DNA of 59,885 nt from Lachnospiraceae bacterium (GTDB lineage: Bacteria > Bacillota > Clostridia > Lachnospirales > Lachnospiraceae): NCBI GenBank assembly GCA_017392525.1, contig JAFOVD010000056.1:1-59885 (forward strand), in the 5' to 3' direction. Within the stretch, counting starts at the first letter, position 1. Each line of letters starts with the position of its first letter. The position numbers and the translations under genes were made by a program. Positions 1 to 59,885 of the stretch are shown here, piece after piece. The notes under the pieces are model-generated. The model did no database searches. It was not told where the DNA came from and saw only the letters and a list, made by a program, of their open reading frames with translations.

Positions 1-507
1 CAGTTATTGGGAGTCTCAAAGCTACCTAGAGAAGAGTTGACAGGATATACAGTCTGTACAAATCAGGAAGTCGGTTTGAAGTATTTGCAGAAAGATACTG
101 ATAAGGGGAGAGGGGGAACGGTAATAATTGAAACCGCTACAGATCAGGATCGTTTAGATAATCTTGCAAATGAATATTTGAAAAAATATCCAAATTTAAT
201 TTCAGATTCATTGGGAGCTGAAATACATGCGTGTATGGAAGTTACAGGTATATATAAGCGGACAGAAACGGGTATTTTGTCAATTGGATATGATGGAATG
301 TCATACAATGATAATTATGATGATAAAAAGGATTGGGCAATTAAATATTCGTCCGACGTATACGACAGAATAATAGAAGGCTTAAGTAATATGAAGGATT
401 TAGGTGATATAGAATCCTTTAAGACATGGGAGTCTATATTAGGAAATTCAGATTATGAACGTATCTGGTCCGATGAAGAGATTTTGCAAGGACACTTGAA
501 TCAATAA
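1..507 (+). CDS. Uncharacterised protein, 5' end outside the window
   Basis: The frame is open from base 1 (CAG TTA TTG ...), so the true start probably lies upstream; a TTG at 7 is the first possible start inside the window but has no visible ribosome binding site. The 168 visible residues are acidic, soluble, rich in Asp, Tyr and Asn (for example YNDNYDDKKD), with no membrane segment, signal peptide or motif that I recognise. The next gene follows after about 70 bases with its own strong ribosome binding site. The composition would suit a small cytosolic or immunity-type protein, but that is a guess and I do not assign a function. Confidence 0.6.
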   Translation, partial: QLLGVSKLPREELTGYTVCTNQEVGLKYLQKDTDKGRGGTVIIETATDQDRLDNLANEYLKKYPNLISDSLGAEIHACMEVTGIYKRTETGILSIGYDGMSYNDNYDDKKDWAIKYSSDVYDRIIEGLSNMKDLGDIESFKTWESILGNSDYERIWSDEEILQGHLNQ

Positions 508-579
508 ATGGATGACATTTTCCTCTGCTACGCGTATACTTGAGATAAGTACACAACTAGTGTGAAAGGAGGAGCAGTT

Positions 580-1107
580 ATGAAAATAGCAATTGTAAAT
601 GGGAGCCCTCGAAAGGGGAATACATATACAGCAATCCAGGCATTTGTTGAAGGTTCAATGGAACATAATGATATAGAAGTGATTGAAGCAAATAAGCTGG
701 ATATAGCTCCATGTCAGGGATGCGGCGTATGTGAATGCAAGAACGGATGCGTTGCAAAGGATGATACAAATGCAACGATTGACAAACTTGTAAATGCAGA
801 TATGATTATTTTTGCAACTCCGGTTTATTGGTGGGGAATGACTGCTCAGCTTAAAGTGGTAATCGATAAGTGTTATTGTCGTGCAACCGCATTAAAGAAT
901 AAGAAAATAGGATTGATTATCGCAGGTGGTTCGCCGACAGATAGCGTTCAGTATAGTTTGATTAATCAGCAGTTTGGTTGTATTGCAAAGTATCTGGGTT
1001 GGGACATCATCTTCTCAAAGTCCTATTTTGCAACGGAGCGAGATGATCTTGCAGAACGTCCGGAACAGCTTCGAGGAATACGTGAAGTTGGCGCAATGAT
1101 TAGATAA
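580..1107 (+). CDS. Flavodoxin-family NAD(P)H-dependent FMN reductase / iron-sulfur flavoprotein-like
   Basis: A 175-residue flavodoxin-fold protein. The N-terminus MKIAIVNGSPRKGNTY is the FMN phosphate-binding loop of the NADPH-dependent FMN reductase family. It is followed by a cysteine cluster (CQGCGVCECKNGC, about residues 46-58), typical of iron-sulfur flavoproteins, and by the segment FATPVYWWGMTAQLK, which lines the flavin site. It probably moves electrons between NAD(P)H, flavin and small acceptors in the cytosol; the substrate is not evident. The start at 580 is chosen because AAAGGAGG lies at 565-572; an upstream in-frame GTG (562) would overlap that site. It is followed by a strong terminator, so it is probably monocistronic. 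Confidence 0.85.
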   Translation: MKIAIVNGSPRKGNTYTAIQAFVEGSMEHNDIEVIEANKLDIAPCQGCGVCECKNGCVAKDDTNATIDKLVNADMIIFATPVYWWGMTAQLKVVIDKCYCRATALKNKKIGLIIAGGSPTDSVQYSLINQQFGCIAKYLGWDIIFSKSYFATERDDLAERPEQLRGIREVGAMIR

Positions 1108-1127
1108 TGTTGTTTATACAGAAGTGA

Positions 1128-1182
1128 AAGCCTCTATCGAGATATTACTTAATGGGATATCTACGATAGAGGCTTCTTTTTT
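1128..1182 (+). terminator. Rho-independent terminator after the flavodoxin gene
   Basis: Inverted repeat AAGCCTCTATCG (1128-1139) and CGATAGAGGCTT (1164-1175), with further pairing inside (AGATAT/ATATCT), followed by a T run to 1182. Confidence 0.9.
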
Positions 1183-1191
1183 ACATAGTAT

Positions 1192-1599
1192 TTAAAAGTG
1201 AAAATCCGGATTCTGTGCTTGATCGCGTACCTGCTTTTTAAAGCTATCGATAAAGGACAGATTTTCTTCTCCGTCTTTTTGCAGTTTTTGAATTTCCGTA
1301 CGAAGATTTGTAGAAATCATCTTGCGGAGTTGTGGTTCGGCTCGTTCGACAAACCATTCTTCGAAATTTTCTTTGAATTCATCAAAATCGTGAAATGATT
1401 TCGTGTGAAATTCGCTGGATGAAAAGCTCAAGTCTGCAATAGAACGATGGACGATAGTTTCCCGTAAATCCGATGGGATATGAACTCCCGGATTCTCCTT
1501 TTCATATTTTAAGATTTCATCTACAGCGATAGCGGTTCCCTTTTCATTAATTTGGTCAGGAATAAAGGCCAGGATATCTTCTTTTTTTAATTCACTCAT
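1192..1599 (-). CDS. Uncharacterised small acidic protein
   Basis: A 135-residue soluble protein starting MSELKKEDIL. The start at 1599 has GGAGG at 1606-1610; a longer reading to 1620 would bury that site. The sequence is charged and predicted helical, with repeated Phe and Glu (FHDFDEFKENFEEWF) in the middle, and no signal peptide, cysteine pair or catalytic motif that I recognise. It converges on the flavodoxin gene and is transcribed alone from an extended -10 promoter just upstream. Function unknown. Confidence 0.65.
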   Translation of the reverse strand: MSELKKEDILAFIPDQINEKGTAIAVDEILKYEKENPGVHIPSDLRETIVHRSIADLSFSSSEFHTKSFHDFDEFKENFEEWFVERAEPQLRKMISTNLRTEIQKLQKDGEENLSFIDSFKKQVRDQAQNPDFHF

Positions 1600-1631
1600 A
1601 ACACGCCTCCCTTGGTACATAGACCATAATT

Positions 1632-1640
1632 ATTATAACA
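1632..1640 (-). promoter_or_regulatory. Extended -10 promoter for the small acidic protein
   Basis: Minus-strand TGTTATAAT (TGn-TATAAT) lies about 30 bases upstream of the start at 1599. No good -35 is seen at 17 bases, which fits an extended -10 promoter. The rest of 1641-1860 holds no gene; it must contain the promoter of the downstream transporter operon, but no clear hexamer pair stands out. Confidence 0.5.
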
Positions 1641-1867
1641 CAATTAAAAGAGATAATGCTTTTTCTGGTATCTTTATGTGTTTAAAGAAATAAAGTCAAT
1701 GAAACGCTGGACAGCAAGGCGTCGGATAATTCGTCGATTCATTAGTAGTACTTCAAAATGGAATAAGGAAAACCTATGGATTTATGAAATTTATATATTG
1801 CTATATTTCTAAATTTTCTATAAAATAATGGATGTATTTTTGAGTAATAAAGAAATAGGAGGGTAAA

Positions 1868-2989
1868 ATGAAGAAAGTTCTTTCATTACTTATGGTTATG
1901 GCACTTGCAGTAACTACATTAGTAGGCTGCGGTTCCAGCAAATCTGCATCTGATGATGCAACAAAGATCGCTATGATCACAGACTCTGGTGACATTACAG
2001 ATATGTCATTCAACCAGACAACTTACGAAGCTTGTAAGGCTTTTTCAAAGGCTAATGACATTGAGTTCAATTATTACAAGCCAACAGAAGATTCTGATGA
2101 AGCAAGAATCGCTTCTTTCAACAATGCAGTAGCTGATGGTTACAACGTTGTAGTTGTTCCTGGTTACTTATTTGCTCCAATGATTGAGGATGTTGCTGAA
2201 GCAAATCCTGATGTAACAATCATTGCGCTTGACGTTTCCGCTGGAGACTTCTCTGATGGATATGAACTTCCATCTAATGTTTGCTGCTTCACATACCAGG
2301 AAGAAATCGCTGGTTACATGGCTGGTTATGCAGCTGTTTCTGAAGGATATACACAGCTTGGTTTCTTAGGTGGTGTTGCTGTTCCTGCAGTTATCCGTTA
2401 TGGATATGGATTCGTTCAGGGATGTAACGATGCAGCAGTTGCTTTAGGAAATGCTGATCAGGTTAATGTTAACTACATCTACGGTGGACAGTTCTACGGT
2501 GATGATGCTATCAAGGCTGTAATGGATACATGGTACGGAAATGGTACACAGGTTGTATTTGCTTGCGGTGGTGGTATCTGGACATCTGCAGCAGAAGCTG
2601 CTAAGGCTGTTGACGGTGCCAAGGTTATCGGTGTTGACGTAGATCAGGCAGCAACAATTGATGAAACAGAAGGTACAGATGGACTTTGCTTAACATCTGC
2701 AATGAAGGGTCTTGCTGCAACAGTAGACACAACACTTCAGGCAGTTGTTGATGGTAAGTGGTCTGATTATGCAGGTAAGGTTGAAAACCTTGGACTTGTA
2801 TCTGCTGATGATCCAACACAGAATTATGTACAGCTTCCTACAGAGACATGGTCTATGCAGAAGTTTACAGTAGAAGATTACAACGATTTAGTTGCTAAGC
2901 TTTACAATGGTGATATCAAGGTATCTAGCGATACAGATAATGAACCAAAGGTTGAAATCGGATTTAAGACATTCGATAACATCCACTAA
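1868..2989 (+). CDS. BMP-family (PnrA/TmpC-like) nucleoside-binding lipoprotein of an ABC importer
   Basis: A 373-residue lipoprotein. The signal peptide ends in LVGC with the lipid-anchored Cys at residue 21. The mature part has the BMP-family pattern (IAMITDSGDITDMSFNQ near the start, then the VVVPGYLFAPMI segment and the GVDVDQA ligand region). Proteins of this family bind purine or pyrimidine nucleosides outside the membrane and pass them to the ABC core. The start has AGGAGGG just upstream. The ATPase, two permeases and uridine kinase follow, which supports nucleoside uptake. Two hairpins separate this gene from the ATPase, suggesting that the binding protein is made in excess over the rest. 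Confidence 0.92.
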   Translation: MKKVLSLLMVMALAVTTLVGCGSSKSASDDATKIAMITDSGDITDMSFNQTTYEACKAFSKANDIEFNYYKPTEDSDEARIASFNNAVADGYNVVVVPGYLFAPMIEDVAEANPDVTIIALDVSAGDFSDGYELPSNVCCFTYQEEIAGYMAGYAAVSEGYTQLGFLGGVAVPAVIRYGYGFVQGCNDAAVALGNADQVNVNYIYGGQFYGDDAIKAVMDTWYGNGTQVVFACGGGIWTSAAEAAKAVDGAKVIGVDVDQAATIDETEGTDGLCLTSAMKGLAATVDTTLQAVVDGKWSDYAGKVENLGLVSADDPTQNYVQLPTETWSMQKFTVEDYNDLVAKLYNGDIKVSSDTDNEPKVEIGFKTFDNIH

Positions 2990-3042
2990 TTTAAATCAGG
3001 GTTTTTAATTAAAAATTAAATACTAGGTTAAGAATTTCCAAA

Positions 3043-3087
3043 TGGGGGGAGGACTTACATGATACAAGTGTCCATCCCCCTATTTTT
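3043..3087 (+). terminator. Partial terminator between binding protein and ATPase genes
   Basis: GGGGG (3045-3049) plus GGAC (3051-3054) pair with GTCC (3070-3073) plus CCCCC (3076-3080), followed by TTTTT (3083-3087). Its position inside an operon suggests read-through control rather than a full stop. Confidence 0.8.
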
Positions 3088-3095
3088 CTGCAAAT

Positions 3096-3152
3096 AAAAC
3101 CGTAGCAATAACTACTGATACCCAGTGTATGAGTAGTTATTGCTATGGTTTT
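3096..3152 (+). other. Long perfect hairpin in the operon spacer
   Basis: A 21-base arm (3096-3116) pairs with 3132-3152 with a single G-U wobble and a 15-base loop. The stem ends in GGTTTT, but no T run follows, so it may be a second terminator or an mRNA-stabilising structure that protects the 3' end of the binding-protein message. Confidence 0.75.
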
Positions 3153-3219
3153 ACGCGCGCCAATATGGTATGGTTAGGTAGAATCAGTATAAATAAATAC
3201 ATTAGGAAGGGTGTATTAA

Positions 3220-4755
3220 ATGGAAGACTATGTAATTGAGATGCTGCATATTACAAAAGAATTTCCGGGTATCATTGCAAATGATGATATTACGTTACAG
3301 TTAAAACGTGGTGAAATTCATGCGCTTCTCGGAGAAAATGGAGCAGGTAAGTCTACACTTATGAGTGTTTTGTTCGGACTGTATACTCCAGAAAAAGGTG
3401 TAATAAAAAAAGACGGCAAAGAAGTTAAGATTAATAATCCAAACGATGCCACAGCTCTTGGAATTGGTATGGTACATCAGCATTTCATGCTGGTAGACAT
3501 CTTCTCAGTTCTGGACAATATTATCCTGGGAGCGGAGCCAAATAAATTTGGCTTTTTAACAAAAGCTGATGCACGAAAGAAGGTACTAGACCTTTCAGAG
3601 AAATATAATCTCAAGGTTGACCCTGATGCAATGGTTGAAGACATTACAGTCGGTATGCAGCAGCGTGTTGAAATTTTAAAAATGCTTTATAGAGACAATG
3701 ATATTCTGATTTTTGATGAGCCTACAGCTGTGTTGACTCCTCAGGAAATCGAAGAACTTATGCATATTATGAAGGAACTTGCCAAGGAAGGTAAGTCTAT
3801 CCTCTTCATTACACATAAGTTAAATGAGATTATGGAAGTTGCAGATCGTTGCTCTATCTTAAGAAAAGGTAAGTATATCGGTACAGTTGATGTTGCAAAT
3901 ACTACAAAAGAAGAACTGTCATCTATGATGGTTGGCCGTGATGTTAAGTTTGCGGTTGATAAAGTGGAAGCAAAGCCTAAGGAAGAAGTTCTTAAGGTGG
4001 AGAATGTCTGCGTTAAATCCAAGCTGCACAAGAATGACAGCGTTCATAACGTTTCATTTAACGTTCGTGCCGGCGAGATTGTATGTATCGCAGGTATTGA
4101 TGGAAATGGTCAGACAGAGTTCATTGGTGGATTGACAGGCCTCGATGATATTTCCAGCGGTAAGATTACTCTTTGTGGTGAAGATATTACAAAGAAGTCT
4201 ATCCGATATAAGAATACGCATGGTATGTCACATGTACCGGAAGATCGTCATAAGCATGGTCTGGTTCTGGATTATACAGTAGAAGAAAATATGATACTTC
4301 AGAGATATTTTGAACCGGAATTCTCAAAGCACGGAATTCTTAAGAAGGATGCTATGAGAGAGTATTCTGATCGCCTGTCTGAAGCGTTTGATGTTCGTTC
4401 AGGTAAGGGATCTAAGAGTATTGCACGTTCTATGTCCGGAGGTAATCAGCAGAAAGCGATTATCGCTCGAGAAATGGATAGAGATCATAAGTTATTAATT
4501 GCAGTTCAGCCTACACGTGGACTGGATGTCGGTGCGATTGAATATATTCATAAGGAAATTGTAAAAGAACGCGATAACGGTGCTGCAATTCTCCTGGTGT
4601 CACTTGAACTTGATGAAGTAATGAATCTTTCAGATCGAATCCTCGTTATGTATGAGGGTGAGATTGTTGGAGAGGTTGATCCAAAGAAGACAACTCTTCA
4701 GGAATTAGGTTTATATATGTCAGGTGCAAAGCGTGACGATAGAAAGGAGGCCTAG
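3220..4755 (+). CDS. Nucleoside ABC importer, double ATP-binding subunit
   Basis: A 511-residue protein with two ABC domains in tandem, as in the sugar/nucleoside importer ATPases (YufO/NupO, RbsA type). Domain 1 has Walker [10 protein letters not shown], a variant signature region ([11 protein letters not shown]) and Walker [10 protein letters not shown]. Domain 2 has a degenerate Walker A (GIDGNGQTE), signature MSGGNQQK and a Walker B with Gln in place of Glu (LIAVQPTRG), the usual asymmetry in this family. It powers uptake by the permeases encoded immediately downstream (3-base gap). The start follows AAGGGTG. Confidence 0.93.
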
Positions 4756-4758
4756 TCA

Positions 4759-5895
4759 ATGAAAGAGAAGACTAGCTTTATGAAACGACCGGGCGCTCAG
4801 ACTTTTATTGCATCTGTTATCTGTGCGTTACTTGGTATTGTTTTAGGATTTTTCATTTTATTAGCCATGAACCCTGCGCATGCATTTGAAGGAATGTATG
4901 ATATTCTTAAGAATTTCTTCAAATACAGCAATAGTTCAACTACTATGATGTACTATTTTGGGTCTACACTTGTAAAGTCTGTACCACTTATCTTGTGTGC
5001 AGAAGCAATTTTATTTGCATATAAGGCAGGACTTTTCAATATTGGAGCAGCCGGTCAGTACACTGTAGGTTTAATGGCATCTTTATATACGGCAATTGCA
5101 CTTGGCTGGAACTGGTTCTTCTGTGTTCTTGCGGCAATCGCTGCGGGTGCACTTTGGGGATTCTTCGCTGGATTCTTGAAGTCAAAATTTAATGTAAACG
5201 AAGTTATTGCCGGTATTATGTTAAACTGGATTGCGCTTTATCTTACCAATATTGTTCTTGGTGGAGAGAAGGTTATGAATCAGTCCAAATCTGAAACATA
5301 TAACCTGCTTTCAGTAAATAAAGGTGCTTTACTTCCGGAATTTTTAAAGGAAGTATTTGGTAATAATCAGTACATGACAATTGCAATTCCTATTACAATT
5401 ATTGTGGCATTACTTATTCAGTTCGTATTGAATAAAACTACATTTGGATATGAATTAAAGGCTACAGGTCATAACAAGGATGCGGCAAAATATGCTGGTA
5501 TGAATGCACAGAGAAATATTATCCTTACACTGGTAATCTCTGGTGCAATTGCTGGTATGGCAGCTTCTATGTACTATTTAACAGGTATTGAGCACTACAA
5601 GATTGCTTCTTCTGTTCCGGGAATGGGATTCAATGGTATTGCCGTTGCATTCTTGGGTGGTTTGAATCCAATCGGTGCAATTTTAGCCGGATTCTTTGTT
5701 GAATATATTACACTTGGTGGACAGTACTTAAATACAACTTACTTTAATCCACAGGTTGCTGATTTGATGGTTGCAATCATTATCTATCTTTGTGGTTTCG
5801 TACTTTTCCTTAAGCACGTAATGAACAAAGTAGGTAAGACGAAAGTGGTTTCTGCAGCAACAAATGCAAACGCAGAAGAAAAGGAGGCTAAATAA
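4759..5895 (+). CDS. Nucleoside ABC importer permease 1
   Basis: A 378-residue membrane protein of the branched-chain/BMP permease family (YufP/NupP type). About nine or ten hydrophobic segments start near residue 15. The conserved loop AYKAGLFNIGAAGQYTVG and the cytoplasmic coupling segment GYELKATGHNKDAAKYAGMN mark the family. It pairs with the next permease, whose start directly follows this stop. The N-terminus is charged and has no cleavable signal. The ribosome binding site (AGGAGG) lies within the end of the ATPase gene, so translation is probably coupled. Confidence 0.92.
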   Translation: MKEKTSFMKRPGAQTFIASVICALLGIVLGFFILLAMNPAHAFEGMYDILKNFFKYSNSSTTMMYYFGSTLVKSVPLILCAEAILFAYKAGLFNIGAAGQYTVGLMASLYTAIALGWNWFFCVLAAIAAGALWGFFAGFLKSKFNVNEVIAGIMLNWIALYLTNIVLGGEKVMNQSKSETYNLLSVNKGALLPEFLKEVFGNNQYMTIAIPITIIVALLIQFVLNKTTFGYELKATGHNKDAAKYAGMNAQRNIILTLVISGAIAGMAASMYYLTGIEHYKIASSVPGMGFNGIAVAFLGGLNPIGAILAGFFVEYITLGGQYLNTTYFNPQVADLMVAIIIYLCGFVLFLKHVMNKVGKTKVVSAATNANAEEKEAK

Positions 5896-6840
5896 ATGTT
5901 ATTACTTGTTCAATATACACTTATTTTTTCAGCCGTTCTGATTCTTGTAGCACTTGGTGGTATGTTCTCTGAACGAAGTGGTATCATCAACTTAGGTCTG
6001 GAAGGTATTATGGTATTTGGTGCCATGGCCGGTGCTATGGTTATGGTTTTATTACCGACGGATGCATCCAAAGTCACAGTGATTGTACTTTCATTAATTG
6101 CAGCAGCAGTTGCAGGTATGATTTCTTCTCTGTTGATTGCAGTTGCATGTATTAATTTCAAGGCAGATCAGACTTTGATTGGTACAGCTGTCAATATGCT
6201 TGCAACAGCAGCGGCAACAGTTATTATTAAGGGCTTCAATACAGCTCGTTCCAATGGTTCCGATTTTTCAGCTAAGCTTGACTATGCACGTGGACATGAT
6301 GCATTTATGTTCTCAATCGGTAAGTTATCTCTTAGCTGGTTTATCGTTGTTGCGATTGTTCTCTTAATCTGTGCAACTGTATTTTTCTACAAGACTAAGG
6401 CTGCACTTCGTCTGAGAGCATGTGGTGAGCATCCACAGGCAGCAGATTCTGTTGGTATCAATGTATATGCTATGCGTTACATGGGCGTTCTCATGTCAGG
6501 TTTCCTGGGTGGACTTGGCGGAATTATCTATATTGCAGCGGCAAACTCTACATGGCATTTTGACTATGGTGTTGCCGGAGCAGGTTTCCTTGCATTAGCC
6601 GTAATGATTTTCGGTCAGTGGAAGCCGGAACGTATCGCGGGAGCAGCAGTTCTTTTTGCGGTATTTAGATCATTATCAAACGTTTATATGGGTATCGATT
6701 TCTTACATGCATTACCAATTTCCGGTACTGTATACAATATGTTCCCATACATCGTTTCATTGATTGTACTCGCCCTTACATCCAAGAATTCACGCGCACC
6801 TAAGGCAGAGGGAATCCCTTATGACAAGGGCGCACGATAG
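5896..6840 (+). CDS. Nucleoside ABC importer permease 2
   Basis: A 314-residue membrane protein of the same permease family (YufQ/NupQ type), shorter than its partner as usual. It carries the equivalent loop (FSERSGIINLGLEGIM, near residue 27) and coupling segment (LRACGEHPQAADSVGIN). It starts at the base after the stop of permease 1, with AAGGAGG inside the end of that gene. With the binding lipoprotein and double ATPase it completes one importer. Confidence 0.92.
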   Translation: MLLLVQYTLIFSAVLILVALGGMFSERSGIINLGLEGIMVFGAMAGAMVMVLLPTDASKVTVIVLSLIAAAVAGMISSLLIAVACINFKADQTLIGTAVNMLATAAATVIIKGFNTARSNGSDFSAKLDYARGHDAFMFSIGKLSLSWFIVVAIVLLICATVFFYKTKAALRLRACGEHPQAADSVGINVYAMRYMGVLMSGFLGGLGGIIYIAAANSTWHFDYGVAGAGFLALAVMIFGQWKPERIAGAAVLFAVFRSLSNVYMGIDFLHALPISGTVYNMFPYIVSLIVLALTSKNSRAPKAEGIPYDKGAR

Positions 6841-6857
6841 TATTAGTTAGGATTTAG

Positions 6858-7415
6858 ATGAGTTTATTATTATTAGGAAATATCCTATCATTTCTTGGTG
6901 CCATGATTATGGTACTGGTAGGATTTGTAAAGAGTCGAAAGAAGATTTTAGGGGCACAGGTAATCCAGTTTATCCTTATGGGATTTGGTAACCTGGCCCT
7001 TGGAGGCGTAACTGCATTTATCACAAATATGCTTAGTATTGTGAGAAATCTTATTTGCTTCCGTTTTAGATTTACATGGCCACTTAAAATCGGATTTATC
7101 GTTGCTCAGGTAGGACTTTCGGTATTTGCTCTTTTAAATGGTCAGGGGTCTATGCCTGCAGGTAGAGATCCTTTTGGAATCATTATGTGGTTCCCAATTA
7201 TCGGTACAACGCTTTTCACCCTGTTTTTAGATGTGCAAAGCGATGTGAAACTGAAGGTTGTAATTGTAATTTCTCAGGTTTTCTGGCTGATTTATGATTT
7301 TGCAATCATGAATTTTGCCTCTTTGACATTCGATATTCTGACAATCATTTCTACGATTATCGGTATTGTAATGATCCTGAGAGGGAAAGAGAAAGAAGAA
7401 ATAGTAGTAGCTTAG
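6858..7415 (+). CDS. YgjV-family inner-membrane protein
   Basis: A 185-residue protein with about six hydrophobic segments and little soluble sequence, matching the YgjV family of unknown function (pattern LGNILSFLGAMIMV at the N-terminus, a central NMLSIVRNLI segment, and a closing IISTIIGIVMILRG helix). It lies between the nucleoside importer and uridine kinase on the same strand with 15-17 base gaps, so it is probably cotranscribed and may act on nucleoside or related transport; that role is inferred only from position. Confidence 0.75.
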   Translation: MSLLLLGNILSFLGAMIMVLVGFVKSRKKILGAQVIQFILMGFGNLALGGVTAFITNMLSIVRNLICFRFRFTWPLKIGFIVAQVGLSVFALLNGQGSMPAGRDPFGIIMWFPIIGTTLFTLFLDVQSDVKLKVVIVISQVFWLIYDFAIMNFASLTFDILTIISTIIGIVMILRGKEKEEIVVA

Positions 7416-7430
7416 TAAGAAGGAAGTAAT

Positions 7431-8060
7431 ATGAAACCTATTATTATTGGTATCGCCGGTGGTACCGGATCTGGAAAATCTACATTTACAAACAGAATCA
7501 AGGATGCATTTCCAGATGAAACATCCATTATTTATTATGATAATTATTACAAGTCACAGGATGATATCCCGTTTGAGCAGCGAAAGCTTCAGAACTATGA
7601 TCATCCAAGTGCATTTGAGACAGATTTATTGTTAGAACACCTGGAAATGTTAAAGCGTGGGGAAACTGTATGTTGTCCTGTTTATGACTACACACAGCAT
7701 ACTCGTTCCAAGGATTTTATTGAAATTAAACCAAGTCCGGTTATTATCTTAGAGGGAATTCTGGTTCTTCAGGATCAGAGACTTCGTGATCAGATGGACA
7801 TCAAGGTTTATGTTGATGCAGATGCAGATGAACGTATCCTTCGTCGTGCTCTTCGTGATGTGGAGGAGCGAGGAAGAGATCTTCAGGGTATCGTAGACCA
7901 GTATTTAACAACAGTTAAGCCTATGCATTACATCTATGTAGAACCTACTCGTGCTATGGCAGATGTAGTACTTAACAGTGGAATGAATGATGTGGCATTC
8001 GATGTTGTATCTGCAAAGATTCGTAGCATCCTTGCTCAGAGCAAAAATTCTGAACGTTAA
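7431..8060 (+). CDS. udk: Uridine kinase
   Basis: A 209-residue protein with P-loop GGTGSGKS at residues 10-17, the YYDNYYKS and YDHPSAFETD segments and the LEGILVLQD motif of uridine/cytidine kinases. It phosphorylates uridine or cytidine to the monophosphate, trapping imported nucleosides in the cell. It is the last gene of the nucleoside importer operon and is followed by a terminator, which supports pyrimidine salvage as the role of the whole cluster. Confidence 0.95.
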   Translation: MKPIIIGIAGGTGSGKSTFTNRIKDAFPDETSIIYYDNYYKSQDDIPFEQRKLQNYDHPSAFETDLLLEHLEMLKRGETVCCPVYDYTQHTRSKDFIEIKPSPVIILEGILVLQDQRLRDQMDIKVYVDADADERILRRALRDVEERGRDLQGIVDQYLTTVKPMHYIYVEPTRAMADVVLNSGMNDVAFDVVSAKIRSILAQSKNSER

Positions 8061-8074
8061 CATAGTCTTTTTTA

Positions 8075-8101
8075 GGGGCGCCAAATCGGTGCCCCTTTTT
8101 T
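8075..8101 (+). terminator. Terminator of the nucleoside operon
   Basis: GGGGCGCC (8075-8082) pairs with GGTGCCCC (8088-8095), followed by TTTTTT. Confidence 0.92.
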
Positions 8102-8113
8102 CGAATTTTCCAT

Positions 8114-8147
8114 CCCTCGCGTTCCCCCCATAGGGGAAACACGAGGG
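8114..8147. other. GC-rich hairpin between operon terminator and diguanylate cyclase
   Basis: CCCTCGCGTTCCCC (8114-8127) pairs with GGGGAAACACGAGGG (8133-8147) with few mismatches. No T run follows; the location 70 bases before the cyclase start allows a 5' leader role, but no known riboswitch pattern is recognised. Confidence 0.55.
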
Positions 8148-8218
8148 AGGGTTGCGAAATTGAAAAAAAGGGGAGATAATAGGGATAGCTATTGATTTGG
8201 CAAACGGGGAGAAAGGTT

Positions 8219-9361
8219 ATGTTATATTTGAGTGAAATTTATATTGTCAATTTGCTGGGAATTATGCTTTTAGTGGGGATGATGGCCAGTGGTGCATGGA
8301 AATTGGCAAACAGGTATGAATCGAATATGCTGTTGTACATGATTGTGGTTGTACTGATGTCATGTGTGATTGATTCTATCTGCACATTTAGTGAGGGTAA
8401 GCAGGGAGCGATGTGGTTCTATATTGTTTACCTTTGTTATTTCTGGTTTTTTACAGCAAATCTTATTATGGGACCGGCTTGGGTTTTCTTAATTAACCAT
8501 CATATAAATGGTTCCAATCCGAGGTGGCTTGGTTTTGCCTCAACGATTCTGGTGATTATTGGTTTTATTGTATTGCTTGCCAATGCGATTAAACCGATTG
8601 TATTTGAAATTGATATTATGAATATATACCATAGGAGAATGTTTTTCTGGTTGTTTAATGGAGTTTCTCTGACCTATGTGGTTTTAGGAATGGTTCTGTA
8701 TATTCATAGGCGTTTGCATTTCCAATCTATGAGGTTTTTCCCGGTATTTCAGTTCTTTATACCGGTTGTATTTGGATTGCTGGTACAGGGAATTAATTAC
8801 GGTTTGTCTGTAATCTGGCCGGCATGTAGCGTCGGGTTGGCTGTGATGCTGATTTCTCTGCAAAATGAGAAGGTATACATGGATCAGCTAACGGGGCTCT
8901 ATAACCGTGACTTCCTTGATAAAGTTGAGAGGGAGCGTGCACATAGAGGACGTTTTATCATGATGATGCTGGATATGAATGAGTTCAAGGCCATTAATGA
9001 TAACTATGGACATTCTGAGGGTGATCAGGCGCTGATTACAGTGGGACAGATTCTAAGTGAGATTGTTCCACGGGATGGACTGGTAATCCGTTATGCAGGG
9101 GATGAGTTTTTTGCACTGTTTGGCGGACGAACATTTGAGGACGGAGAAGTTATTCAGAAAAGAATCGAAGAACGATTCAAAAAATATAATGAAAGTGGAA
9201 TAAAACCCTATCGATTGACGGGTTCCATTGGATTTGGTGTATATGATCTGTCTAATACCACTATGGACACTATTCTCAAAGATATTGATAAGCGTATGTA
9301 TGAGCAGAAGGAAGTATATTACAAGCATCATGAGAGACGTCATGACAGGAGGGGGGCATAG
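8219..9361 (+). CDS. Membrane diguanylate cyclase (GGDEF domain)
   Basis: A 380-residue protein: about six to eight hydrophobic segments up to residue ~210, then a GGDEF domain beginning DQLTGLYNRDFLDK. The active-site loop reads RYAGDEFF, so the first Gly of GGDEF is Ala; GDEF itself, which carries catalysis, is kept. The inhibitory RxxD site is absent (VPRD occurs at that place, shifted). It should make cyclic di-GMP from two GTP. The start at 8219 is preferred for its GGGGAGAAAGG site; a TTG at 8192 is also in frame. A PilZ receptor (15782) and an HD-GYP protein (32302) are in the window. Confidence 0.88.
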   Translation: MLYLSEIYIVNLLGIMLLVGMMASGAWKLANRYESNMLLYMIVVVLMSCVIDSICTFSEGKQGAMWFYIVYLCYFWFFTANLIMGPAWVFLINHHINGSNPRWLGFASTILVIIGFIVLLANAIKPIVFEIDIMNIYHRRMFFWLFNGVSLTYVVLGMVLYIHRRLHFQSMRFFPVFQFFIPVVFGLLVQGINYGLSVIWPACSVGLAVMLISLQNEKVYMDQLTGLYNRDFLDKVERERAHRGRFIMMMLDMNEFKAINDNYGHSEGDQALITVGQILSEIVPRDGLVIRYAGDEFFALFGGRTFEDGEVIQKRIEERFKKYNESGIKPYRLTGSIGFGVYDLSNTTMDTILKDIDKRMYEQKEVYYKHHERRHDRRGA

Positions 9362-9486
9362 AGATAGAGTTTTATGTGAAATGTACCATTTCCTGTGGTT
9401 TCAATAGAGAAAGTGGAGTATACTAGTAGAGCGAAAAAAGATGAACCAATAATGTGACGTAATATATGAATTCGGAGAACGTATAT

Positions 9487-10419
9487 ATGAAATCCATTGA
9501 ACAAGAAGTAAGATATCGTGAAGAAGAGATGCGAAGACGCTCTTCCTGGCGTAGAGAGTGTGTAAAAATCGGTGGTATCATCATCGGATGTTTTATTTAT
9601 ACCATAGGAATTAATTATTTCCTGAGACCATTACACCTGTATTCCGCTGGATTTATGGGATTTGCCCAGTTATTTAACAATATTTTGGTTGATTTTCTGG
9701 GCATTAAGCTTCATATTGATTTGACCGGAATCTTCTATTATATTTTGAATATTCCCGGCTTGATTTTGACCTATAAGTACATGAGAAAACGATACCTGGT
9801 AAAGACGGTTATTACCGTAACCTGCAGTACCGTATTTTTGACTATTATTCCTATTGCAAGTCAGCCTATTTTGGAGGAGGTTATAGCCAATGCACTGACT
9901 GCCGGACTGATTGCCGGTGTTGGAATCGGAATTATTCTTCGTATGGGAGCCTGCGACGGAGGTATGAATCTTATCAGTATGATTCTTGTACAGAAGAGAA
10001 AAGGTGATTTGTCTGTAGGTCAGTGGGGACTGCTCTGTAATTTTGTTCTGTACATTTTCTGTATGGCGTTATACGATGTCCCAACTGTAATCTATTCTCT
10101 TGTATATGCTGCGGCTTCTGCCCTGGCAACAGACAAAGTACATGCGCAGAATATTAACGTGCAGGTTTTGATTGTCACGAAGCTTAGGGATTCCAAAGCT
10201 TTGGAGATTGAGATTATGGGACAGCTTGAGAGAGGAATCACAAGATGGGCTGCCAATGGTGCCTATACCGGTAATGATGAACGGGTTTTAATGGTTATTA
10301 TCAGTAAATATGAGATTAATAAGCTTAGAAATATTGTACATGAAATAGATCCGCATGCATTTATGATTGTAAATGAAGACGTAAATGTAGATGGTCATTT
10401 CCTGAAAAAATTAACATAA
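9487..10419 (+). CDS. YitT-family membrane protein (DUF161 plus DUF2179)
   Basis: A 310-residue protein with five or six membrane segments (from about residue 25 to 200) and a C-terminal cytoplasmic domain of the DUF2179 type (NVQVLIVTKLRDSKALEIEI onwards). The DUF161 signature FLRPLHLYSAGFMGFAQL and the GACDGGMNLISM loop are present. The function of the family is unknown. The start at 9487 has GGAG at 9474-9477; an upstream ATG (9466) lacks a site. A second, different YitT gene lies at 37209-38135. Confidence 0.85.
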   Translation: MKSIEQEVRYREEEMRRRSSWRRECVKIGGIIIGCFIYTIGINYFLRPLHLYSAGFMGFAQLFNNILVDFLGIKLHIDLTGIFYYILNIPGLILTYKYMRKRYLVKTVITVTCSTVFLTIIPIASQPILEEVIANALTAGLIAGVGIGIILRMGACDGGMNLISMILVQKRKGDLSVGQWGLLCNFVLYIFCMALYDVPTVIYSLVYAAASALATDKVHAQNINVQVLIVTKLRDSKALEIEIMGQLERGITRWAANGAYTGNDERVLMVIISKYEINKLRNIVHEIDPHAFMIVNEDVNVDGHFLKKLT

Positions 10420-10433
10420 GTAGCTATAAAGGA

Positions 10434-10469
10434 CGCTTTGTTCAGTGAAAACTGGATAAAGCGTTTTTT
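10434..10469 (+). terminator. Terminator after the YitT gene
   Basis: CGCTTTGTTCAG pairs with CTGGATAAAGCG with wobble pairs, followed by TTTTTT. Confidence 0.85.
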
Positions 10470-10486
10470 GTTATAAAAATTTCCTC

Positions 10487-10515
10487 TTGCATTTTCTGTG
10501 GGTATGAGGTATTGT
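10487..10515 (+). promoter_or_regulatory. Promoter of the amino-acid importer operon
   Basis: TTGCAT (10487-10492), a 17-base spacer and TATTGT (10510-10515). The leader of about 100 bases holds no recognised riboswitch. Confidence 0.6.
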
Positions 10516-10624
10516 ATTAGCAGTTTAGCATAGTAAAGCGATAAAACAACGGCCGGGACGTGACATTTCCATAGAGGGAGATGGGACGCTGTGTATCGCA
10601 AAAATGCATAACGGAGGAAAAAAG

Positions 10625-11428
10625 ATGAGAGTAAAAAGATTAGTAGCAACATTATTGGTAGGAGTATTGGCCCTTGCTGCAGTAGCATGCGGAAGCAGCA
10701 GTAAAAGCAGTAAATTGCAAAATACAGATGATACTTTTGTGGTAGGTTTCGATCAGAATTTTCCGCCTTTTGGGTATGTGGATGACAATGGCGAATATAC
10801 CGGGTTTGACATTGAACTGGCGCAAGAAGTAGCAAAGAGATTGGATATGGAGTGTGTGCTTCAGCCTATCGATTGGGATGCCAAGGATTTGGAACTGGAA
10901 GCGGGAACGATTGACTGTATCTGGAACGGATTTACGATGAATGGACGTGAGGATTCATATACTTGGTCAGATCCATATATGAATAACTCTCAGGTGTTTG
11001 TTGTACGTGAGGACTCCGGAATCAATTCTGAAGAGGATTTGGCCGGCAAGATTGTAGACGTGCAGAAGGAATCCTCAGCGGAGACAGCGTTGAATGAGGA
11101 TGATATGGCATCACTTACCGGCAGCTTTAGCCAGCTGATTTCCGTAGCGGATTACAATACAGCGATGATGGATCTGGAATCCGGCGCAGTTGATGCGGTT
11201 GCGATGGATAAATTCGTAGCATTAGATCAGATTAACGGCAAGGAAGATACTTACAAGATTCTGGATTATGAGATTTCATCAGAGCAGTACGGAGTCGGAT
11301 TTGCACTGGGCAATACAGACCTGAGGGACAAGGTTAATAAAATTTTAAAGGAAATGAATGAGGATGGAACATTTGCAGAGATTTCTGAGAAATGGTTCGG
11401 TACAGATGTTTCTATCCTAGGTAAGTAA
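10625..11428 (+). CDS. Polar amino-acid ABC importer, substrate-binding lipoprotein
   Basis: A 267-residue lipoprotein with the lipobox AVAC (Cys22). The mature domain is of the bacterial family 3 solute-binding type: VVGFDQNFPPFGYVDDNGEY, then YTGFDIELAQEVAKRL and the C-terminal signature ISEKWFGTD. It captures a polar amino acid, the exact one not readable from sequence, and feeds the permease and ATPase genes directly downstream. The start at 10625 has GGAGG at 10613-10617; an ATG at 10604 is also in frame but lies upstream of that site. Confidence 0.92.
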   Translation: MRVKRLVATLLVGVLALAAVACGSSSKSSKLQNTDDTFVVGFDQNFPPFGYVDDNGEYTGFDIELAQEVAKRLDMECVLQPIDWDAKDLELEAGTIDCIWNGFTMNGREDSYTWSDPYMNNSQVFVVREDSGINSEEDLAGKIVDVQKESSAETALNEDDMASLTGSFSQLISVADYNTAMMDLESGAVDAVAMDKFVALDQINGKEDTYKILDYEISSEQYGVGFALGNTDLRDKVNKILKEMNEDGTFAEISEKWFGTDVSILGK

Positions 11429-11429
11429 T

Positions 11430-12080
11430 ATGGACTTTTTAACAATTTTGCAAGAACTTGCGGGTGGTATGCTCACAACCATCCGGATTTTCATTCTGAC
11501 ATTAGTATTTTCACTTCCTCTGGGATTAATAATATCCTTTGGACGTATGTCAAAAAATGTCATAATCAGAACGCTGATTAAGGTGTATATTTCAATTATG
11601 CGTGGAACACCTCTGATGCTTCAGTTGATTGTAGTCTATTTTGGACCTTATTACATCTTTGGAATGACGATTTCATCCAATTATCGTGGAACAGCAGTGA
11701 TAATAGCTTTTGCATTGAATTATGCAGCCTATTTCGCTGAGATTTATCGAAGTGGAATCGAATCCATGCCAAGGGGACAGTATGAAGCGGCCAAGGTCTT
11801 GGGTTACAACAAACTACAGACATTTTTTATCATTATTATGCCACAGGTGGTAAAACGTATTCTGCCATCTGTAACAAATGAGGTGATTACCCTGGTCAAG
11901 GATACATCACTGGCATTTTCCATTGCCTATGCGGAGATGTTTACACAGGCCAAGGCCCTGGCAGCATCGGCTCATAATATAATTCCGCTGATTGCTGCCG
12001 GATTGTTTTACTATGTGTTCAATGCCATTGTTGCATATCTTATGGAACAAGTTGAGAACAGTATGAAATATTATGAATAG
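11430..12080 (+). CDS. Polar amino-acid ABC importer, permease
   Basis: A 216-residue HisM/GlnP-family permease with about five membrane segments. The coupling motif for the ATPase is visible as EIYRSGIESMPRGQYEAAKV (EAA loop, near residue 110). It follows the binding protein with a one-base gap and precedes the ATPase by 12 bases, completing a three-gene importer. Confidence 0.93.
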   Translation: MDFLTILQELAGGMLTTIRIFILTLVFSLPLGLIISFGRMSKNVIIRTLIKVYISIMRGTPLMLQLIVVYFGPYYIFGMTISSNYRGTAVIIAFALNYAAYFAEIYRSGIESMPRGQYEAAKVLGYNKLQTFFIIIMPQVVKRILPSVTNEVITLVKDTSLAFSIAYAEMFTQAKALAASAHNIIPLIAAGLFYYVFNAIVAYLMEQVENSMKYYE

Positions 12081-12092
12081 GAGGTCTTTGTG

Positions 12093-12800
12093 ATGAATAT
12101 TTTAGAGATGAAACATGTGAAAAAGGCCTTCGGTGAGACAGGTGTTTTAAAGGACATAAGTTTAGATGTACGTGAAGGAGATGTTGTGTCTATTATTGGA
12201 CCTTCCGGTTCAGGTAAATCAACACTTCTTCGCTGCGCAACATATTTAGAGACCATGGATGACGGTAGCATAGAATACATTGGAAATGATACTGTTCAGC
12301 CATTTGGACTTGTTTTTCAGAATTTTAATTTATTTCCTCACTTTTCGGTGCTGAGAAATATTGTAGATGCGCCAATACGGGTGCAGAAGAGATCCAAGGA
12401 TGAGGTTTATCGTGAGGCACGTGAACTCTTATTAAAAATGGGACTTTCCGATAAGGAAGATGCCTATCCCTGTGAATTATCCGGAGGGCAGAAGCAGAGA
12501 GTATCCATTGCAAGAGCGCTTGCGATGAATCCAAAGATTCTCTTCTTTGACGAACCTACAAGTGCCCTTGATCCTGAACTTACATTGGAGATATTAAAGG
12601 TAATCCGAGAGTTGGCAGAAGAGAAGATGACTATGGTAATTGTTACTCATGAGATGGCATTTGCCAGAGATGTCAGCAATCGTATTATTTTCATGGAAAA
12701 TGGTTATATTGTAGAGGATGGTACTCCTGAGGAGGTTTTCACATCAGAAAATGCGAGAACGAAAGAATTTCTCGGGAAATATCACTATATACTTGAATAA
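12093..12800 (+). CDS. Polar amino-acid ABC importer, ATP-binding protein
   Basis: A 235-residue ABC ATPase of the HisP/GlnQ family: Walker [11 protein letters not shown]-loop ([12 protein letters not shown]), signature LSGGQKQR, Walker [15 protein letters not shown] and the H-loop VTHEMAFA. It energises the permease upstream. The ATG at 12093 is eight bases from AGGAGG (12079-12084); a GTG one codon earlier is also possible. Confidence 0.94.
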
Positions 12801-12836
12801 AACTAAACTGTTTATTAAAAATGTGTCAACATAGTG

Positions 12837-12865
12837 TTGAATTGCGTTCATCTATGTGTTAAAAT
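12837..12865 (+). promoter_or_regulatory. Promoter of the NSS transporter pair
   Basis: TTGAAT (12837-12842), a 17-base spacer, and TAAAAT (12860-12865), 31 bases before the first gene. Confidence 0.75.
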
Positions 12866-12896
12866 CTCTTCATCGTAACAGAGTGAGGAAAGAATT

Positions 12897-14261
12897 ATGA
12901 ATAGACAACGTAACACATTTACAGGAAGACTAGGCTTTGTACTATCTGCGGCCGGTGCTTCCGTTGGTTTAGGAAACATTTGGAGATTCCCGTACCTTGC
13001 TGCACAGTATGGTGGTGGAATCTTCTTATTAGTTTATATTATTTTGGCATTAACATTTGGTTATACCATGATTATCGCAGAGACAGCCATTGGTCGCATG
13101 ACGGGCAAGAGTCCGGTAGGCGCTTTTGCATCTTTTAGCGATAAGCGATGGGTCAGAATCGGTGGATGGATTAATGCTATAATTCCAATCTTGATTGTTC
13201 CATATTACTCCGTTATCGGTGGATGGGTTGTCCGCTATCTTGTGGAGTACATTCTCGGTGATGCACATGCTCTTGCACAGAGTGATGCATTCACATCTAT
13301 GATTGCAAGTGGTTATACTTCTGAGGTTTGGTTCCTTGTATTTACAGGACTTGTTTTAGCAGTCATCTTCATGGGTGTCCGTTCCGGTATTGAGCGAGTA
13401 TCCAAGATTATGATGCCAATTCTGGTGGTTCTGGCTATTGTTGTATGTATTTATTCAATGACAAGACCGGGAGCAATGGCTGGTGTAAAGTATTTCCTGA
13501 TTCCAAATCCAAAGAACTTCTCATGGATGACAGTAGTTGTTGCAATGGGGCAGATGTTTTATTCTCTCTCTATTGCCATGGGAATCCTGGTTACTTTTGG
13601 TTCGTATATGAAGAAGGATATTTCCATCGAACATTCAACAAAGCAGTTGGAGTTCTTTGATACAGGAATTGCGATTGTCGCTGGTCTTATGATTATTCCG
13701 GCTGTGTTCGCATTTTCAGGAGACAATGCTGCCAATAATCTGAATGCAGGACCGTCTCTTATGTTTATCACAATGCCACAGATTTTTGATGCTATGGGAT
13801 TTGGAAATGCAATCGGTGCAGTTTTCTTCCTGTTAGTGTTATTTGCCGCGTTGACATCTGCCATCGCATTGGCGGAATCAGCAGTTTCAACATTTGAAGA
13901 TCAGTTACACTGGTCTAGAAGAAAAGCAACTGTGATTATTGGAATGATTATCATTTTACTTGGTTCATTATCTGCTCTTGGATATGGTCCACTTTCCGGT
14001 GTGACAATTATTGGAATGCAGTTTTTAGATTTCTTTGATTTCTTAACAAACTCAATTATGATGCCGATTGCAGCATGTGCAACCTGTCTGGTAGTTGTAT
14101 ATGTTATCGGTAGAGAGAAGATTGGTAAAGAAGTATTGTTAGGTGGTGCATTCCGCAGAAGAGAAATCTTTAACTTTATGATCAAGTATCTTGCGCCATT
14201 ATTTGCGATTATTATCTTACTATCAAGTATCGCAAACACATTTGGATTAATTAGCATGTAG
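12897..14261 (+). CDS. Sodium-dependent transporter, NSS (SNF) family, copy 1
   Basis: A 454-residue membrane protein of the neurotransmitter:sodium symporter family. The signature GLGNIWRFPYL in helix 1 and a second half with YSLSIAMGILVTFGSYM (helix 6 and after) are present. Bacterial members with 11 helices carry amino acids such as Trp, Tyr or Leu with sodium. It starts from its own promoter and is followed 17 bases later by a paralogue of similar length, suggesting a duplicated gene pair with related substrates or a two-protein unit. Confidence 0.92.
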   Translation: MNRQRNTFTGRLGFVLSAAGASVGLGNIWRFPYLAAQYGGGIFLLVYIILALTFGYTMIIAETAIGRMTGKSPVGAFASFSDKRWVRIGGWINAIIPILIVPYYSVIGGWVVRYLVEYILGDAHALAQSDAFTSMIASGYTSEVWFLVFTGLVLAVIFMGVRSGIERVSKIMMPILVVLAIVVCIYSMTRPGAMAGVKYFLIPNPKNFSWMTVVVAMGQMFYSLSIAMGILVTFGSYMKKDISIEHSTKQLEFFDTGIAIVAGLMIIPAVFAFSGDNAANNLNAGPSLMFITMPQIFDAMGFGNAIGAVFFLLVLFAALTSAIALAESAVSTFEDQLHWSRRKATVIIGMIIILLGSLSALGYGPLSGVTIIGMQFLDFFDFLTNSIMMPIAACATCLVVVYVIGREKIGKEVLLGGAFRRREIFNFMIKYLAPLFAIIILLSSIANTFGLISM

Positions 14262-14278
14262 TTGGAGGCATAAGATTC

Positions 14279-15682
14279 ATGGAAAAGAAGAAAAAAGGCA
14301 GTTTCAGCGGGCAGTTGGGATTCGTTCTGGCTGCTGCTGGAAGTGCAGTTGGAGTAGGAAATCTCTGGAGATTTCCATATTTAGTAGCTAAGGATGGCGG
14401 CGGATTATTCTTACTTATTTATTTCGCCCTGATTCTTACATTTGGTTTTACATTACTTACATCTGATATCGCAATTGGCCGTAAGACAAAACAGAGTGCA
14501 ATTGGAGCATATGAAACCATGCGCCATGGATGGAAATTCCTCGGAATTTTAACATTTCTTGTACCGGTTTTAATTATGACTTATTACGCGGTTATCGGTG
14601 GATGGATATCAAGATACGCTGTTGCTTATATAACAGGTCAGGCCGGAGCCGCAGCAGAAGACGGTTTTTTCACAGGATTTATTACATCACCGGTTTCACC
14701 GGTTGTATTTACATTGATCTTTATGGCGGTTACTTCGCTGGTTGTATATAACGGAGTGGAAAAGGGAATCGAGCGAGTTTCAAGACTTTTGATGCCGTTC
14801 CTAACACTACTTATCGTTATCATTGCCATCTATTCTCTGACACTGTCACATACAACTGCGGATGGTGAAGTGAGAACGGGTATTCAGGGATTTCTGGTTT
14901 ATATAACTCCAGATTTTAAGGGACTGACAGTATCGAAGTTCCTGTCTGTTTTATTGGATGCTATGAGTCAGTTGTTTTTCTCATTATCTGTTTCTATGGG
15001 AATTATGATTACTTACGGCTCATATGTTAAGAAAGATGTGGATTTAAATCGTGCAGTTGGACAAATTGAGATCTTTGATACTTTGATCGCCTTTGTTGCC
15101 GGAGCAATGATTATTCCTGCGGTTTATGTATTTTCCGGGGTAGAGGGTATGTCTGCCGGCCCGGGTCTGATGTTTGTTTCTTTGCCTAAAGTATTTGCAA
15201 AGATGGGAACAGCAGGCGTGTTCGTCGGTGCAGCTTTCTTTATCATGGCTATTTTTGCCACTTTAACTTCATGCATATCTGTATTGGAGGCAATTGTATC
15301 GAATTGCATGGAGATTTTCCACGTGGGAAGAAAGAAAGTGACTCTGATTCTGACAGTAATTTATCTTGCTGCATCTGTGATTATCGCCCTTGGTTACAGT
15401 ATCTTCTATGTAGAAGTCAAGTTACCAAATGGTTCTATCGGTCAGTTACTTGATATAATGGATTATATCAGTAATAGCGTTATGATGCCGTTTATTTGCA
15501 TGCTGTCTACCATTCTGATTGGATGGGTAGTAGGCCCTAAGTGGATTATTGATGAGATGGAAACCAATGGAGAAAGATTCACTCGTAAGAAGATTTACGT
15601 TGTAATGATTAAATATATTGCTCCGGTTATGATGTTTGTATTATTCTTACAGTCTACTGGAATAATGAACATGTTTTTGTAA
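14279..15682 (+). CDS. Sodium-dependent transporter, NSS (SNF) family, copy 2
   Basis: A 467-residue paralogue of the preceding gene: VGVGNLWRFPYLVAKDGGG in helix 1 and FSLSVSMGIMITYGSYV near helix 6. It differs mainly by an insertion around residues 195-215 and a longer C-terminal half. Cotranscription with copy 1 is likely from the 17-base gap. Substrate not evident; amino acid uptake with sodium is expected for the family. Confidence 0.92.
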   Translation: MEKKKKGSFSGQLGFVLAAAGSAVGVGNLWRFPYLVAKDGGGLFLLIYFALILTFGFTLLTSDIAIGRKTKQSAIGAYETMRHGWKFLGILTFLVPVLIMTYYAVIGGWISRYAVAYITGQAGAAAEDGFFTGFITSPVSPVVFTLIFMAVTSLVVYNGVEKGIERVSRLLMPFLTLLIVIIAIYSLTLSHTTADGEVRTGIQGFLVYITPDFKGLTVSKFLSVLLDAMSQLFFSLSVSMGIMITYGSYVKKDVDLNRAVGQIEIFDTLIAFVAGAMIIPAVYVFSGVEGMSAGPGLMFVSLPKVFAKMGTAGVFVGAAFFIMAIFATLTSCISVLEAIVSNCMEIFHVGRKKVTLILTVIYLAASVIIALGYSIFYVEVKLPNGSIGQLLDIMDYISNSVMMPFICMLSTILIGWVVGPKWIIDEMETNGERFTRKKIYVVMIKYIAPVMMFVLFLQSTGIMNMFL

Positions 15683-15781
15683 ACGGAAAGCGTTTTAAAG
15701 GTTATATATCCGCTGCATAAGGAAAACTATTGCTGTAAATTTATTAAGTATGGTATATTCTTCACAGGAGGGCTGGAAGAG

Positions 15782-16432
15782 ATGACAATTCAGGATTTAA
15801 GTGAAGAACAGCGCGTGAAAATAGAAATCGTCTGGGCAGATAAGACCTTTAGCGTAGATTCTAAAGTTGCCGGAAAGAGAAGCACGGATATTCTTTTAAA
15901 ACCATATATTTTCAATGGCAATGAGATACGTGTTCATGAGAAAGCTAGGGATTTTACTTTCAATATTTTTGCAATTGATCCGTATACAAAGCATCGGGTG
16001 GGCTGGAATGATGTTGAGATGAAATCTGTTGATTTTAAAGGGAATCACTACTATATTTGTCGGCCAAAGAATTATCTTCTCTATGCGGCGGACCAGGAGA
16101 GAAGGAATAATAACCGTATATCTATAAATCTTCCGGGGTCTGTGACAGATATTGCCAGTGGTGCGACATATGCTGCGCGAATTGTAGATCTCAGTGCGAA
16201 TGGAATAGCATTTTCACTGCCTTCCAGCAGAGAAATCAATAAGATTAATGTGAAAGTCTGTTTAGACGATTCTATTGGCGATTCTGAATTTAATCTTGAA
16301 TTATTGGCGAGGATTGTTCGGATTGTACCGAAAGGAAATGAAGTCCTTTATGGTTGCGAACTTCGTTCAACACCGCAGGAGTTGGCAATGTATACCTTCC
16401 TGCGGCAGTCAGAAGAACGAAGATTGCTTTAG
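15782..16432 (+). CDS. PilZ-domain cyclic di-GMP receptor (YcgR-like)
   Basis: A 216-residue soluble protein with an N-terminal YcgR-like barrel (residues ~1-100) and a C-terminal PilZ domain. The binding motifs are visible: RRNNNR (RxxxR, about residue 110) and DLSANGIAF (DxSxxG, about residue 138), with YGCEL closing the barrel. It would sense the cyclic di-GMP made by cyclases such as the one at 8219 and act on motility or surface behaviour. The start has AGGAGGGCTGGAAGAG upstream. Its last four bases overlap the convergent recombinase gene. Confidence 0.87.
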   Translation: MTIQDLSEEQRVKIEIVWADKTFSVDSKVAGKRSTDILLKPYIFNGNEIRVHEKARDFTFNIFAIDPYTKHRVGWNDVEMKSVDFKGNHYYICRPKNYLLYAADQERRNNNRISINLPGSVTDIASGATYAARIVDLSANGIAFSLPSSREINKINVKVCLDDSIGDSEFNLELLARIVRIVPKGNEVLYGCELRSTPQELAMYTFLRQSEERRLL

Positions 16433-17490
16433 AAAATATCGATTTGTGCTGCACGTCTCTTATGGGATTCTGTGATATCGGCATAATGAGCCCGAGTGGT
16501 ATCAACGGATTTGTGCCCCAGTGCATCAGCAACTAAATAAATATCAGAGGTCTCCTCATAGAGCAATGTGCCAAAGGTAGCACGTAGCTTGTGAGGAGAT
16601 ATTTTTGTGCCCAGACCTGCGGCTACAGCATATTTTTTGACGAGGTTTTCAATTGCTCGTACAGTCAGACGCATGCCCTTTAAGGAAAGGAAGAGAGCAT
16701 CTGTACCAATACTGTCAGACGGCGCAGCTATAAGATATTTATCGCGTTCAAAATGGAGATAGTCGTGTAACGCTTTTTCGATATCCGGACCAAAATATAT
16801 TTTGGCTTCATTTCCACCTTTTCGTATAACGTGAAAACAGGCATTTTTAAAATCCACATCTGAAACATTCAGACCAACCATTTCTGAAACACGCATTCCG
16901 GTTCCGAGAAATGTATAGAGAATCAGGACATCACGGTACTGTGTCTTTTTATAGGTCACAAGCTGCTTTTCAGACAATCCGTCTCCGGTATTTACTACAT
17001 CAAGAATATTTCGGACTTCTCCACGGTCCAGACGGATGATTTCTTTTTCATGCTTCTTTGGTGTGGTAATCAGGGAAGCAGGGTTTGTTTTGATATATCC
17101 GTTTTTAAAATAGAAAAAGTAGAAGGAGCGGAGGGAGGCTACCTTCCTTCGCATTGTAGATTCGCTGTTAATGACGGTTTTACCGTGCTTATCCTTGTGG
17201 TAGCTAAGGTGGGACAGATATTCCATTAAATCGTCCCTATTAAGCTTATCAAGGCTATCTAAGGGTAGGGTGGCTATAGAGTCGGCATAGGCTTTAAAAC
17301 CGCTTTGAAGCACTAGATAATCAAAGAATAGTTTCATGTCGTAGCAGTACGAGAGAACAGTATTTGAAGAGTTCTGATGTAAAATCATGTCATCGAAATA
17401 TTTTTTAGCAAACTCCGGCATCTCAGATAGCATGTCGTGAAGTTTTTCTCTCTGGCGTACCTGCAGATTTTTTCTGTATTCGTCGCTCAT
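16429..17490 (-). CDS. Tyrosine recombinase, XerS-like
   Basis: A 353-residue tyrosine recombinase with an N-terminal SAM-like DNA-binding domain (about residues 15-135) and a catalytic domain. The catalytic residues are visible: Arg in GTGMRVSEMVG, Lys in RKGGNEAK, HKLRATF, the second His in GHKSVDTT and Tyr in RAHYADI. Its length, single-gene context and N-terminal pattern resemble XerS, the lone recombinase that resolves chromosome dimers in some Firmicutes. No phage or transposon genes flank it. The start at 17490 has AGGAGG just upstream. Confidence 0.8.
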   Translation of the reverse strand: MSDEYRKNLQVRQREKLHDMLSEMPEFAKKYFDDMILHQNSSNTVLSYCYDMKLFFDYLVLQSGFKAYADSIATLPLDSLDKLNRDDLMEYLSHLSYHKDKHGKTVINSESTMRRKVASLRSFYFFYFKNGYIKTNPASLITTPKKHEKEIIRLDRGEVRNILDVVNTGDGLSEKQLVTYKKTQYRDVLILYTFLGTGMRVSEMVGLNVSDVDFKNACFHVIRKGGNEAKIYFGPDIEKALHDYLHFERDKYLIAAPSDSIGTDALFLSLKGMRLTVRAIENLVKKYAVAAGLGTKISPHKLRATFGTLLYEETSDIYLVADALGHKSVDTTRAHYADITESHKRRAAQIDIF

Positions 17491-17563
17491 AGTCAACCTC
17501 CTGATTATATACAAATTTCTGTAATTATATATATTATATCAGATTATGCGAATAGCATACTGT

Positions 17564-17589
17564 AAGTTTTTAATAAAATTTTAAAACTT
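17564..17589. repeat. AT-rich inverted repeat near the recombinase gene (possible dif-like site)
   Basis: Perfect 7-base arms AAGTTTT (17564-17570) and AAAACTT (17583-17589) around a 12-base AT-rich centre, 74 bases upstream of the XerS-like gene. A dif-like role is inferred only from location and symmetry. Confidence 0.35.
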
Positions 17590-17592
17590 CAC

Positions 17593-17621
17593 TTGCATAA
17601 AGTGATAAAATCTAGTATAGT
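17593..17621 (+). promoter_or_regulatory. Promoter of the SstT-like gene
   Basis: TTGCAT (17593-17598), 17-base spacer, TATAGT (17616-17621). The untranslated leader is about 75 bases and shows no recognised riboswitch. Confidence 0.75.
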
Positions 17622-17702
17622 TTTTGTAACGCGGACAGTAGTACGCGCCAGACGGACATTCCCAGAAAATGTGTCGTCGAGGGAAAAGGAGAAAGAAAAA
17701 AG

Positions 17703-18977
17703 ATGATTCAATTTATTAAGAAACTTGTGAAACAGTACAATTCCGTTAGCCTAATTTTGAGAATTTTTGTGGGCTTGGTAATTGGTACAACATTGGGATT
17801 ATTATTCCCGAAGTTAACCGGACTAGCGATTCTTGGCAATTTGTTTGTTGGAGCGTTGAAAGCAGTCGCACCGGTTTTAGTATTTGTATTAGTTGTCAGT
17901 GCGTTGGCACAGAAATCAAGTAAGATGGACCAAAGATTCGGACTTGTGATTGGTTTGTATTTGATGACTACATTATTAGCATCGGTATGGGCTGTAGTAG
18001 CGAGTTTCTTATTTCCCCAAAAGATTATTTTGGCGGATGCATCTGTAACGGAGGGATCGGTTGCTCCTACAGGTCTTGCCGAAGTTATGTCAAATCTTTT
18101 GGACAAACTGGTAACAAATCCAATTTGTGCAATTATTGATGCAAATTATATTGGAATTTTGTTCTGGGCAATTCTAATCGGGTTAGCATTTAAAAAATCT
18201 GCAAAGAGAGAAACTGTTAATTTTTTAACAGACTGCGCAGAAGCAGTATCTCAGTGTGTACGATGGATTATTAACTTGGCTCCATTTGGAATCTGTGGAT
18301 TAGTCTTTAATACAGTTTCAACAAATGGTGTATCTATTTTTGTAAATTATGGATCTTTGATTTTATTATTGGTAAGCAGCATGTTATTTGTAGCATTGGT
18401 AATTAATCCAATTGTTGTGTTTGCTTTATTAAGAAGAAATCCGTATCCATTGATTTTTAGATGTTTACGTGAATCTGGATTAACAGCATTTTTCACAAGA
18501 TCATCTGCAGCGAATATTCCGGTTAATATGTCGACTTGTGAAAAACTTGGTTTAGATAAGGATATGTATTCTGTGTCTATTCCATTAGGTGCGACAATCA
18601 ATATGGATGGAGCTGCAATCACAATTGCGATTATGACATTGGCAACAGCTAATACTATGGGAATCAGCGTTAGTTTCCCTACAGCATTGGTTTTGAGTTT
18701 TCTTGCAACAATTTCAGCATGTGGAGCATCCGGTGTTGCAGGTGGATCATTGCTTCTTATTCCAATGGCTTGTTCATTGTTTGGAATCAGTAATGACATT
18801 GCAATGCAGACAGTTGCTGTTGGATTCATTATAGGTGTAATTCAAGATTCTGTAGAGACAGCTTTAAATTCAGCCGGTGATGTTTGTTTTGCGGCAACTG
18901 CAGAATATTATGAATGGAAAAAACGTGGCAAAGAGTTGCCATATTTCCTTGGTGGTAATTTGGAATTAGATATTTAA
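17703..18977 (+). CDS. sstT: Serine/threonine:sodium symporter SstT-like (dicarboxylate/amino acid:cation symporter family)
   Basis: A 424-residue membrane protein with the SstT/DAACS fold. Re-entrant loop signature AFFTRSSAANIPVNM (about residue 265) is the serine-rich motif, and helix 7 has GATINMDGAAITIA. The C-terminal half contains SACGASGVAGGSLLL, the second hairpin loop. The family takes up serine and threonine with sodium. A GGAGAAAG site precedes the start and a terminator follows. Confidence 0.92.
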   Translation: MIQFIKKLVKQYNSVSLILRIFVGLVIGTTLGLLFPKLTGLAILGNLFVGALKAVAPVLVFVLVVSALAQKSSKMDQRFGLVIGLYLMTTLLASVWAVVASFLFPQKIILADASVTEGSVAPTGLAEVMSNLLDKLVTNPICAIIDANYIGILFWAILIGLAFKKSAKRETVNFLTDCAEAVSQCVRWIINLAPFGICGLVFNTVSTNGVSIFVNYGSLILLLVSSMLFVALVINPIVVFALLRRNPYPLIFRCLRESGLTAFFTRSSAANIPVNMSTCEKLGLDKDMYSVSIPLGATINMDGAAITIAIMTLATANTMGISVSFPTALVLSFLATISACGASGVAGGSLLLIPMACSLFGISNDIAMQTVAVGFIIGVIQDSVETALNSAGDVCFAATAEYYEWKKRGKELPYFLGGNLELDI

Positions 18978-19009
18978 AATATTACTTATAGTTTTATATG
19001 ATAATGAGG

Positions 19010-19047
19010 AATGACCCAGAATAAATATGTTCTGGGTCATTTTATAT
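19010..19047 (+). terminator. Terminator after the SstT-like gene
   Basis: AATGACCCAGAA (19010-19021) and TTCTGGGTCATT (19030-19041) form a perfect 12-base stem followed by TTTATAT. Bases 19048-19164 hold nothing else recognisable. Confidence 0.88.
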
Positions 19048-19164
19048 ATACAAAATTTGATTATGAATAAATTAATTATGCGTATATCTGTTCGTAAAAT
19101 TATGATTATGCGAAGTGCATGATATATAGAAAATTATACACCAATACATGAATAAGAGCATTCG

Positions 19165-20493
19165 TCAAATATTCCCTCTTCTCCTGTAAAATGCATAGAG
19201 AACAACAGAACTTAAGATCCATGTGATGGGATATACCCAGTAGGTTAGATAGATGCTGTGTATGAAGTTGGATGCGATGAGTAAGAATAGGATTCGAACA
19301 ACGCACCAGCAAAACAGGAATACAAGCATAGGTACCATTGGTTTTCCGATTCCGCGGAGAACCGCTGCCATAAAGTGTGTAAACGCACAGAGGCAGAAGA
19401 ACCATCCAACAATATGCGCTCTTTCCACACCAAAAACGATAACTGCAGGATTGGAATTAAATAGTGTAACAAGCGGTTCTGCAAAGAAATTCAAAAGCAC
19501 ACCAAGGATCTCTGCGGATAGTAAGGTGCAAAGGGCGCCAAATCGGATGCCTTTTTTCACTCTCTCGTACTCTTTCGCTCCCAGATTCTGACTTACGAAT
19601 GTGGTAATGGCCATTGCAAAACTTGTGATTGGGATAAAGATAAAGCCTTCCACCTTGATATAGGCACCGATTCCAGCCATGGCATATTTCCCAAAAGAAT
19701 TGATATAGGACTGAATCACGACGTTGGAAAAAGCCATAATGGAGTTTTGAAGTCCTGATGGCAGGCCGTAGTGTAGTATCATTTCCATCATGTGTCGGTT
19801 GATACGGAGTTTACGGATATCGATGCGGTAATCGCTATCGGTTCTTAGCAGTTGGATAAAGCATAAAATCGCACTTACAAGCTGTGATATCGCCGTTGCA
19901 AATGCTGCTGCTCCTACGCCGAAATGGAAACCGGCAATAAGAATCATATCCAGAGCGATATTGATGATAGATGAAAACATCAGATAATACAGTGGATGCT
20001 TAGAATCGCCCGCGGCCTGGAGAATTCCAACCAGAGTGTTATACATGACAAAGCCGATGGAGCCGGCAAAATAAATCTGGAAATAAGTTATGGATTCCGG
20101 CAATACAGATGCCGGCGTACTCATTAGTCGAAGAACCGTCGGCGCCATCAGAACGCCTACGATAGACATTAGCACGGAAAATAGCAGCCCTAACACAACT
20201 GTGGTATGGACTGCATGTTCTGTGCCTTTCTTATCCTCTGCGCCTATAAATCGTGCGATAACAACACCAGCACCGATTGCAATTCCGTTGAAGAATCCGA
20301 TTACCATAAAAATCAGATTACCGGCAGAACTCACGGCAGCAAGTGCTTCGCTTCCGATGTAATTGCCTACAATCAAGGAATCAATCGCATTGTATAATTG
20401 TTGAAACAGGTTGCCGAGAAACAATGGCAACGCAAATAAAATGATTTTCTTTTGTATTGACCCGGAGGTCATTAACTCGTTTTCTTTATTCAT
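19165..20493 (-). CDS. MATE-family multidrug/cation exporter
   Basis: A 442-residue protein with twelve hydrophobic segments and the MATE pattern FALPLFLGNLFQQLYNAIDS in helix 1 and NYIGSEALAAVSSAGN after it. MATE pumps expel cationic compounds in exchange for sodium or protons. The gene lies 6 bases downstream of the Fur-family regulator and must be cotranscribed, so its expression is probably metal-responsive. Confidence 0.93.
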   Translation of the reverse strand: MNKENELMTSGSIQKKIILFALPLFLGNLFQQLYNAIDSLIVGNYIGSEALAAVSSAGNLIFMVIGFFNGIAIGAGVVIARFIGAEDKKGTEHAVHTTVVLGLLFSVLMSIVGVLMAPTVLRLMSTPASVLPESITYFQIYFAGSIGFVMYNTLVGILQAAGDSKHPLYYLMFSSIINIALDMILIAGFHFGVGAAAFATAISQLVSAILCFIQLLRTDSDYRIDIRKLRINRHMMEMILHYGLPSGLQNSIMAFSNVVIQSYINSFGKYAMAGIGAYIKVEGFIFIPITSFAMAITTFVSQNLGAKEYERVKKGIRFGALCTLLSAEILGVLLNFFAEPLVTLFNSNPAVIVFGVERAHIVGWFFCLCAFTHFMAAVLRGIGKPMVPMLVFLFCWCVVRILFLLIASNFIHSIYLTYWVYPITWILSSVVLYAFYRRRGNI

Positions 20494-20499
20494 GTGAAT

Positions 20500-20925
20500 C
20501 TACTTCTTATTTTGCTCTTTGCATTTACAATCGCAGCAGAGACCACCGAGGGAAGTAATTGTTGGTTCAATTGTAAAACCATACTCCTCTTCTACGTTTC
20601 GAATAAATGCAGCTGCGAACTCACATTCCAAGTGCAAGAGTTTTCCGCATTCGCGACAACGCATATGCATGTGATGATCGCAATGTTGGTGCCCTCCCTT
20701 ATACTGATACACTACGGAGTCACTATCCTGCGGCTTGAATTTGAGTAGTAATCCATCCGCAGACATACGATCAAGACTTCGATAAATGGTTGCTGTATTG
20801 ACATCGAGTCCTTCGGATTTTACGTAATCGATAATTTCTCCGGCAGAGAAGGATTGGTCAACGTGAGCTTTACCAAATTGTTCAATTAATTGACTACCTT
20901 TTGAACGATAGCGTTTTTGTTGCAT
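20500..20925 (-). CDS. Fur-family metalloregulator, probably Zur-like
   Basis: A 141-residue protein with an N-terminal winged helix (TATIYRSLDRMSADGLL) and a C-terminal dimerisation domain. Metal ligands are visible: histidine cluster HQHCDHHMHMRC, the CxxC pair CRECGK (structural zinc) and a second pair CCDC near the C-terminus. The family represses genes when loaded with its metal. Zinc is favoured because its own promoter operator recurs twice at the ZIP transporter promoter (36367-36381 and 36401-36415). It is the first gene of a two-gene operon with the MATE exporter. Confidence 0.88.
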   Translation of the reverse strand: MQQKRYRSKGSQLIEQFGKAHVDQSFSAGEIIDYVKSEGLDVNTATIYRSLDRMSADGLLLKFKPQDSDSVVYQYKGGHQHCDHHMHMRCRECGKLLHLECEFAAAFIRNVEEEYGFTIEPTITSLGGLCCDCKCKEQNKK

Positions 20926-20947
20926 ATGGATACCTCATAAATATAAT

Positions 20948-20962
20948 TGCAATTTAATCGCA
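20948..20962 (-). promoter_or_regulatory. Fur-family operator (7-1-7 palindrome) at the regulator's own start site
   Basis: Minus-strand TGCGATTAAATTGCA: TGCGATT, A, AATTGCA, with one mismatch between arms. It covers the expected transcription start, so autorepression is likely. It shares 13 of 15 bases with the box at 36367-36381. Confidence 0.75.
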
Positions 20963-20968
20963 TTTTGT

Positions 20969-20997
20969 ATTTTATACAATCAGTATAGGTCTGTCAA
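20969..20997 (-). promoter_or_regulatory. Promoter of the Fur-family/MATE operon
   Basis: Minus-strand TTGACA (20997-20992), exact 17-base spacer, TAAAAT (20974-20969). Confidence 0.88.
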
Positions 20998-21003
20998 GCA
21001 AAT

Positions 21004-21042
21004 AGGCCGAAAGAACCGCGTAGATACGGGCTCTTTCGGCCT
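21004..21042 (-). terminator. Hairpin ending the MacAB-like operon
   Basis: AGGCCGAAAGA (21004-21014) pairs perfectly with TCTTTCGGCCT (21032-21042). On the minus strand it follows the permease gene; the T tract after it is weak. Confidence 0.7.
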
Positions 21043-21069
21043 TAAAAAGGGTATATAGGACTTTAAGGG

Positions 21070-22302
21070 TTATTCATATCTTAGCGCATCGATTGGGTTC
21101 ATCTTGGCAGCTTTCCTAGCTGGAGCATATCCGAAGAATAGACCTACGGCCATTGAGAAACCAACGGATCCAAGAACACTTGCGATGGAGATGGAGCCGG
21201 CATATCCGATTGCGGATGCCGCCACTAAACCAAGTGATACACCAATTATGACACCGATAATTCCACCAAATAGGCAGAGAATAATGGCTTCTGTTACAAA
21301 TTGTAATAGAATCTGGTAGTTTTCAGCTCCAAGAGCCTTTCTGGTACCAATTTCACGCGTTCTTTCTGTAATAGAAACGGTCATGATATTCATAACTCCG
21401 ATACCACCTACAAGGAGGGCTATACCTGCAATCATAGCGATGGCAATCGTTATGGTTCCCAGCATCTTAGAGGCTTCTTCAATATAGGATTGCATAGAAT
21501 CAGCATATAATGTAACACCCTCTTCTATTTTAATCTGCTTCTTAATCAGGGTTTTAATATCCTTTGCCAGTGCTGCGGAATCACTACCATCTTTTGCAAC
21601 GACGGTAAATCCATAGATATCACTGTTATGAAGCTGATTCTCGGCTGCTTTTATCGGAATAAAGAAAGTAGTTGATTTCTTTGTCCCAAGAGTGCCGGTA
21701 TTTTCAAACTTATACGCTCCGACAATGGTGTAGTTTGTATAATTATTGTCCACGTTGATTTCAACAGATTCTCCCATGGCATCCTCAACGGATCCGAAGA
21801 TAGCTTCTGCAAATACATCGGATACAATGGCTACATTAGATCCGGATTCATAAGTGGAGGAAGAAAATGTGGAGCCTTTGATAATCGAAATATTATTGGC
21901 CTTGAAATAGCCGGGATTTACGCCGTCCACAGTAACGGAGGTTGTCTTGGAATCACTGGAAACCTGGCTACGGCTGGTTCCGCTTCCCACCTGGGATTCC
22001 ATACCAATTGCCTTGATACGGTTTCCATAGGCTTTTACAATTGACTGCATGTTTTCTTCAGAAAAGGTGGGCAAAGTAACAGAATCATCACTCGCACTAT
22101 AGACACCTACCATGATATTATTTGCACCCATAGAAGACATGGACTCCTGCTCTGCTTTGGTAAGAGAGTTACCAACTGTCATAATAGCAATGACTGAGCT
22201 GATACCGATAATGATACCAAGCATAGTCAGGAAAGAACGCATCTTATTTGCTTTGATACTTGCTATCGCAAGTTTTAAATTTTCTAAAATCACCTGAGAC
22301 AC
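21070..22302 (-). CDS. MacB-like ABC exporter permease
   Basis: A 410-residue protein with the MacB/FtsX layout: helix 1 (FLTMLGIIIGISSVIAIMTV, residues ~24-43), a large extracytoplasmic domain to about residue 280, then three helices. The segment VGGIGVMNIMTVSITERTRE and the C-terminal PARKAAKMNPIDALRYE are family signatures. It transmits force rather than forming a channel, working with the ATPase and the MacA-like adaptor encoded upstream. Typical cargo are peptides or antimicrobials; not evident here. Confidence 0.92.
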   Translation of the reverse strand: MSQVILENLKLAIASIKANKMRSFLTMLGIIIGISSVIAIMTVGNSLTKAEQESMSSMGANNIMVGVYSASDDSVTLPTFSEENMQSIVKAYGNRIKAIGMESQVGSGTSRSQVSSDSKTTSVTVDGVNPGYFKANNISIIKGSTFSSSTYESGSNVAIVSDVFAEAIFGSVEDAMGESVEINVDNNYTNYTIVGAYKFENTGTLGTKKSTTFFIPIKAAENQLHNSDIYGFTVVAKDGSDSAALAKDIKTLIKKQIKIEEGVTLYADSMQSYIEEASKMLGTITIAIAMIAGIALLVGGIGVMNIMTVSITERTREIGTRKALGAENYQILLQFVTEAIILCLFGGIIGVIIGVSLGLVAASAIGYAGSISIASVLGSVGFSMAVGLFFGYAPARKAAKMNPIDALRYE

Positions 22303-22305
22303 CTC

Positions 22306-23016
22306 CTACGCCGGTACGATTTCGCCATCCTTTATGTGGATGATGCGATTTGTTTCTGCTGCTAATTCATTAGAATGTGTAATCAGAATGATGGTTTTAT
22401 GTTCTTCCTCATGTAGTCTATGGAAGATATCCATAACCAGATGGCCTGTCTTGGAATCAAGGGCACCGGTTGGCTCATCCGCGAGGATTACATCAGGGTC
22501 ATTGGCCATGGCACGTGCGATAGCAACCCTCTGTTTCTGCCCACCGGACAGCTCATCCGGAGTGTGATCCATTCGTTCTTGCATACCTACCATTTCCAGT
22601 AGTTGGATGGCACGCTCTTTTCTTGCACGGGGAGACATTCCGGCATAAAGCATAGGCAGCTCAACATTGGAAATACCATTCGTTCTGGCAATCAGATTGT
22701 AATTCTGAAATACGAATCCGATGGATTTATTACGTATATGAGCTAGAGCCTTGTCAGGGGCAGCGTTCATATTTTCACCGTTCATGAAATAAGAACCCTT
22801 GGTTGGTCGGTCTAAAAGTCCAAGAATATTCATCAGTGTACTTTTACCAGAGCCGGACTGCCCTACGATGGAGACGAACTCGCCTCGCTGAATCTCTAAA
22901 TTGATACCATGGAGGATTTCAAGCTCATTTTCTGTACCCGGATAGTATGTTTTCACAATATTTTCAGCATGAATCACAGGTGGTTCAAACTGAGTTTTTC
23001 CATTAATTATCTGCAT
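22306..23016 (-). CDS. MacB-like ABC exporter ATPase
   Basis: A 236-residue LolD/MacB-class ATPase: Walker A GQSGSGKST, Q-loop FVFQNYNLI, signature LSGGQKQR, Walker B VILADEPTGALD and H-loop ITHSNELA. It lies three bases upstream of the permease and 26 bases downstream of the adaptor gene, so all three form one operon. Confidence 0.93.
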   Translation of the reverse strand: MQIINGKTQFEPPVIHAENIVKTYYPGTENELEILHGINLEIQRGEFVSIVGQSGSGKSTLMNILGLLDRPTKGSYFMNGENMNAAPDKALAHIRNKSIGFVFQNYNLIARTNGISNVELPMLYAGMSPRARKERAIQLLEMVGMQERMDHTPDELSGGQKQRVAIARAMANDPDVILADEPTGALDSKTGHLVMDIFHRLHEEEHKTIILITHSNELAAETNRIIHIKDGEIVPA

Positions 23017-23042
23017 AATTTACCTCTCATTTCCGGAGTTGA

Positions 23043-24566
23043 TTAGAATGAGCCTGAGAGGAGATCTTCATCTTCATCATCAGAACTACTTGTAATCATT
23101 ATAATCTCATCTCCAGCCTTTAAGTCGACGGAAGAGATTTCTGTATAGTAATCATTGGAAATGCCAACGCTGACAGGAATTTCCTTTTCCTTACCCTTCT
23201 TTAAGACAGTTACATAGCTTTTATCATCTTTTGTTGTAATGTCTGCAGAAGGTACAACCAGTACATTTTCAGCAGATGCAAGTACGAAGTTCATTTTTGC
23301 TGTCATTCCGAGACGCAGATCTGAATTGAATTCGTCCAGTGTTACATCTACACGATAAGTTGCACGTGTGGTTGATACAGCACCTGTACCGTCTGAAGAC
23401 CCGGAGGCTGAAGAGGAATTATCGGAGGAAGATCCGGAGTTCTTGGTTGCTGTTGGGGATACAAATGTAACAACACCTGTAAGCTTCTTATCGCCGGTTG
23501 CTTCTGTTTTGATGTAAACCTTCATGCCAGTCTGAATCTGGGAAATAACGGATTCATCAACATTGGCAGATGCTACAAGATTATCTGTATTGGAAATAAC
23601 AACTCCGCCGGTTCCGTTATAACTCTGTCCAACAGCCACATTTACATTGGTTACTGTTCCATCCATGCTGGCTTTTACTTCTTTTTTGGCTAATTCTTCC
23701 TGATCTTTGGCAATTGCCTGATTTGTAGTCAAATTAGATGTAGATGCAGAATTTTTCGCGCTGTTTACAGCATCTTGAGATGAAGCAATACTGCTGCTAC
23801 CTGAGGCCTGAGTCGAGGACTGATCTGACTGTGCAGAATTCAGGGTTCTCTGTGCAGTAGTAAGGTTGGTCTGTGCTGTGGCAACAGCTTCTTCTGCTGC
23901 CTGACGGTTGGACACTGCTGTATCATATTCAGCCTTGAGGGTAGACTGCATATCAGCGTTTGCGTTATTATATGCAGCTAACGCATTTGCTTCTGCTGTT
24001 TGAGCAGCCGCAAGTGTATTATTTGCATTTGTTAATGCAGTATTTGCTGCATCTACATCGGATTGAGCATTTGCCACATCTGTAGTGGCTTTTGAATTTG
24101 CAGCGTTTGCAGCGTTAACTGCTTCTGAAACCTGACGATTTGCTGCAGAAATTGAGGCCTGATCAGAGCTGTTCTGAGCAGCTGCTGTGGCGTTCTGAGT
24201 TGCGAGGTCTGATTCAACAGAACTCATATCTAATGTATAGAGAACATCGCCTGCGTGTACGGTATCGCCAACTTTTACATTGACAGATTCCACCGGGTAG
24301 CTGGCAGTTACGCCGGCATTCTCTGTGGAAGTGTTTGCACTTGTAATGGTTCCGGTTACGCTACTGGTCTTCTCTAATAAATCTCTTTTTTCAACGGTAT
24401 CTGTTGTTGCAGCAGAATTCTCTGAATCACTGCTTGCCTGGGATGAAGAGTTTAATTTCACCGCAGCGCCGCCGATTACGATGACGGCGATTAATCCGAG
24501 GGTGATGCCTCGTTTTTTATTTTCTTTTAATTTTTGAAGTAGTTTTAATCTGTTCTTTTTCTTCAT
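23043..24566 (-). CDS. MacA/HlyD-like membrane fusion adaptor
   Basis: A 507-residue protein with a short cytoplasmic basic N-terminus, one membrane helix (about residues 17-33), a biotinyl-lipoyl half near VNVKVGDTVHAGDVLYT, a long Ala/Asn/Thr/Gln-rich coiled coil (about residues 125-290), a second lipoyl half (VNVAVGQSYNG), a beta-barrel and a C-terminal membrane-proximal domain. The ending SSSDDEDEDLLSGSF is acidic. It docks to the MacB-like permease outside the membrane. The gene diverges from a two-component system that probably controls it. Confidence 0.9.
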   Translation of the reverse strand: MKKKNRLKLLQKLKENKKRGITLGLIAVIVIGGAAVKLNSSSQASSDSENSAATTDTVEKRDLLEKTSSVTGTITSANTSTENAGVTASYPVESVNVKVGDTVHAGDVLYTLDMSSVESDLATQNATAAAQNSSDQASISAANRQVSEAVNAANAANSKATTDVANAQSDVDAANTALTNANNTLAAAQTAEANALAAYNNANADMQSTLKAEYDTAVSNRQAAEEAVATAQTNLTTAQRTLNSAQSDQSSTQASGSSSIASSQDAVNSAKNSASTSNLTTNQAIAKDQEELAKKEVKASMDGTVTNVNVAVGQSYNGTGGVVISNTDNLVASANVDESVISQIQTGMKVYIKTEATGDKKLTGVVTFVSPTATKNSGSSSDNSSSASGSSDGTGAVSTTRATYRVDVTLDEFNSDLRLGMTAKMNFVLASAENVLVVPSADITTKDDKSYVTVLKKGKEKEIPVSVGISNDYYTEISSVDLKAGDEIIMITSSSDDEDEDLLSGSF

Positions 24567-24608
24567 ATATGTTCTCCTTTATATTGGGTACTCTGTTCAT
24601 AATACTTA

Positions 24609-24662
24609 TCTTAAGAAATAAATCTAAAGCAGACTCTTAAGGGTTTCTAAAGAAATCTTAAG
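24609..24662. promoter_or_regulatory. Three TCTTAAG boxes between efflux operon and two-component system
   Basis: TCTTAAG occurs at 24609-24615, 24635-24641 and 24656-24662, start to start 26 and 21 bases apart, in the divergent intergenic region. Boxes spaced about two helical turns suit an OmpR-type regulator; the encoded response regulator next door is the natural candidate. Binding is inferred. Confidence 0.55.
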
Positions 24663-24695
24663 AAAAAACCAGAATAGGGTTTTTTCTAATCGGCG

Positions 24696-24704
24696 TGATA
24701 TAAT
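24696..24704 (+). promoter_or_regulatory. Extended -10 promoter of the response regulator gene
   Basis: TGATATAAT at 24696-24704 (TGn-TATAAT). No -35 match at 17 bases, which suits an activator-dependent or extended -10 promoter; the third TCTTAAG box ends about 13 bases upstream of where a -35 would lie. Confidence 0.65.
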
Positions 24705-24746
24705 GTACATGTTTCAATTAGAAAAATGATTAGAACGGGAGCACGA

Positions 24747-25478
24747 ATGAGTCAAACGAAAATACTAATAGTTGATGATAATGAAGAAATCCGTAATGTC
24801 CTTCGTATTTTATTACAGAGTGAAGGATACGAAGTTATAGAGGCAATTGATGGCAATGAGGCAATAAGTAAGATAGACAGTAGTTTCGATTTATGTATTC
24901 TGGATGTTATGATGCCCGGAATGTCAGGCTATCAAGTGTGTGAGGAGATTCGTAAGGACTACAATCTCCCGATTCTTTTTTTAACAGCAAAATCTGCAGA
25001 TGCGGATAAGTCACTGGGGTTATTGATTGGTGGCGATGATTATCTGGTAAAGCCGTTTTCCCATGCGGAATTAACAGCACGTGTAAAATCCCTGCTTCGG
25101 CGCTTTTATGTCTATAGGGGCAAGGAACATGTACAGCACGATGAAGCTTATGTTACGGATTTTATGAAAGTTAATAAGGAAATGAATGAGGTCGTTATCC
25201 TGGATGATTCCCTGGAAGGTCACAAAAACGCCAATGGGGAAACCGCAGTGGAACTTTCACAAAAGGAATATGAGATTTTACGTCTGTTAATCTCTCATCC
25301 GGGACGGGTTTTCAGTGCGCAGATTATCTATGAGACCATTTGGGAAGAACCATATTTATATAGTTCCAATGCTACAATTATGGTTCATATTAGAAATCTT
25401 AGAACCAAGATTGAGGCAGATCCGAAAAATCCGCGTCATATTCTTACCGTTTGGGGCAAGGGTTATAAATACATCTAA
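24747..25478 (+). CDS. OmpR/PhoB-family response regulator
   Basis: A 243-residue two-domain regulator. The receiver has the acidic pair (VDDNEE), phospho-acceptor Asp in CILDVMMPGMSG, Thr in FLTAKS and Lys in LVKPFSHAEL. The C-terminal winged helix includes ELSQKEYEILRLLISHPGRV and a recognition helix with IMVHIRNLRTKIE. A linker of about 45 residues between domains is longer than usual. The start at 24747 has GGGAG at 24737-24741; an ATG at 24726 is also in frame. It is cotranscribed with the kinase and probably controls the divergent MacAB-like operon. Confidence 0.93.
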   Translation: MSQTKILIVDDNEEIRNVLRILLQSEGYEVIEAIDGNEAISKIDSSFDLCILDVMMPGMSGYQVCEEIRKDYNLPILFLTAKSADADKSLGLLIGGDDYLVKPFSHAELTARVKSLLRRFYVYRGKEHVQHDEAYVTDFMKVNKEMNEVVILDDSLEGHKNANGETAVELSQKEYEILRLLISHPGRVFSAQIIYETIWEEPYLYSSNATIMVHIRNLRTKIEADPKNPRHILTVWGKGYKYI

Positions 25479-25490
25479 GGCAGGATTTAT

Positions 25491-26855
25491 ATGAAATCTA
25501 TAAAAAAGTTTATAAAAAAGCATAATCCACTTCGAAAATCTCTTTATATTGAACTTTTTACAGCGGTTTTGGTTTCTGCTGTAACAGCACTACTGATTAA
25601 TGTCATAATGATTGCAATAACTTTTGCATTTATCGATTCCAACTGGTTCTATAAAAAGGTTGTCGCACCGGTGCTGGATGAGAAAAGCGAAGCCCTTCAG
25701 GAGTATGTGCTGGATAACAATCTTACTACTGAGAATACCAAGTCTCTGGACGTCTGGTTTAAACTTCAGGGACCGGAGCATATTGGTATTTATATTGAAA
25801 ATGAGAATAAGTCCGATCTTATCTATGAGCATAGTTTTGCAAAATTATATGATGATATGCAGTTTAATCAGACGGTTGTAATTGATAATGTAGATGAGTA
25901 TATAGAAGAATTCACTTTGTGTTTTGCGGATGAAACCACTCATGCATATATGATTTCCGACTCGGTTACGGTGTTCCTGAAGAGTGCGTTCTTCATTATT
26001 GACTGGTTAACATTTGGTACATTTATTCTGGTGTTTGTTTTGATTATCCGTCGTAAGATTAAGTACATTAAGCGAATTACAGATGCCATCTATGTATTGG
26101 AAAATGATAACCTGGATTATGAAATCCCAGAGGAAGGCTGCGATGAGATTACTTCTGTGGCAAAGAGTCTGAATCATATGAGAGTGACTTTGTCGAAGCA
26201 GATGGAGTCTGAGAAACAGGCAATTCAGGCGAATAACTCTCTCGTTACTGCCCTTTCTCATGATCTTCGAACACCTCTTACAACTCAGCTTGGCTATCTG
26301 GAGATTTTGAAGGAACACCACTATTCGTCTGAGGAGGAATTGCAGGAGTATCTGGATAAGGTGCTGGAGAATGGAAAACAGATTAAAATGCTGTCAGATC
26401 GTCTGTTTGAGTACTTCCTGGCATTTGATAGAAATACAGAGTCTCTACAGCAGAGAGAACGAGCGGATGCACTTGAATTATTTCTGCAGTTAATAACAGA
26501 GCATACGATGTATCTTGAGGAACAGGGATTTACATTCCTGTTGGATGAACCGGAAGAACAGTTTTTTATTGAAGTGAATCCGGAAGACTGTATGAGAATC
26601 TTTAATAATGTGTTCTCAAATATTGAGAAATATGCAGATAAGGCGGAACGGGTAATTATCCGAATTAAACGAAATACAGACAATTGCGAAGTGATTATTT
26701 CCAATCGGATTAATCAGAAACCAAAACAGAATGAAAGTGCCAAGGTAGGACTGGAGTCACTTCGTGCGCTGATGAGACGTCAGGGAGGACAATTCCAGGT
26801 GGAACGTAATAATATTGGATTCCGCGTTACATTAACATTTCCAATTTATAAATAA
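25491..26855 (+). CDS. Sensor histidine kinase
   Basis: A 454-residue membrane kinase: helix 1 at about residues 20-45, an extracytoplasmic sensor of about 115 residues, helix 2 (FFIIDWLTFGTFILVFVLII), a HAMP linker, the phospho-acceptor helix ALSHDLRTPLTTQLGYLE and a C-terminal ATPase domain with N-box NNVFSNIEKYA. The G boxes are short. It faces the MacAB-like exporter, a layout common for antimicrobial-peptide sensing in Firmicutes, though the ligand is not evident. Confidence 0.9.
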   Translation: MKSIKKFIKKHNPLRKSLYIELFTAVLVSAVTALLINVIMIAITFAFIDSNWFYKKVVAPVLDEKSEALQEYVLDNNLTTENTKSLDVWFKLQGPEHIGIYIENENKSDLIYEHSFAKLYDDMQFNQTVVIDNVDEYIEEFTLCFADETTHAYMISDSVTVFLKSAFFIIDWLTFGTFILVFVLIIRRKIKYIKRITDAIYVLENDNLDYEIPEEGCDEITSVAKSLNHMRVTLSKQMESEKQAIQANNSLVTALSHDLRTPLTTQLGYLEILKEHHYSSEEELQEYLDKVLENGKQIKMLSDRLFEYFLAFDRNTESLQQRERADALELFLQLITEHTMYLEEQGFTFLLDEPEEQFFIEVNPEDCMRIFNNVFSNIEKYADKAERVIIRIKRNTDNCEVIISNRINQKPKQNESAKVGLESLRALMRRQGGQFQVERNNIGFRVTLTFPIYK

Positions 26856-26887
26856 AAAAGTGCTCACCCTAAGGTGAGCACTTTTTT
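26854..26887. terminator. Bidirectional terminator between kinase and TSCPD gene
   Basis: AAAAAAGTGCTCACC, a four-base loop, and GGTGAGCACTTTTTT: a perfect stem with A and T runs on both sides, serving both converging units. It overlaps both stop codons. Confidence 0.93.
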
Positions 26888-27134
26888 AGTTTAAGGCCTG
26901 CTGAATAGCTTTTGCCAACTGGTCTGCGCAAGATGTGTTCTTGAATCCACAGATATTTCCATTAAGTATTTCGGCTACATGTGCTGCGTCCTGCCCCTCG
27001 ACCAATCTGCCGATGGCCTTGAGGTTGCCGTCACAGCCGCCTTCAAATTTCAGATTGTAAACTTTGCCGTCCTCTAAATCGAAGCTGATATGTCTACTAC
27101 ATACACCCTTTGGTGTGAAGTCTACTTTGCTCAT
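26886..27134 (-). CDS. TSCPD-domain protein (TIGR03905-type)
   Basis: An 82-residue protein with the TSCPD pattern: GVCSRHISF, FEGGCDGNLKAIGRLVEGQ and NTSCADQLAKAIQQAL, with four cysteines spread along the chain. Free-standing members of this family have no established role; the domain also occurs at the end of some ribonucleotide reductases. It is the last gene of the metal-efflux operon, 12 bases after the P-type ATPase, with AGGAGG before the start, so a metal- or thiol-related role is a reasonable guess. Confidence 0.82.
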   Translation of the reverse strand: MSKVDFTPKGVCSRHISFDLEDGKVYNLKFEGGCDGNLKAIGRLVEGQDAAHVAEILNGNICGFKNTSCADQLAKAIQQALN

Positions 27135-27146
27135 TTAGAAATCCTC

Positions 27147-29039
27147 CTAATGATACTTTGATATAAACATACAACGCATTGCATTCAGTACGGCGATAAT
27201 CATGACTCCAACATCGGCAAAAATTGCTGCCCACATATTGGCAATACCTACGGCTCCAAGGAGAAGACATAGGAGTTTTATTCCGATGGCAAACCAAGTG
27301 TTTTCTTTTACGATACGAAGACATTTCTTGGAAATACGGATGGCGGTGGCGAGTTTAAGTGGATCATCATCCATAAGAACGATATCTGCCGCTTCAATGG
27401 CAGCATCAGATCCAAGAGCGCCCATGGCCACACCAATGTCTGCTCGGGAAAGCACCGGTGCATCATTGATACCGTCGCCGACAAAAGCTAGTATATCATA
27501 AGGATTCTTTTTCTGCGAGAGGAAGGACTCCACTTTAGAAACTTTATCCTGAGGAAGAAGTTCACTGTAAACCTGGTCAATATGAAGCGCATCAGAAACG
27601 TAATCTGCTACTTTTTTAGTGTCTCCGGTAAGCATAATGGTTTGATTGACTCCGCAACGCTTAAGAGCCTGAATCGCTTCGCTACTATGAGCTTTGATTA
27701 TATCGGAAATAACGATGTGTCCCTGGTATTTGCCGTCAAGGGCTACATGGACTACGGTTCCGATGTGCGTACTGCAATCGTGCCAGTCAGCTCCGATGGA
27801 ATCCATCATCTTAGCATTTCCCACATGAACGATATGACCGTTTACTGTGGCTTTAATTCCGTGACCGGCTATTTCTTCGATATTTTCAACGCTACAGTTA
27901 TCAGCCTCATCGCCGTAAGCATGTTTTAGTGACATGGCAATAGGATGTTTACTGTATCTTTCCACATGGGCAGCGAGGTGTAACAGTTCACGAGCGTCCA
28001 GTTCGGATGGGTGAATGGCTGTTACTTCGAAGACACCCTGGGTAAGTGTACCGGTTTTGTCAAATACTACAGTTTTGGTTTTGGATAGAATCTCCAGGTA
28101 GTTGGATCCCTTTACCAGGATACCCTGGGTACTTGCTGAACCGATGCCGGCGAAGAAGCTCAGTGGTATGCTGACTACAAGAGCACAAGGACAACTGATA
28201 ACAAGGAAGGTAAGGGCTCGATATAACCAGGTTCCAAAAGTTATTTCGTTGGTTGTGAAATACAGGATAACAGGTGGCAGAATGGCAAGCGCCATTGCTG
28301 CGTATACTACAGCTGGAGTATATACTCTGGCGAATTTTGTAATGAAATTCTCAGAGTGTGATTTTCGGGAACTGGCGTCTTCAATGAGTTCCATAATCTT
28401 GGAGGCTGTGGATTCGCCGAATTCTCTGGTGGTTTTGATTTTTAGCAATCCATTCAGATTAATACAACCTGAGATTACTTCATCATCCACCTTTACATCT
28501 CTAGGTACAGACTCCCCTGTAAGAGCAGCTGTATCCAGCGAGGAAGTTCCGTCAATAACAATGCCGTCAATTGGAATCTTCTCCCCGGGCTGTACGACGA
28601 TGATGGAGCCGATTTCTACATCATCCGGATCTACCTGCTGAAGCTGTCCGTTTTCAACTTCGATATTGGCATAATCAGGGCAGATATTCATAAGGTCAGA
28701 AATATTGCGTCGACTCTTGCCGACAGCGTAACTCTGGAACCACTCACCTATCTGATAAAACAGCATAACGGCAATGGCTTCGGTATAGTCGCCATCCTCA
28801 TAAATGGCCAGAGCCATGGCTCCGATTGTAGCAACCGCCATCAGAAAATATTCATCAAAAGGCTGTCGATTTCGGATACCTTTACCTGCTTTTAAAACTA
28901 CGTCATATCCTACTACAAGGTACGGGATCAGATATCCGATAAAACGAATCCATCCGGTAATTGGAAGGAAATGTAGAATAATTAGAAGGACGGAAGCTAT
29001 GATAATTCGAATTAAATTTTTCTTCTGCTTCTTATTCAT
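27147..29039 (-). CDS. P1B-type ATPase, zinc/cadmium exporter (ZntA/CadA-like)
   Basis: A 630-residue heavy-metal pump. It shows the actuator motif TGES, the membrane metal site SCPCAL, phosphorylation site DKTGTLT, an HP motif (SKHPIA) and hinge GDGINDAP. In the last helices Lys in KLLCLLLG and Asp in FADVGV match the P1B-2 (zinc/cadmium/lead) subgroup. The usual N-terminal metal-binding domain is missing and is instead encoded by the separate gene just upstream (13-base gap). The start has AGGAGG. An ArsR-family repressor faces the operon. Confidence 0.94.
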   Translation of the reverse strand: MNKKQKKNLIRIIIASVLLIILHFLPITGWIRFIGYLIPYLVVGYDVVLKAGKGIRNRQPFDEYFLMAVATIGAMALAIYEDGDYTEAIAVMLFYQIGEWFQSYAVGKSRRNISDLMNICPDYANIEVENGQLQQVDPDDVEIGSIIVVQPGEKIPIDGIVIDGTSSLDTAALTGESVPRDVKVDDEVISGCINLNGLLKIKTTREFGESTASKIMELIEDASSRKSHSENFITKFARVYTPAVVYAAMALAILPPVILYFTTNEITFGTWLYRALTFLVISCPCALVVSIPLSFFAGIGSASTQGILVKGSNYLEILSKTKTVVFDKTGTLTQGVFEVTAIHPSELDARELLHLAAHVERYSKHPIAMSLKHAYGDEADNCSVENIEEIAGHGIKATVNGHIVHVGNAKMMDSIGADWHDCSTHIGTVVHVALDGKYQGHIVISDIIKAHSSEAIQALKRCGVNQTIMLTGDTKKVADYVSDALHIDQVYSELLPQDKVSKVESFLSQKKNPYDILAFVGDGINDAPVLSRADIGVAMGALGSDAAIEAADIVLMDDDPLKLATAIRISKKCLRIVKENTWFAIGIKLLCLLLGAVGIANMWAAIFADVGVMIIAVLNAMRCMFISKYH

Positions 29040-29052
29040 AGAACTCTCCTCC

Positions 29053-29274
29053 TTAGTTGAAGAAGATTTCGCAATCGTCCTCTACCTTTTTGCAGGCTGT
29101 TAAAACTCTTGGCATAACTTCCTGTGGATCTGCACCTTCTTCAAATTCCACTTTCATCTTCAGTGCCATGAAATTAACTGTGGCATCTAAAACACCTGCA
29201 GTAGCCTTGGCAGCTTCTTCCATCTTAGCGGCACAGTTTGCACAATCAACATCAATCTTGTAACTTTTCTTCAT
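29053..29274 (-). CDS. Heavy-metal-associated (HMA) domain protein, metal donor for the ATPase
   Basis: A 73-residue ferredoxin-like HMA domain. The metal site DCANCA (CxxC, near residues 11-14) follows the first strand, and the fold pattern VLDATVNFMALKMKVEF is typical. It probably hands zinc or cadmium to the P-type ATPase encoded next, replacing that protein's missing N-terminal domain. First gene of the operon; GAGG precedes the start. Confidence 0.88.
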   Translation of the reverse strand: MKKSYKIDVDCANCAAKMEEAAKATAGVLDATVNFMALKMKVEFEEGADPQEVMPRVLTACKKVEDDCEIFFN

Positions 29275-29329
29275 AATTTTTACCTCGCTTTTCTTATATA
29301 AATGGTTATTTGTAGTACTATTTCAAATT

Positions 29330-29355
29330 AACGATTAAGCAAATGTTTAATTGTT
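29330..29355 (-). promoter_or_regulatory. ArsR/SmtB-family operator (12-2-12)
   Basis: AACGATTAAGCA and TGTTTAATTGTT around AA: an imperfect palindrome with 10 of 12 pairs matching, the architecture bound by SmtB/CzrA regulators. It sits on the expected start site of the efflux operon promoter. Confidence 0.8.
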
Positions 29356-29361
29356 ATCTTC

Positions 29362-29390
29362 ATCTTACTCTCTTGCAGGATTGATGTCAA
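29362..29390 (-). promoter_or_regulatory. Promoter of the HMA/P-type ATPase/TSCPD operon
   Basis: Minus-strand TTGACA (29390-29385), 17-base spacer, TAAGAT (29367-29362). Confidence 0.85.
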
Positions 29391-29401
29391 TAGATTAGTA
29401 T
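29373..29401 (+). promoter_or_regulatory. Promoter of the ArsR-family gene
   Basis: TTGCAG (29373-29378), 17-base spacer, TAGTAT (29396-29401). It overlaps the opposite promoter, so polymerases compete over the same DNA. Confidence 0.6.
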
Positions 29402-29432
29402 AGGGTTTAGAAAAAAATTTTGGAGTATAGAT

Positions 29433-29804
29433 ATGTCAGAAAATAGAAATGTTACGCTCCCACATGATCATGGGGAAGAGAATATAGAAGAACTGCTCTC
29501 TCATATTCCGGAAGAGGGCGTGATTATCAATGTTTCCGCGGCCATGAAGCAGCTTGGTGATCCAAGTAGATTAAGAATCTTCTGGCTTCTTTGCCATGCG
29601 GAAGAATGTGTAATTAATATTGCTGCTGCTGTCGGTATGACCAGCCCCGCAGTTTCTCATCATTTGAAGCTGTTAAAGTCTGCAGGTCTGATTGTTTCAA
29701 GACGAGAGGGCAAGGAGATGTATTATAAGGCGGCAGATACAGAACTGGTAAACAGTTTACATCTGATTATCGAAAAAGTAGGCGAAATCACTTGTCCATA
29801 TTAA
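29433..29804 (+). CDS. ArsR/SmtB-family metal-responsive repressor
   Basis: A 123-residue winged-helix protein: QLGDPSRLRIFWLL, then EECVINIAAAVGMTSPAVSHHLKLL (helix-turn-helix) and a beta wing SRREGKEMYYKA. Possible metal ligands are an N-terminal HDH, Cys in EECVIN, and Asp and His in the last helix (DTELVNSLHLII), closest to the alpha-5 site of zinc sensors, plus a C-terminal CPY. Metal binding would release the efflux promoter. It diverges from that operon and a second likely site lies at the ZIP gene. Confidence 0.92.
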   Translation: MSENRNVTLPHDHGEENIEELLSHIPEEGVIINVSAAMKQLGDPSRLRIFWLLCHAEECVINIAAAVGMTSPAVSHHLKLLKSAGLIVSRREGKEMYYKAADTELVNSLHLIIEKVGEITCPY

Positions 29805-29821
29805 TGACAGGTGATTTCGCC
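29781..29821 (+). terminator. Hairpin overlapping the end of the ArsR-family gene
   Basis: GGCGAAATCACTTG (29781-29794) pairs with CAGGTGATTTCGCC (29808-29821) with one U-G wobble; the left arm is coding sequence. A broken T-rich tract follows. Confidence 0.7.
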
Positions 29822-29828
29822 TATTATA

Positions 29829-30914
29829 TTATTCAATGATTTCAATTTCTTTAGAATAGTGATTTAGTATTTCATGTCCATCTTCAGTTACAAGGACAAG
29901 ATCTTCGATTCGAACACCGATATTGGCCTGTGGATAGTAGATGCCAGGCTCGATGGAGTGGACGATGCCCGGTTTTTCCGGATTATGGTTGGTATAAGAT
30001 ACATCACCATATTCGTGGTCCTCGATTCCGATGAAATGACCAAGACGATGTGTGAAATATTCACCGTATCCGCCGTCGGAAATAATGTCACGTGCCATCT
30101 GATCGATGGAACCGATAATAACGCCGGGCTTAACCATTTCCAGACAATCTTCATTGGCCTTACGAACCAGATTGTAGATTCTCTTCTGCTCTTCAGTTGG
30201 TGCACCTTTGTAGAAGAAGGTACGAGTCATATCGGAACAGTAATTCCGGTAGACGCCACCTACATCAAACAGTACACAATCCCCTTCCGTAAGAGCTGTC
30301 TGATCCGGCATGTGATGTGGATCCGCAGCATTTTTGCCAAAGGCAACAATTGGGTCAAATGAATATCCGGAGGCGCCGTGGGCCTTGTAGATATCCAGCA
30401 TCTGGTCTGCAATCTCCAACTCAGTGATTCCTGGTTGAACGAGTTTCTTGAATTCTTCCATGCAGGCGTCATTGATACGTGATGACTCGCGCATAATTTC
30501 AATCTCCAGGGCATCTTTGGCTGCTCTGGTTTCATCAATGGCTATGGACCCGTTGATGAATCCTTTGGCTACGCCCTGTTCCATCATTGGAAGCAGGAAA
30601 CGTGCCGGGAGAATCTTATCGACTCCAAGTTTTTCCTCGGAATTTATGTGGTTTTTCAGGATAGGGATAATATCATCGGTATCTGTGAAATATACCTTGG
30701 ATACACCTATTTCCTCCTCAAATTGAAACAGCGCATTGATAAACATAATTGGTGTTTTTCCTGTGCTGATATATAATCCGAAAAAGCGTTCACCGGGATG
30801 AATCCACTTACCTGTAAGCCAGAAAATGGCAACAGGGTCAGAGATTAACATCTGGTTTAATCCACGCTCCTTCATTTCCTTAATAACTCGATCTACTCTT
30901 GTTTGTGATAACAT
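29829..30914 (-). CDS. Xaa-Pro aminopeptidase / M24-family metallopeptidase
   Basis: A 361-residue protein with a creatinase-like N-terminal domain (residues 1-~130) and a pita-bread catalytic domain. Metal ligands are visible: Asp in LFDVGGVYRNYCSDMTR (two Asp), His in HRLGHFIG, Glu in SIEPGIYYP and Glu in VRIEDLVLV. The family removes N-terminal residues before proline in peptides. The start at 30914 is followed by a standard LSQTRVDRVIKEM. It is transcribed in the same direction as the asparaginase gene upstream and may belong to that operon. Confidence 0.9.
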   Translation of the reverse strand: MLSQTRVDRVIKEMKERGLNQMLISDPVAIFWLTGKWIHPGERFFGLYISTGKTPIMFINALFQFEEEIGVSKVYFTDTDDIIPILKNHINSEEKLGVDKILPARFLLPMMEQGVAKGFINGSIAIDETRAAKDALEIEIMRESSRINDACMEEFKKLVQPGITELEIADQMLDIYKAHGASGYSFDPIVAFGKNAADPHHMPDQTALTEGDCVLFDVGGVYRNYCSDMTRTFFYKGAPTEEQKRIYNLVRKANEDCLEMVKPGVIIGSIDQMARDIISDGGYGEYFTHRLGHFIGIEDHEYGDVSYTNHNPEKPGIVHSIEPGIYYPQANIGVRIEDLVLVTEDGHEILNHYSKEIEIIE

Positions 30915-30958
30915 GGTAAACTCCTTTTAAGCAGATATAATATAAAACATCATACAAA

Positions 30959-31957
30959 TTATAGTATATTGACCTCGCCGCATAGGCTGACATTGAAGTA
31001 ATCGCGGATTTGCTTTGGATCCTTTGTTTTGCCAAGAACCCACATAAGTTTGGTGATGGCAGCTTCTGATGTCATATCATATGCCTGTAATACACCTGAT
31101 TCCAAAGCTCTCTGCCCTGTTTCGTATACGGAGAGATTGCTGCCCTCATAACGGACCTGCGTTCCTACGACTACAGTCATGCCATCTTCTACCAGTTCCT
31201 GCAATACGCCGGAAATATCATGATTTACAAATGGCAAACCACCAAGACCGTAGGCTTCGATATAAAGACCCTCATATCCCATTTCACGAATGGAGCGAAG
31301 CATAGAACGATGAATACCTGGAAACATCTTCAGCATAAAAACGTTATTGGAAAAGTTATTCTCCAAATGGAAAATATCACTTTTTACCGGCACAACCTGC
31401 TTATTAATCTCCATGCCAAGGGAGCTAATCTGAGCTACATTCGGGCAGTTGATACTGTCAAATGCATCAAATGACATAGATCGAACCTTGGAGGTTCGAC
31501 AACCAAGCATAACTTTTCGATTAAATGCTGTGTAAACGCCTGGAATTCCGGATGCGGCCATATGAATAGCGCAACGACAGTTCTCCATGGCATCGGCAAT
31601 TGGATTGGCCATGGAAAGCTGAGAACCGGTGATAACAACCGGGATATCGATATTTTGAAGCATAAAAGAAAGCATGGAAGATGTATATGCCATAGTATCA
31701 GTACCGTGAATTACAACTATTCCATCATATTCATCTTTGAGTGATGCTATCTTTTCAGCAAGTAGCGCCCAATCTTCCGGAAATATATTGGCGCTATCCA
31801 AAGAGAACAGATCCATCATTGACAGATCTGTACCCTGAGAAACCATATGTAACTGTTTCTGTAAGTTCTCTGCAGTCAGTCCCGGAGCCAGTCCATTGTC
31901 CTTCATTACGGAGGAAAGAGTGCCACCGGTATTTAAAATCATAATTTTTTTATTCAT
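30959..31957 (-). CDS. ansA: Type I L-asparaginase
   Basis: A 332-residue cytosolic-type asparaginase. The first catalytic Thr is in LNTGGTLSS and the second triad in HGTDTMAYTS, both expected motifs; later segments GMEINKQVVPV and EAYGLGGLPF are typical. It splits asparagine to aspartate and ammonia. The start at 31957 is preferred (AGGA six bases upstream); another ATG at 31972 overlaps the acylphosphatase stop, so translation may be coupled. Confidence 0.92.
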   Translation of the reverse strand: MNKKIMILNTGGTLSSVMKDNGLAPGLTAENLQKQLHMVSQGTDLSMMDLFSLDSANIFPEDWALLAEKIASLKDEYDGIVVIHGTDTMAYTSSMLSFMLQNIDIPVVITGSQLSMANPIADAMENCRCAIHMAASGIPGVYTAFNRKVMLGCRTSKVRSMSFDAFDSINCPNVAQISSLGMEINKQVVPVKSDIFHLENNFSNNVFMLKMFPGIHRSMLRSIREMGYEGLYIEAYGLGGLPFVNHDISGVLQELVEDGMTVVVGTQVRYEGSNLSVYETGQRALESGVLQAYDMTSEAAITKLMWVLGKTKDPKQIRDYFNVSLCGEVNIL

Positions 31958-31965
31958 TTGTGTTC

Positions 31966-32238
31966 CTACCATACTTGAAAGCCAGATTCATTGTCCTTTA
32001 ATGGCATAATGCGGATATCCATATTTTCAATCCGTATGAAATGATCATGATCCAATTCATAAATCAGTTGATTAATACGGGATTCTTCTCCTTGAAATTC
32101 CGCCTTTACAGAGCCATCGCTCTCGTTGAATGCAAAACCGGTGAGCCCGGTTTCCGTTGCAGTCATTTTACATCTCCAACGAAACCCCACGCCTTGCACG
32201 CGGCCATAAAATTGTACCCCTACTCTTTTTACTGCCAT
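31966..32238 (-). CDS. acyP: Acylphosphatase
   Basis: A 90-residue protein with the acylphosphatase signature YGRVQGVGFR (catalytic Arg) and the second motif GFAFNESDGSV, whose Asn is catalytic. It hydrolyses acyl phosphates. Its stop overlaps the first possible start of the asparaginase gene, indicating cotranscription. The N-terminus MAVKRVGVQF fits the family length. Confidence 0.92.
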   Translation of the reverse strand: MAVKRVGVQFYGRVQGVGFRWRCKMTATETGLTGFAFNESDGSVKAEFQGEESRINQLIYELDHDHFIRIENMDIRIMPLKDNESGFQVW

Positions 32239-32301
32239 AGTTTTTATATCCTTCTTCCTAGTATTCTAAAATGATAGCACACCCACATCGCCTATTCCAT
32301 A

Positions 32302-32946
32302 CTAAATTCTGGCAGAACTCTCGATTTCTTCGATTTCCACGCGAACATTTCGAAAACATTCGAGAATTTTGGGGGAGAACATACCACATTGTCCGGAAAC
32401 AATCATGTGAAATGCTTCTTCTTTGGTGTGAGCAGGTTCGTAGACATTTTCATGGAGGAGATTGTCATAGACATCCGCAATGGAAACAAGCTGAGCGGAA
32501 ATCGGAATATTGTCTCCCACCAGTTTATCCGGATATCCACTGCCGTCAAAGCGCTCATGATGGTGCTTGCAAATGTCCAGAGCGGCGGTCTGGTATCTGT
32601 CATCCCAAAAGCCCTTGAGCTGTGCAAGCAGACTACATCCTCGGTTTGTGTGACTCTTTAGCATATCGTATTCCATGGAGTTTAAGGCTACCGGTTTCTT
32701 TAGGATTTCGTCCGGAATCATAATCTTGCCAATATCATGTAGGTAGGAAGCAATGACATAGACATCGATATCTTCCTCTGTCAGATTGTATTTTGGATAT
32801 AGTTTTACAAATTCGTAACCTATGACTCTGACAATTTCTCCCACGTTGCGGATATGATTAGTTCTGTCCAGATTTCGCATCTCAATAATAGTTCCGAGAA
32901 ACTGCATAATCTGATATATTTTGTTGTCCTTGGCTTCATCTTTCAT
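32302..32946 (-). CDS. HD-GYP phosphodiesterase-like protein
   Basis: A 214-residue protein that is almost all HD-GYP domain: HDIGK at about residue 72, then HHERFDGSGYPDKL, which contains the GYP triplet, and SIADVYDNLL. Such enzymes break cyclic di-GMP. There is no receiver or sensory domain, so its control must come from partners; it lies 15 bases downstream of the DUF342 protein gene. Confidence 0.88.
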   Translation of the reverse strand: MKDEAKDNKIYQIMQFLGTIIEMRNLDRTNHIRNVGEIVRVIGYEFVKLYPKYNLTEEDIDVYVIASYLHDIGKIMIPDEILKKPVALNSMEYDMLKSHTNRGCSLLAQLKGFWDDRYQTAALDICKHHHERFDGSGYPDKLVGDNIPISAQLVSIADVYDNLLHENVYEPAHTKEEAFHMIVSGQCGMFSPKILECFRNVRVEIEEIESSARI

Positions 32947-32961
32947 AATTATTTACCCCAA

Positions 32962-35142
32962 TTAGCTTTCATTTCTGGAAACAGTAATTCTACCGTTGAT
33001 TTTACAGATGTTGATATCATTTGCGTAGGATGCATTCATCAGCATATCTTCGATTTGTATGCTGACGCCTTCATGGATGGCACCATGAATGATTACCTTT
33101 GCATTACGGACGGCATACATCTCCTGGTCAAGTTTCATCTCAGCCTCATTGAGCTTCTGCATCTCGAGATTTTTGGTATAGATTGCGTTTTCCAGTTTCT
33201 GGTATAACTCCAAATTGTGATAAACCTCCGGAGAATACCGGATATGGAACTTCTCCATGCCTCGCTGCAAAAGTAAAAGTTCCTTTCGAACGCGGTCATC
33301 CGCCATAAGGAGGCGTCTGGTTTTTTCATTCATTTTATTTGTCGGGCCGATTCGTATTCGGGTTAGAGTTCCGGCGGCATTGCCAAGAGTTGTACAGTTG
33401 ATACCGCATTGACTCTCTAAATATCCACCGATAATGGATCCTTTGGTGCCCATGATTTCAGTGGTTCCCTCAATTTCCGCGTTGACTTCCATGCAGTAAT
33501 TTGTTTGGAAATTTCCCTTGCTATGAATCTTCACTGCTTCACAGTAACCGGAGGCAATATTTCCACGTGCATTTAGTTCTCCACGGTGCTTTCCGTGAAT
33601 TCCCTTCTTTAGATAGATGTTCCTACCGGCATTCAATACGGCTGCTTCCACGTTACCATCAACGATAATATCTTCCGTTGCATTGATTGTTACGCCGTCA
33701 CCTACGTCTCCGGTGACGTAGACATTTCCCTGGAAATTAACATTTCCTGTGGCTAGTGTGACGGTGGGATAAACCACCATCTTGATAACGTTTAATTCAG
33801 AGTTTTCTTCATAGTATTGAACACATCCATCCATGAGGGATTGATAGGTCTTGCCGTCAGGCAGGAGAATGACACCTTTGCCATGCAGTTTTTTCATCTC
33901 TTTTCCACGTTTGGCAGGCAGAGTTTCTCCAAATATATTGTAACCACTGCTACCATCTTCTGCCGGGCAGTAGACAGCCAGTTTTTCTCCCTTTTTTACA
34001 ATATGAAAGAGCTTTTCATGAAATAAATCCAGGGCGCCATCATTTCCCGATTTTGCTCCGATGGATTTTGGATCAAAAGCAAAGTGATAGAAACCATCTC
34101 GTCCTGTTTTGGCCGGCCTTCCGTTAGCAATAATATAGGGAGCTCCAATCTTATGTTCTGAAACGATGGTATCAAGCATAGCATTGGAAATGCCTGCAAC
34201 GATACCATTTTCCTTGAGTAAATTCCGAATTTTGGTTTTGGTACGTCCATAGAGCTGACCAAGGAGGGTAAAGGTTGCCTGCATACCATCTTCAGAAATT
34301 TCGATTTTAAAATTTGTTGAGGAAATAGATTTCTGTATATTGCTGCCGGCGATATCCATAGTTTCCAAAAGAGCTACTCTCATGTCATGCATATCGTGCT
34401 CTGTATACATGAGATTGTTGTAGGCACTTACATTGAGACCATCCGCCAGACCAAGTCTGATTTCGCGCATTTGCCGCCAGTTGTACAGGTGATTGGAAAA
34501 CTTGGAAACGTCAAGCTGCTCCAGAAGCCCCAAGCGAATCTCTCGCATCTGTTGCCAGTTATATTCCGGTTTGGCATAAAGGGTGACATCTACAAAATCC
34601 TCCATTCCCAGGCGAATTTCGTGAATAGATGCAGCACGAAATTCCGGACGAAGATAAGGGTCCATAATGATGCCAACTTCTCTTGCAAGTCGGATCTCCT
34701 CCAGCTGGTAAGAGTCATAACCTTTTTCAATATAGGAATTTAAATCAATGCCCAAAGAATAGGCAAGACGTATCTGTTCAAGGGTTTTCCAGTCAAGATT
34801 CTTCTGTCGTCCAAGGTCGATACCTTCGGCCAGTCCCAGACGAATCTCATGCATGATTTTATATGGTATATCGGGATTTGCGTATCTAGAAATGGGCAAA
34901 CCAAATTCAAGCCCCAGACGGATTTCTTCCATCTGAAACCAGTCGTATTCATGACGAGCGTATTTTGAAACATCAAGACCCTTTTCTAATCCAATGCGAA
35001 TAGCCTCCATTTTAAGAGGCATAAATTCCGGGTCTGCGTAGATTGAGACATCCAACCCCTCTTCGAGACCGATACGAATTTCCTCCATCTGGTCTTCATC
35101 GAAGCGGCTGTAGTCTATCATTGATTCCATCGTATTTTTCAT
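32962..35142 (-). CDS. FapA-family (DUF342) protein with N-terminal tandem repeats
   Basis: A 726-residue protein. Residues ~10-265 hold ten tandem repeats of about 26 residues with core QMxEIRLGLExGLDVSxYA, degenerate in the last copy. After that comes a DUF342/FapA-like region with repeated Gly and Asn strands suggesting a beta-helix (YVTGDVGDGVTINATEDIIV onwards), then a C-terminal helical part. FapA proteins are thought to form surface or cell-division associated structures; the function here is unknown. Encoded upstream of the HD-GYP gene, so probably coexpressed. Confidence 0.8.
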   Translation of the reverse strand: MKNTMESMIDYSRFDEDQMEEIRIGLEEGLDVSIYADPEFMPLKMEAIRIGLEKGLDVSKYARHEYDWFQMEEIRLGLEFGLPISRYANPDIPYKIMHEIRLGLAEGIDLGRQKNLDWKTLEQIRLAYSLGIDLNSYIEKGYDSYQLEEIRLAREVGIIMDPYLRPEFRAASIHEIRLGMEDFVDVTLYAKPEYNWQQMREIRLGLLEQLDVSKFSNHLYNWRQMREIRLGLADGLNVSAYNNLMYTEHDMHDMRVALLETMDIAGSNIQKSISSTNFKIEISEDGMQATFTLLGQLYGRTKTKIRNLLKENGIVAGISNAMLDTIVSEHKIGAPYIIANGRPAKTGRDGFYHFAFDPKSIGAKSGNDGALDLFHEKLFHIVKKGEKLAVYCPAEDGSSGYNIFGETLPAKRGKEMKKLHGKGVILLPDGKTYQSLMDGCVQYYEENSELNVIKMVVYPTVTLATGNVNFQGNVYVTGDVGDGVTINATEDIIVDGNVEAAVLNAGRNIYLKKGIHGKHRGELNARGNIASGYCEAVKIHSKGNFQTNYCMEVNAEIEGTTEIMGTKGSIIGGYLESQCGINCTTLGNAAGTLTRIRIGPTNKMNEKTRRLLMADDRVRKELLLLQRGMEKFHIRYSPEVYHNLELYQKLENAIYTKNLEMQKLNEAEMKLDQEMYAVRNAKVIIHGAIHEGVSIQIEDMLMNASYANDINICKINGRITVSRNES

Positions 35143-35228
35143 ATACTCATTCTCCCAATGTATATGGAAACAATAATGCTACTATCTTTTAATTATAGCG
35201 AAAAAAAGCGATAAAAACAAATAAACCC

Positions 35229-36242
35229 CTATAATCCTTCATAGGAGAAGTCAGGGATAAAACTTTCTTCTGCCACGTCCCCCTCCTGTATAAATGCATT
35301 TTCGATTCCCTGATTTATGGCATAGTTGATAACTTCGTCATATTCAGTTTCTGTAACCTTTCGATTAAGTTCAGGGTATGCGGATACATTCTTTAGAGGC
35401 GTAAACTGATTCATTATACTGATGTAAATTTTATCCCCATAGGTATCCAGAAGATATCCGATTACTCTTTTGGAATCCTCTACACATCCAGGGAGGAGAA
35501 GGTGTCTTACAATAGTGCCTCTCTGCATTAGTATCTCTGTTTCTTCATCCATATCGCAGATTTCATTGTATTCGGAGGCGGAAATCGGAAGTGCTGCTTC
35601 GGATTCCCACATCTCATAGCTTTCCTGCATCATATGTTTTGGCTTGATTCGAAACAGTGGTTCGCCGGTTTGACGTACCATTTCTCTGATGTTTTGACAA
35701 GCCACTTCGAAATAATTTTCGGCGCGACTGTATCTCCGGGATAATTCAGAACTTATGTATTTTAAATCCGGAAGATAGATGTCAACAAGACCATCCAAAC
35801 TTTTAATAGTATCAAGGGATTCATAGGAACTTGTATTATAAACAATCGGCAGTACAAGACCCTTTGCCTTGGCATCTTCCAGTGCATCAGCAACAGATGG
35901 CTGGAAATGACCGGCTGTTACAAGATTGATATTGTTGGCTCCTTTTTCTTGTAATTCCAGAAAGATTTCGGTTAATCGCTCTACGGAAATGGTTTTTCCG
36001 ATATTGCCTTTTGCAATTTCTTCATTCTGGCAAAATACACATCCCAGGGTACAGCCAGAGAAAAATACAGTACCGGAACCGGATGTGCCGGAGATGCAGG
36101 GCTCTTCCCAGAAATGCAGAGCTGCCCTTGCCGCTTTGATTTCGCTATTTTGTTTGCAATAGCCGGTTTTATTTTCATTTCTATTGATGGAGCACCCTCT
36201 GGGACAGAGGCTGCAGGAATTATATTCGCTAAATGTATTCAA
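35229..36242 (-). CDS. Radical SAM protein, PflX/COG1313-like
   Basis: A 337-residue protein. Its radical SAM cluster motif is CTLGCVFC (CxxxCxxC, residues ~70-77), preceded by an N-terminal CSLCPRGC pair and CKQN, which may hold a second iron-sulfur site as in PflX-type proteins. The family resembles pyruvate formate-lyase activating enzymes but its target is unknown. It diverges from the ZIP gene; its start region lies just beyond the zinc-control cluster. Confidence 0.85.
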   Translation of the reverse strand: MNTFSEYNSCSLCPRGCSINRNENKTGYCKQNSEIKAARAALHFWEEPCISGTSGSGTVFFSGCTLGCVFCQNEEIAKGNIGKTISVERLTEIFLELQEKGANNINLVTAGHFQPSVADALEDAKAKGLVLPIVYNTSSYESLDTIKSLDGLVDIYLPDLKYISSELSRRYSRAENYFEVACQNIREMVRQTGEPLFRIKPKHMMQESYEMWESEAALPISASEYNEICDMDEETEILMQRGTIVRHLLLPGCVEDSKRVIGYLLDTYGDKIYISIMNQFTPLKNVSAYPELNRKVTETEYDEVINYAINQGIENAFIQEGDVAEESFIPDFSYEGL

Positions 36243-36356
36243 AATTCTACGTCCTTTGTTGGAAATTATATTAGTTCTACTCTTCTTTTTTGCTTTGTTT
36301 GTATATTAGTAATACATATTATATTCGCGTTATTTCATAAGTACAAGAAAAAAGGT

Positions 36357-36385
36357 TTGACAAAAATGCGAATATATTGCATATT
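36357..36385 (+). promoter_or_regulatory. Candidate promoter of the ZIP gene
   Basis: TTGACA (36357-36362), 17-base spacer, CATATT (36380-36385). The -10 is weak; the Fur-type box lies inside the spacer. Confidence 0.55.
36367..36381 (+). promoter_or_regulatory. Fur/Zur-type box 1 upstream of ZIP
   Basis: TGCGAATATATTGCA, 13 of 15 bases identical to the operator at the Fur-family promoter (minus strand, 20948-20962). Confidence 0.7.
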
Positions 36386-36400
36386 TGTATATGCATAAAA

Positions 36401-36415
36401 TGCAAATGATTTGCA
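36401..36415 (+). promoter_or_regulatory. Fur/Zur-type box 2 upstream of ZIP
   Basis: TGCAAAT, G, ATTTGCA: a perfect 7-1-7 palindrome of the same TGCRAWT-type pattern. Confidence 0.72.
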
Positions 36416-36435
36416 AATTAAACAGATGTTTAATT
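36416..36435 (+). promoter_or_regulatory. ArsR-type box upstream of ZIP
   Basis: AATTAAACA, GA, TGTTTAATT: perfect 9-2-9 palindrome abutting box 2. It shares ATGTTTAATTGT with the operator at 29330-29355. Confidence 0.75.
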
Positions 36436-36457
36436 GTATTTGAAAGAGGTATAGATA

Positions 36458-37204
36458 ATGATAGCTTTACTTATTACATTTTTAGCTGGATTTTCAGTGA
36501 TGCTTGGTGCGGTTATTGTTCGGGCAATGCATGATACTGAGCGAGTGGAACATTTTTCGATGGCAATGGCACTTGGCGCTCTTGCATCACTTTTGGTATT
36601 TGATATTTATGCAGATATTCAGGAAGAGGTAATTCCGACATTTGGATATTGGATTACACTTGGATTTTGTCTCTGCGGAATTGTTTTGTTGGGAGTTTTA
36701 GATAAGATTTCCCCGGAACATGCGCATCATCAGGATACACCGGAGACACATGACCATGAAAATGCAGAGCATATCGGTTTAATTGCTGCTGCTGCCATTC
36801 TTATTCACAATTTTGTGGAAGGCATGAGCGTATACTCTATCGCCATGCTGAATCCAAGAGATGGATTACTTTTGGCAATCGGTATCAGCTTACATAATAT
36901 CCCTATGGGTATGCTGATATTCTCTGCACTTCGAGAGGGTCATAAGGGTCGCTATGAGAAGCTTGTAGTTATGGGAATTGTAACGATTTCAACATTACTG
37001 GGAGGCTTGGCGATGTTCGCAGTTAGTTCCTATATGACACCACAGATTGTAGGTTTCCTGCTTTGTATTGCAACAGGCATGATTTTCTACATTATTTTTG
37101 AAGAACTGTTGCCACATGTTAAGAATACAAAAGATAAAGTGATGAATACTGCGGGAATCATAATAGGAATCGCACTGGTATTTCTCAGTAGTTTGATTGG
37201 CTAA
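36458..37204 (+). CDS. ZIP-family zinc/metal transporter
   Basis: A 248-residue protein with about eight hydrophobic segments. The metal path motifs are HNFVEGMS in helix 4 and HNIPMG in helix 5, with a His-rich cytoplasmic loop (HAHHQDTPETHDHENAEH, about residues 89-106). Most such proteins import zinc or other divalent metals, although direction can vary. The upstream region carries two Fur-type boxes and one ArsR-type box, so it appears to be under double zinc control. GAGG precedes the start. Confidence 0.9.
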   Translation: MIALLITFLAGFSVMLGAVIVRAMHDTERVEHFSMAMALGALASLLVFDIYADIQEEVIPTFGYWITLGFCLCGIVLLGVLDKISPEHAHHQDTPETHDHENAEHIGLIAAAAILIHNFVEGMSVYSIAMLNPRDGLLLAIGISLHNIPMGMLIFSALREGHKGRYEKLVVMGIVTISTLLGGLAMFAVSSYMTPQIVGFLLCIATGMIFYIIFEELLPHVKNTKDKVMNTAGIIIGIALVFLSSLIG

Positions 37205-37208
37205 ATAT

Positions 37209-38135
37209 TTATCGCTGCATCTCTGCCTGCTCTTTTTCCTTCTTTAAATGATGCTCAATTCCAAATGTCTTTGGCATATAGCGGATTTCCGATACTGTAT
37301 AAACAGTTACAAAGGCATTTGGATCATTTTGTTCAAGAAATGTCATAAGCTTCTGGTATTCCTGTTTAGTTACGATACAGATGATTTCCTGTCTCGTTTT
37401 CATATCGTATGCACCGGTTGCTTCGTAAAGTGTTGCACCACTCTGCAAATCATAGAGGATGAAGTTTCTTACGAGTTTTTGCTTGTCTGTAATGATACAT
37501 ACTCTTCGCTTTACATTCTGTCCGAAGATGAAATGATCCAGGACTAATCCGTTGATGTAGGTACCAAGAAGTGATAAAATCACGGACTTTGTATCATAGA
37601 AAAAGATGGTAGAACAAGCAATTAAAATACCGGCGATGGACATTGCCTTTCCCAGTTCAATGTGTAAATACTTATTCAGGATTTTTGCAACGATATCCAG
37701 TCCGCCGGAACTGGCGTTATCATTGAATAATAAAGCTGCGCCGAAACTTACAATTGTGACATATAGAATCACATCGAGAAATGGATCATCTGTAAATGAA
37801 ACATTTTCCGGACGAACAATTTCAAAGATTCGTAAGAAAACCGGCAGTAAGATAGATGTATAAATCGTCTTAAAGCCGAATTCAGATCCAAATAAGATAA
37901 AACCGATGATTAAGAGAATAATATTCATAATCATCGTCAGCTGTGCTACGGTCAGTGGAATAATATTTGCAAGCACAATTGCCAAGGCGGAAACGCTAGA
38001 TATAGCCGTGTTGGAAGGCTTCATAAAGAAGTAAACAGCAACTGCGATAATAAATGTTGCAACAGCCATATAAATCAAGTCTTTTATACATTCACCTACA
38101 GAATTATAACTAGGTGCAATCTTAAATTTTTTCAT
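37209..38135 (-). CDS. YitT-family membrane protein, second copy
   Basis: A 308-residue protein with about five hydrophobic segments and a C-terminal DUF2179 domain (RRVCIITDKQKLVRNFILYD onwards). The DUF161 region includes NDNASSGGLDIVAKIL, matching the loop of the copy at 9487 in position. Identity between the two is modest. Function unknown. It ends four bases from the ZIP gene and converges on it. Confidence 0.85.
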   Translation of the reverse strand: MKKFKIAPSYNSVGECIKDLIYMAVATFIIAVAVYFFMKPSNTAISSVSALAIVLANIIPLTVAQLTMIMNIILLIIGFILFGSEFGFKTIYTSILLPVFLRIFEIVRPENVSFTDDPFLDVILYVTIVSFGAALLFNDNASSGGLDIVAKILNKYLHIELGKAMSIAGILIACSTIFFYDTKSVILSLLGTYINGLVLDHFIFGQNVKRRVCIITDKQKLVRNFILYDLQSGATLYEATGAYDMKTRQEIICIVTKQEYQKLMTFLEQNDPNAFVTVYTVSEIRYMPKTFGIEHHLKKEKEQAEMQR

Positions 38136-38241
38136 GTTAACTCCTTTTTTATCAAATTACAGCCTTACTATAATAGCAGAAAAGTTAGGGATTGAATATA
38201 GAAAACTTTTCGTCCTTATGATGAATAAATCAGAAGCAAAA

Positions 38242-39309
38242 TTAAGGATTACAGTTACCGCAAGGCGAGTATCCTTCACTGATTAATGCATCACGACTTT
38301 CGCTGGAATAAATTTTGTTCGTGTCTTTCATCTGATTTATAGAACTACAATTCGGGGAATGGAATACCTTGGTGTTTTTGTTTATAACGTAGGAGTATTC
38401 TGTTGCATCCGAGTTGTCAGAACTACTTGTGTTTGCCACGTTAGATGAGTTCTCGGAACTATTAGAAGAAATATTTCCTGTAGATTCATCTTCTGTGGAT
38501 GCATGGTTCTCTCCTGTCGCATAGTCGATTGTGATTTGCGGTTGCACATTATATGCATAGATACAGAAACAGATACCGCTGCCCTGGTCTTCAACGGAAT
38601 AAGCTTCCATCAATACTCCGCTGGCGAGAAGATTATTATCTTCAAATATGGGAGTTACACGGTAAAGCACATGATTTCCGGTAGAATCCACATAATTTGC
38701 AACTTTTTCCTCATAGGGAAGCATACCTTCGATATTCAGATATCGAGTACCTGTAATGAGGTTTTTCTCATTGGCATTTTCACCTGCCAGACAAAATGCA
38801 ATTAGATGACATCGATTGTATAGGTAGGAAGGAGATTCCTTAATGATATCCGGATATTTATTCTGTACCCATCCACTTGGTTTTACGGAGCCAATTTCAC
38901 CACGTTCTTCCGTGGGCATAAGTTCCGGACAGATGTTGGCATAGGCAACGCCACAACGGCCCAGACTGTCCAGGGAAGAATAAGTCTCAAAAGCATCGGT
39001 TCTTGTCTTTTCTTCATCTGAAAAGAAGGGAATATTTCCATTGATGGCGATACTTGCATCGCTAGAATACTCAGGTATATCATCCAGTGAAATCGAAGAA
39101 ATCGCTGAATCTGTGGAAGTACTATCAGACTCAGTCGACGATTTGTCGGTTTGTACGGAACCAGTATCTGTCTGTGTATTTTCAGTATTTGAAGTATTAT
39201 TCGGTGTATTGCCTGCAGTTGGACTGCATCCGTATAGCGAAATTGCGAGGAGGCATACAAGTAACAGTGACTGGGGAGTTTTAAGTAGGTTTTTTACGGT
39301 CTTTTTCAT
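38242..39309 (-). CDS. Secreted DNA/RNA non-specific endonuclease lipoprotein
   Basis: A 355-residue lipoprotein with lipobox LYGC (Cys28), a Ser/Thr-rich linker, and a catalytic domain with YNRCHLIAFCLAGENANEKN, matching nucleases of the EndA type, where His and Asn are catalytic. A second low-complexity linker leads to a small C-terminal domain (HSPNCSSINQMKD ... CGNCNP) with four cysteines or histidines that may bind zinc. It is probably surface-anchored and degrades external nucleic acid. Last gene of a minus-strand run with the LUD and AAA genes. Confidence 0.85.
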   Translation of the reverse strand: MKKTVKNLLKTPQSLLLVCLLAISLYGCSPTAGNTPNNTSNTENTQTDTGSVQTDKSSTESDSTSTDSAISSISLDDIPEYSSDASIAINGNIPFFSDEEKTRTDAFETYSSLDSLGRCGVAYANICPELMPTEERGEIGSVKPSGWVQNKYPDIIKESPSYLYNRCHLIAFCLAGENANEKNLITGTRYLNIEGMLPYEEKVANYVDSTGNHVLYRVTPIFEDNNLLASGVLMEAYSVEDQGSGICFCIYAYNVQPQITIDYATGENHASTEDESTGNISSNSSENSSNVANTSSSDNSDATEYSYVINKNTKVFHSPNCSSINQMKDTNKIYSSESRDALISEGYSPCGNCNP

Positions 39310-39312
39310 TAT

Positions 39313-39951
39313 TTAGTATCCTAATTCCTCTCCCACTAAAATTACCTGAATGCGGTTAGGCACCCGGGAAGCACGTGTTACGACAATCTGGTCACAGATT
39401 GTATTCTGAAGACAGTTTGCACATCGTCCTGTTGTCGCACAAGGGGTGTCCACATTGAGACGGGCTGTGTTTGCCGGAGAGGCAATATTTCTGACTCTTC
39501 GAATTCCATCTTCAACGTTTGGTACGACCTTGTTCATACCTACAACCATAATGACCATATCCGGTCCGTAAATCATGTAGGAAACGCGATTGCCGCGACC
39601 ATCGATATTGATCAGTTCACCATCCAGAGTAATGGCATTGGTGGACATGAGAAATGCATCTGCATTGATGGTTCTGGATTTGATTTCCTTTTCTTCTTCT
39701 ATGTTTTTTGCAGCTTCACGAATGATGAGTTCATGACCGGCAGCGCTGATTCGATCCTTTAAATCAGAGTCGTCAATGGTCATAGAGCCGCCGTATGCAA
39801 CGGATTTTTTGTCATTTCCAAGAATTTCAAGAACCTTATTGCAGGCTTCCTCCATATTGTCGACATAGTAGCCGGCCATATGGCGAAGTTCAAGCTTTTT
39901 AATAATGGTATTTGCCTGGTTCTCATAGGATTTTTTCTTAAAATTTGTCAT
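39313..39951 (-). CDS. LUD-domain (LutC/YkgG-type) protein
   Basis: A 212-residue protein with the lactate-utilisation domain: VAYGGSMTIDDSDL near residue 55, then INADAFLMSTNAITLDGEL, IYGPDMVIMVVGMNKVV and a cysteine-rich end (CATTGRCANCLQNTIC). The family assists lactate or similar oxidation with LutA/LutB, which are absent here. It lies 39 bases after the AAA gene and four bases before the nuclease gene; function in this setting is uncertain. Confidence 0.8.
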   Translation of the reverse strand: MTNFKKKSYENQANTIIKKLELRHMAGYYVDNMEEACNKVLEILGNDKKSVAYGGSMTIDDSDLKDRISAAGHELIIREAAKNIEEEKEIKSRTINADAFLMSTNAITLDGELINIDGRGNRVSYMIYGPDMVIMVVGMNKVVPNVEDGIRRVRNIASPANTARLNVDTPCATTGRCANCLQNTICDQIVVTRASRVPNRIQVILVGEELGY

Positions 39952-39990
39952 GGCATTACCCCTCTTTCTTATATGTTAAATCTTGTTTTT

Positions 39991-41508
39991 TTATAGTAGT
40001 GCCAGTGCAGTTTTTGCATCAAATGTTACTGACTTGGCACCGTTTGTTTCAATTTGATAAAGCGCATTGGCGGCCAGACGTTCTGCTGCCTGCTCCAAAT
40101 CACGGATACCCGGTTGATTTTTAAAGTGTTCAACAATTGCTGATGCCGCTTCATCTGTTATGATGCACTCCGCTTCCTTCATATCAAGGCGCTTCAATAT
40201 CTTTGGAAGTGAGAATTTCAGTAGAATTGTCTTCTTCTCATCTGCGGTGTAATCCGGTATGTCGATAACAGCGAATCGTGTCATAAGCGGCTGGCTGATG
40301 TTGCTTTTATCATTGGCGGTTGCAATAGGATAGACTCCACTGGTTGGGATGCGACATTCCATGTAATTGTCGGTGTATCCGAGATTATCAAGAAGTGTCA
40401 GGAGGACGTCGCTTGGATCGCCGCCGTCATTTCCGGAATTGGCCTTGTCTAACTCGTTAATGATAAAGACGATGTTAGATTCTCCAGCCTGGGAAAAAGC
40501 ATCCATAATGATTCCCGGTCTCGCGTTCGCGTAAATACGAGGGCTTCCAGTAAGCTGTTCCGGATCATTTATGGAACTCATATCAAGAGAAGCCCAAGGG
40601 AGATTTAAAATACGCGCAATGGCGTATGCAACCTGGGATTTACCGGTTCCGGCAGGACCGGCGAGTAAGATGCCGTATGCCGGAAGTTTATGTGTACGAT
40701 TAATCTGAATAATGGTTTCGATGATACGCTGTTTCAGACTGTCCATACCATAAAGTTCTGCATCCAGAATTCTTCTGGCTTCAACAGGGTCAATAGGTTT
40801 GAAATAATCACCCTTCCACTTGATATTCAACATAATTGATAAAGCACGTTGTGCGTGACGTTTATCCTCTTGTGAAATCTCAGAGCTTCTTGCAACGGCG
40901 AGATTTCGAACTGCCCATGCACGGATATTGGCCGGTAGAGAAGATCCTGCGCAGGCCAGGAAGTCGCTGATACTCTGAATGGATGTCAGTTTCATCTCAT
41001 CGACATCATTCAGCTCAGCGGATACCTCCTGAGTGCCGGGCTGACTCTGAAGCAAACGCTCAATCATAAACTGCAGGAATCCATCTGCTGCGGATAGTTT
41101 GGCGCCACTTCCATATGCCACTTCATTGATTTCTGTAACTGCAATATAGCCAGAACCGTCAATGACAACGGGAGACACAGTTAACCGGACGTAAATCCGG
41201 TTGGAACTTAGCCATGTAATCAGGTCGATAAAACGGGAATCCACAGAATATAAATCAAGCAAAATCTCCGGAGTATCATTTTGATCTACGACAAAGGCAG
41301 TTCGCTCCTTAAAGTCATAGAAATGTCCACGCAGATTCGAATCAGAAGATATGTCGATACTATCTATCTTTGACATATCCAGTACAAATAGCGGGTGAAA
41401 AACACTGGCAGTTTCTTCGCCATCATAGGTGAGTTTATAGGTAATATTGGTTCCTTCCACTTCCTGTGGGGTAGGTTCCGAATCAAAATCAAACACTCTG
41501 TTAGCCAT
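39991..41508 (-). CDS. AAA+ ATPase, Lon/MoxR-like
   Basis: A 505-residue protein with an N-terminal domain of about 240 residues of unknown kind and an AAA+ module: AGPAGTGKSQ (Walker A, about residue 280), VFIINELDKA (Walker B) and an arginine-containing sensor region (LMTRFAVIDIP). The lead-in YGMDSLKQRIIETI resembles that of Lon. No protease domain is present. Probably a remodelling ATPase; partner not evident. Confidence 0.82.
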   Translation of the reverse strand: MANRVFDFDSEPTPQEVEGTNITYKLTYDGEETASVFHPLFVLDMSKIDSIDISSDSNLRGHFYDFKERTAFVVDQNDTPEILLDLYSVDSRFIDLITWLSSNRIYVRLTVSPVVIDGSGYIAVTEINEVAYGSGAKLSAADGFLQFMIERLLQSQPGTQEVSAELNDVDEMKLTSIQSISDFLACAGSSLPANIRAWAVRNLAVARSSEISQEDKRHAQRALSIMLNIKWKGDYFKPIDPVEARRILDAELYGMDSLKQRIIETIIQINRTHKLPAYGILLAGPAGTGKSQVAYAIARILNLPWASLDMSSINDPEQLTGSPRIYANARPGIIMDAFSQAGESNIVFIINELDKANSGNDGGDPSDVLLTLLDNLGYTDNYMECRIPTSGVYPIATANDKSNISQPLMTRFAVIDIPDYTADEKKTILLKFSLPKILKRLDMKEAECIITDEAASAIVEHFKNQPGIRDLEQAAERLAANALYQIETNGAKSVTFDAKTALALL

Positions 41509-41537
41509 CTTTTTTCTTTTCCTCTTTTCTTTTTCCT

Positions 41538-41569
41538 AAAAACTCCGGATTATTAATAATAAACCGGAG
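41538..41569 (-). terminator. Terminator after the dtd gene
   Basis: Minus-strand CTCCGG (41569-41564) pairs with CCGGAG (41548-41543), followed by TTTTT. Confidence 0.8.
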
Positions 41570-41593
41570 CTATATGGTGGATTTTGGCTTTGA

Positions 41594-42043
41594 TTAAGCA
41601 AGGTCACGGGAGTCTAAAACGATGGTAAAAGGACCTTCGTTTGTTAAAGTGACGTGCATATCAGCGCCAAATTCACCGGTGTCAACATGTTTAATCTTTT
41701 CACGACATTTTGAAACGATATACTCATAAAGGCGGTTAGCTTCATCCGGTGCAGCTGCATCGGTGAAACTTGGGCGGTTCCCTTTCCTGCAATTTGCGTA
41801 AAGTGTAAATTGTGATATAAGGAGCAATTGTCCATTGACCTGATCAATGGATAGATTCGTTTTTCCGCTTTCATCCGGAAATATTCGCATACCAAGAAGT
41901 TTTTTTACCATCTTGTCAGCAATTTCCTCGTTATCATCCTGCCCTACTCCGATTAGCACGACAAAACCATAGTCGATTTGCCCACGTACTTCATTGTCTA
42001 TGGTGACATTTGCATTTTTAGCAACCTGTATAACAAATTTCAT
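41594..42043 (-). CDS. dtd: D-aminoacyl-tRNA deacylase
   Basis: A 149-residue protein of the DTD family. Motif SQFTLYA (residues ~77-83) and the cross-subunit Gly-Pro motif NEGPFT near the C-terminus are both present. It removes D-amino acids wrongly attached to tRNA. The usual length is about 145 residues. It follows the exonuclease III gene and ends before a terminator. Confidence 0.95.
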
Positions 42044-42106
42044 TGGTAATTCCTTTTGTAATTCTATTCTGTAGTAACGCTATTTACCCGAGGCATTTCC
42101 GGCAGC

Positions 42107-42859
42107 CTAGTTGAGGGTAAGGGTAATCGGACAATGATCGGAGCCGTAGATTTCAGTTTCAATACTTGCAGCTACAAGACGATCATCCATGCGACTAGAT
42201 GTCAGGAAATAGTCGATACGCCAGCCTGCATTCTTTTCTCTTGCTTTGAAGCGGTAAGACCACCAGGAATAGATCCCCTCTGCATCCGGGTAGAAATGAC
42301 GAAATGTATCCGTAAATCCACTCTCTAAAAGAGTAGTCATCTTATCTCGTTCTTCATCTGTAAATCCTGCATTCTTTCGATTTGTCTTTGGATTTTTCAA
42401 ATCGATTTCCTTGTGAGCAACATTTAAATCGCCACAGAGAACAACAGGCTTTTTCTTGTCTAATTCCATAAGATAATTTCGAAATGCATCTTCCCATGTC
42501 ATTCGATAGGAAAGTCTCTTTAATTCATTCTGTGAGTTTGGAGTATAGCAAGTAATAAGAAAATGATCCTCAAATTCCAGTGTGATAACACGTCCTTCAT
42601 GGTCGTGCTCTTCTATTCCAATGCCATAGGCTACAGAGAGAGGTTCTTGTTTTGTAAAGATTGCAGTTCCGGAATAGCCCTTTTTCTCAGCATAGTTCCA
42701 GTACTGGTGATATCCGGGTAAATCCAGATCAATCTGTCCCTCCTGTAGTTTGGATTCCTGAATGCAGATGGCATCGGCATCCAATGAAAGCATTGATTCT
42801 ATAAATCCTTTTGTAACACAAGCTCTTAAGCCGTTTACATTCCAAGATACGTATTTCAT
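42107..42859 (-). CDS. xth: Exodeoxyribonuclease III (AP endonuclease)
   Basis: A 250-residue protein with all ExoIII active-site segments: SWNVNGLRA, IQESKLQ (Glu), GDLNVAHKEIDL (Asp and Asn) and SDHCPITL (Asp-His). It cuts DNA at abasic sites and trims 3' ends in base-excision repair. It is the first gene of a short minus-strand unit with dtd. Confidence 0.95.
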   Translation of the reverse strand: MKYVSWNVNGLRACVTKGFIESMLSLDADAICIQESKLQEGQIDLDLPGYHQYWNYAEKKGYSGTAIFTKQEPLSVAYGIGIEEHDHEGRVITLEFEDHFLITCYTPNSQNELKRLSYRMTWEDAFRNYLMELDKKKPVVLCGDLNVAHKEIDLKNPKTNRKNAGFTDEERDKMTTLLESGFTDTFRHFYPDAEGIYSWWSYRFKAREKNAGWRIDYFLTSSRMDDRLVAASIETEIYGSDHCPITLTLN

Positions 42860-42966
42860 ATGGTAAACCTCCGTGGTTAATATCTCATTTATTGTACCGC
42901 GAAACGGCAGGATTGAAAATATGTTATAGTGGTAGATGGTATAAATCTTAAAAAAGGAATAAATGT

Positions 42967-43677
42967 ATGAATACGATTGATTTGGAAATGCGTCTTCTGA
43001 CGCTGGTTATTAGTTATTTGATGGGCAGTTTTCTGACTGCTGAGGTTGTTACTCGTAAACTTACGGGGAAACCATGCAAGGAATTAGGCACAACCGGGAA
43101 TCCCGGTATGGCGAATGTTATGGCGCATCTTGGGTTTAAACCCGGAATTACGGTTTTAATTGGGGATGTGTTAAAAGTGGTTATCGCAATGCTGATTACA
43201 CGTTTTTGTCTGCCGGTATTTGTTGAAATGACGATGAATGGGTATGCGCTTTCTACTTACGGCACAGCCCTTCATGCAAAAGAACTTTGGAATCCGGTAC
43301 TACTCTACTATGTTGCACTGGGCTGCTGTATCGGGCATAACTATCCTTTTTGGCAGGTGAAAAATGGTGGCAAAGGTGTTGCAGTCACAAACTCTTCTAT
43401 GATTTTGATTCAGCCCTTATGGGGACTGCTTTCCAACATTATTGGTATGTTAATCGTCTTTGCATCCCAGTATCTTGGCTTGGGTGCTGTAGTGATTCCT
43501 GCTATCTTTATTGTTCCTGCCTTTGTATTTGATGGGCTGGAAGCCGGAATTGTTGCGGTTATTCTGGAAGTGCTTATGATTATCAGAAACGTTGCATTTC
43601 TAAAGCAGATTCCATCCAAAGAAGCAGAACGCGTAGATGTGCTAGGGGCAATCAGAAAGAAATTGTCAAAAAAATAA
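42967..43677 (+). CDS. plsY: Glycerol-3-phosphate acyltransferase, PlsY family
   Basis: A 236-residue membrane protein. PlsY motifs are present with small changes: GTTGNPGMANVMAHLG (usual GNPGATN), IGDVLKV and GHNYPFWQVKNGGKGVAV. It transfers an acyl group from acyl phosphate to glycerol-3-phosphate for phospholipid synthesis. The N in place of G in the last motif and the M in the first make it a divergent member, so substrate could differ. It diverges from exonuclease III. Confidence 0.85.
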   Translation: MNTIDLEMRLLTLVISYLMGSFLTAEVVTRKLTGKPCKELGTTGNPGMANVMAHLGFKPGITVLIGDVLKVVIAMLITRFCLPVFVEMTMNGYALSTYGTALHAKELWNPVLLYYVALGCCIGHNYPFWQVKNGGKGVAVTNSSMILIQPLWGLLSNIIGMLIVFASQYLGLGAVVIPAIFIVPAFVFDGLEAGIVAVILEVLMIIRNVAFLKQIPSKEAERVDVLGAIRKKLSKK

Positions 43678-43856
43678 GCTCAAAGAATATTAAATGTCTA
43701 GAAAACGTGTGAATAGGGGCTTTACATTGTTTTGACTAAAACATAAAATATTGTTTTGTATGACTTATGAAATACGGGGAGTTTATATTGACACATATAT
43801 TGGGATATATGGCTTAGGTATAACTGCCCGTATACTGAAAGAGAGGGCAAGACAAT

Positions 43857-45899
43857 ATGATTAAGTCAATGAATTCGCTTGTCAAAAAAACGGGCGAGCA
43901 ACGATTGAAAAAAAGTATTGGCAAGACATTACTTATGGTAATCTTGCCGGTGGTAGCAATCGGTCTGATTGTTATCATTACATTTCTGAATTCACAGGCT
44001 TCAAAATCTATGAAGCAAAGTTCCGAATATGGACTTGAAAGTGAAGCAGGTAAAAATTCTGCTGAGATTTCAGCAAAAATTTCCACTATTTTAGCAACTT
44101 ATAATCAATACATCGAAACGCTGGAGACGGTTCCTATGGGAAGCGTGGACGAGATGAATGCGTATCTTTCATCTTCTACTACTGTTTCCGATATGGTTGG
44201 AAATGGTATCTATGGCGGTTTCACAGATGGTACATGGCTAGACGCATCGGGCTGGACTCCGGATGCGAATTATGTAATTGCTGAAAAGGACTGGTACAAG
44301 CAGGGAATAAACAGTGATACTTTTGTTTTTGGAAAACCTTATGTAGACGAAAGTATGTCCGGTGCAATGGTAGTTACTGCATCGAGAAAGGTTACTCTTG
44401 CTGATGGTAGAACCGGTGTTATGGGCGTAGATATTGAACTTAGCCAGATTGTATCAGAAGTATCGGAGTATACGCCGTTAGGCTATGGAGAATCCATGCT
44501 TTTCGATGGGGATTTTATCCTGACATATACGGAGGACTCATATGATGGATCTTCTATCTCGGAGCATACGGATGATGATTTCCTGACAAAGATTGCAAAG
44601 CATCTGGAAGCAAATGATACAGGAATCTATACGATTGATGATGGTAATAATACGTATTATGTCGCTATTTCCAATGTTTCAGGTACATCATGGTCTCTTG
44701 TATCTGCGGTAAAGGAAAAAGAGGTTTTAGCTGACTCTGTTCACTTTAGAAATATTGCGATTATCGTAATGTTTATTGTTTTATTTGTTATTGTTGCAAT
44801 TGTTTTGATTGCAATAAAAAATATTATTTCCAAACCGGTTAATATCCTGTCTACAAGTATTACTCGCGTATCGGAAGGTGATTTTACGACAGAAATGCCT
44901 GAAAGTAAGGGTGACGAAATCGGTTTAATCAGTACGGAAATGAAGAACTATGTAGAGAAGATGAAGGCGACAATTCACGATATTCAAAATCGTGCTATGC
45001 AGCTGAATGTTGATTCTGACTCTTCCAAGAATGCTTCGAATTTTATGACGGAGGAGGCAAACTCTCAGTCTATTTCCATGAATCAGATTGAACAGGCTAT
45101 GGAAGGGGTGGCTACTGCAGTTACTGAACTTGCGGAAAATGCTACTGATTTGGCCCAGTCCGTGGATGAATTGACCACCAAGGGCAATGCAACCAACGAA
45201 GTTATGCTTGAGTTGGTAAAGCAGGCTGATGTGGGCCAGAAAGATATGACGGAAGTAAAGGATACAATGGCTAACATCACTGTTTCCATGGGTGAAATGA
45301 ATGATGTTGTTAACATTGTAAGAGATTCTGCAGACAAGATTAATGAAATTGTCACAATGATTGACTCAATTGCTGCACAGACTAATCTCCTATCTCTCAA
45401 TGCTTCTATTGAAGCTGCCAGAGCAGGTGAAGCAGGAAGAGGTTTCGCTGTAGTAGCGGATGAGATTGGAAATCTGGCAAATAATAGCCAGAGCGCCGCT
45501 CAGGAAATAGCATCTATTATCGATGAGATTACCGGAGAAATCGGTAAGCTTTCTACAAAATCTCAGGATAATATGGTAGCAATTCAGGGAAGCAGAGACG
45601 CTGTTCTAAAGGCAGGAGAAAGCTTTCATAAGATTTTTGGCGATTTGAATTCTGCTGCAAAGACAATTGAGACTATGATTCATATGATGCAGGATGTTAA
45701 TGATATTGCTTCCAATGTGGCAGCGATTTCAGAAGAACAGTCTGCCAGTACAGAAGAAGTTATGGCGACAGTTGAGACACTTGCAAAGAGTGCGGAAGAT
45801 ATTGCCGGAACAAGTAAAAACGTTGAAGATGCAGCAAATTCTGTATCTGATTCAGCGGTTTCTATCAATGAAGCGCTTAGTCAGTTTATCATTGAATAA
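43857..45899 (+). CDS. Methyl-accepting chemotaxis protein
   Basis: A 680-residue receptor: helix 1 at about residues 20-45, an extracellular dCache-like sensing domain up to about residue 285 ([16 protein letters not shown]), helix 2, HAMP, and a signalling domain with tip region [20 protein letters not shown]. The conserved hairpin [20 protein letters not shown] follows. The ligand is unknown; dCache domains often sense amino acids. GAGAGGG precedes the start. Confidence 0.94.
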
Positions 45900-45903
45900 A
45901 CTT

Positions 45904-45961
45904 AAAAACCCCTATCACAGGACTTCTATTATTTTGAATAGAAACCTGGATAGGGGTTTTT
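45904..45961. terminator. Bidirectional terminator between chemoreceptor and helicase genes
   Basis: AAAAACCCCTATC (45904-45916) pairs with GATAGGGGTTTTT (45949-45961), with further pairing inside; A and T runs serve both strands. Confidence 0.92.
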
Positions 45962-45970
45962 ATGATTTTA

Positions 45971-47440
45971 TTATCTTGCTGAGCGCTTATTTTCGTTTAA
46001 TTTACGACTAAACTTAATTGCAGGTTTTTTGCCTGTTCTGTTCTCATTACGTGATTTCTTGTAGGTGCTCTCAGGGCGATTCTCGGAAGAACGTTCTTTA
46101 TGAGGCTTTCTGGAGTCATGTGTATGACGGTTCCCCTTGAAGTTTTCACGTTTTGAATCTTTGGAATTATTTCTGTTATTTCTATTAAAGTTTTTATTGC
46201 CACCCTTATATCCGCCACGACCGCGACGATTTCTACGAGGATCAAAACTTGGCTTCTTCTTACGTTCTAAGTGAATTGACCACTTTGTCTCTGTTTCAGG
46301 GATTTCCTTGCCAATAAGTTTTTCAATTTCATAGAGAAGAGAAAGTTCATCTTCGCAGCAAAGTGTATAAGCTACTCCGGACTCTCCTGCTCTACCGGTA
46401 CGACCGATTCTGTGTACGTAGTTATCGGACTCTTCCGGCAAATCGTAGTTGAATACATAATTTAGCTTTGGAATATCCAGTCCACGGGCTGCAACATCAG
46501 TTGCAACAAGGATAGAAACCTGACCGGAACGGAAACGATCCAGGGCATCTTTACGCTGTCCCTGTGTCTTGTCACCGTGAATTGCAACAGACATAAGTCC
46601 GTGCTTTTTGAGTGCTTTATTTAATCGGTCTGCGCCACGTTTTGTACGAGTAAATACAATGGCATTTTTTCTATCTTTACGAGGTAATTCCTGATTTTCC
46701 TTACTATTGATTTCCTGTTTTAAGAAAGTTGTAAGGATGATATCTTTGTTTGCACCTTCTGTAAAGATAAGCTTCTGCTCGACGGTATCGGCTGCATTAT
46801 TCTGAGGAGCGACCTGGATACGAACCGGGTTCGTAAGCATTTCCATGGCTAAATTTTCTACAGCACGTTCCATAGTTGCAGAGAACATAATCATCTGGCG
46901 ATTTGCAGGAAGCATGCTATTAATTTTTCGAATATCAGGGATGAATCCCATATCAAGCATACGATCAGCTTCGTCTAAAACAAAGTATTCAACCTGATCA
47001 AGCTTTACAAATCCCTCGTTTTCCAGATCAAGGAGTCGACCCGGAGTAGCGATTATGATGTCAGCACCACGTCTTAAATGCCCAATCTGATTTCCCTTCT
47101 TTGCACCACCATAGAGGCAAACTGTGCGAAGATCCATGTATCGGCCGTATTTCTTGAAATTCTCAAAGGTCTGAATTGCAAGTTCTCTTGTTGGTGCAAG
47201 AATTAATGCGCGTACACGAGGTTTCTTTCTATACTCGATAGAATTAAGGATTGGTAAAGCAAATGCTGCAGTTTTACCGGTTCCTGTCTGAGCAAGACCA
47301 ATTACGTCATGGCCTTCCATAATAACAGGAATTGATTTTTCCTGAATTGGTGTAGCCTCCTCATACCCTGCTTTGCGAATTGCATTTAATATATCCTTTT
47401 TAATTCCAAATTCTTTAAACTTCAAATACTTATATCTCAC
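45971..47440 (-). CDS. DEAD-box RNA helicase (CshA/RhlE-like)
   Basis: A protein of about 485 residues. Q motif ATPIQEKSIP, Walker A AQTGTGKT, DEAD in VLDEADRMLDMG, SAT, and the C-terminal motif HRIGRTGRAG are all present. The last 100 residues are basic and rich in Arg, Asn, Gly and Ser, an RNA-binding tail. The start is uncertain: GTG at 47440 or TTG at 47425 (LKFKEFG, which fits the family's N-terminus). A terminator lies immediately upstream in the leader. Confidence 0.92.
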   Translation of the reverse strand: MRYKYLKFKEFGIKKDILNAIRKAGYEEATPIQEKSIPVIMEGHDVIGLAQTGTGKTAAFALPILNSIEYRKKPRVRALILAPTRELAIQTFENFKKYGRYMDLRTVCLYGGAKKGNQIGHLRRGADIIIATPGRLLDLENEGFVKLDQVEYFVLDEADRMLDMGFIPDIRKINSMLPANRQMIMFSATMERAVENLAMEMLTNPVRIQVAPQNNAADTVEQKLIFTEGANKDIILTTFLKQEINSKENQELPRKDRKNAIVFTRTKRGADRLNKALKKHGLMSVAIHGDKTQGQRKDALDRFRSGQVSILVATDVAARGLDIPKLNYVFNYDLPEESDNYVHRIGRTGRAGESGVAYTLCCEDELSLLYEIEKLIGKEIPETETKWSIHLERKKKPSFDPRRNRRGRGGYKGGNKNFNRNNRNNSKDSKRENFKGNRHTHDSRKPHKERSSENRPESTYKKSRNENRTGKKPAIKFSRKLNENKRSAR

Positions 47441-47445
47441 TTTCT

Positions 47446-47490
47446 AAAAAAGGGCCAATCAGGTTTATTTGTAATACCTGATCAGCCCCC
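47446..47490 (-). terminator. Leader terminator just before the DEAD-box gene
   Basis: On the minus strand GGGGCTGATCAGG pairs with CCTGATTGGCCC and is followed by TTTTTT, ending only 6 to 20 bases before the possible start codons. The stem has a few mismatches. Its position between promoter and gene suggests attenuation. Confidence 0.78.
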
Positions 47491-47536
47491 TATCTGTTCA
47501 CGTATACGTTGACTGCCGTGGCAGTGCAACCCATTC

Positions 47537-47565
47537 ACTATACTCTATTTTACGTGAATTTGCAA
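47537..47565 (-). promoter_or_regulatory. Promoter of the DEAD-box gene
   Basis: Minus-strand TTGCAA (47565-47560), 17-base spacer, TATAGT (47542-47537); the leader to the gene is about 90 bases and includes ACTGCC/GGCAGT. Confidence 0.75.
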
Positions 47566-47614
47566 GAGTATTATTTAGTTAATATTTTTCCGAAAATTGA
47601 AATCAGCCCACTAC

Positions 47615-49951
47615 TTAATCCACATTTTTTAATGCCACATCTAAAGGGATTCTTTTAATTCGCATAAAGTCAATAACGGAAACTATCCCATAACCAGCTA
47701 ATAGATACAGCATCGATAAAATCATTGATTGAACACGCATATAATATGCAAAATATCCATCCATTTGAAGGATAAACAACTTAAAAATCCATTTCATGAG
47801 CTGATAACTGGCAACAAATCCAATGATGGTAAAGAGAATAATTACAATTGCAGTTAGTACAATATAAAGTGATGCAATTTCTCGATTTTTAAACCCAAGA
47901 ATCTTCACCATAGAAATCGCTTTTTCGTTTCTTTCAATAATAATTTTAGCAAGAAGATATATAAGGGATGCGGATAGCGCAATTAATACAAATTTAAATA
48001 CAACAAAAGTATCGCCCATGGAGTGCTGTAACTGTGTAGTAACTTTCTTTATATCATCTGCAGTAATTGTAGTTGCGATGTTTTGTTCATCGATATCGGT
48101 GATTTCATGCTGTGAAAAATATCCGTTAAAGGAATCCGTATCTTTGTCAAAAATATCGTTAAAGTTATCATTTCCAACAAATACTGCGATTCCACCATCA
48201 TAATCGATAACATCAGCAACATGGAACGAATACTTTTTATCTTCATATTCTTCATGTAGTTTGATTGCATCGCCTTCATCTAAATCAAATTTGTCAGCAA
48301 ATGCGCTGGAAATGAAAACTTCGTCTTCCTTTAATGTCTTCGGAAAACTGATATAGTCGCTATTATCTACAATTCCATATACCGTTACTTCTTCATCTTC
48401 CCCACTGCCGTATCCTTTAAAAGTAACATTTGAATCTTTTGGATACATAAGGGTCTTCGAGCTGAATTTCTCAGCACTTTCTTCGGATGTTGTAATCACA
48501 TTGCCCATAGCATCTTTATTTTTCATCAGAACATACTGATACTTAGAAAACATCATATCTGAAGCATTTTGACTGTAGTAATTCAGTGAGTCCGGAAGTC
48601 CAAAAGCAAAACAAAGCATAAGTTCTATAAAAATTACGCCAAAAATTAAGACTAGATAATTTGGTAAATTATGGAATAAAATCCGCAATCTAAATCTTGC
48701 AAGAAATGACCACTTTGGCAATCTTCTAGCTGTCTCTCGTCTCACTTTTGTAAGATCATTTTTAAGGAAACGTAGTGGACTAAGTTGTAATCGCTTAATG
48801 ATGATAAACAAATTAATGAAAAACATCAAAAGAAGCGGAATAATCGTTGTCTTTATCAGTGCTGTATCACTCCATACAAGTTCGCATGATGGTAAGCTGT
48901 AACTATTGTAATAAAGGTTTAATGCGATACTTCGAAAGGCTGTATATCCGATGATATTTCCTAGTATTGCCCCAATTAAGGTAACAATAATCGGCATCGA
49001 CATATAGTGAATAATTAATTCTCGTTTACTATAACCAGATGCACGAAGTGTCCCAATAACAGTACTCTCCTTTTCGATTGTATTACTAATTGTAATAGCA
49101 AAAATAAAAGCAATTACACCAATTAGAATATAACAAAGAATACTAGAACTCGTCGTATCGCTATCGATATCCGAGGGAGCAAAATTACTTGCCTGATTTA
49201 GATATTCCGGAACATAGTTCTGAATTGGATTTGCATTCGCATAACTTGTTTTAATCAAGTCATCCCTAAAGTCATTAGAGAAATCTGCCTCTTCTATGTT
49301 ATCTTTTGGAGTATCAACATATGTAAATGCATAATTGTAATGTAGACGTGATGTCAAATGTTCAAAAGCTTCTGGCGTTACCATAGCAACGTCAAAGCCA
49401 AAAGCATCAAACATGATATCTGTATTGGATTCATGAAGTGTCAGATAATTTACATATGATAATAGACCAACAACCTCGAACTTTGAATCTCCAACCGAGA
49501 TTTCATCTCCAACCGAGATTCCGGCATTATCGGCATGCATTCTATCGATGGCAATCTCCGTATCATTTTCTGGCGCGCGTCCCTCTAAAAATGTAGCTTT
49601 GTCGATGGTTGCATCCGATTTATAGATTCGAATCGTTGCATCTTCTTCACCATCACCATCATCGTCTTCTGATGCATTTCTAAAGAAATGCTCATAAATC
49701 TTAACTTTCGTTGTTTGATTACTTATTTCATCAAGCAACTCATTGGAAGCCTCGGAAGTTAGCTCAAAATTACCATCTTCGAGATTTAAATTCTTCTGTC
49801 CAGCATGAATTGCCTCGAGCATGCTATCATGACCAACGTACATGCCGGAAATCACACCAATCATAAGAATCATAAAGAGAATAATTACGATGTATTTATG
49901 CCAATCCGACTTTAATTCACGAGGAATTCTTTTTATCAATGGATTTCTCAT
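47615..49951 (-). CDS. FtsX-family ABC transporter permease, large
   Basis: A 778-residue protein with two FtsX modules: helix 1 at about residues 20-40, a long external domain, three helices near 270-385, a second helix pair near 430, another external domain, and a final three-helix block (FVLIALSASLIYLLAKIII onwards). It pairs with the ATPase encoded 12 bases upstream. Permeases of this size in Firmicutes often serve bacitracin- or peptide-linked stress systems, but no two-component genes flank this one and no substrate can be read. Confidence 0.87.
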   Translation of the reverse strand: MRNPLIKRIPRELKSDWHKYIVIILFMILMIGVISGMYVGHDSMLEAIHAGQKNLNLEDGNFELTSEASNELLDEISNQTTKVKIYEHFFRNASEDDDGDGEEDATIRIYKSDATIDKATFLEGRAPENDTEIAIDRMHADNAGISVGDEISVGDSKFEVVGLLSYVNYLTLHESNTDIMFDAFGFDVAMVTPEAFEHLTSRLHYNYAFTYVDTPKDNIEEADFSNDFRDDLIKTSYANANPIQNYVPEYLNQASNFAPSDIDSDTTSSSILCYILIGVIAFIFAITISNTIEKESTVIGTLRASGYSKRELIIHYMSMPIIVTLIGAILGNIIGYTAFRSIALNLYYNSYSLPSCELVWSDTALIKTTIIPLLLMFFINLFIIIKRLQLSPLRFLKNDLTKVRRETARRLPKWSFLARFRLRILFHNLPNYLVLIFGVIFIELMLCFAFGLPDSLNYYSQNASDMMFSKYQYVLMKNKDAMGNVITTSEESAEKFSSKTLMYPKDSNVTFKGYGSGEDEEVTVYGIVDNSDYISFPKTLKEDEVFISSAFADKFDLDEGDAIKLHEEYEDKKYSFHVADVIDYDGGIAVFVGNDNFNDIFDKDTDSFNGYFSQHEITDIDEQNIATTITADDIKKVTTQLQHSMGDTFVVFKFVLIALSASLIYLLAKIIIERNEKAISMVKILGFKNREIASLYIVLTAIVIILFTIIGFVASYQLMKWIFKLFILQMDGYFAYYMRVQSMILSMLYLLAGYGIVSVIDFMRIKRIPLDVALKNVD

Positions 49952-49963
49952 CTTGGTGCCTCC

Positions 49964-50671
49964 TTACCATTCCAGCTCAGAAGCAGCTATTTTGTTTTCA
50001 TTTATATCATTATGACGTACAACTCCATCTCGCAGTTTGATCACATGATCGGCCATATGCTTAATTGCTTCATTGTGCGTAACCATGATAACAGTGCTAC
50101 CATACTTTGAATTACAGTCTTCAATAAGAGCCAAAATCTCCTTGGATGTTTTGTAATCTAATGCACCGGTTGGCTCATCACAGAGTAAGATATCTGGATT
50201 CTTTACTACTGCTCGACCAATCGAAACGCGTTGTTGTTGACCACCAGAAAGCTGGTTTGGATACTTATATTTATGATCTTGAAGCCCTAGTGTAGTGAGC
50301 ACTTCTTCAACATCCAATGGGTTATCCGAAAGATAAGCACCTACTTCGATATTTTCTTTTACATTGAGATTTGGAATAAGATTGTACATCTGAAAAACAT
50401 AACCAAGATGCTTTCGTCTATACATTGTGAGCTGTTTTTCGTTCATATCATCAAGAATATCATGATTGATACTAACGTAACCTGAATCGGGTGTATCAAT
50501 ACCTCCAATAATATTAAGAAGCGTTGATTTACCAGAACCGGATGGTCCTAAGAGTACACAGAATTCACCCTTTTTCACAGTAAAATTCATGCCTCTTAAG
50601 ACATCCTGTCTGGCTTCACCAACGCCATAACTTTTTCTAAGATCTTTTATTTCTAAAAAATTTTCCGTCAT
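49964..50671 (-). CDS. ABC transporter ATPase partner of the FtsX-family permease
   Basis: A 235-residue MacB/LolD-class ATPase: Walker [11 protein letters not shown]-loop YVFQMYNLIPN, signature LSGGQQQR, Walker B ILLCDEPTGALD and the H-loop VTHNEAIK. Directly upstream of the large permease and probably cotranscribed. The start has AGGGAGG upstream. Confidence 0.93.
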   Translation of the reverse strand: MTENFLEIKDLRKSYGVGEARQDVLRGMNFTVKKGEFCVLLGPSGSGKSTLLNIIGGIDTPDSGYVSINHDILDDMNEKQLTMYRRKHLGYVFQMYNLIPNLNVKENIEVGAYLSDNPLDVEEVLTTLGLQDHKYKYPNQLSGGQQQRVSIGRAVVKNPDILLCDEPTGALDYKTSKEILALIEDCNSKYGSTVIMVTHNEAIKHMADHVIKLRDGVVRHNDINENKIAASELEW

Positions 50672-50770
50672 ATATCCTCCCTTTATACATACATTCCGCT
50701 TCTCATGTTAGTTACATCTAACATTATACGTCATTCGGTTTGTATACGCAAGAGATGGCCGTTCGCTTTT

Positions 50771-50803
50771 GGCCCCTTAGGGCTGTGGGGCGGTGGTCAT
50801 TTT
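50771..50803. repeat. GT-rich intergenic repeat, copy A (diverged)
   Basis: A 33-base G-rich stretch ending GGTCATTT, an imperfect relative of copies at 51677 and 52252. No gene or terminator explains it. Bases 50672-50770 hold only the presumed promoter of the ABC pair. Confidence 0.5.
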
Positions 50804-50828
50804 AAACCCATTAGACGGATAGTATTGT

Positions 50829-51593
50829 TTATTTTACTGTTCGTGGAGAGTAGAAATATTTCTGCGTAGATAAATCAAGCGTAATAGATACATTTCCATT
50901 TTTTGTACCAACTGCATCATATTTCCCCCAAACATCCTGACGTGTATAACTCTGCGTATGCGCATTTAATACATTGCCGTTATATCCACCGTTCTCTTTC
51001 TGTAATCCTGCAATAGCCCAGGCTGTATTATTAAATATAGAACCTGAAAGATATGGAACTGGATCTGATGTATCACCAAGTCGACGAACGGTGCCTTCTC
51101 TGCTACCAGCCGCAAGAAGTGGTGATCCAAAGCAAACCGTATTCATAACGTTGTAATTGCTTTTAATCGAATTATCTGCTGCGACCTGCTGAGCAATCAT
51201 GCCTCCAAGACTATGACCGGCAAGAATCAGATTTGAATTCTTTGGAACAGTTGCATTAATAACATTAATCGTATTTCTCTGGTACGCATTATTCAAATTA
51301 AAACCAGCAAGAAGATCCGTATAATATCCCGTGGACTGGTTTGTCACAAGTTCTGTACCTGACAATGTGACCAGATAAATCGTTTTTGATGTGTTACCAG
51401 AACAATAGGTTCCTTTTGTAATAATGATAGGTCCTCTAGAACCATTATTGTAGCCCTGGTAAACTACATTACAGATTTGCGCAGCATTATAATATGTCGC
51501 ATTTTGCGCTTTGGCAGTTATTGGGCATGCGATGATGATTGTAAAACATAACACAAAAAGAATTGCCATATGGCGTTTGAATGAATGTTTCAT
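50829..51593 (-). CDS. Secreted lipase-like alpha/beta hydrolase (class 3 type)
   Basis: A 254-residue protein with a cleavable signal peptide (basic start, hydrophobic stretch, cut likely after TAKA near residue 29). The nucleophile motif is AGHSLGGM (GxSxG, about residue 127); Asp in DTSDPVPYL and His in NAHTQSY are probable remaining triad members. Such enzymes hydrolyse lipid esters. It is flanked on both sides by GT-rich repeats and has no obvious operon partner. Confidence 0.83.
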   Translation of the reverse strand: MKHSFKRHMAILFVLCFTIIIACPITAKAQNATYYNAAQICNVVYQGYNNGSRGPIIITKGTYCSGNTSKTIYLVTLSGTELVTNQSTGYYTDLLAGFNLNNAYQRNTINVINATVPKNSNLILAGHSLGGMIAQQVAADNSIKSNYNVMNTVCFGSPLLAAGSREGTVRRLGDTSDPVPYLSGSIFNNTAWAIAGLQKENGGYNGNVLNAHTQSYTRQDVWGKYDAVGTKNGNVSITLDLSTQKYFYSPRTVK

Positions 51594-51676
51594 AAAAATC
51601 CCCCTTTACATACATTCTAAAAGTGAAGTTACGCTCCCCAGACGTAACAAGTGACAAAAATATTCTAGCATAGGAT

Positions 51677-51708
51677 GGTCCTTTGGGGACGGGGGTTGTG
51701 GGTCATTT
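51677..51708. repeat. GT-rich intergenic repeat, copy B
   Basis: Starts GGTCCTTTGGGGACGG and ends GGGTCATTT; at least 24 of 32 bases match copy C without gaps. The rest of 51594-51896 holds the lipase promoter side and the promoter of the next gene. Confidence 0.6.
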
Positions 51709-51844
51709 CCAAAGATTTGTTGATGTTCTATAGTTAGCAATAAACAAATTTAGTATGTTTTCTGGCTTGTTTTTTTTTGCAATTTATATCAAATTAGGAA
51801 AATCAATTTTGACATTATTCACCAGAAAATATCTGAACTTTTTA

Positions 51845-51873
51845 TTGAAAAACAATGGTAGATTAGCTTTAAT
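51845..51873 (+). promoter_or_regulatory. Promoter of the MIF-like gene
   Basis: TTGAAA (51845-51850), 17-base spacer, TTTAAT (51868-51873), 23 bases before the start, which has AGGAGG. Confidence 0.65.
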
Positions 51874-51896
51874 AGAATAAAAAAGGAGGTTTTACT

Positions 51897-52238
51897 ATGC
51901 CATTTATAGATTCAAAAATTACAACAGAAATATCATCTCAAGTAAAGGAAGAATTGAAAACAGAACTCGGAAAAATCATCACAACATTAAATAAATCCGA
52001 AACATATCTCATGGTTGGAATTGAAGATGCCTACGATTTATGGCTTGGTGGTAAGAAATTAGAAAAAGGCGCCTATGTAGCGGTCAGCCTGTATGGAAAT
52101 GCACCTGCAGATTCCTATAACAAGATGACGAGCCAAATATGCGCCCTTTTTTCTGAGAAATTAGGTATTTCAGCTGATTCTATCTATGTAACATATCATC
52201 CAGTAAACGACTGGGGATGGAATGGACAGAACTTCTAA
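51897..52238 (+). CDS. MIF-like tautomerase-superfamily protein
   Basis: A 113-residue protein beginning MPFI, so Pro2 can serve as the catalytic base after removal of Met. Its length equals that of macrophage migration inhibitory factor, and the end YHPVNDWGWNGQNF matches the family's C-terminal pattern (a Trp-Asn and terminal Asn-Phe). MIF homologues catalyse keto-enol tautomerisation of phenylpyruvate-like compounds; in gut bacteria a host-mimicking role is possible but unproven. A strong AGGAGG precedes it. Confidence 0.82.
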   Translation: MPFIDSKITTEISSQVKEELKTELGKIITTLNKSETYLMVGIEDAYDLWLGGKKLEKGAYVAVSLYGNAPADSYNKMTSQICALFSEKLGISADSIYVTYHPVNDWGWNGQNF

Positions 52239-52239
52239 C

Positions 52240-52734
52240 TTAATGAATGTTGGCCTTTTGGGAACGGGGTTGAGGGGTTATTTGATTCAACAACCCCTCA
52301 CAGCCACGATAAATATCATCCCAAGTTTTCTGGAAATCTCCTGTATACCAAGGATCAGCAACATCACGATTCTCATCTGCATATTCCAGCATCTTATGAA
52401 TCTTCTGTTTCGAATCTTCTGCCCAGATACGCCGCATATTTCTAAGATTATTATCATCCATAGCAATTAAAAAATCAAAATTCTCGTAATCATCAGACTT
52501 AATTTGACGAGCTCTTTTTCCATTACAGTCTATCCCATGTTTGGCAAGAATCTCTTTTGCAGGCGGATAAACAGGATTTCCAACTCCATTCCAAATCTCT
52601 TCCGTTGACGTTGCGGCCGATTCGATATGGAAATGATCGGCAATACCTTGCTTTTCAACCATATCTTTTAAAATGAATTCTGCCATTGGGGAACGGCAGA
52701 TGTTGCCGTGGCAGATGAAAAGTATTTTTATCAT
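52240..52734 (-). CDS. Low-molecular-weight protein tyrosine phosphatase
   Basis: A 164-residue protein with catalytic loop CHGNICRS (Cys8 to Arg14) and the general acid in DPWYTGDF. The family removes phosphate from tyrosine or arginine residues. The last dozen residues (TPQPRSQKANIH) are encoded by the GT-rich repeat copy C, giving a tail longer than typical. It converges on the MIF-like gene with one base between stops. Confidence 0.93.
   Translation of the reverse strand: MIKILFICHGNICRSPMAEFILKDMVEKQGIADHFHIESAATSTEEIWNGVGNPVYPPAKEILAKHGIDCNGKRARQIKSDDYENFDFLIAMDDNNLRNMRRIWAEDSKQKIHKMLEYADENRDVADPWYTGDFQKTWDDIYRGCEGLLNQITPQPRSQKANIH
52252..52283. repeat. GT-rich repeat, copy C, inside the 3' end of the phosphatase gene
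   Basis: GGCCTTTTGGGAACGGGG onward to GGTTATTT, homologous to copy B at 51677-51708. Confidence 0.6.
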
Positions 52735-52810
52735 AGTCTAAAATTCCTCATAAATCCCGTATTTTCGGTCTTTTCTTCAATTTTGATGCAGAGCATAAAT
52801 TTCATTTACG

Positions 52811-52889
52811 TGGCATATATTGGCATAATTTTGCGTATTTTTGTAGGCAAAAGGTATAAAAATCGGTATAAAATAATCCAATTTATACC
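52811..52889. repeat. Cluster of short repeats at the integrase end of the element (candidate Int/attachment region)
   Basis: TGGCATA at 52811-52817 and 52821-52827; GGTATAAAA at 52853-52861 and 52865-52873, and its reverse complement TTTATACC at 52882-52889. This is where a Tn916-type element would carry integrase arm sites and its end; the exact core is not visible because the other end lies outside the window. Confidence 0.45.
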
Positions 52890-52928
52890 TCAGTATTTAT
52901 GCGGGTTTGAGGCGATTTTCCGTCTCTT

Positions 52929-54131
52929 TTACATGACATTTTGTAGTCGAAAAACCTCTTCTTTTGCATCCTCTAAGCCAAGATGGGTATACGTATTTAA
53001 CGTAACACCTATGTCACTGTGACCCATTAAATACTGCAAAGTCTTCGGATTCATTCCTGAACGAGCCATATTGGAGCAATAAGTATGCCTACAAACATGT
53101 GGAGTGACCTTTGGCATCTGTATTTTATAGATACCATTATACTTCTGTACAATATGTTTGAAATAATGCTCCCAATGAAGCGAATACATAATGCTTCCAT
53201 CTTTATCAAAATAAAGAAATCCGCTGTATCCATCTACCATAGGCTCCACCTTTGGCGGTTTACGGTTCGTCAAAATCTTACGAAAGCACGCTTCGACATC
53301 TTCTGTAATAGGAATCACTCTTGTTCCGCTGGTAGTCTTAGTTTGCTGTATATAATATCCATGGCTTCCTCGTTTAAGAAGCTGATGATTGATATTTACT
53401 GTATGATTCTCAAAATCAATATCCGATATTGTCAATCCACAGAATTCAGAAATACGCATTCCTGTTTTAAAGAGAATATAGATTCCTTCATAGTACTTGG
53501 AAAAATGCTTATCCTCTTTCACAAACTTAAGGAACTTTCGTTCCTGTTCTCTAGTAATGGCTTCTCTTCTTACTGAATCATTTACAATTACATCCACTAG
53601 CTGAAACCCAAATGGATTCTTACGAATCAAATCATCATCAACAGCCATCTGAAAAGCTGGTCTTACAACGCCTCGAATCGTGTGGATGCTACTGTATCCT
53701 CGACCACCTTCCTGCTGAAGTTTTATTAGCCATATTTTTGCATCTGATATACGAACTGTATCAATACGCTTTGAACCAAAAGGATCCTTTTTCAATAGGT
53801 TTAATACGGTATTATAGCCCGCCCTTGTAGTAGGTCTAACACCAGTCTTCGTAGCAACATATTTTTCAACCAAATCATATACCGTCAGGTTTCCACCATT
53901 AGAAACAATATGATCAAACATATCCGCCTGAATCTGTCTCTCTAATTCTCGAAGAGCCGGTCCCTTTTTCTTATTTACCGGAGTTTTGTCATTATGATCT
54001 AGTCTCCAACTATAAACTACTTTTTCCTTTCCGAACGTATCCAAATACTTAAAGCGATATCTTCCGTCGCTCATCTGCATTTCGCCATTATGTAGTAGTC
54101 TTCCTCTGCTATCTCTCCTTTTTTCACTCAT
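52929..54131 (-). CDS. Tn916-type tyrosine integrase
   Basis: A 400-residue integrase with an N-terminal arm-binding domain (SRGRLLHNGEMQMSDGRYRF), a SAM-like core-binding domain and a catalytic domain. Catalytic residues are visible: Arg in KTGMRISEFCG, Lys in QTKTTSGTR, HVCRHTY, His in GHSDIGVT and Tyr in LNTYTHLG. Length and domain order match Tn916 integrase. It lies at the element edge beside the phosphatase gene, with a separate small excisionase upstream. Confidence 0.94.
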   Translation of the reverse strand: MSEKRRDSRGRLLHNGEMQMSDGRYRFKYLDTFGKEKVVYSWRLDHNDKTPVNKKKGPALRELERQIQADMFDHIVSNGGNLTVYDLVEKYVATKTGVRPTTRAGYNTVLNLLKKDPFGSKRIDTVRISDAKIWLIKLQQEGGRGYSSIHTIRGVVRPAFQMAVDDDLIRKNPFGFQLVDVIVNDSVRREAITREQERKFLKFVKEDKHFSKYYEGIYILFKTGMRISEFCGLTISDIDFENHTVNINHQLLKRGSHGYYIQQTKTTSGTRVIPITEDVEACFRKILTNRKPPKVEPMVDGYSGFLYFDKDGSIMYSLHWEHYFKHIVQKYNGIYKIQMPKVTPHVCRHTYCSNMARSGMNPKTLQYLMGHSDIGVTLNTYTHLGLEDAKEEVFRLQNVM

Positions 54132-54242
54132 ATATTTGGTCTCCTTTAATCATCTTCTAAATAATAAGGATGACCATCTCGATGCTATTAATTTTATCAT
54201 GAGATGGTCATTCTGTCGCGGCATAATGAACATTTTTATCTG

Positions 54243-54455
54243 TTATATACCAGTCACGCTATCAAGATATTCTTCAAAAAGCTTTCTTTTAAATCTAATA
54301 TGTGTTCCAATCTCTAGGACAAAATCTTCTCCTTGATTCTCATAAGCAATCTGACGAAGTCTCTTTTCACCGATTCCATAGTATTCAGCAGCTTCCTGAA
54401 TACTAAGAGAATATTTTCGCCAGAGAGGAACATAACCATTTGATTTTACTTCCAT
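54243..54455 (-). CDS. xis: Tn916-type excisionase
   Basis: A 70-residue protein of the Xis-Tn916 type: WRKYSLSIQEAAEYYGIGEK with a winged-helix pattern and the ending RFKRKLFEEYLDSV. It bends DNA to favour excision by the integrase. Located just upstream of the integrase gene and two bases from the helicase-loader gene, so it is read within the same operon. Confidence 0.92.
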   Translation of the reverse strand: MEVKSNGYVPLWRKYSLSIQEAAEYYGIGEKRLRQIAYENQGEDFVLEIGTHIRFKRKLFEEYLDSVTGI

Positions 54456-54457
54456 GA

Positions 54458-55279
54458 TTATTCCTCCTTCTCAAATATTTCCTTAAGAATTTGATTCTTA
54501 TGCTTTCCAGATGCTACTCGTTTGCTTTCCACCGTTTCCATGTGAATCGGTCTACACATATCAAGAATTCTGTCTGAGATACGTGCAAACATAAGCTCCT
54601 GTTCATTCACATTCTTAAGACTCGACAACTCCAGATTCGTAGTGACGATAAGAGGCTTCCCTGAGTTCCATCTTCTGTTAATCACATTGCAGATATTCTG
54701 GAGAGCAAAGTCTGAATCCTGCTCTGCTCCTAAATCATCAATGATTAACAAAGCATAAGAATCAAGAGACCTCACATACTCTTCTGCATCAAACTTAGAG
54801 ATGTTCGAGATTCTGGCGAAGTCTGTCATCAGAACCTTCTTCTCCTGTTCCAACAAAGCATTGGCGATGCAAGCCGCCATATAGGTCTTTCCTGAGCCTA
54901 AATTGCCCCATAGCAAGAGTCCAATATGCTCAGCCCGAACCTTGTCCCAATTTTCTACATAACGCCTTGCCATTTGCATCTGAGGGACCGAACCATCATC
55001 ATTATCAAAAGTCCAATCCCACATTCTGCGGTCTGTAAAGCAAATACCTTTATTTCTCTCAACCAATTCTTTGTGCTCTCGGAGTTCATGAGCTTTACGT
55101 TCTCGAATGATCCGCTCCTCACGACATTTACATGTACTCGGCCTCTTATCAGATTTAAAAAACTTATTATATTCAGGAAGCCTTACCTCTAGTGGTCCAC
55201 CACATCGTGAACAATGAAGTAATCCATCCTCGGCTATATATGCATCTTCTACATTTCTTGTATTCCATAATTCATTCAT
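54458..55279 (-). CDS. DnaC/IstB-like helicase loader ATPase
   Basis: A 273-residue protein: N-terminal zinc-finger-like cysteines (CSRCGGPLE ... TCKCREE), then an AAA+ domain with Walker A LWGNLGSGKTYMA, Walker B LLIIDDLGAE and a sensor region (LIVTTNLELSSLK). DnaC-like proteins load replicative helicase; in mobile elements they help plasmid-like replication. Its start overlaps the stop of the replication-initiator gene. Confidence 0.9.
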   Translation of the reverse strand: MNELWNTRNVEDAYIAEDGLLHCSRCGGPLEVRLPEYNKFFKSDKRPSTCKCREERIIRERKAHELREHKELVERNKGICFTDRRMWDWTFDNDDGSVPQMQMARRYVENWDKVRAEHIGLLLWGNLGSGKTYMAACIANALLEQEKKVLMTDFARISNISKFDAEEYVRSLDSYALLIIDDLGAEQDSDFALQNICNVINRRWNSGKPLIVTTNLELSSLKNVNEQELMFARISDRILDMCRPIHMETVESKRVASGKHKNQILKEIFEKEE

Positions 55280-55764
55280 TAAAACGTGTCCTCCCCATAT
55301 ACATAAGATGTTATTTCCTCTTGTTTATTATTGTTATTAGTGGCAAGATTACCGCCCCATGAAGAGGTAGATTTCTTACCCTTGTATGGTCGATTTTCAG
55401 TACCTACTACAGTCGATTTTCCGACTATGCTAGTCTTTGGCACCTTTACATAAATCATATTGGCTCGCCCCTTTGTCATACGCTTCTTCTCAACTAATCC
55501 AGCTGCAACAAGCTCTTTCATATTTGCCTTTATAGTAGTGAGACTCTTACCCATTTCCTTCGCCAAATCCTCAAGCTTATAAAAGACATATACTCTTCCA
55601 TGCTCATCCACCTTTCCGGTGGAGATAGATAGATTCGAGCGATTCAAAAGCTTGGCATATAAAACCAACGCTGTGCTACTAAGCCCGATTCCATGCAAAT
55701 CATTTGGAATCACAGAATAATTAGTCAGTTTCGTATTCTTAGATAAAAAATGTAAGTCTTCCAC
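55279..55764 (-). CDS. Replication-initiator-like winged-helix protein (RepA N-terminal type)
   Basis: A 161-residue protein with YSVIPNDLHGIGLSSTALVLY near the start, then a winged helix (LEDLAKEMGKSLTTIKANMK) and a short polar C-terminus. Similar proteins accompany DnaC-like loaders in integrative elements and act in replication. It overlaps its neighbours by one base on both sides, so the three genes form one translational unit. Confidence 0.75.
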   Translation of the reverse strand: MEDLHFLSKNTKLTNYSVIPNDLHGIGLSSTALVLYAKLLNRSNLSISTGKVDEHGRVYVFYKLEDLAKEMGKSLTTIKANMKELVAAGLVEKKRMTKGRANMIYVKVPKTSIVGKSTVVGTENRPYKGKKSTSSWGGNLATNNNNKQEEITSYVYGEDTF

Positions 55765-56447
55765 TAGCTCTCACCTCCAAATCGCTTCTGCATTTCTTTG
55801 ATTTCATCTGATACGCGATAGATATCTGCTTCCATCTTTCGGTATTCCCGGATTGGGATTAGGTTTAATTTGATTTGGAAAAAGAGCCTGATGCGTTCAA
55901 GAATAGTTAATCCTTTCGCTTTATAATCTCTTTGCTCTAATCCCTGAAGTCTGGCATCACAATCTGCCGCTAAGCCCTCAACCTTTCCACTAATACCGAC
56001 TATCGTCTCCGCAGATTTTTTGCGAAGCTCCTGCTTCTCACTAAATAGCCTCATCTGCTGTTTCTCATTTAATTCCTTTAAATCGAAATACCGCTCCATC
56101 CATTCCTCTGTGTACTTCGACTGAGTGTGATAAATGTCAGCCCATTCTTTCATTTGGTCGCATCGATAATCGAAATCCGAAAAATGAATAACTGAATCAA
56201 TTAATACCTCTAGTTCATTCACTTTTTCAGGATCAATGGAATAACTCTTTCCATCACTGCTAATCTTTATCAAGCTGTCATTGGTATAGCGAAAGCTATT
56301 CATCTTTGCTCTTGCTGTTGATTCCGGTTTCTCACAATGCTCCATTAGAAATCTCTTTGCCGCATCGAAACTTCTCTCACCATTTCCAACAAACCTATAG
56401 AGGTCCCAGTGATTACCCAGATGCTTTATTGTCTCTTCTACATTCAT
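55764..56447 (-). CDS. Uncharacterised coiled-coil protein of the integrative element
   Basis: A 227-residue charged protein, mostly predicted helix. The middle (residues ~115-165) looks like coiled coil and there is one hydrophobic stretch (RIRLFFQIKLNLIPI) but no clear transmembrane helix. No motif is recognised. Its stop overlaps the start of the replication-initiator-like gene, so it is the first gene of that operon. Confidence 0.6.
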   Translation of the reverse strand: MNVEETIKHLGNHWDLYRFVGNGERSFDAAKRFLMEHCEKPESTARAKMNSFRYTNDSLIKISSDGKSYSIDPEKVNELEVLIDSVIHFSDFDYRCDQMKEWADIYHTQSKYTEEWMERYFDLKELNEKQQMRLFSEKQELRKKSAETIVGISGKVEGLAADCDARLQGLEQRDYKAKGLTILERIRLFFQIKLNLIPIREYRKMEADIYRVSDEIKEMQKRFGGES

Positions 56448-56649
56448 GAAATAATCCTCCGTGTCTTTTTATCTTCTCGTAATACATTTGGGGTGGTTTT
56501 TCGCCCATTACTAAACTGAAAAGAATTTTTCTTCATCTCTTCATCTACTATTTGGAACGAATCAGTACTGATTACTTAAAATTTCTTGTTTTTACCCCTG
56601 CAAAATATATATGGGACACATAGGATATGAATCTGCAGAAATTTTGCAA

Positions 56650-56677
56650 AAAGAAAAAAGACAGGATTTCTCCTGCC
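56650..56677 (-). terminator. Second terminator after the zinc-ribbon gene
   Basis: Minus-strand GGCAGGA, loop, TCCTGTC with one wobble, followed by TTTTTTC. Bases 56448-56649 hold the presumed promoter of the element operon and no gene. Confidence 0.8.
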
Positions 56678-56683
56678 TTAAAT

Positions 56684-56720
56684 AAAAAAGTCACTTGTGG
56701 TTATCGTGACCACAAGTGAC
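56684..56720 (-). terminator. Terminator after the zinc-ribbon gene
   Basis: Minus-strand GTCACTTGTGGT, a seven-base loop and ACCACAAGTGAC, perfect 12-base stem, then TTTTTT. A diverged copy occurs at 57474-57501. Confidence 0.88.
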
Positions 56721-56739
56721 CTTGAAATACAATAATCAA

Positions 56740-56970
56740 TCACTCCATCTGCTCGTTTATCTCATTAAGCAAATGCATCGCCTTATATGTTTTATCACAA
56801 TTTTTACATTGCCAATCGCTACTATCCTTCTTAGCCTTTTTATGAAGCGGAATCAGTATTGTTCCACATATAGGGCATGCTGTTTCTTCGCCATTCCATA
56901 ATCTCTTTAAGAACCCTATAGCTTCATCTCTATTCGAAAACTCAAGTTCTGACAACTTTGCTCTTTCCAT
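56740..56970 (-). CDS. Small zinc-ribbon protein
   Basis: A 76-residue protein with two CxxC knuckles (CPICG and CKNCD), a classical zinc ribbon. The segment before it (EAIGFLKRLWNGEETACPIC) recalls the N-terminal ribbon of IS1595-type transposases, but no transposase domain follows, so it may be a domesticated or stand-alone DNA-binding module. It is cotranscribed with the preceding membrane metalloprotease-like gene. Confidence 0.65.
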   Translation of the reverse strand: MERAKLSELEFSNRDEAIGFLKRLWNGEETACPICGTILIPLHKKAKKDSSDWQCKNCDKTYKAMHLLNEINEQME

Positions 56971-56985
56971 TTTCTACATCCTTTT

Positions 56986-57447
56986 CTATACCGGCTCACC
57001 TATTGATGTCTCTTTTGTAAACCATTCTCCTAATGAATTCGCCCACCTCTCCGGATAAACCGAAAAATATGATAACTTTTCCATCTCACGCTTTTGAACA
57101 AAGATTGGCAGGAAACTCCATAATATAGACGGCACTCCTACCAAAAGCAAATACAATGGTCCAAAGAGCAATGACTGTATTGTGTGACCATACTCATGAA
57201 CCAATAGCATATTTGAGAATTCTTCCTCAGAATATGTTTCCCTGAATGAATCATAATAACAAAACGGATCGTCCGAAACAAAAACAAACATGCCCAATGA
57301 TAAGCTGGATTTACTTTTCCAAATAGTCACAACCGAGCCATGGTAATAGTAATGCTTCTGCTTTATATTTAGCAGATAATATACAAATCCTACTAATGTC
57401 TGTGGCAATCCCCAAGTCCACTGAATTGTGTCATAAATGATTCCCAT
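56986..57447 (-). CDS. Membrane protein with HEYGH zinc-peptidase-like motif
   Basis: A 153-residue protein with a helix near the N-terminus (QTLVGFVYYLLNI) and one near residue 110. Between them is LLVHEYGHTIQSLL, an HExxH-like zinc motif (HEYGH) typical of metallopeptidases. The start at 57447 is chosen for GGGGG upstream; a longer frame reaches 57594. Function unknown; a small peptidase or immunity factor is possible. Confidence 0.6.
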   Translation of the reverse strand: MGIIYDTIQWTWGLPQTLVGFVYYLLNIKQKHYYYHGSVVTIWKSKSSLSLGMFVFVSDDPFCYYDSFRETYSEEEFSNMLLVHEYGHTIQSLLFGPLYLLLVGVPSILWSFLPIFVQKREMEKLSYFSVYPERWANSLGEWFTKETSIGEPV

Positions 57448-57473
57448 ATTTCCCCCACAGTTATTATTCTTTG

Positions 57474-57501
57474 CACCTATGGTCATCGTGACCACAAGTG
57501 G
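57474..57501. repeat. Diverged copy of the CACTTGTGG hairpin
   Basis: CACCTATGGTCA (57474-57485) pairs with TGACCACAAGTG (57489-57500), resembling the terminator stem at 56690-56720; another related half-site lies near 59517. It lies right before the HEYGH gene start. Confidence 0.5.
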
Positions 57502-57592
57502 ATATACTGACACTATAATATATCCTAGCACATTTCTTAAATGAATCCCATCAATATAACACAACGCTCCACGTAAAATCAGCACTTGCAGC

Positions 57593-57668
57593 ATTTCGGC
57601 GCATCCGAAATCAACTGTTAACGGGTTATCCGAAATCAGATATCATCTCAATTCAGTATATCCGAAAT
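57593..57668. repeat. Repeated CCGAAAT motifs in the gap beside the IS110 element
   Basis: ATCCGAAAT occurs at 57603-57611, 57628-57636 and 57660-57668, and its reverse ATTTCGG at 57593-57599. The gap 57595-57790 otherwise holds nothing I recognise. Confidence 0.5.
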
Positions 57669-57800
57669 TCACGGCTCTTAAACGAACCTTCGCATGCTGA
57701 AAGCCTTGATAATAAAGGGGTTTGCTAATATCTTGCGACTTTACGAGGCCTCGTTCATAACTAGAACATTTCCCAAAAATAATGTAACAGTCTACAAATA

Positions 57801-57806
57801 AATCAA
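57801..57806 (-). promoter_or_regulatory. IS110 right-end -35 half of the junction promoter
   Basis: Minus-strand TTGATT. Joined at the CT core (57789-57790 with 59370-59371) the spacer to TATAAT at 59359-59364 is TATTTGTAGA, CT, GTCAC: exactly 17 bases. Confidence 0.75.
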
Positions 57807-57837
57807 CACTTATTTTTATGCATCCATTAGGGTATAC

Positions 57838-57863
57838 AAAAAAAGCCACCACTATGTGCCGGC
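57838..57863 (-). terminator. Terminator after the IS110 transposase
   Basis: Minus-strand GCCGGCAC, loop ATA, GTGGTGGC with one mismatch, followed by TTTTTTT. Confidence 0.7.
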
Positions 57864-57888
57864 TTGCTATATTCCTATAATCTATTAC

Positions 57889-59091
57889 TTACTCTTGTAT
57901 CGCTAAATACTCATTTACTTTGCCGTAGTAAACACGCAGAAACTTGTTTGCCGCTGCCGTCATATAAACAAAATACGGTTTTCCCTCTGCACGCTTTTTA
58001 CACATAAACTGATAAACAGAATCGTCCTCTGGCTTTGTCTTCAGAAGCACCTCCATGACTATATATAAAGTCCTTCTTAATTCAGCAGAACCTCTCTTTG
58101 TTGTACGCGTACTTTTTTGGTTATATGTACCTGATTGATTTACTCCAGGATCCACTCCGGCATACGCAATTAATGCGCCCTTATGTCTAAATCTACGAAC
58201 ATCTCCGATTTCAGCCATCAACTGTGGTCCTAATGATGTTCCAACCCCCTTCATGCTTAAAACCATTTCGTACTCTGGCAATGACATTGCCACCATATTC
58301 ATCTGGTTCCTATAGAATTCTAGAGTTTCTGAAATTGCATTAACCTGTTTTACCGCATTCTTCACAAGCATCTGCGTTGTATCATCCTTTGGCAAAGTAC
58401 ATACCAGTCCTTTTGCATATTCGTAAATCTTCTCTGCTTTTTTCTCAGATTTTCTGTATCCTTGCTTTTCACACCATCTAAAATACAGCGACACAAAGCC
58501 TTTTTTCGTCTTCTTGCGAACACAATCCGCGTGCCAGAAATCGTTTATGAAATCTACCCATTGTTGTTTTCCATCTACCTTTACAGGACTTGTAAATAAC
58601 GAATTAGCCCCTGGAAAAGTCTGATCTATCAAGCTAATCAAGTTGTTCCGTAAAGCGATTTTATTTTTTGTGTAAAAAACAAATTGTCTATGTATCTGTT
58701 TTAGTTGCATCCTTGCAGCATCCACCTTTGTAAACGGAATAAGTTCATTCCACCTATCAAGAGCATATCTCGCTATCTTTACTGAATCAGCCTTATCCGT
58801 TTTTACATTTCTAAGCGAGTTAATTTTAAAATCCTTTATTAGCTTGGGATTAACTGCTGTAACAAATAAACCTGCTCCTGCCAGTTTTAGTAAAATCTGT
58901 TCGTAATAATGCCCCGTATGTTCCAATACGATGCGTGTTTCACCCTCCAAACATTGAATAGTTCTTACTAATTCATCTAGATCACTCTCAGTGTGAGAAA
59001 CATCATATGGCGATATTACGCATTCTCCAAATGGTCGCAAAACCGCCACGGTGCTCTTACCTTTTGACACATCAATTCCAACCGCATTCAT
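57889..59091 (-). CDS. IS110-family transposase (DEDD / Tnp20 recombinase)
   Basis: A 400-residue bridge-RNA-guided recombinase by family. The RuvC-like N-terminal half has Asp7 (GIDVSKGKS), Glu in LEHTGHYY, NPKLIKDF and Asp in KTDKADSVKIA (DEDD set). The C-terminal Tnp20 part has the catalytic Ser region PGVNQSGTYNQKS. No frameshift is visible. The start at 59091 has GGAGAGGAG upstream. The gene is intact, so with the bridge RNA it may still move. Confidence 0.93.
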   Translation of the reverse strand: MNAVGIDVSKGKSTVAVLRPFGECVISPYDVSHTESDLDELVRTIQCLEGETRIVLEHTGHYYEQILLKLAGAGLFVTAVNPKLIKDFKINSLRNVKTDKADSVKIARYALDRWNELIPFTKVDAARMQLKQIHRQFVFYTKNKIALRNNLISLIDQTFPGANSLFTSPVKVDGKQQWVDFINDFWHADCVRKKTKKGFVSLYFRWCEKQGYRKSEKKAEKIYEYAKGLVCTLPKDDTTQMLVKNAVKQVNAISETLEFYRNQMNMVAMSLPEYEMVLSMKGVGTSLGPQLMAEIGDVRRFRHKGALIAYAGVDPGVNQSGTYNQKSTRTTKRGSAELRRTLYIVMEVLLKTKPEDDSVYQFMCKKRAEGKPYFVYMTAAANKFLRVYYGKVNEYLAIQE

Positions 59092-59146
59092 TGCATTTTC
59101 TCCTCTCCTTTAAGAATATTGCAATAGCAATACCAGTTTTCTCATT

Positions 59147-59354
59147 GCATATTCAATCTGTCTGATTACACGAACGCACATTTTCTGCGGCTCTACCTAC
59201 ATAAAACGAATATTGCGAATAAGGAGCTGGTTATCTGACTGTTATAAGGACGCGAAGTCCAAGGATACGCTCGATAGCCATTGCTCTCTTATTCTACAAT
59301 TAAGCAATAAGATGGATAAAGTCGCAGCTGGCTTGCGGCGATACTTTATCCATC
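59147..59354 (-). ncRNA. Predicted IS110 bridge RNA
   Basis: About 208 bases, upstream of the transposase, in three folds. The 5' hairpin: GATGGATAAAGT with ACTTTATCCATC (59311-59354). Target-binding loop: stem AATAAG/CTTATT, GAGC/GCTC, TGG/CCA, TATC/GATA (59218-59293) around GCGTATCCT (59262-59270), a small hairpin GGAC/GTCC, and TAACAG (59239-59244). Donor loop: GCAATATTC/GAATATGC (about 59147-59216) with TATGTAGGT (59195-59203) and GACAG (59158-59162). The target guides equal the bases next to the left end (59370-59378) and complement those next to the right end (57785-57790). Transcription needs the circular junction promoter. Confidence 0.8.
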
Positions 59355-59358
59355 TATT

Positions 59359-59364
59359 ATTATA
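59359..59364 (-). promoter_or_regulatory. IS110 left-end -10 half of the junction promoter
   Basis: Minus-strand TATAAT just before the bridge RNA; in the linear insertion no -35 lies at 17 bases, so the promoter should be weak until the ends are joined. Confidence 0.75.
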
Positions 59365-59474
59365 GTGACAGGATACGCATATAGTTACACAATTCCTTTA
59401 TGCAAAAATCCGTGCTCCTATGTCGCCCGATCCGACTTCGTCAGAAAGTAAACTCGTACTGCGTATCCTTATGT

Positions 59475-59499
59475 ACTTTTACTCCAGTGGAGTAAAAGT
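59475..59499. repeat. Perfect 11-base hairpin between IS110 and the restriction gene
   Basis: ACTTTTACTCC (59475-59485), loop AGT, GGAGTAAAAGT (59489-59499). No T run follows on the minus strand. The gap 59372-59563 otherwise holds the insertion flank and no gene. Confidence 0.6.
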
Positions 59500-59563
59500 T
59501 ACTCAAAAAATGTCTCATATCCACTTGTGGTCCGACTAGAAGTTAATAATCACATCTATCAAA

Positions 59564-59885
59564 TCAAACCTCTAAATTACTCAAAGCATCCTTAATAACT
59601 CTTTCTGCTTTATAAATTGAATCTGTTGATTTTTTTAATTTTTCTCCTAACTTTTCCAATTCCTTATCATCAGAAGTCATAGAAATTTGTATATTTGCAA
59701 GTTGCTCTGTTTTGATTCGATTATGAGACGATGAAGTTCCAGATGTCAAATTGACAATCTGGTTTTGAACAATATCAGTGCGCAAAATATGACATAGCAC
59801 ATACGGATTCAAGCCATTTTTGGGTCTAATAATCTCAAATTCATTGGAGCATACCAAGCCATATTGCTTTGGGGGTATTACAGCC
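59564..59885 (-). CDS. Type I restriction enzyme specificity subunit-like protein, partial
   Basis: The frame is open to the last base of the window, so only the C-terminal ~106 residues are seen. The segment PPKQYGLVCSNEFEIIRP followed by HNRIKTEQLANIQISM and a helical end (EKLGEKLKKSTDSIYKAERV) is the layout of one half of a type I HsdS specificity subunit: target-recognition domain and conserved helix. It would give DNA specificity to a methylase and nuclease encoded further right. Whether the rest is intact cannot be judged. Confidence 0.7.
   Translation of the reverse strand, partial: AVIPPKQYGLVCSNEFEIIRPKNGLNPYVLCHILRTDIVQNQIVNLTSGTSSSHNRIKTEQLANIQISMTSDDKELEKLGEKLKKSTDSIYKAERVIKDALSNLEV

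What the first reader, a model, noticed from the sequence alone, without database searches (positions are those of the whole stretch)
59218..59293. Target loop of the bridge RNA matches both flanks of this very insertion
The predicted target-binding loop carries GCGTATCCT (59262-59270), identical to the nine bases at the left boundary (59370-59378), and TAACAG (59239-59244), the complement of CTGTTA at the right boundary (57785-57790). Both include the CT core and have the left-guide, right-guide order with the polarity described for IS621. The loop is closed by a long stem with two small bulges and has a GGAC/GTCC hairpin between guides. Fifteen bases matching at the predicted places is hard to explain by chance.
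Basis: partly seen in the sequence, partly recalled or inferred. Interest (0 to 1): 0.9.

Follow-up and report, generated by a model that had tools for sequence, protein, structure and literature searches.

The report
RNA-guided jumping gene matches its site
A small bacterial jumping gene carries an RNA whose guide letters match the place where the gene sits, and related copies with other guides mostly sit at correspondingly different places, so this is a good new natural example of a recently discovered RNA-guided insertion system.

Summary
The element (window 59369-57791, minus strand) is an IS110-family insertion sequence with a DEDD/serine recombinase and a predicted bridge RNA in its left end. 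The left guide GCGTATCCT equals the left flank (9/9); the right guide TAACAG complements CTGTTA on the right. Both share the CT core, and the donor loop fits the element's own ends.

This exceeds chance. In 27 of 35 aligned loci (8 dropped) guides fit their own flanks better than each other's; 0 of 100,000 permutations reach this. The RNA fold is supported by covariation.

Uninterrupted copies of the 13-base target exist: 21 places in 14 of 397 family genomes, one in the same genus with 62 bp of 95%-identical left flank. They look like a dispersed hairpin repeat, some near integrative-element or anti-phage genes. The nearest relative (72%) has the same left guide and target.

Most other relatives carry guides resembling the anti-Shine-Dalgarno sequence; 20 of 30 insertions examined lie just upstream of a start codon, against 370 of 1,789 background sites. 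IS900 is a precedent.

Verdict: new member of a known kind; no RNA or transposition evidence.

The parts
57791..59369 (-). IS110-family insertion sequence (1,579 bp between the two CT cores); one copy in the held genome
   Evidence: ends placed by comparison with relatives; one match in own genome
57889..59091 (-). DEDD/serine recombinase (transposase), 400 aa; D7, E57, D99, D102 and S320 align with IS621 D11, E60, D102, D105, S241
   Evidence: PF01548 and PF02371; invariant in 14 of 14 aligned members; alignment to IS621 chain 8wt6_A, whose numbering there runs two higher than the paper's; residue roles from passages of PMC11208158
59145..59307 (-). [quoted passage not shown]
   Evidence: covariance model R1, 140 bits; covariation
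59311..59354 (-). 5' stem-loop of the predicted RNA
   Evidence: fold; corresponding region in the left-end alignment
59218..59293 (-). target-binding loop with closing stem
   Evidence: fold; helices 1-4
59262..59270 (-). left target guide GCGTATCCT
   Evidence: 9/9 to left flank
59248..59260 (-). GGAC/GTCC hairpin between the guides
   Evidence: helix 4: 99.1% of cells paired, two of four pairs with changes on both sides
59239..59244 (-). right target guide TAACAG
   Evidence: 6/7 to right flank
59196..59203 (-). left donor guide TATGTAGG, shares TGTAG with the element's right end TTTGTAGA
   Evidence: in window and L029 both donor and guide carry T where the other members have C
59158..59162 (-). 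right donor guide GACAG, complement of CTGTC at the left end
   Evidence: L029 has GGCAG with CTGCC
59370..59378 (-). left target flank including core CT (59371-59370)
57785..57790 (-). right target flank including core CT (57790-57789)
57801..57806 (-). TTGATT, -35-like half of a promoter that would form only in the excised circle
   Evidence: 17-bp spacing to TATAAT across the joined ends
59359..59364 (-). TATAAT, -10-like half of the circle-junction promoter
59368..59429 (-). left part of the interrupted target repeat; 95% identical over 62 bp to an uninterrupted copy in the same genus
52929..56447 (-). core of an integrative element beside the IS: 227-aa gene without Pfam match, RepA_N-type protein, DnaC/IstB-like ATPase, Tn916-type integrase
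   Evidence: Pfam. Beside L029's IS: a 232-aa gene (no blastp match to the 227-aa one), a Rep-like (36%) and a DnaC-like protein (47%) in the same order; an integrase beside L029 was not established

Best explanation
This is an IS110-group insertion sequence that uses a bridge RNA to choose its site. Inferred mechanism, by homology to IS621: the element excises as a circle; the joined ends form a promoter (TTGATT-17 bp-TATAAT) that drives the left-end RNA; the RNA's donor loop pairs with the circle junction and its target loop pairs with GCGTATC-CT-GTTA; the DEDD/serine recombinase exchanges strands at the CT core. Shown here by sequence: guides and matching flanks, uninterrupted targets elsewhere, covariation of the RNA fold, conserved catalytic residues, guide-target concordance across relatives. 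Not shown: transcription, RNA binding, transposition. The target of this branch looks like a dispersed hairpin repeat, some copies of which lie in or near integrative elements and anti-phage genes; that this lets the IS ride on mobile DNA is inference.
For: Guides and flanks fit 9/9 and 6/7. Own pairing beats swapped pairing in the 27 of 35 loci used (left 141 of 189 non-core bases, right 109 of 135; highest of 100,000 permutations 125 and 84). Five loci not used to build the model (5 of the 9 hits): left guide 8, 8, 8, 8, 6 of 9; right guide 7, 6, 2, 6 of 7, one right end not found (boundaries placed by hand-set motifs). Uninterrupted target in 21 places of 14 of 397 genomes, one in the same genus with 62 bp of 95%-identical left flank. 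L029 has the same left guide and the same target. Fold: 97.5% of cells paired against 30-45% for slid partners; 12 of 29 pairs with changes on both sides; four of five measures reached by 0 of 500 shuffles, the fifth by 8 of 500. Circle-junction promoter spacing 17 bp in 28 of 31 elements. Catalytic residues conserved with IS621.
Against: No expression data. No Rfam match. One copy in an incomplete assembly, and no uninterrupted target elsewhere in the own genome by the pattern. Fits are imperfect: left guide 5 of 9 or fewer (core included) in 6 of 28 distinct rows (L050, L046, L048, L062, L008, L010); right guide 2 of 7 in L006 and L200. In one search L006 fits the guide of its near relative L053 better (4 of 9) than its own (2). 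The model found no RNA in 3 of 19 loci, L012 and L032 (left end largely missing) and L013. The window and L029 may share one ancestral insertion. Related sequences make the permutation test no strict probability, and the fold was derived from the same sequences on which it was counted.
Confidence: 0.94

Rival explanations
1. The match is a by-product of repeat structure: GCGTATCCT is part of a local repeat that happens to occur in the left end too, without any guide function.
For: GCGTATCCT also occurs on the other strand at 59461-59469.
Against: The right guide fits the other flank independently; the guide lies at the aligned guide position of a conserved RNA; relatives with other guides fit their own flanks.
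Confidence: 0.02
2. The element inserts by protein recognition of DNA, and the RNA region is a regulatory leader; guide-flank similarity arises because left-end sequence was copied from a former target.
For: Transposition and RNA binding were not tested here.
Against: L005 and L052, 97.7% identical over 1,607 bp, differ in the right guide and each fits its own flank better (6 and 7 of 9 against 4 and 5); L024 and L028, in one genome and 91.5% identical, 8 and 7 against 4 and 4 (picked from 25 listed pairs, others share guides or show no difference). Donor guides follow the element's ends too. RNA guidance was shown experimentally for IS621 and ISEc11 (passages of PMC11208160 and PMC11187229).
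Confidence: 0.03
3. The window and L029 descend from one ancestral insertion carried by one integrative-element lineage, so they give one data point on targeting, not two.
For: Rep-like and DnaC-like genes in the same order beside both (36% and 47% identical); left flanks share AACTAT..GCGTATCCT.
Against: Beyond about 20 bp the flanks differ. This rival does not touch the main claim, which also rests on empty sites and other relatives.
Confidence: 0.4

Closest known systems
IS621 (IS110 group, Escherichia coli), bridge RNA
   Same: left-end RNA with target then donor loop; left guide pairs with the bottom strand, right guide with the top strand; CT core in both; PF01548+PF02371 recombinase with DEDD and serine; promoter across the circle junction (PMC11208160: outline, passages and section 5 seen; PMC11208158: passages)
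   Different: recombinase only distantly similar (profile E 2.3e-25); right target guide here fits 6 of the first 7 bases, IS621's predicted pairing is 4 bp, with longer ones noted in some orthologues; different target
ISCro4 (IS110 group)
   Same: second solved IS110 recombinase found by the family profile (E 4e-25)
   Different: sequence-distant; its bridge RNA was not compared here
ISKpn4, ISPst6 (attC sites), ISPa11 (REP), IS4321/IS5075 (Tn21-family ends), IS1111 group
   Same: target conserved, multi-copy sites, some foldable, on mobile or repeated DNA (PMC11187229: passages and a reference title seen)
   Different: IS1111 group carries its RNA downstream of the transposase; this element has it in the left end; the repeat here is a different sequence
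IS900 (IS110 family, Mycobacterium avium subsp. paratuberculosis)
   Same: published target motif CATGNNNNNNTCTCCTT (PMC8141618, passages) has the geometry of the sites of the window's relatives; a 1997 paper in its reference list is titled as targeting translation initiation signals (title only seen)
   Different: different hosts; the window's own element does not use such a site; IS900's guides were not examined here

Membership tests
[quoted passage not shown]
IS110 family (IS110 group) | long left non-coding end, short right end (IS110 group rather than IS1111) | tested here: met
   left end 278 bp, right end 98 bp between the cores and the coding sequence (coordinates)
Bridge RNA system | left-end structured RNA with two guide-bearing loops, target loop first | tested here: met
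Bridge RNA system | left guide identical to the left target strand, right guide complementary to the right target, both including the core | tested here: met
   9/9 and 6/7 in the window element; concordance in relatives with exceptions
Bridge RNA system | donor guides matching the element's own ends | tested here: met
   window GACAG/CTGTC and TATGTAGG/TTTGTAGA; first five right-donor bases fit in 30 of 31 elements by my reading of the table (L010 4 of 5); no shuffle test was run
Bridge RNA system | promoter reconstituted across the circle junction | tested here: met
   TTGATT-17-TATAAT; best spacing 17 bp in 28 of 31 elements, 15 bp in 3; promoter activity not tested
Bridge RNA system | RNA is transcribed, bound by the recombinase, and directs insertion | not testable with these tools
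   needs RNA sequencing and a transposition assay
Rfam families | match to a curated RNA family | tested here: not met
   one unrelated sub-threshold match (mir-251, outside the element) at E up to 1 in window 57000-59885

The most novel reading that the evidence does not exclude
The IS110 clade to which this element belongs mostly programs its bridge RNA with an anti-Shine-Dalgarno-like guide, a near-universal bacterial address just upstream of genes, and the window's branch has been re-programmed to a hairpin repeat that marks junctions of exchangeable anti-phage cargo in integrative elements. That repeat could itself be a recombination site of an undescribed cargo-exchange system, as attC is for integrons.
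Probability: 0.15. Interest if true: 0.75.

Novelty: new member of a known kind. Interest (0 to 1): 0.47.

Why it matters
It gives a natural test of bridge-RNA targeting outside the characterised elements: an uninterrupted target in the same genus, relatives with different guides at different matching sites, and a few near-identical elements whose right guides differ with their sites. The left guides of many relatives resemble the anti-Shine-Dalgarno sequence, which would explain at guide level why some IS110 elements land beside translation starts (published for IS900 at the level of the target). It also points to a family of gut-bacterial recombinases with short guides and readable natural targets.

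Tried and rejected
Rfam search of the window end and of 9 loci with the repeat or L029: no bridge RNA and no name for the repeat; one group II intron in L073, away from the site. IMG/VR contigs: no relative by peptide patterns, which reach close relatives only; the phage collection did hold 6 records with a relative and the plasmid collection 3, of which I fetched 5 of 9. The 14-base loop pattern gave 96 exact matches in viral contigs, not followed because I judged it the chance range; the 19-base target gave 2, not followed. Pattern search for the same loop in 295 genomes of the order: 35 genomes with a match, two places exact (the window and G141), the rest at one mismatch; none was followed. 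First guide finders misplaced boundaries and were replaced. I considered the target repeat as an integron attC site: by eye it lacks the recalled end motifs; not tested formally. A model for the repeat was not built because its loop lengths vary and the arms align poorly. IS900 was at first a recalled precedent; searches support it.

Rows dropped before the permutation test (8 of 35): L047 (right flank cut by the contig end), L009, L058, L060 (left end not found by the pattern at that stage), L011 and L061 (same flanks as L024), L033 and L025 (boundaries unclear). Rows left out of the start-codon test (5 of 35): L011, L061, L033, L025, and L050 (short flank). Of the recombinase matches found, those below 48% identity, partial ones, duplicates of one place, and L012, L013, L032 were left out of the alignment.

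Full report
What is there. The window's right end holds a complete insertion sequence on the minus strand, 59369 to 57791, with CT at each edge. Its 400-aa protein matches PF01548 and PF02371, and a family profile finds IS621 and ISCro4 among solved structures. Aligned with IS621, window residues D7, E57, D99, D102 and S320 take the places of D11, E60, D102, D105 and S241 (the chain is numbered two higher), which are needed for IS621 recombination (passages of PMC11208158); all five are invariant in 14 of 14 aligned members. The element occurs once in the held genome, which is 78.6% complete.

The observation. The letters and coordinates of the finding are right. The left guide equals the left flank at 9 of 9 bases; the right guide fits the right flank at 6 of 7. 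Because the CT core is in both, the guides specify a 13-base target, not fifteen independent bases. The donor loop, which the finding did not use, also fits: GACAG at 59162-59158 complements CTGTC at the left end, and TATGTAGG at 59203-59196 shares TGTAG with the right end.

Is the RNA plausible? No Rfam family matches. Left ends of 29 related elements align and share a fold: the target stem-loop, a hairpin between the guides and a short donor-side helix. Of 829 base-pair cells 97.5% pair, against 30-45% when partners are slid by 1-3 columns; 12 of 29 pairs show changes on both sides; four of five measures were reached by 0 of 500 shuffles and the fifth by 8 of 500. The structure was derived from these same sequences, which favours it. 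A covariance model gives 140 bits in the window (training sequence). On 19 further loci it found 16, among them 5 of 5 plasmid or phage loci at 112-149 bits; it missed L012 and L032, whose left ends are largely missing, and L013.

Do guides follow sites? Of 35 aligned loci I used 27 (reasons for dropping 8 are under Tried and rejected). Own guides fit own flanks at 141 of 189 non-core left bases and 109 of 135 non-core right bases; the best of 100,000 permutations gave 125 and 84. Relatedness means this is no strict probability. With the core included, the left guide fits 9 of 9 in 8 of 28 distinct rows and 5 of 9 or fewer in 6 (L050, L046, L048, L062, L008, L010); the right guide fits only 2 of 7 in L006. 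In five loci outside the model, with boundaries set by hand, the left guide fits 8, 8, 8, 8 and 6 of 9 and the right guide 7, 6, 2 and 6 of 7, one right end not found. Among 25 near-identical pairs listed, some are telling: L005 and L052, 97.7% identical, fit their own right flank at 6 and 7 of 9 and the other's at 4 and 5; L024 and L028, in one genome, 8 and 7 against 4 and 4. Others share a guide (L003 and L023, in one genome at two sites) or show no advantage, and L006 fits L053's guide better than its own.

Empty sites. Searching 397 family genomes, drawn from a larger group, for the target with its left context at up to two mismatches gave 36 places in 29 genomes (one is the window), against 12 places for the reversed control. 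By my count 21 places in 14 genomes carry GCGTATCCTGTTA intact. One, in the same genus (L073/L087), shares 62 bp at 95% identity with the window's left flank. It lies about 7 kb from a Tn916-type integrase gene next to the same phosphatase-like gene as in the window, and between two stretches similar to the window's integrase-end region, so probably inside a diverged relative of the window's integrative element. I aligned 17 copies: the GCGTATCCTG block is invariant, and in several copies, by eye and by single-sequence folding, it follows a hairpin whose arms differ but still pair; other copies lack this. Some copies lie near genes like those of the window's integrative element (by eye), and three loci of one genome, G106, lie near anti-phage genes: 9 of 10 proteins scanned matched PADLOC models, including AbiE, AbiL and a UG24 reverse transcriptase. 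Copies in G460 (L084) showed no such genes by eye. What the repeat is remains open.

The nearest relative. L029 (Agathobacter sp. MAG, goat colon; 72% identical protein) has the same left guide, a right guide fitting 5 of 7, and the same 13-base target. A Rep-like and a DnaC-like gene follow in the same order as in the window (36% and 47% identical); the gene before them has no blastp match to the window's 227-aa protein. An integrase beside L029 was not established. One shared ancestral insertion is possible.

Relatives and ribosome-binding sites. Leaving out the window, L029, two duplicates and two outliers, 24 of 29 aligned left guides contain CTCC or CCTTTC by my count on the table, like the anti-Shine-Dalgarno sequence. 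Of 30 insertions examined, 20 have ATG, GTG or TTG 8-20 bases beyond the core with an open frame of at least 50 codons reading away, against 370 of 1,789 CT sites in the same flanks. The window element and L029 are among the ten without. The background does not control for composition. In such sites the ribosome-binding site stays with its gene. IS900 has the published motif CATGNNNNNNTCTCCTT (PMC8141618, passages), so the target preference is not new. No paper held IS110, bridge RNA and Shine-Dalgarno together, and IS110 with 'translation initiation signals' gave only the IS900 paper; that covers only the open-access library searched.

Circle promoter. Joining right and left ends in a script gives TTGATT-17 bp-TATAAT for the window element. 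The best spacing is 17 bp in 28 of 31 elements and 15 bp in 3. In the window and L029 the core lies 10 bases after the -35-like box, in the other 29 it lies 13 bases after it. IS621's RNA is expressed from such a promoter (PMC11208160, section 5). Activity here is inferred.

Verdict. The finding is correct and its interpretation is well supported by comparison. It is a new member of a known kind. The anti-Shine-Dalgarno-like guides of its clade and the repeat targeted by its own branch are the parts worth following.

Noticed in passing
L073:1447-1522, L083, L084, L085, L086 and window 59368-59469: A dispersed, often hairpin-forming repeat ending in GCGTATCCTGTTA in genomes of the window's family (probably Lachnospiraceae, recalled), some copies near integrative-element or anti-phage genes, four places each in G106 and G460. 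Identity unknown; no Rfam match.
   Followed up: partly
relatives L003, L023, L005, L052, L055, L056, L060 and others: Left guides of related bridge RNAs resemble the anti-Shine-Dalgarno sequence and many elements sit just upstream of translation starts (20 of 30 examined).
   Followed up: yes
L005/L052, L024/L028, L009/L058: Nearly identical elements carry different right guides, each fitting its own site; how guides change between insertions is open.
   Followed up: partly
window 57801-57806 and 59359-59364: In the window element and L029 the core lies 3 bp closer to the -35-like box than in the other 29 elements, with the 17-bp promoter spacing kept.
   Followed up: partly
window 59564-59884 (-): Open frame running off the contig end that looks by eye like the C-terminal part of a type I restriction specificity subunit (recalled resemblance; no Pfam match at E up to 1).
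   Followed up: partly
L073:256-447: Group II intron (RF02001, E 5.5e-24) about 1 kb from an uninterrupted target copy in the same genus.
   Followed up: no
L087:5680-5956: A 277-bp stretch 87% similar to the window's integrase-end region lies at the far side of the same-genus integrative element, like an attachment-site duplication.
   Followed up: no
L033 and L025: Two more distant relatives appear to use a TT rather than CT core, by eye.
   Followed up: no
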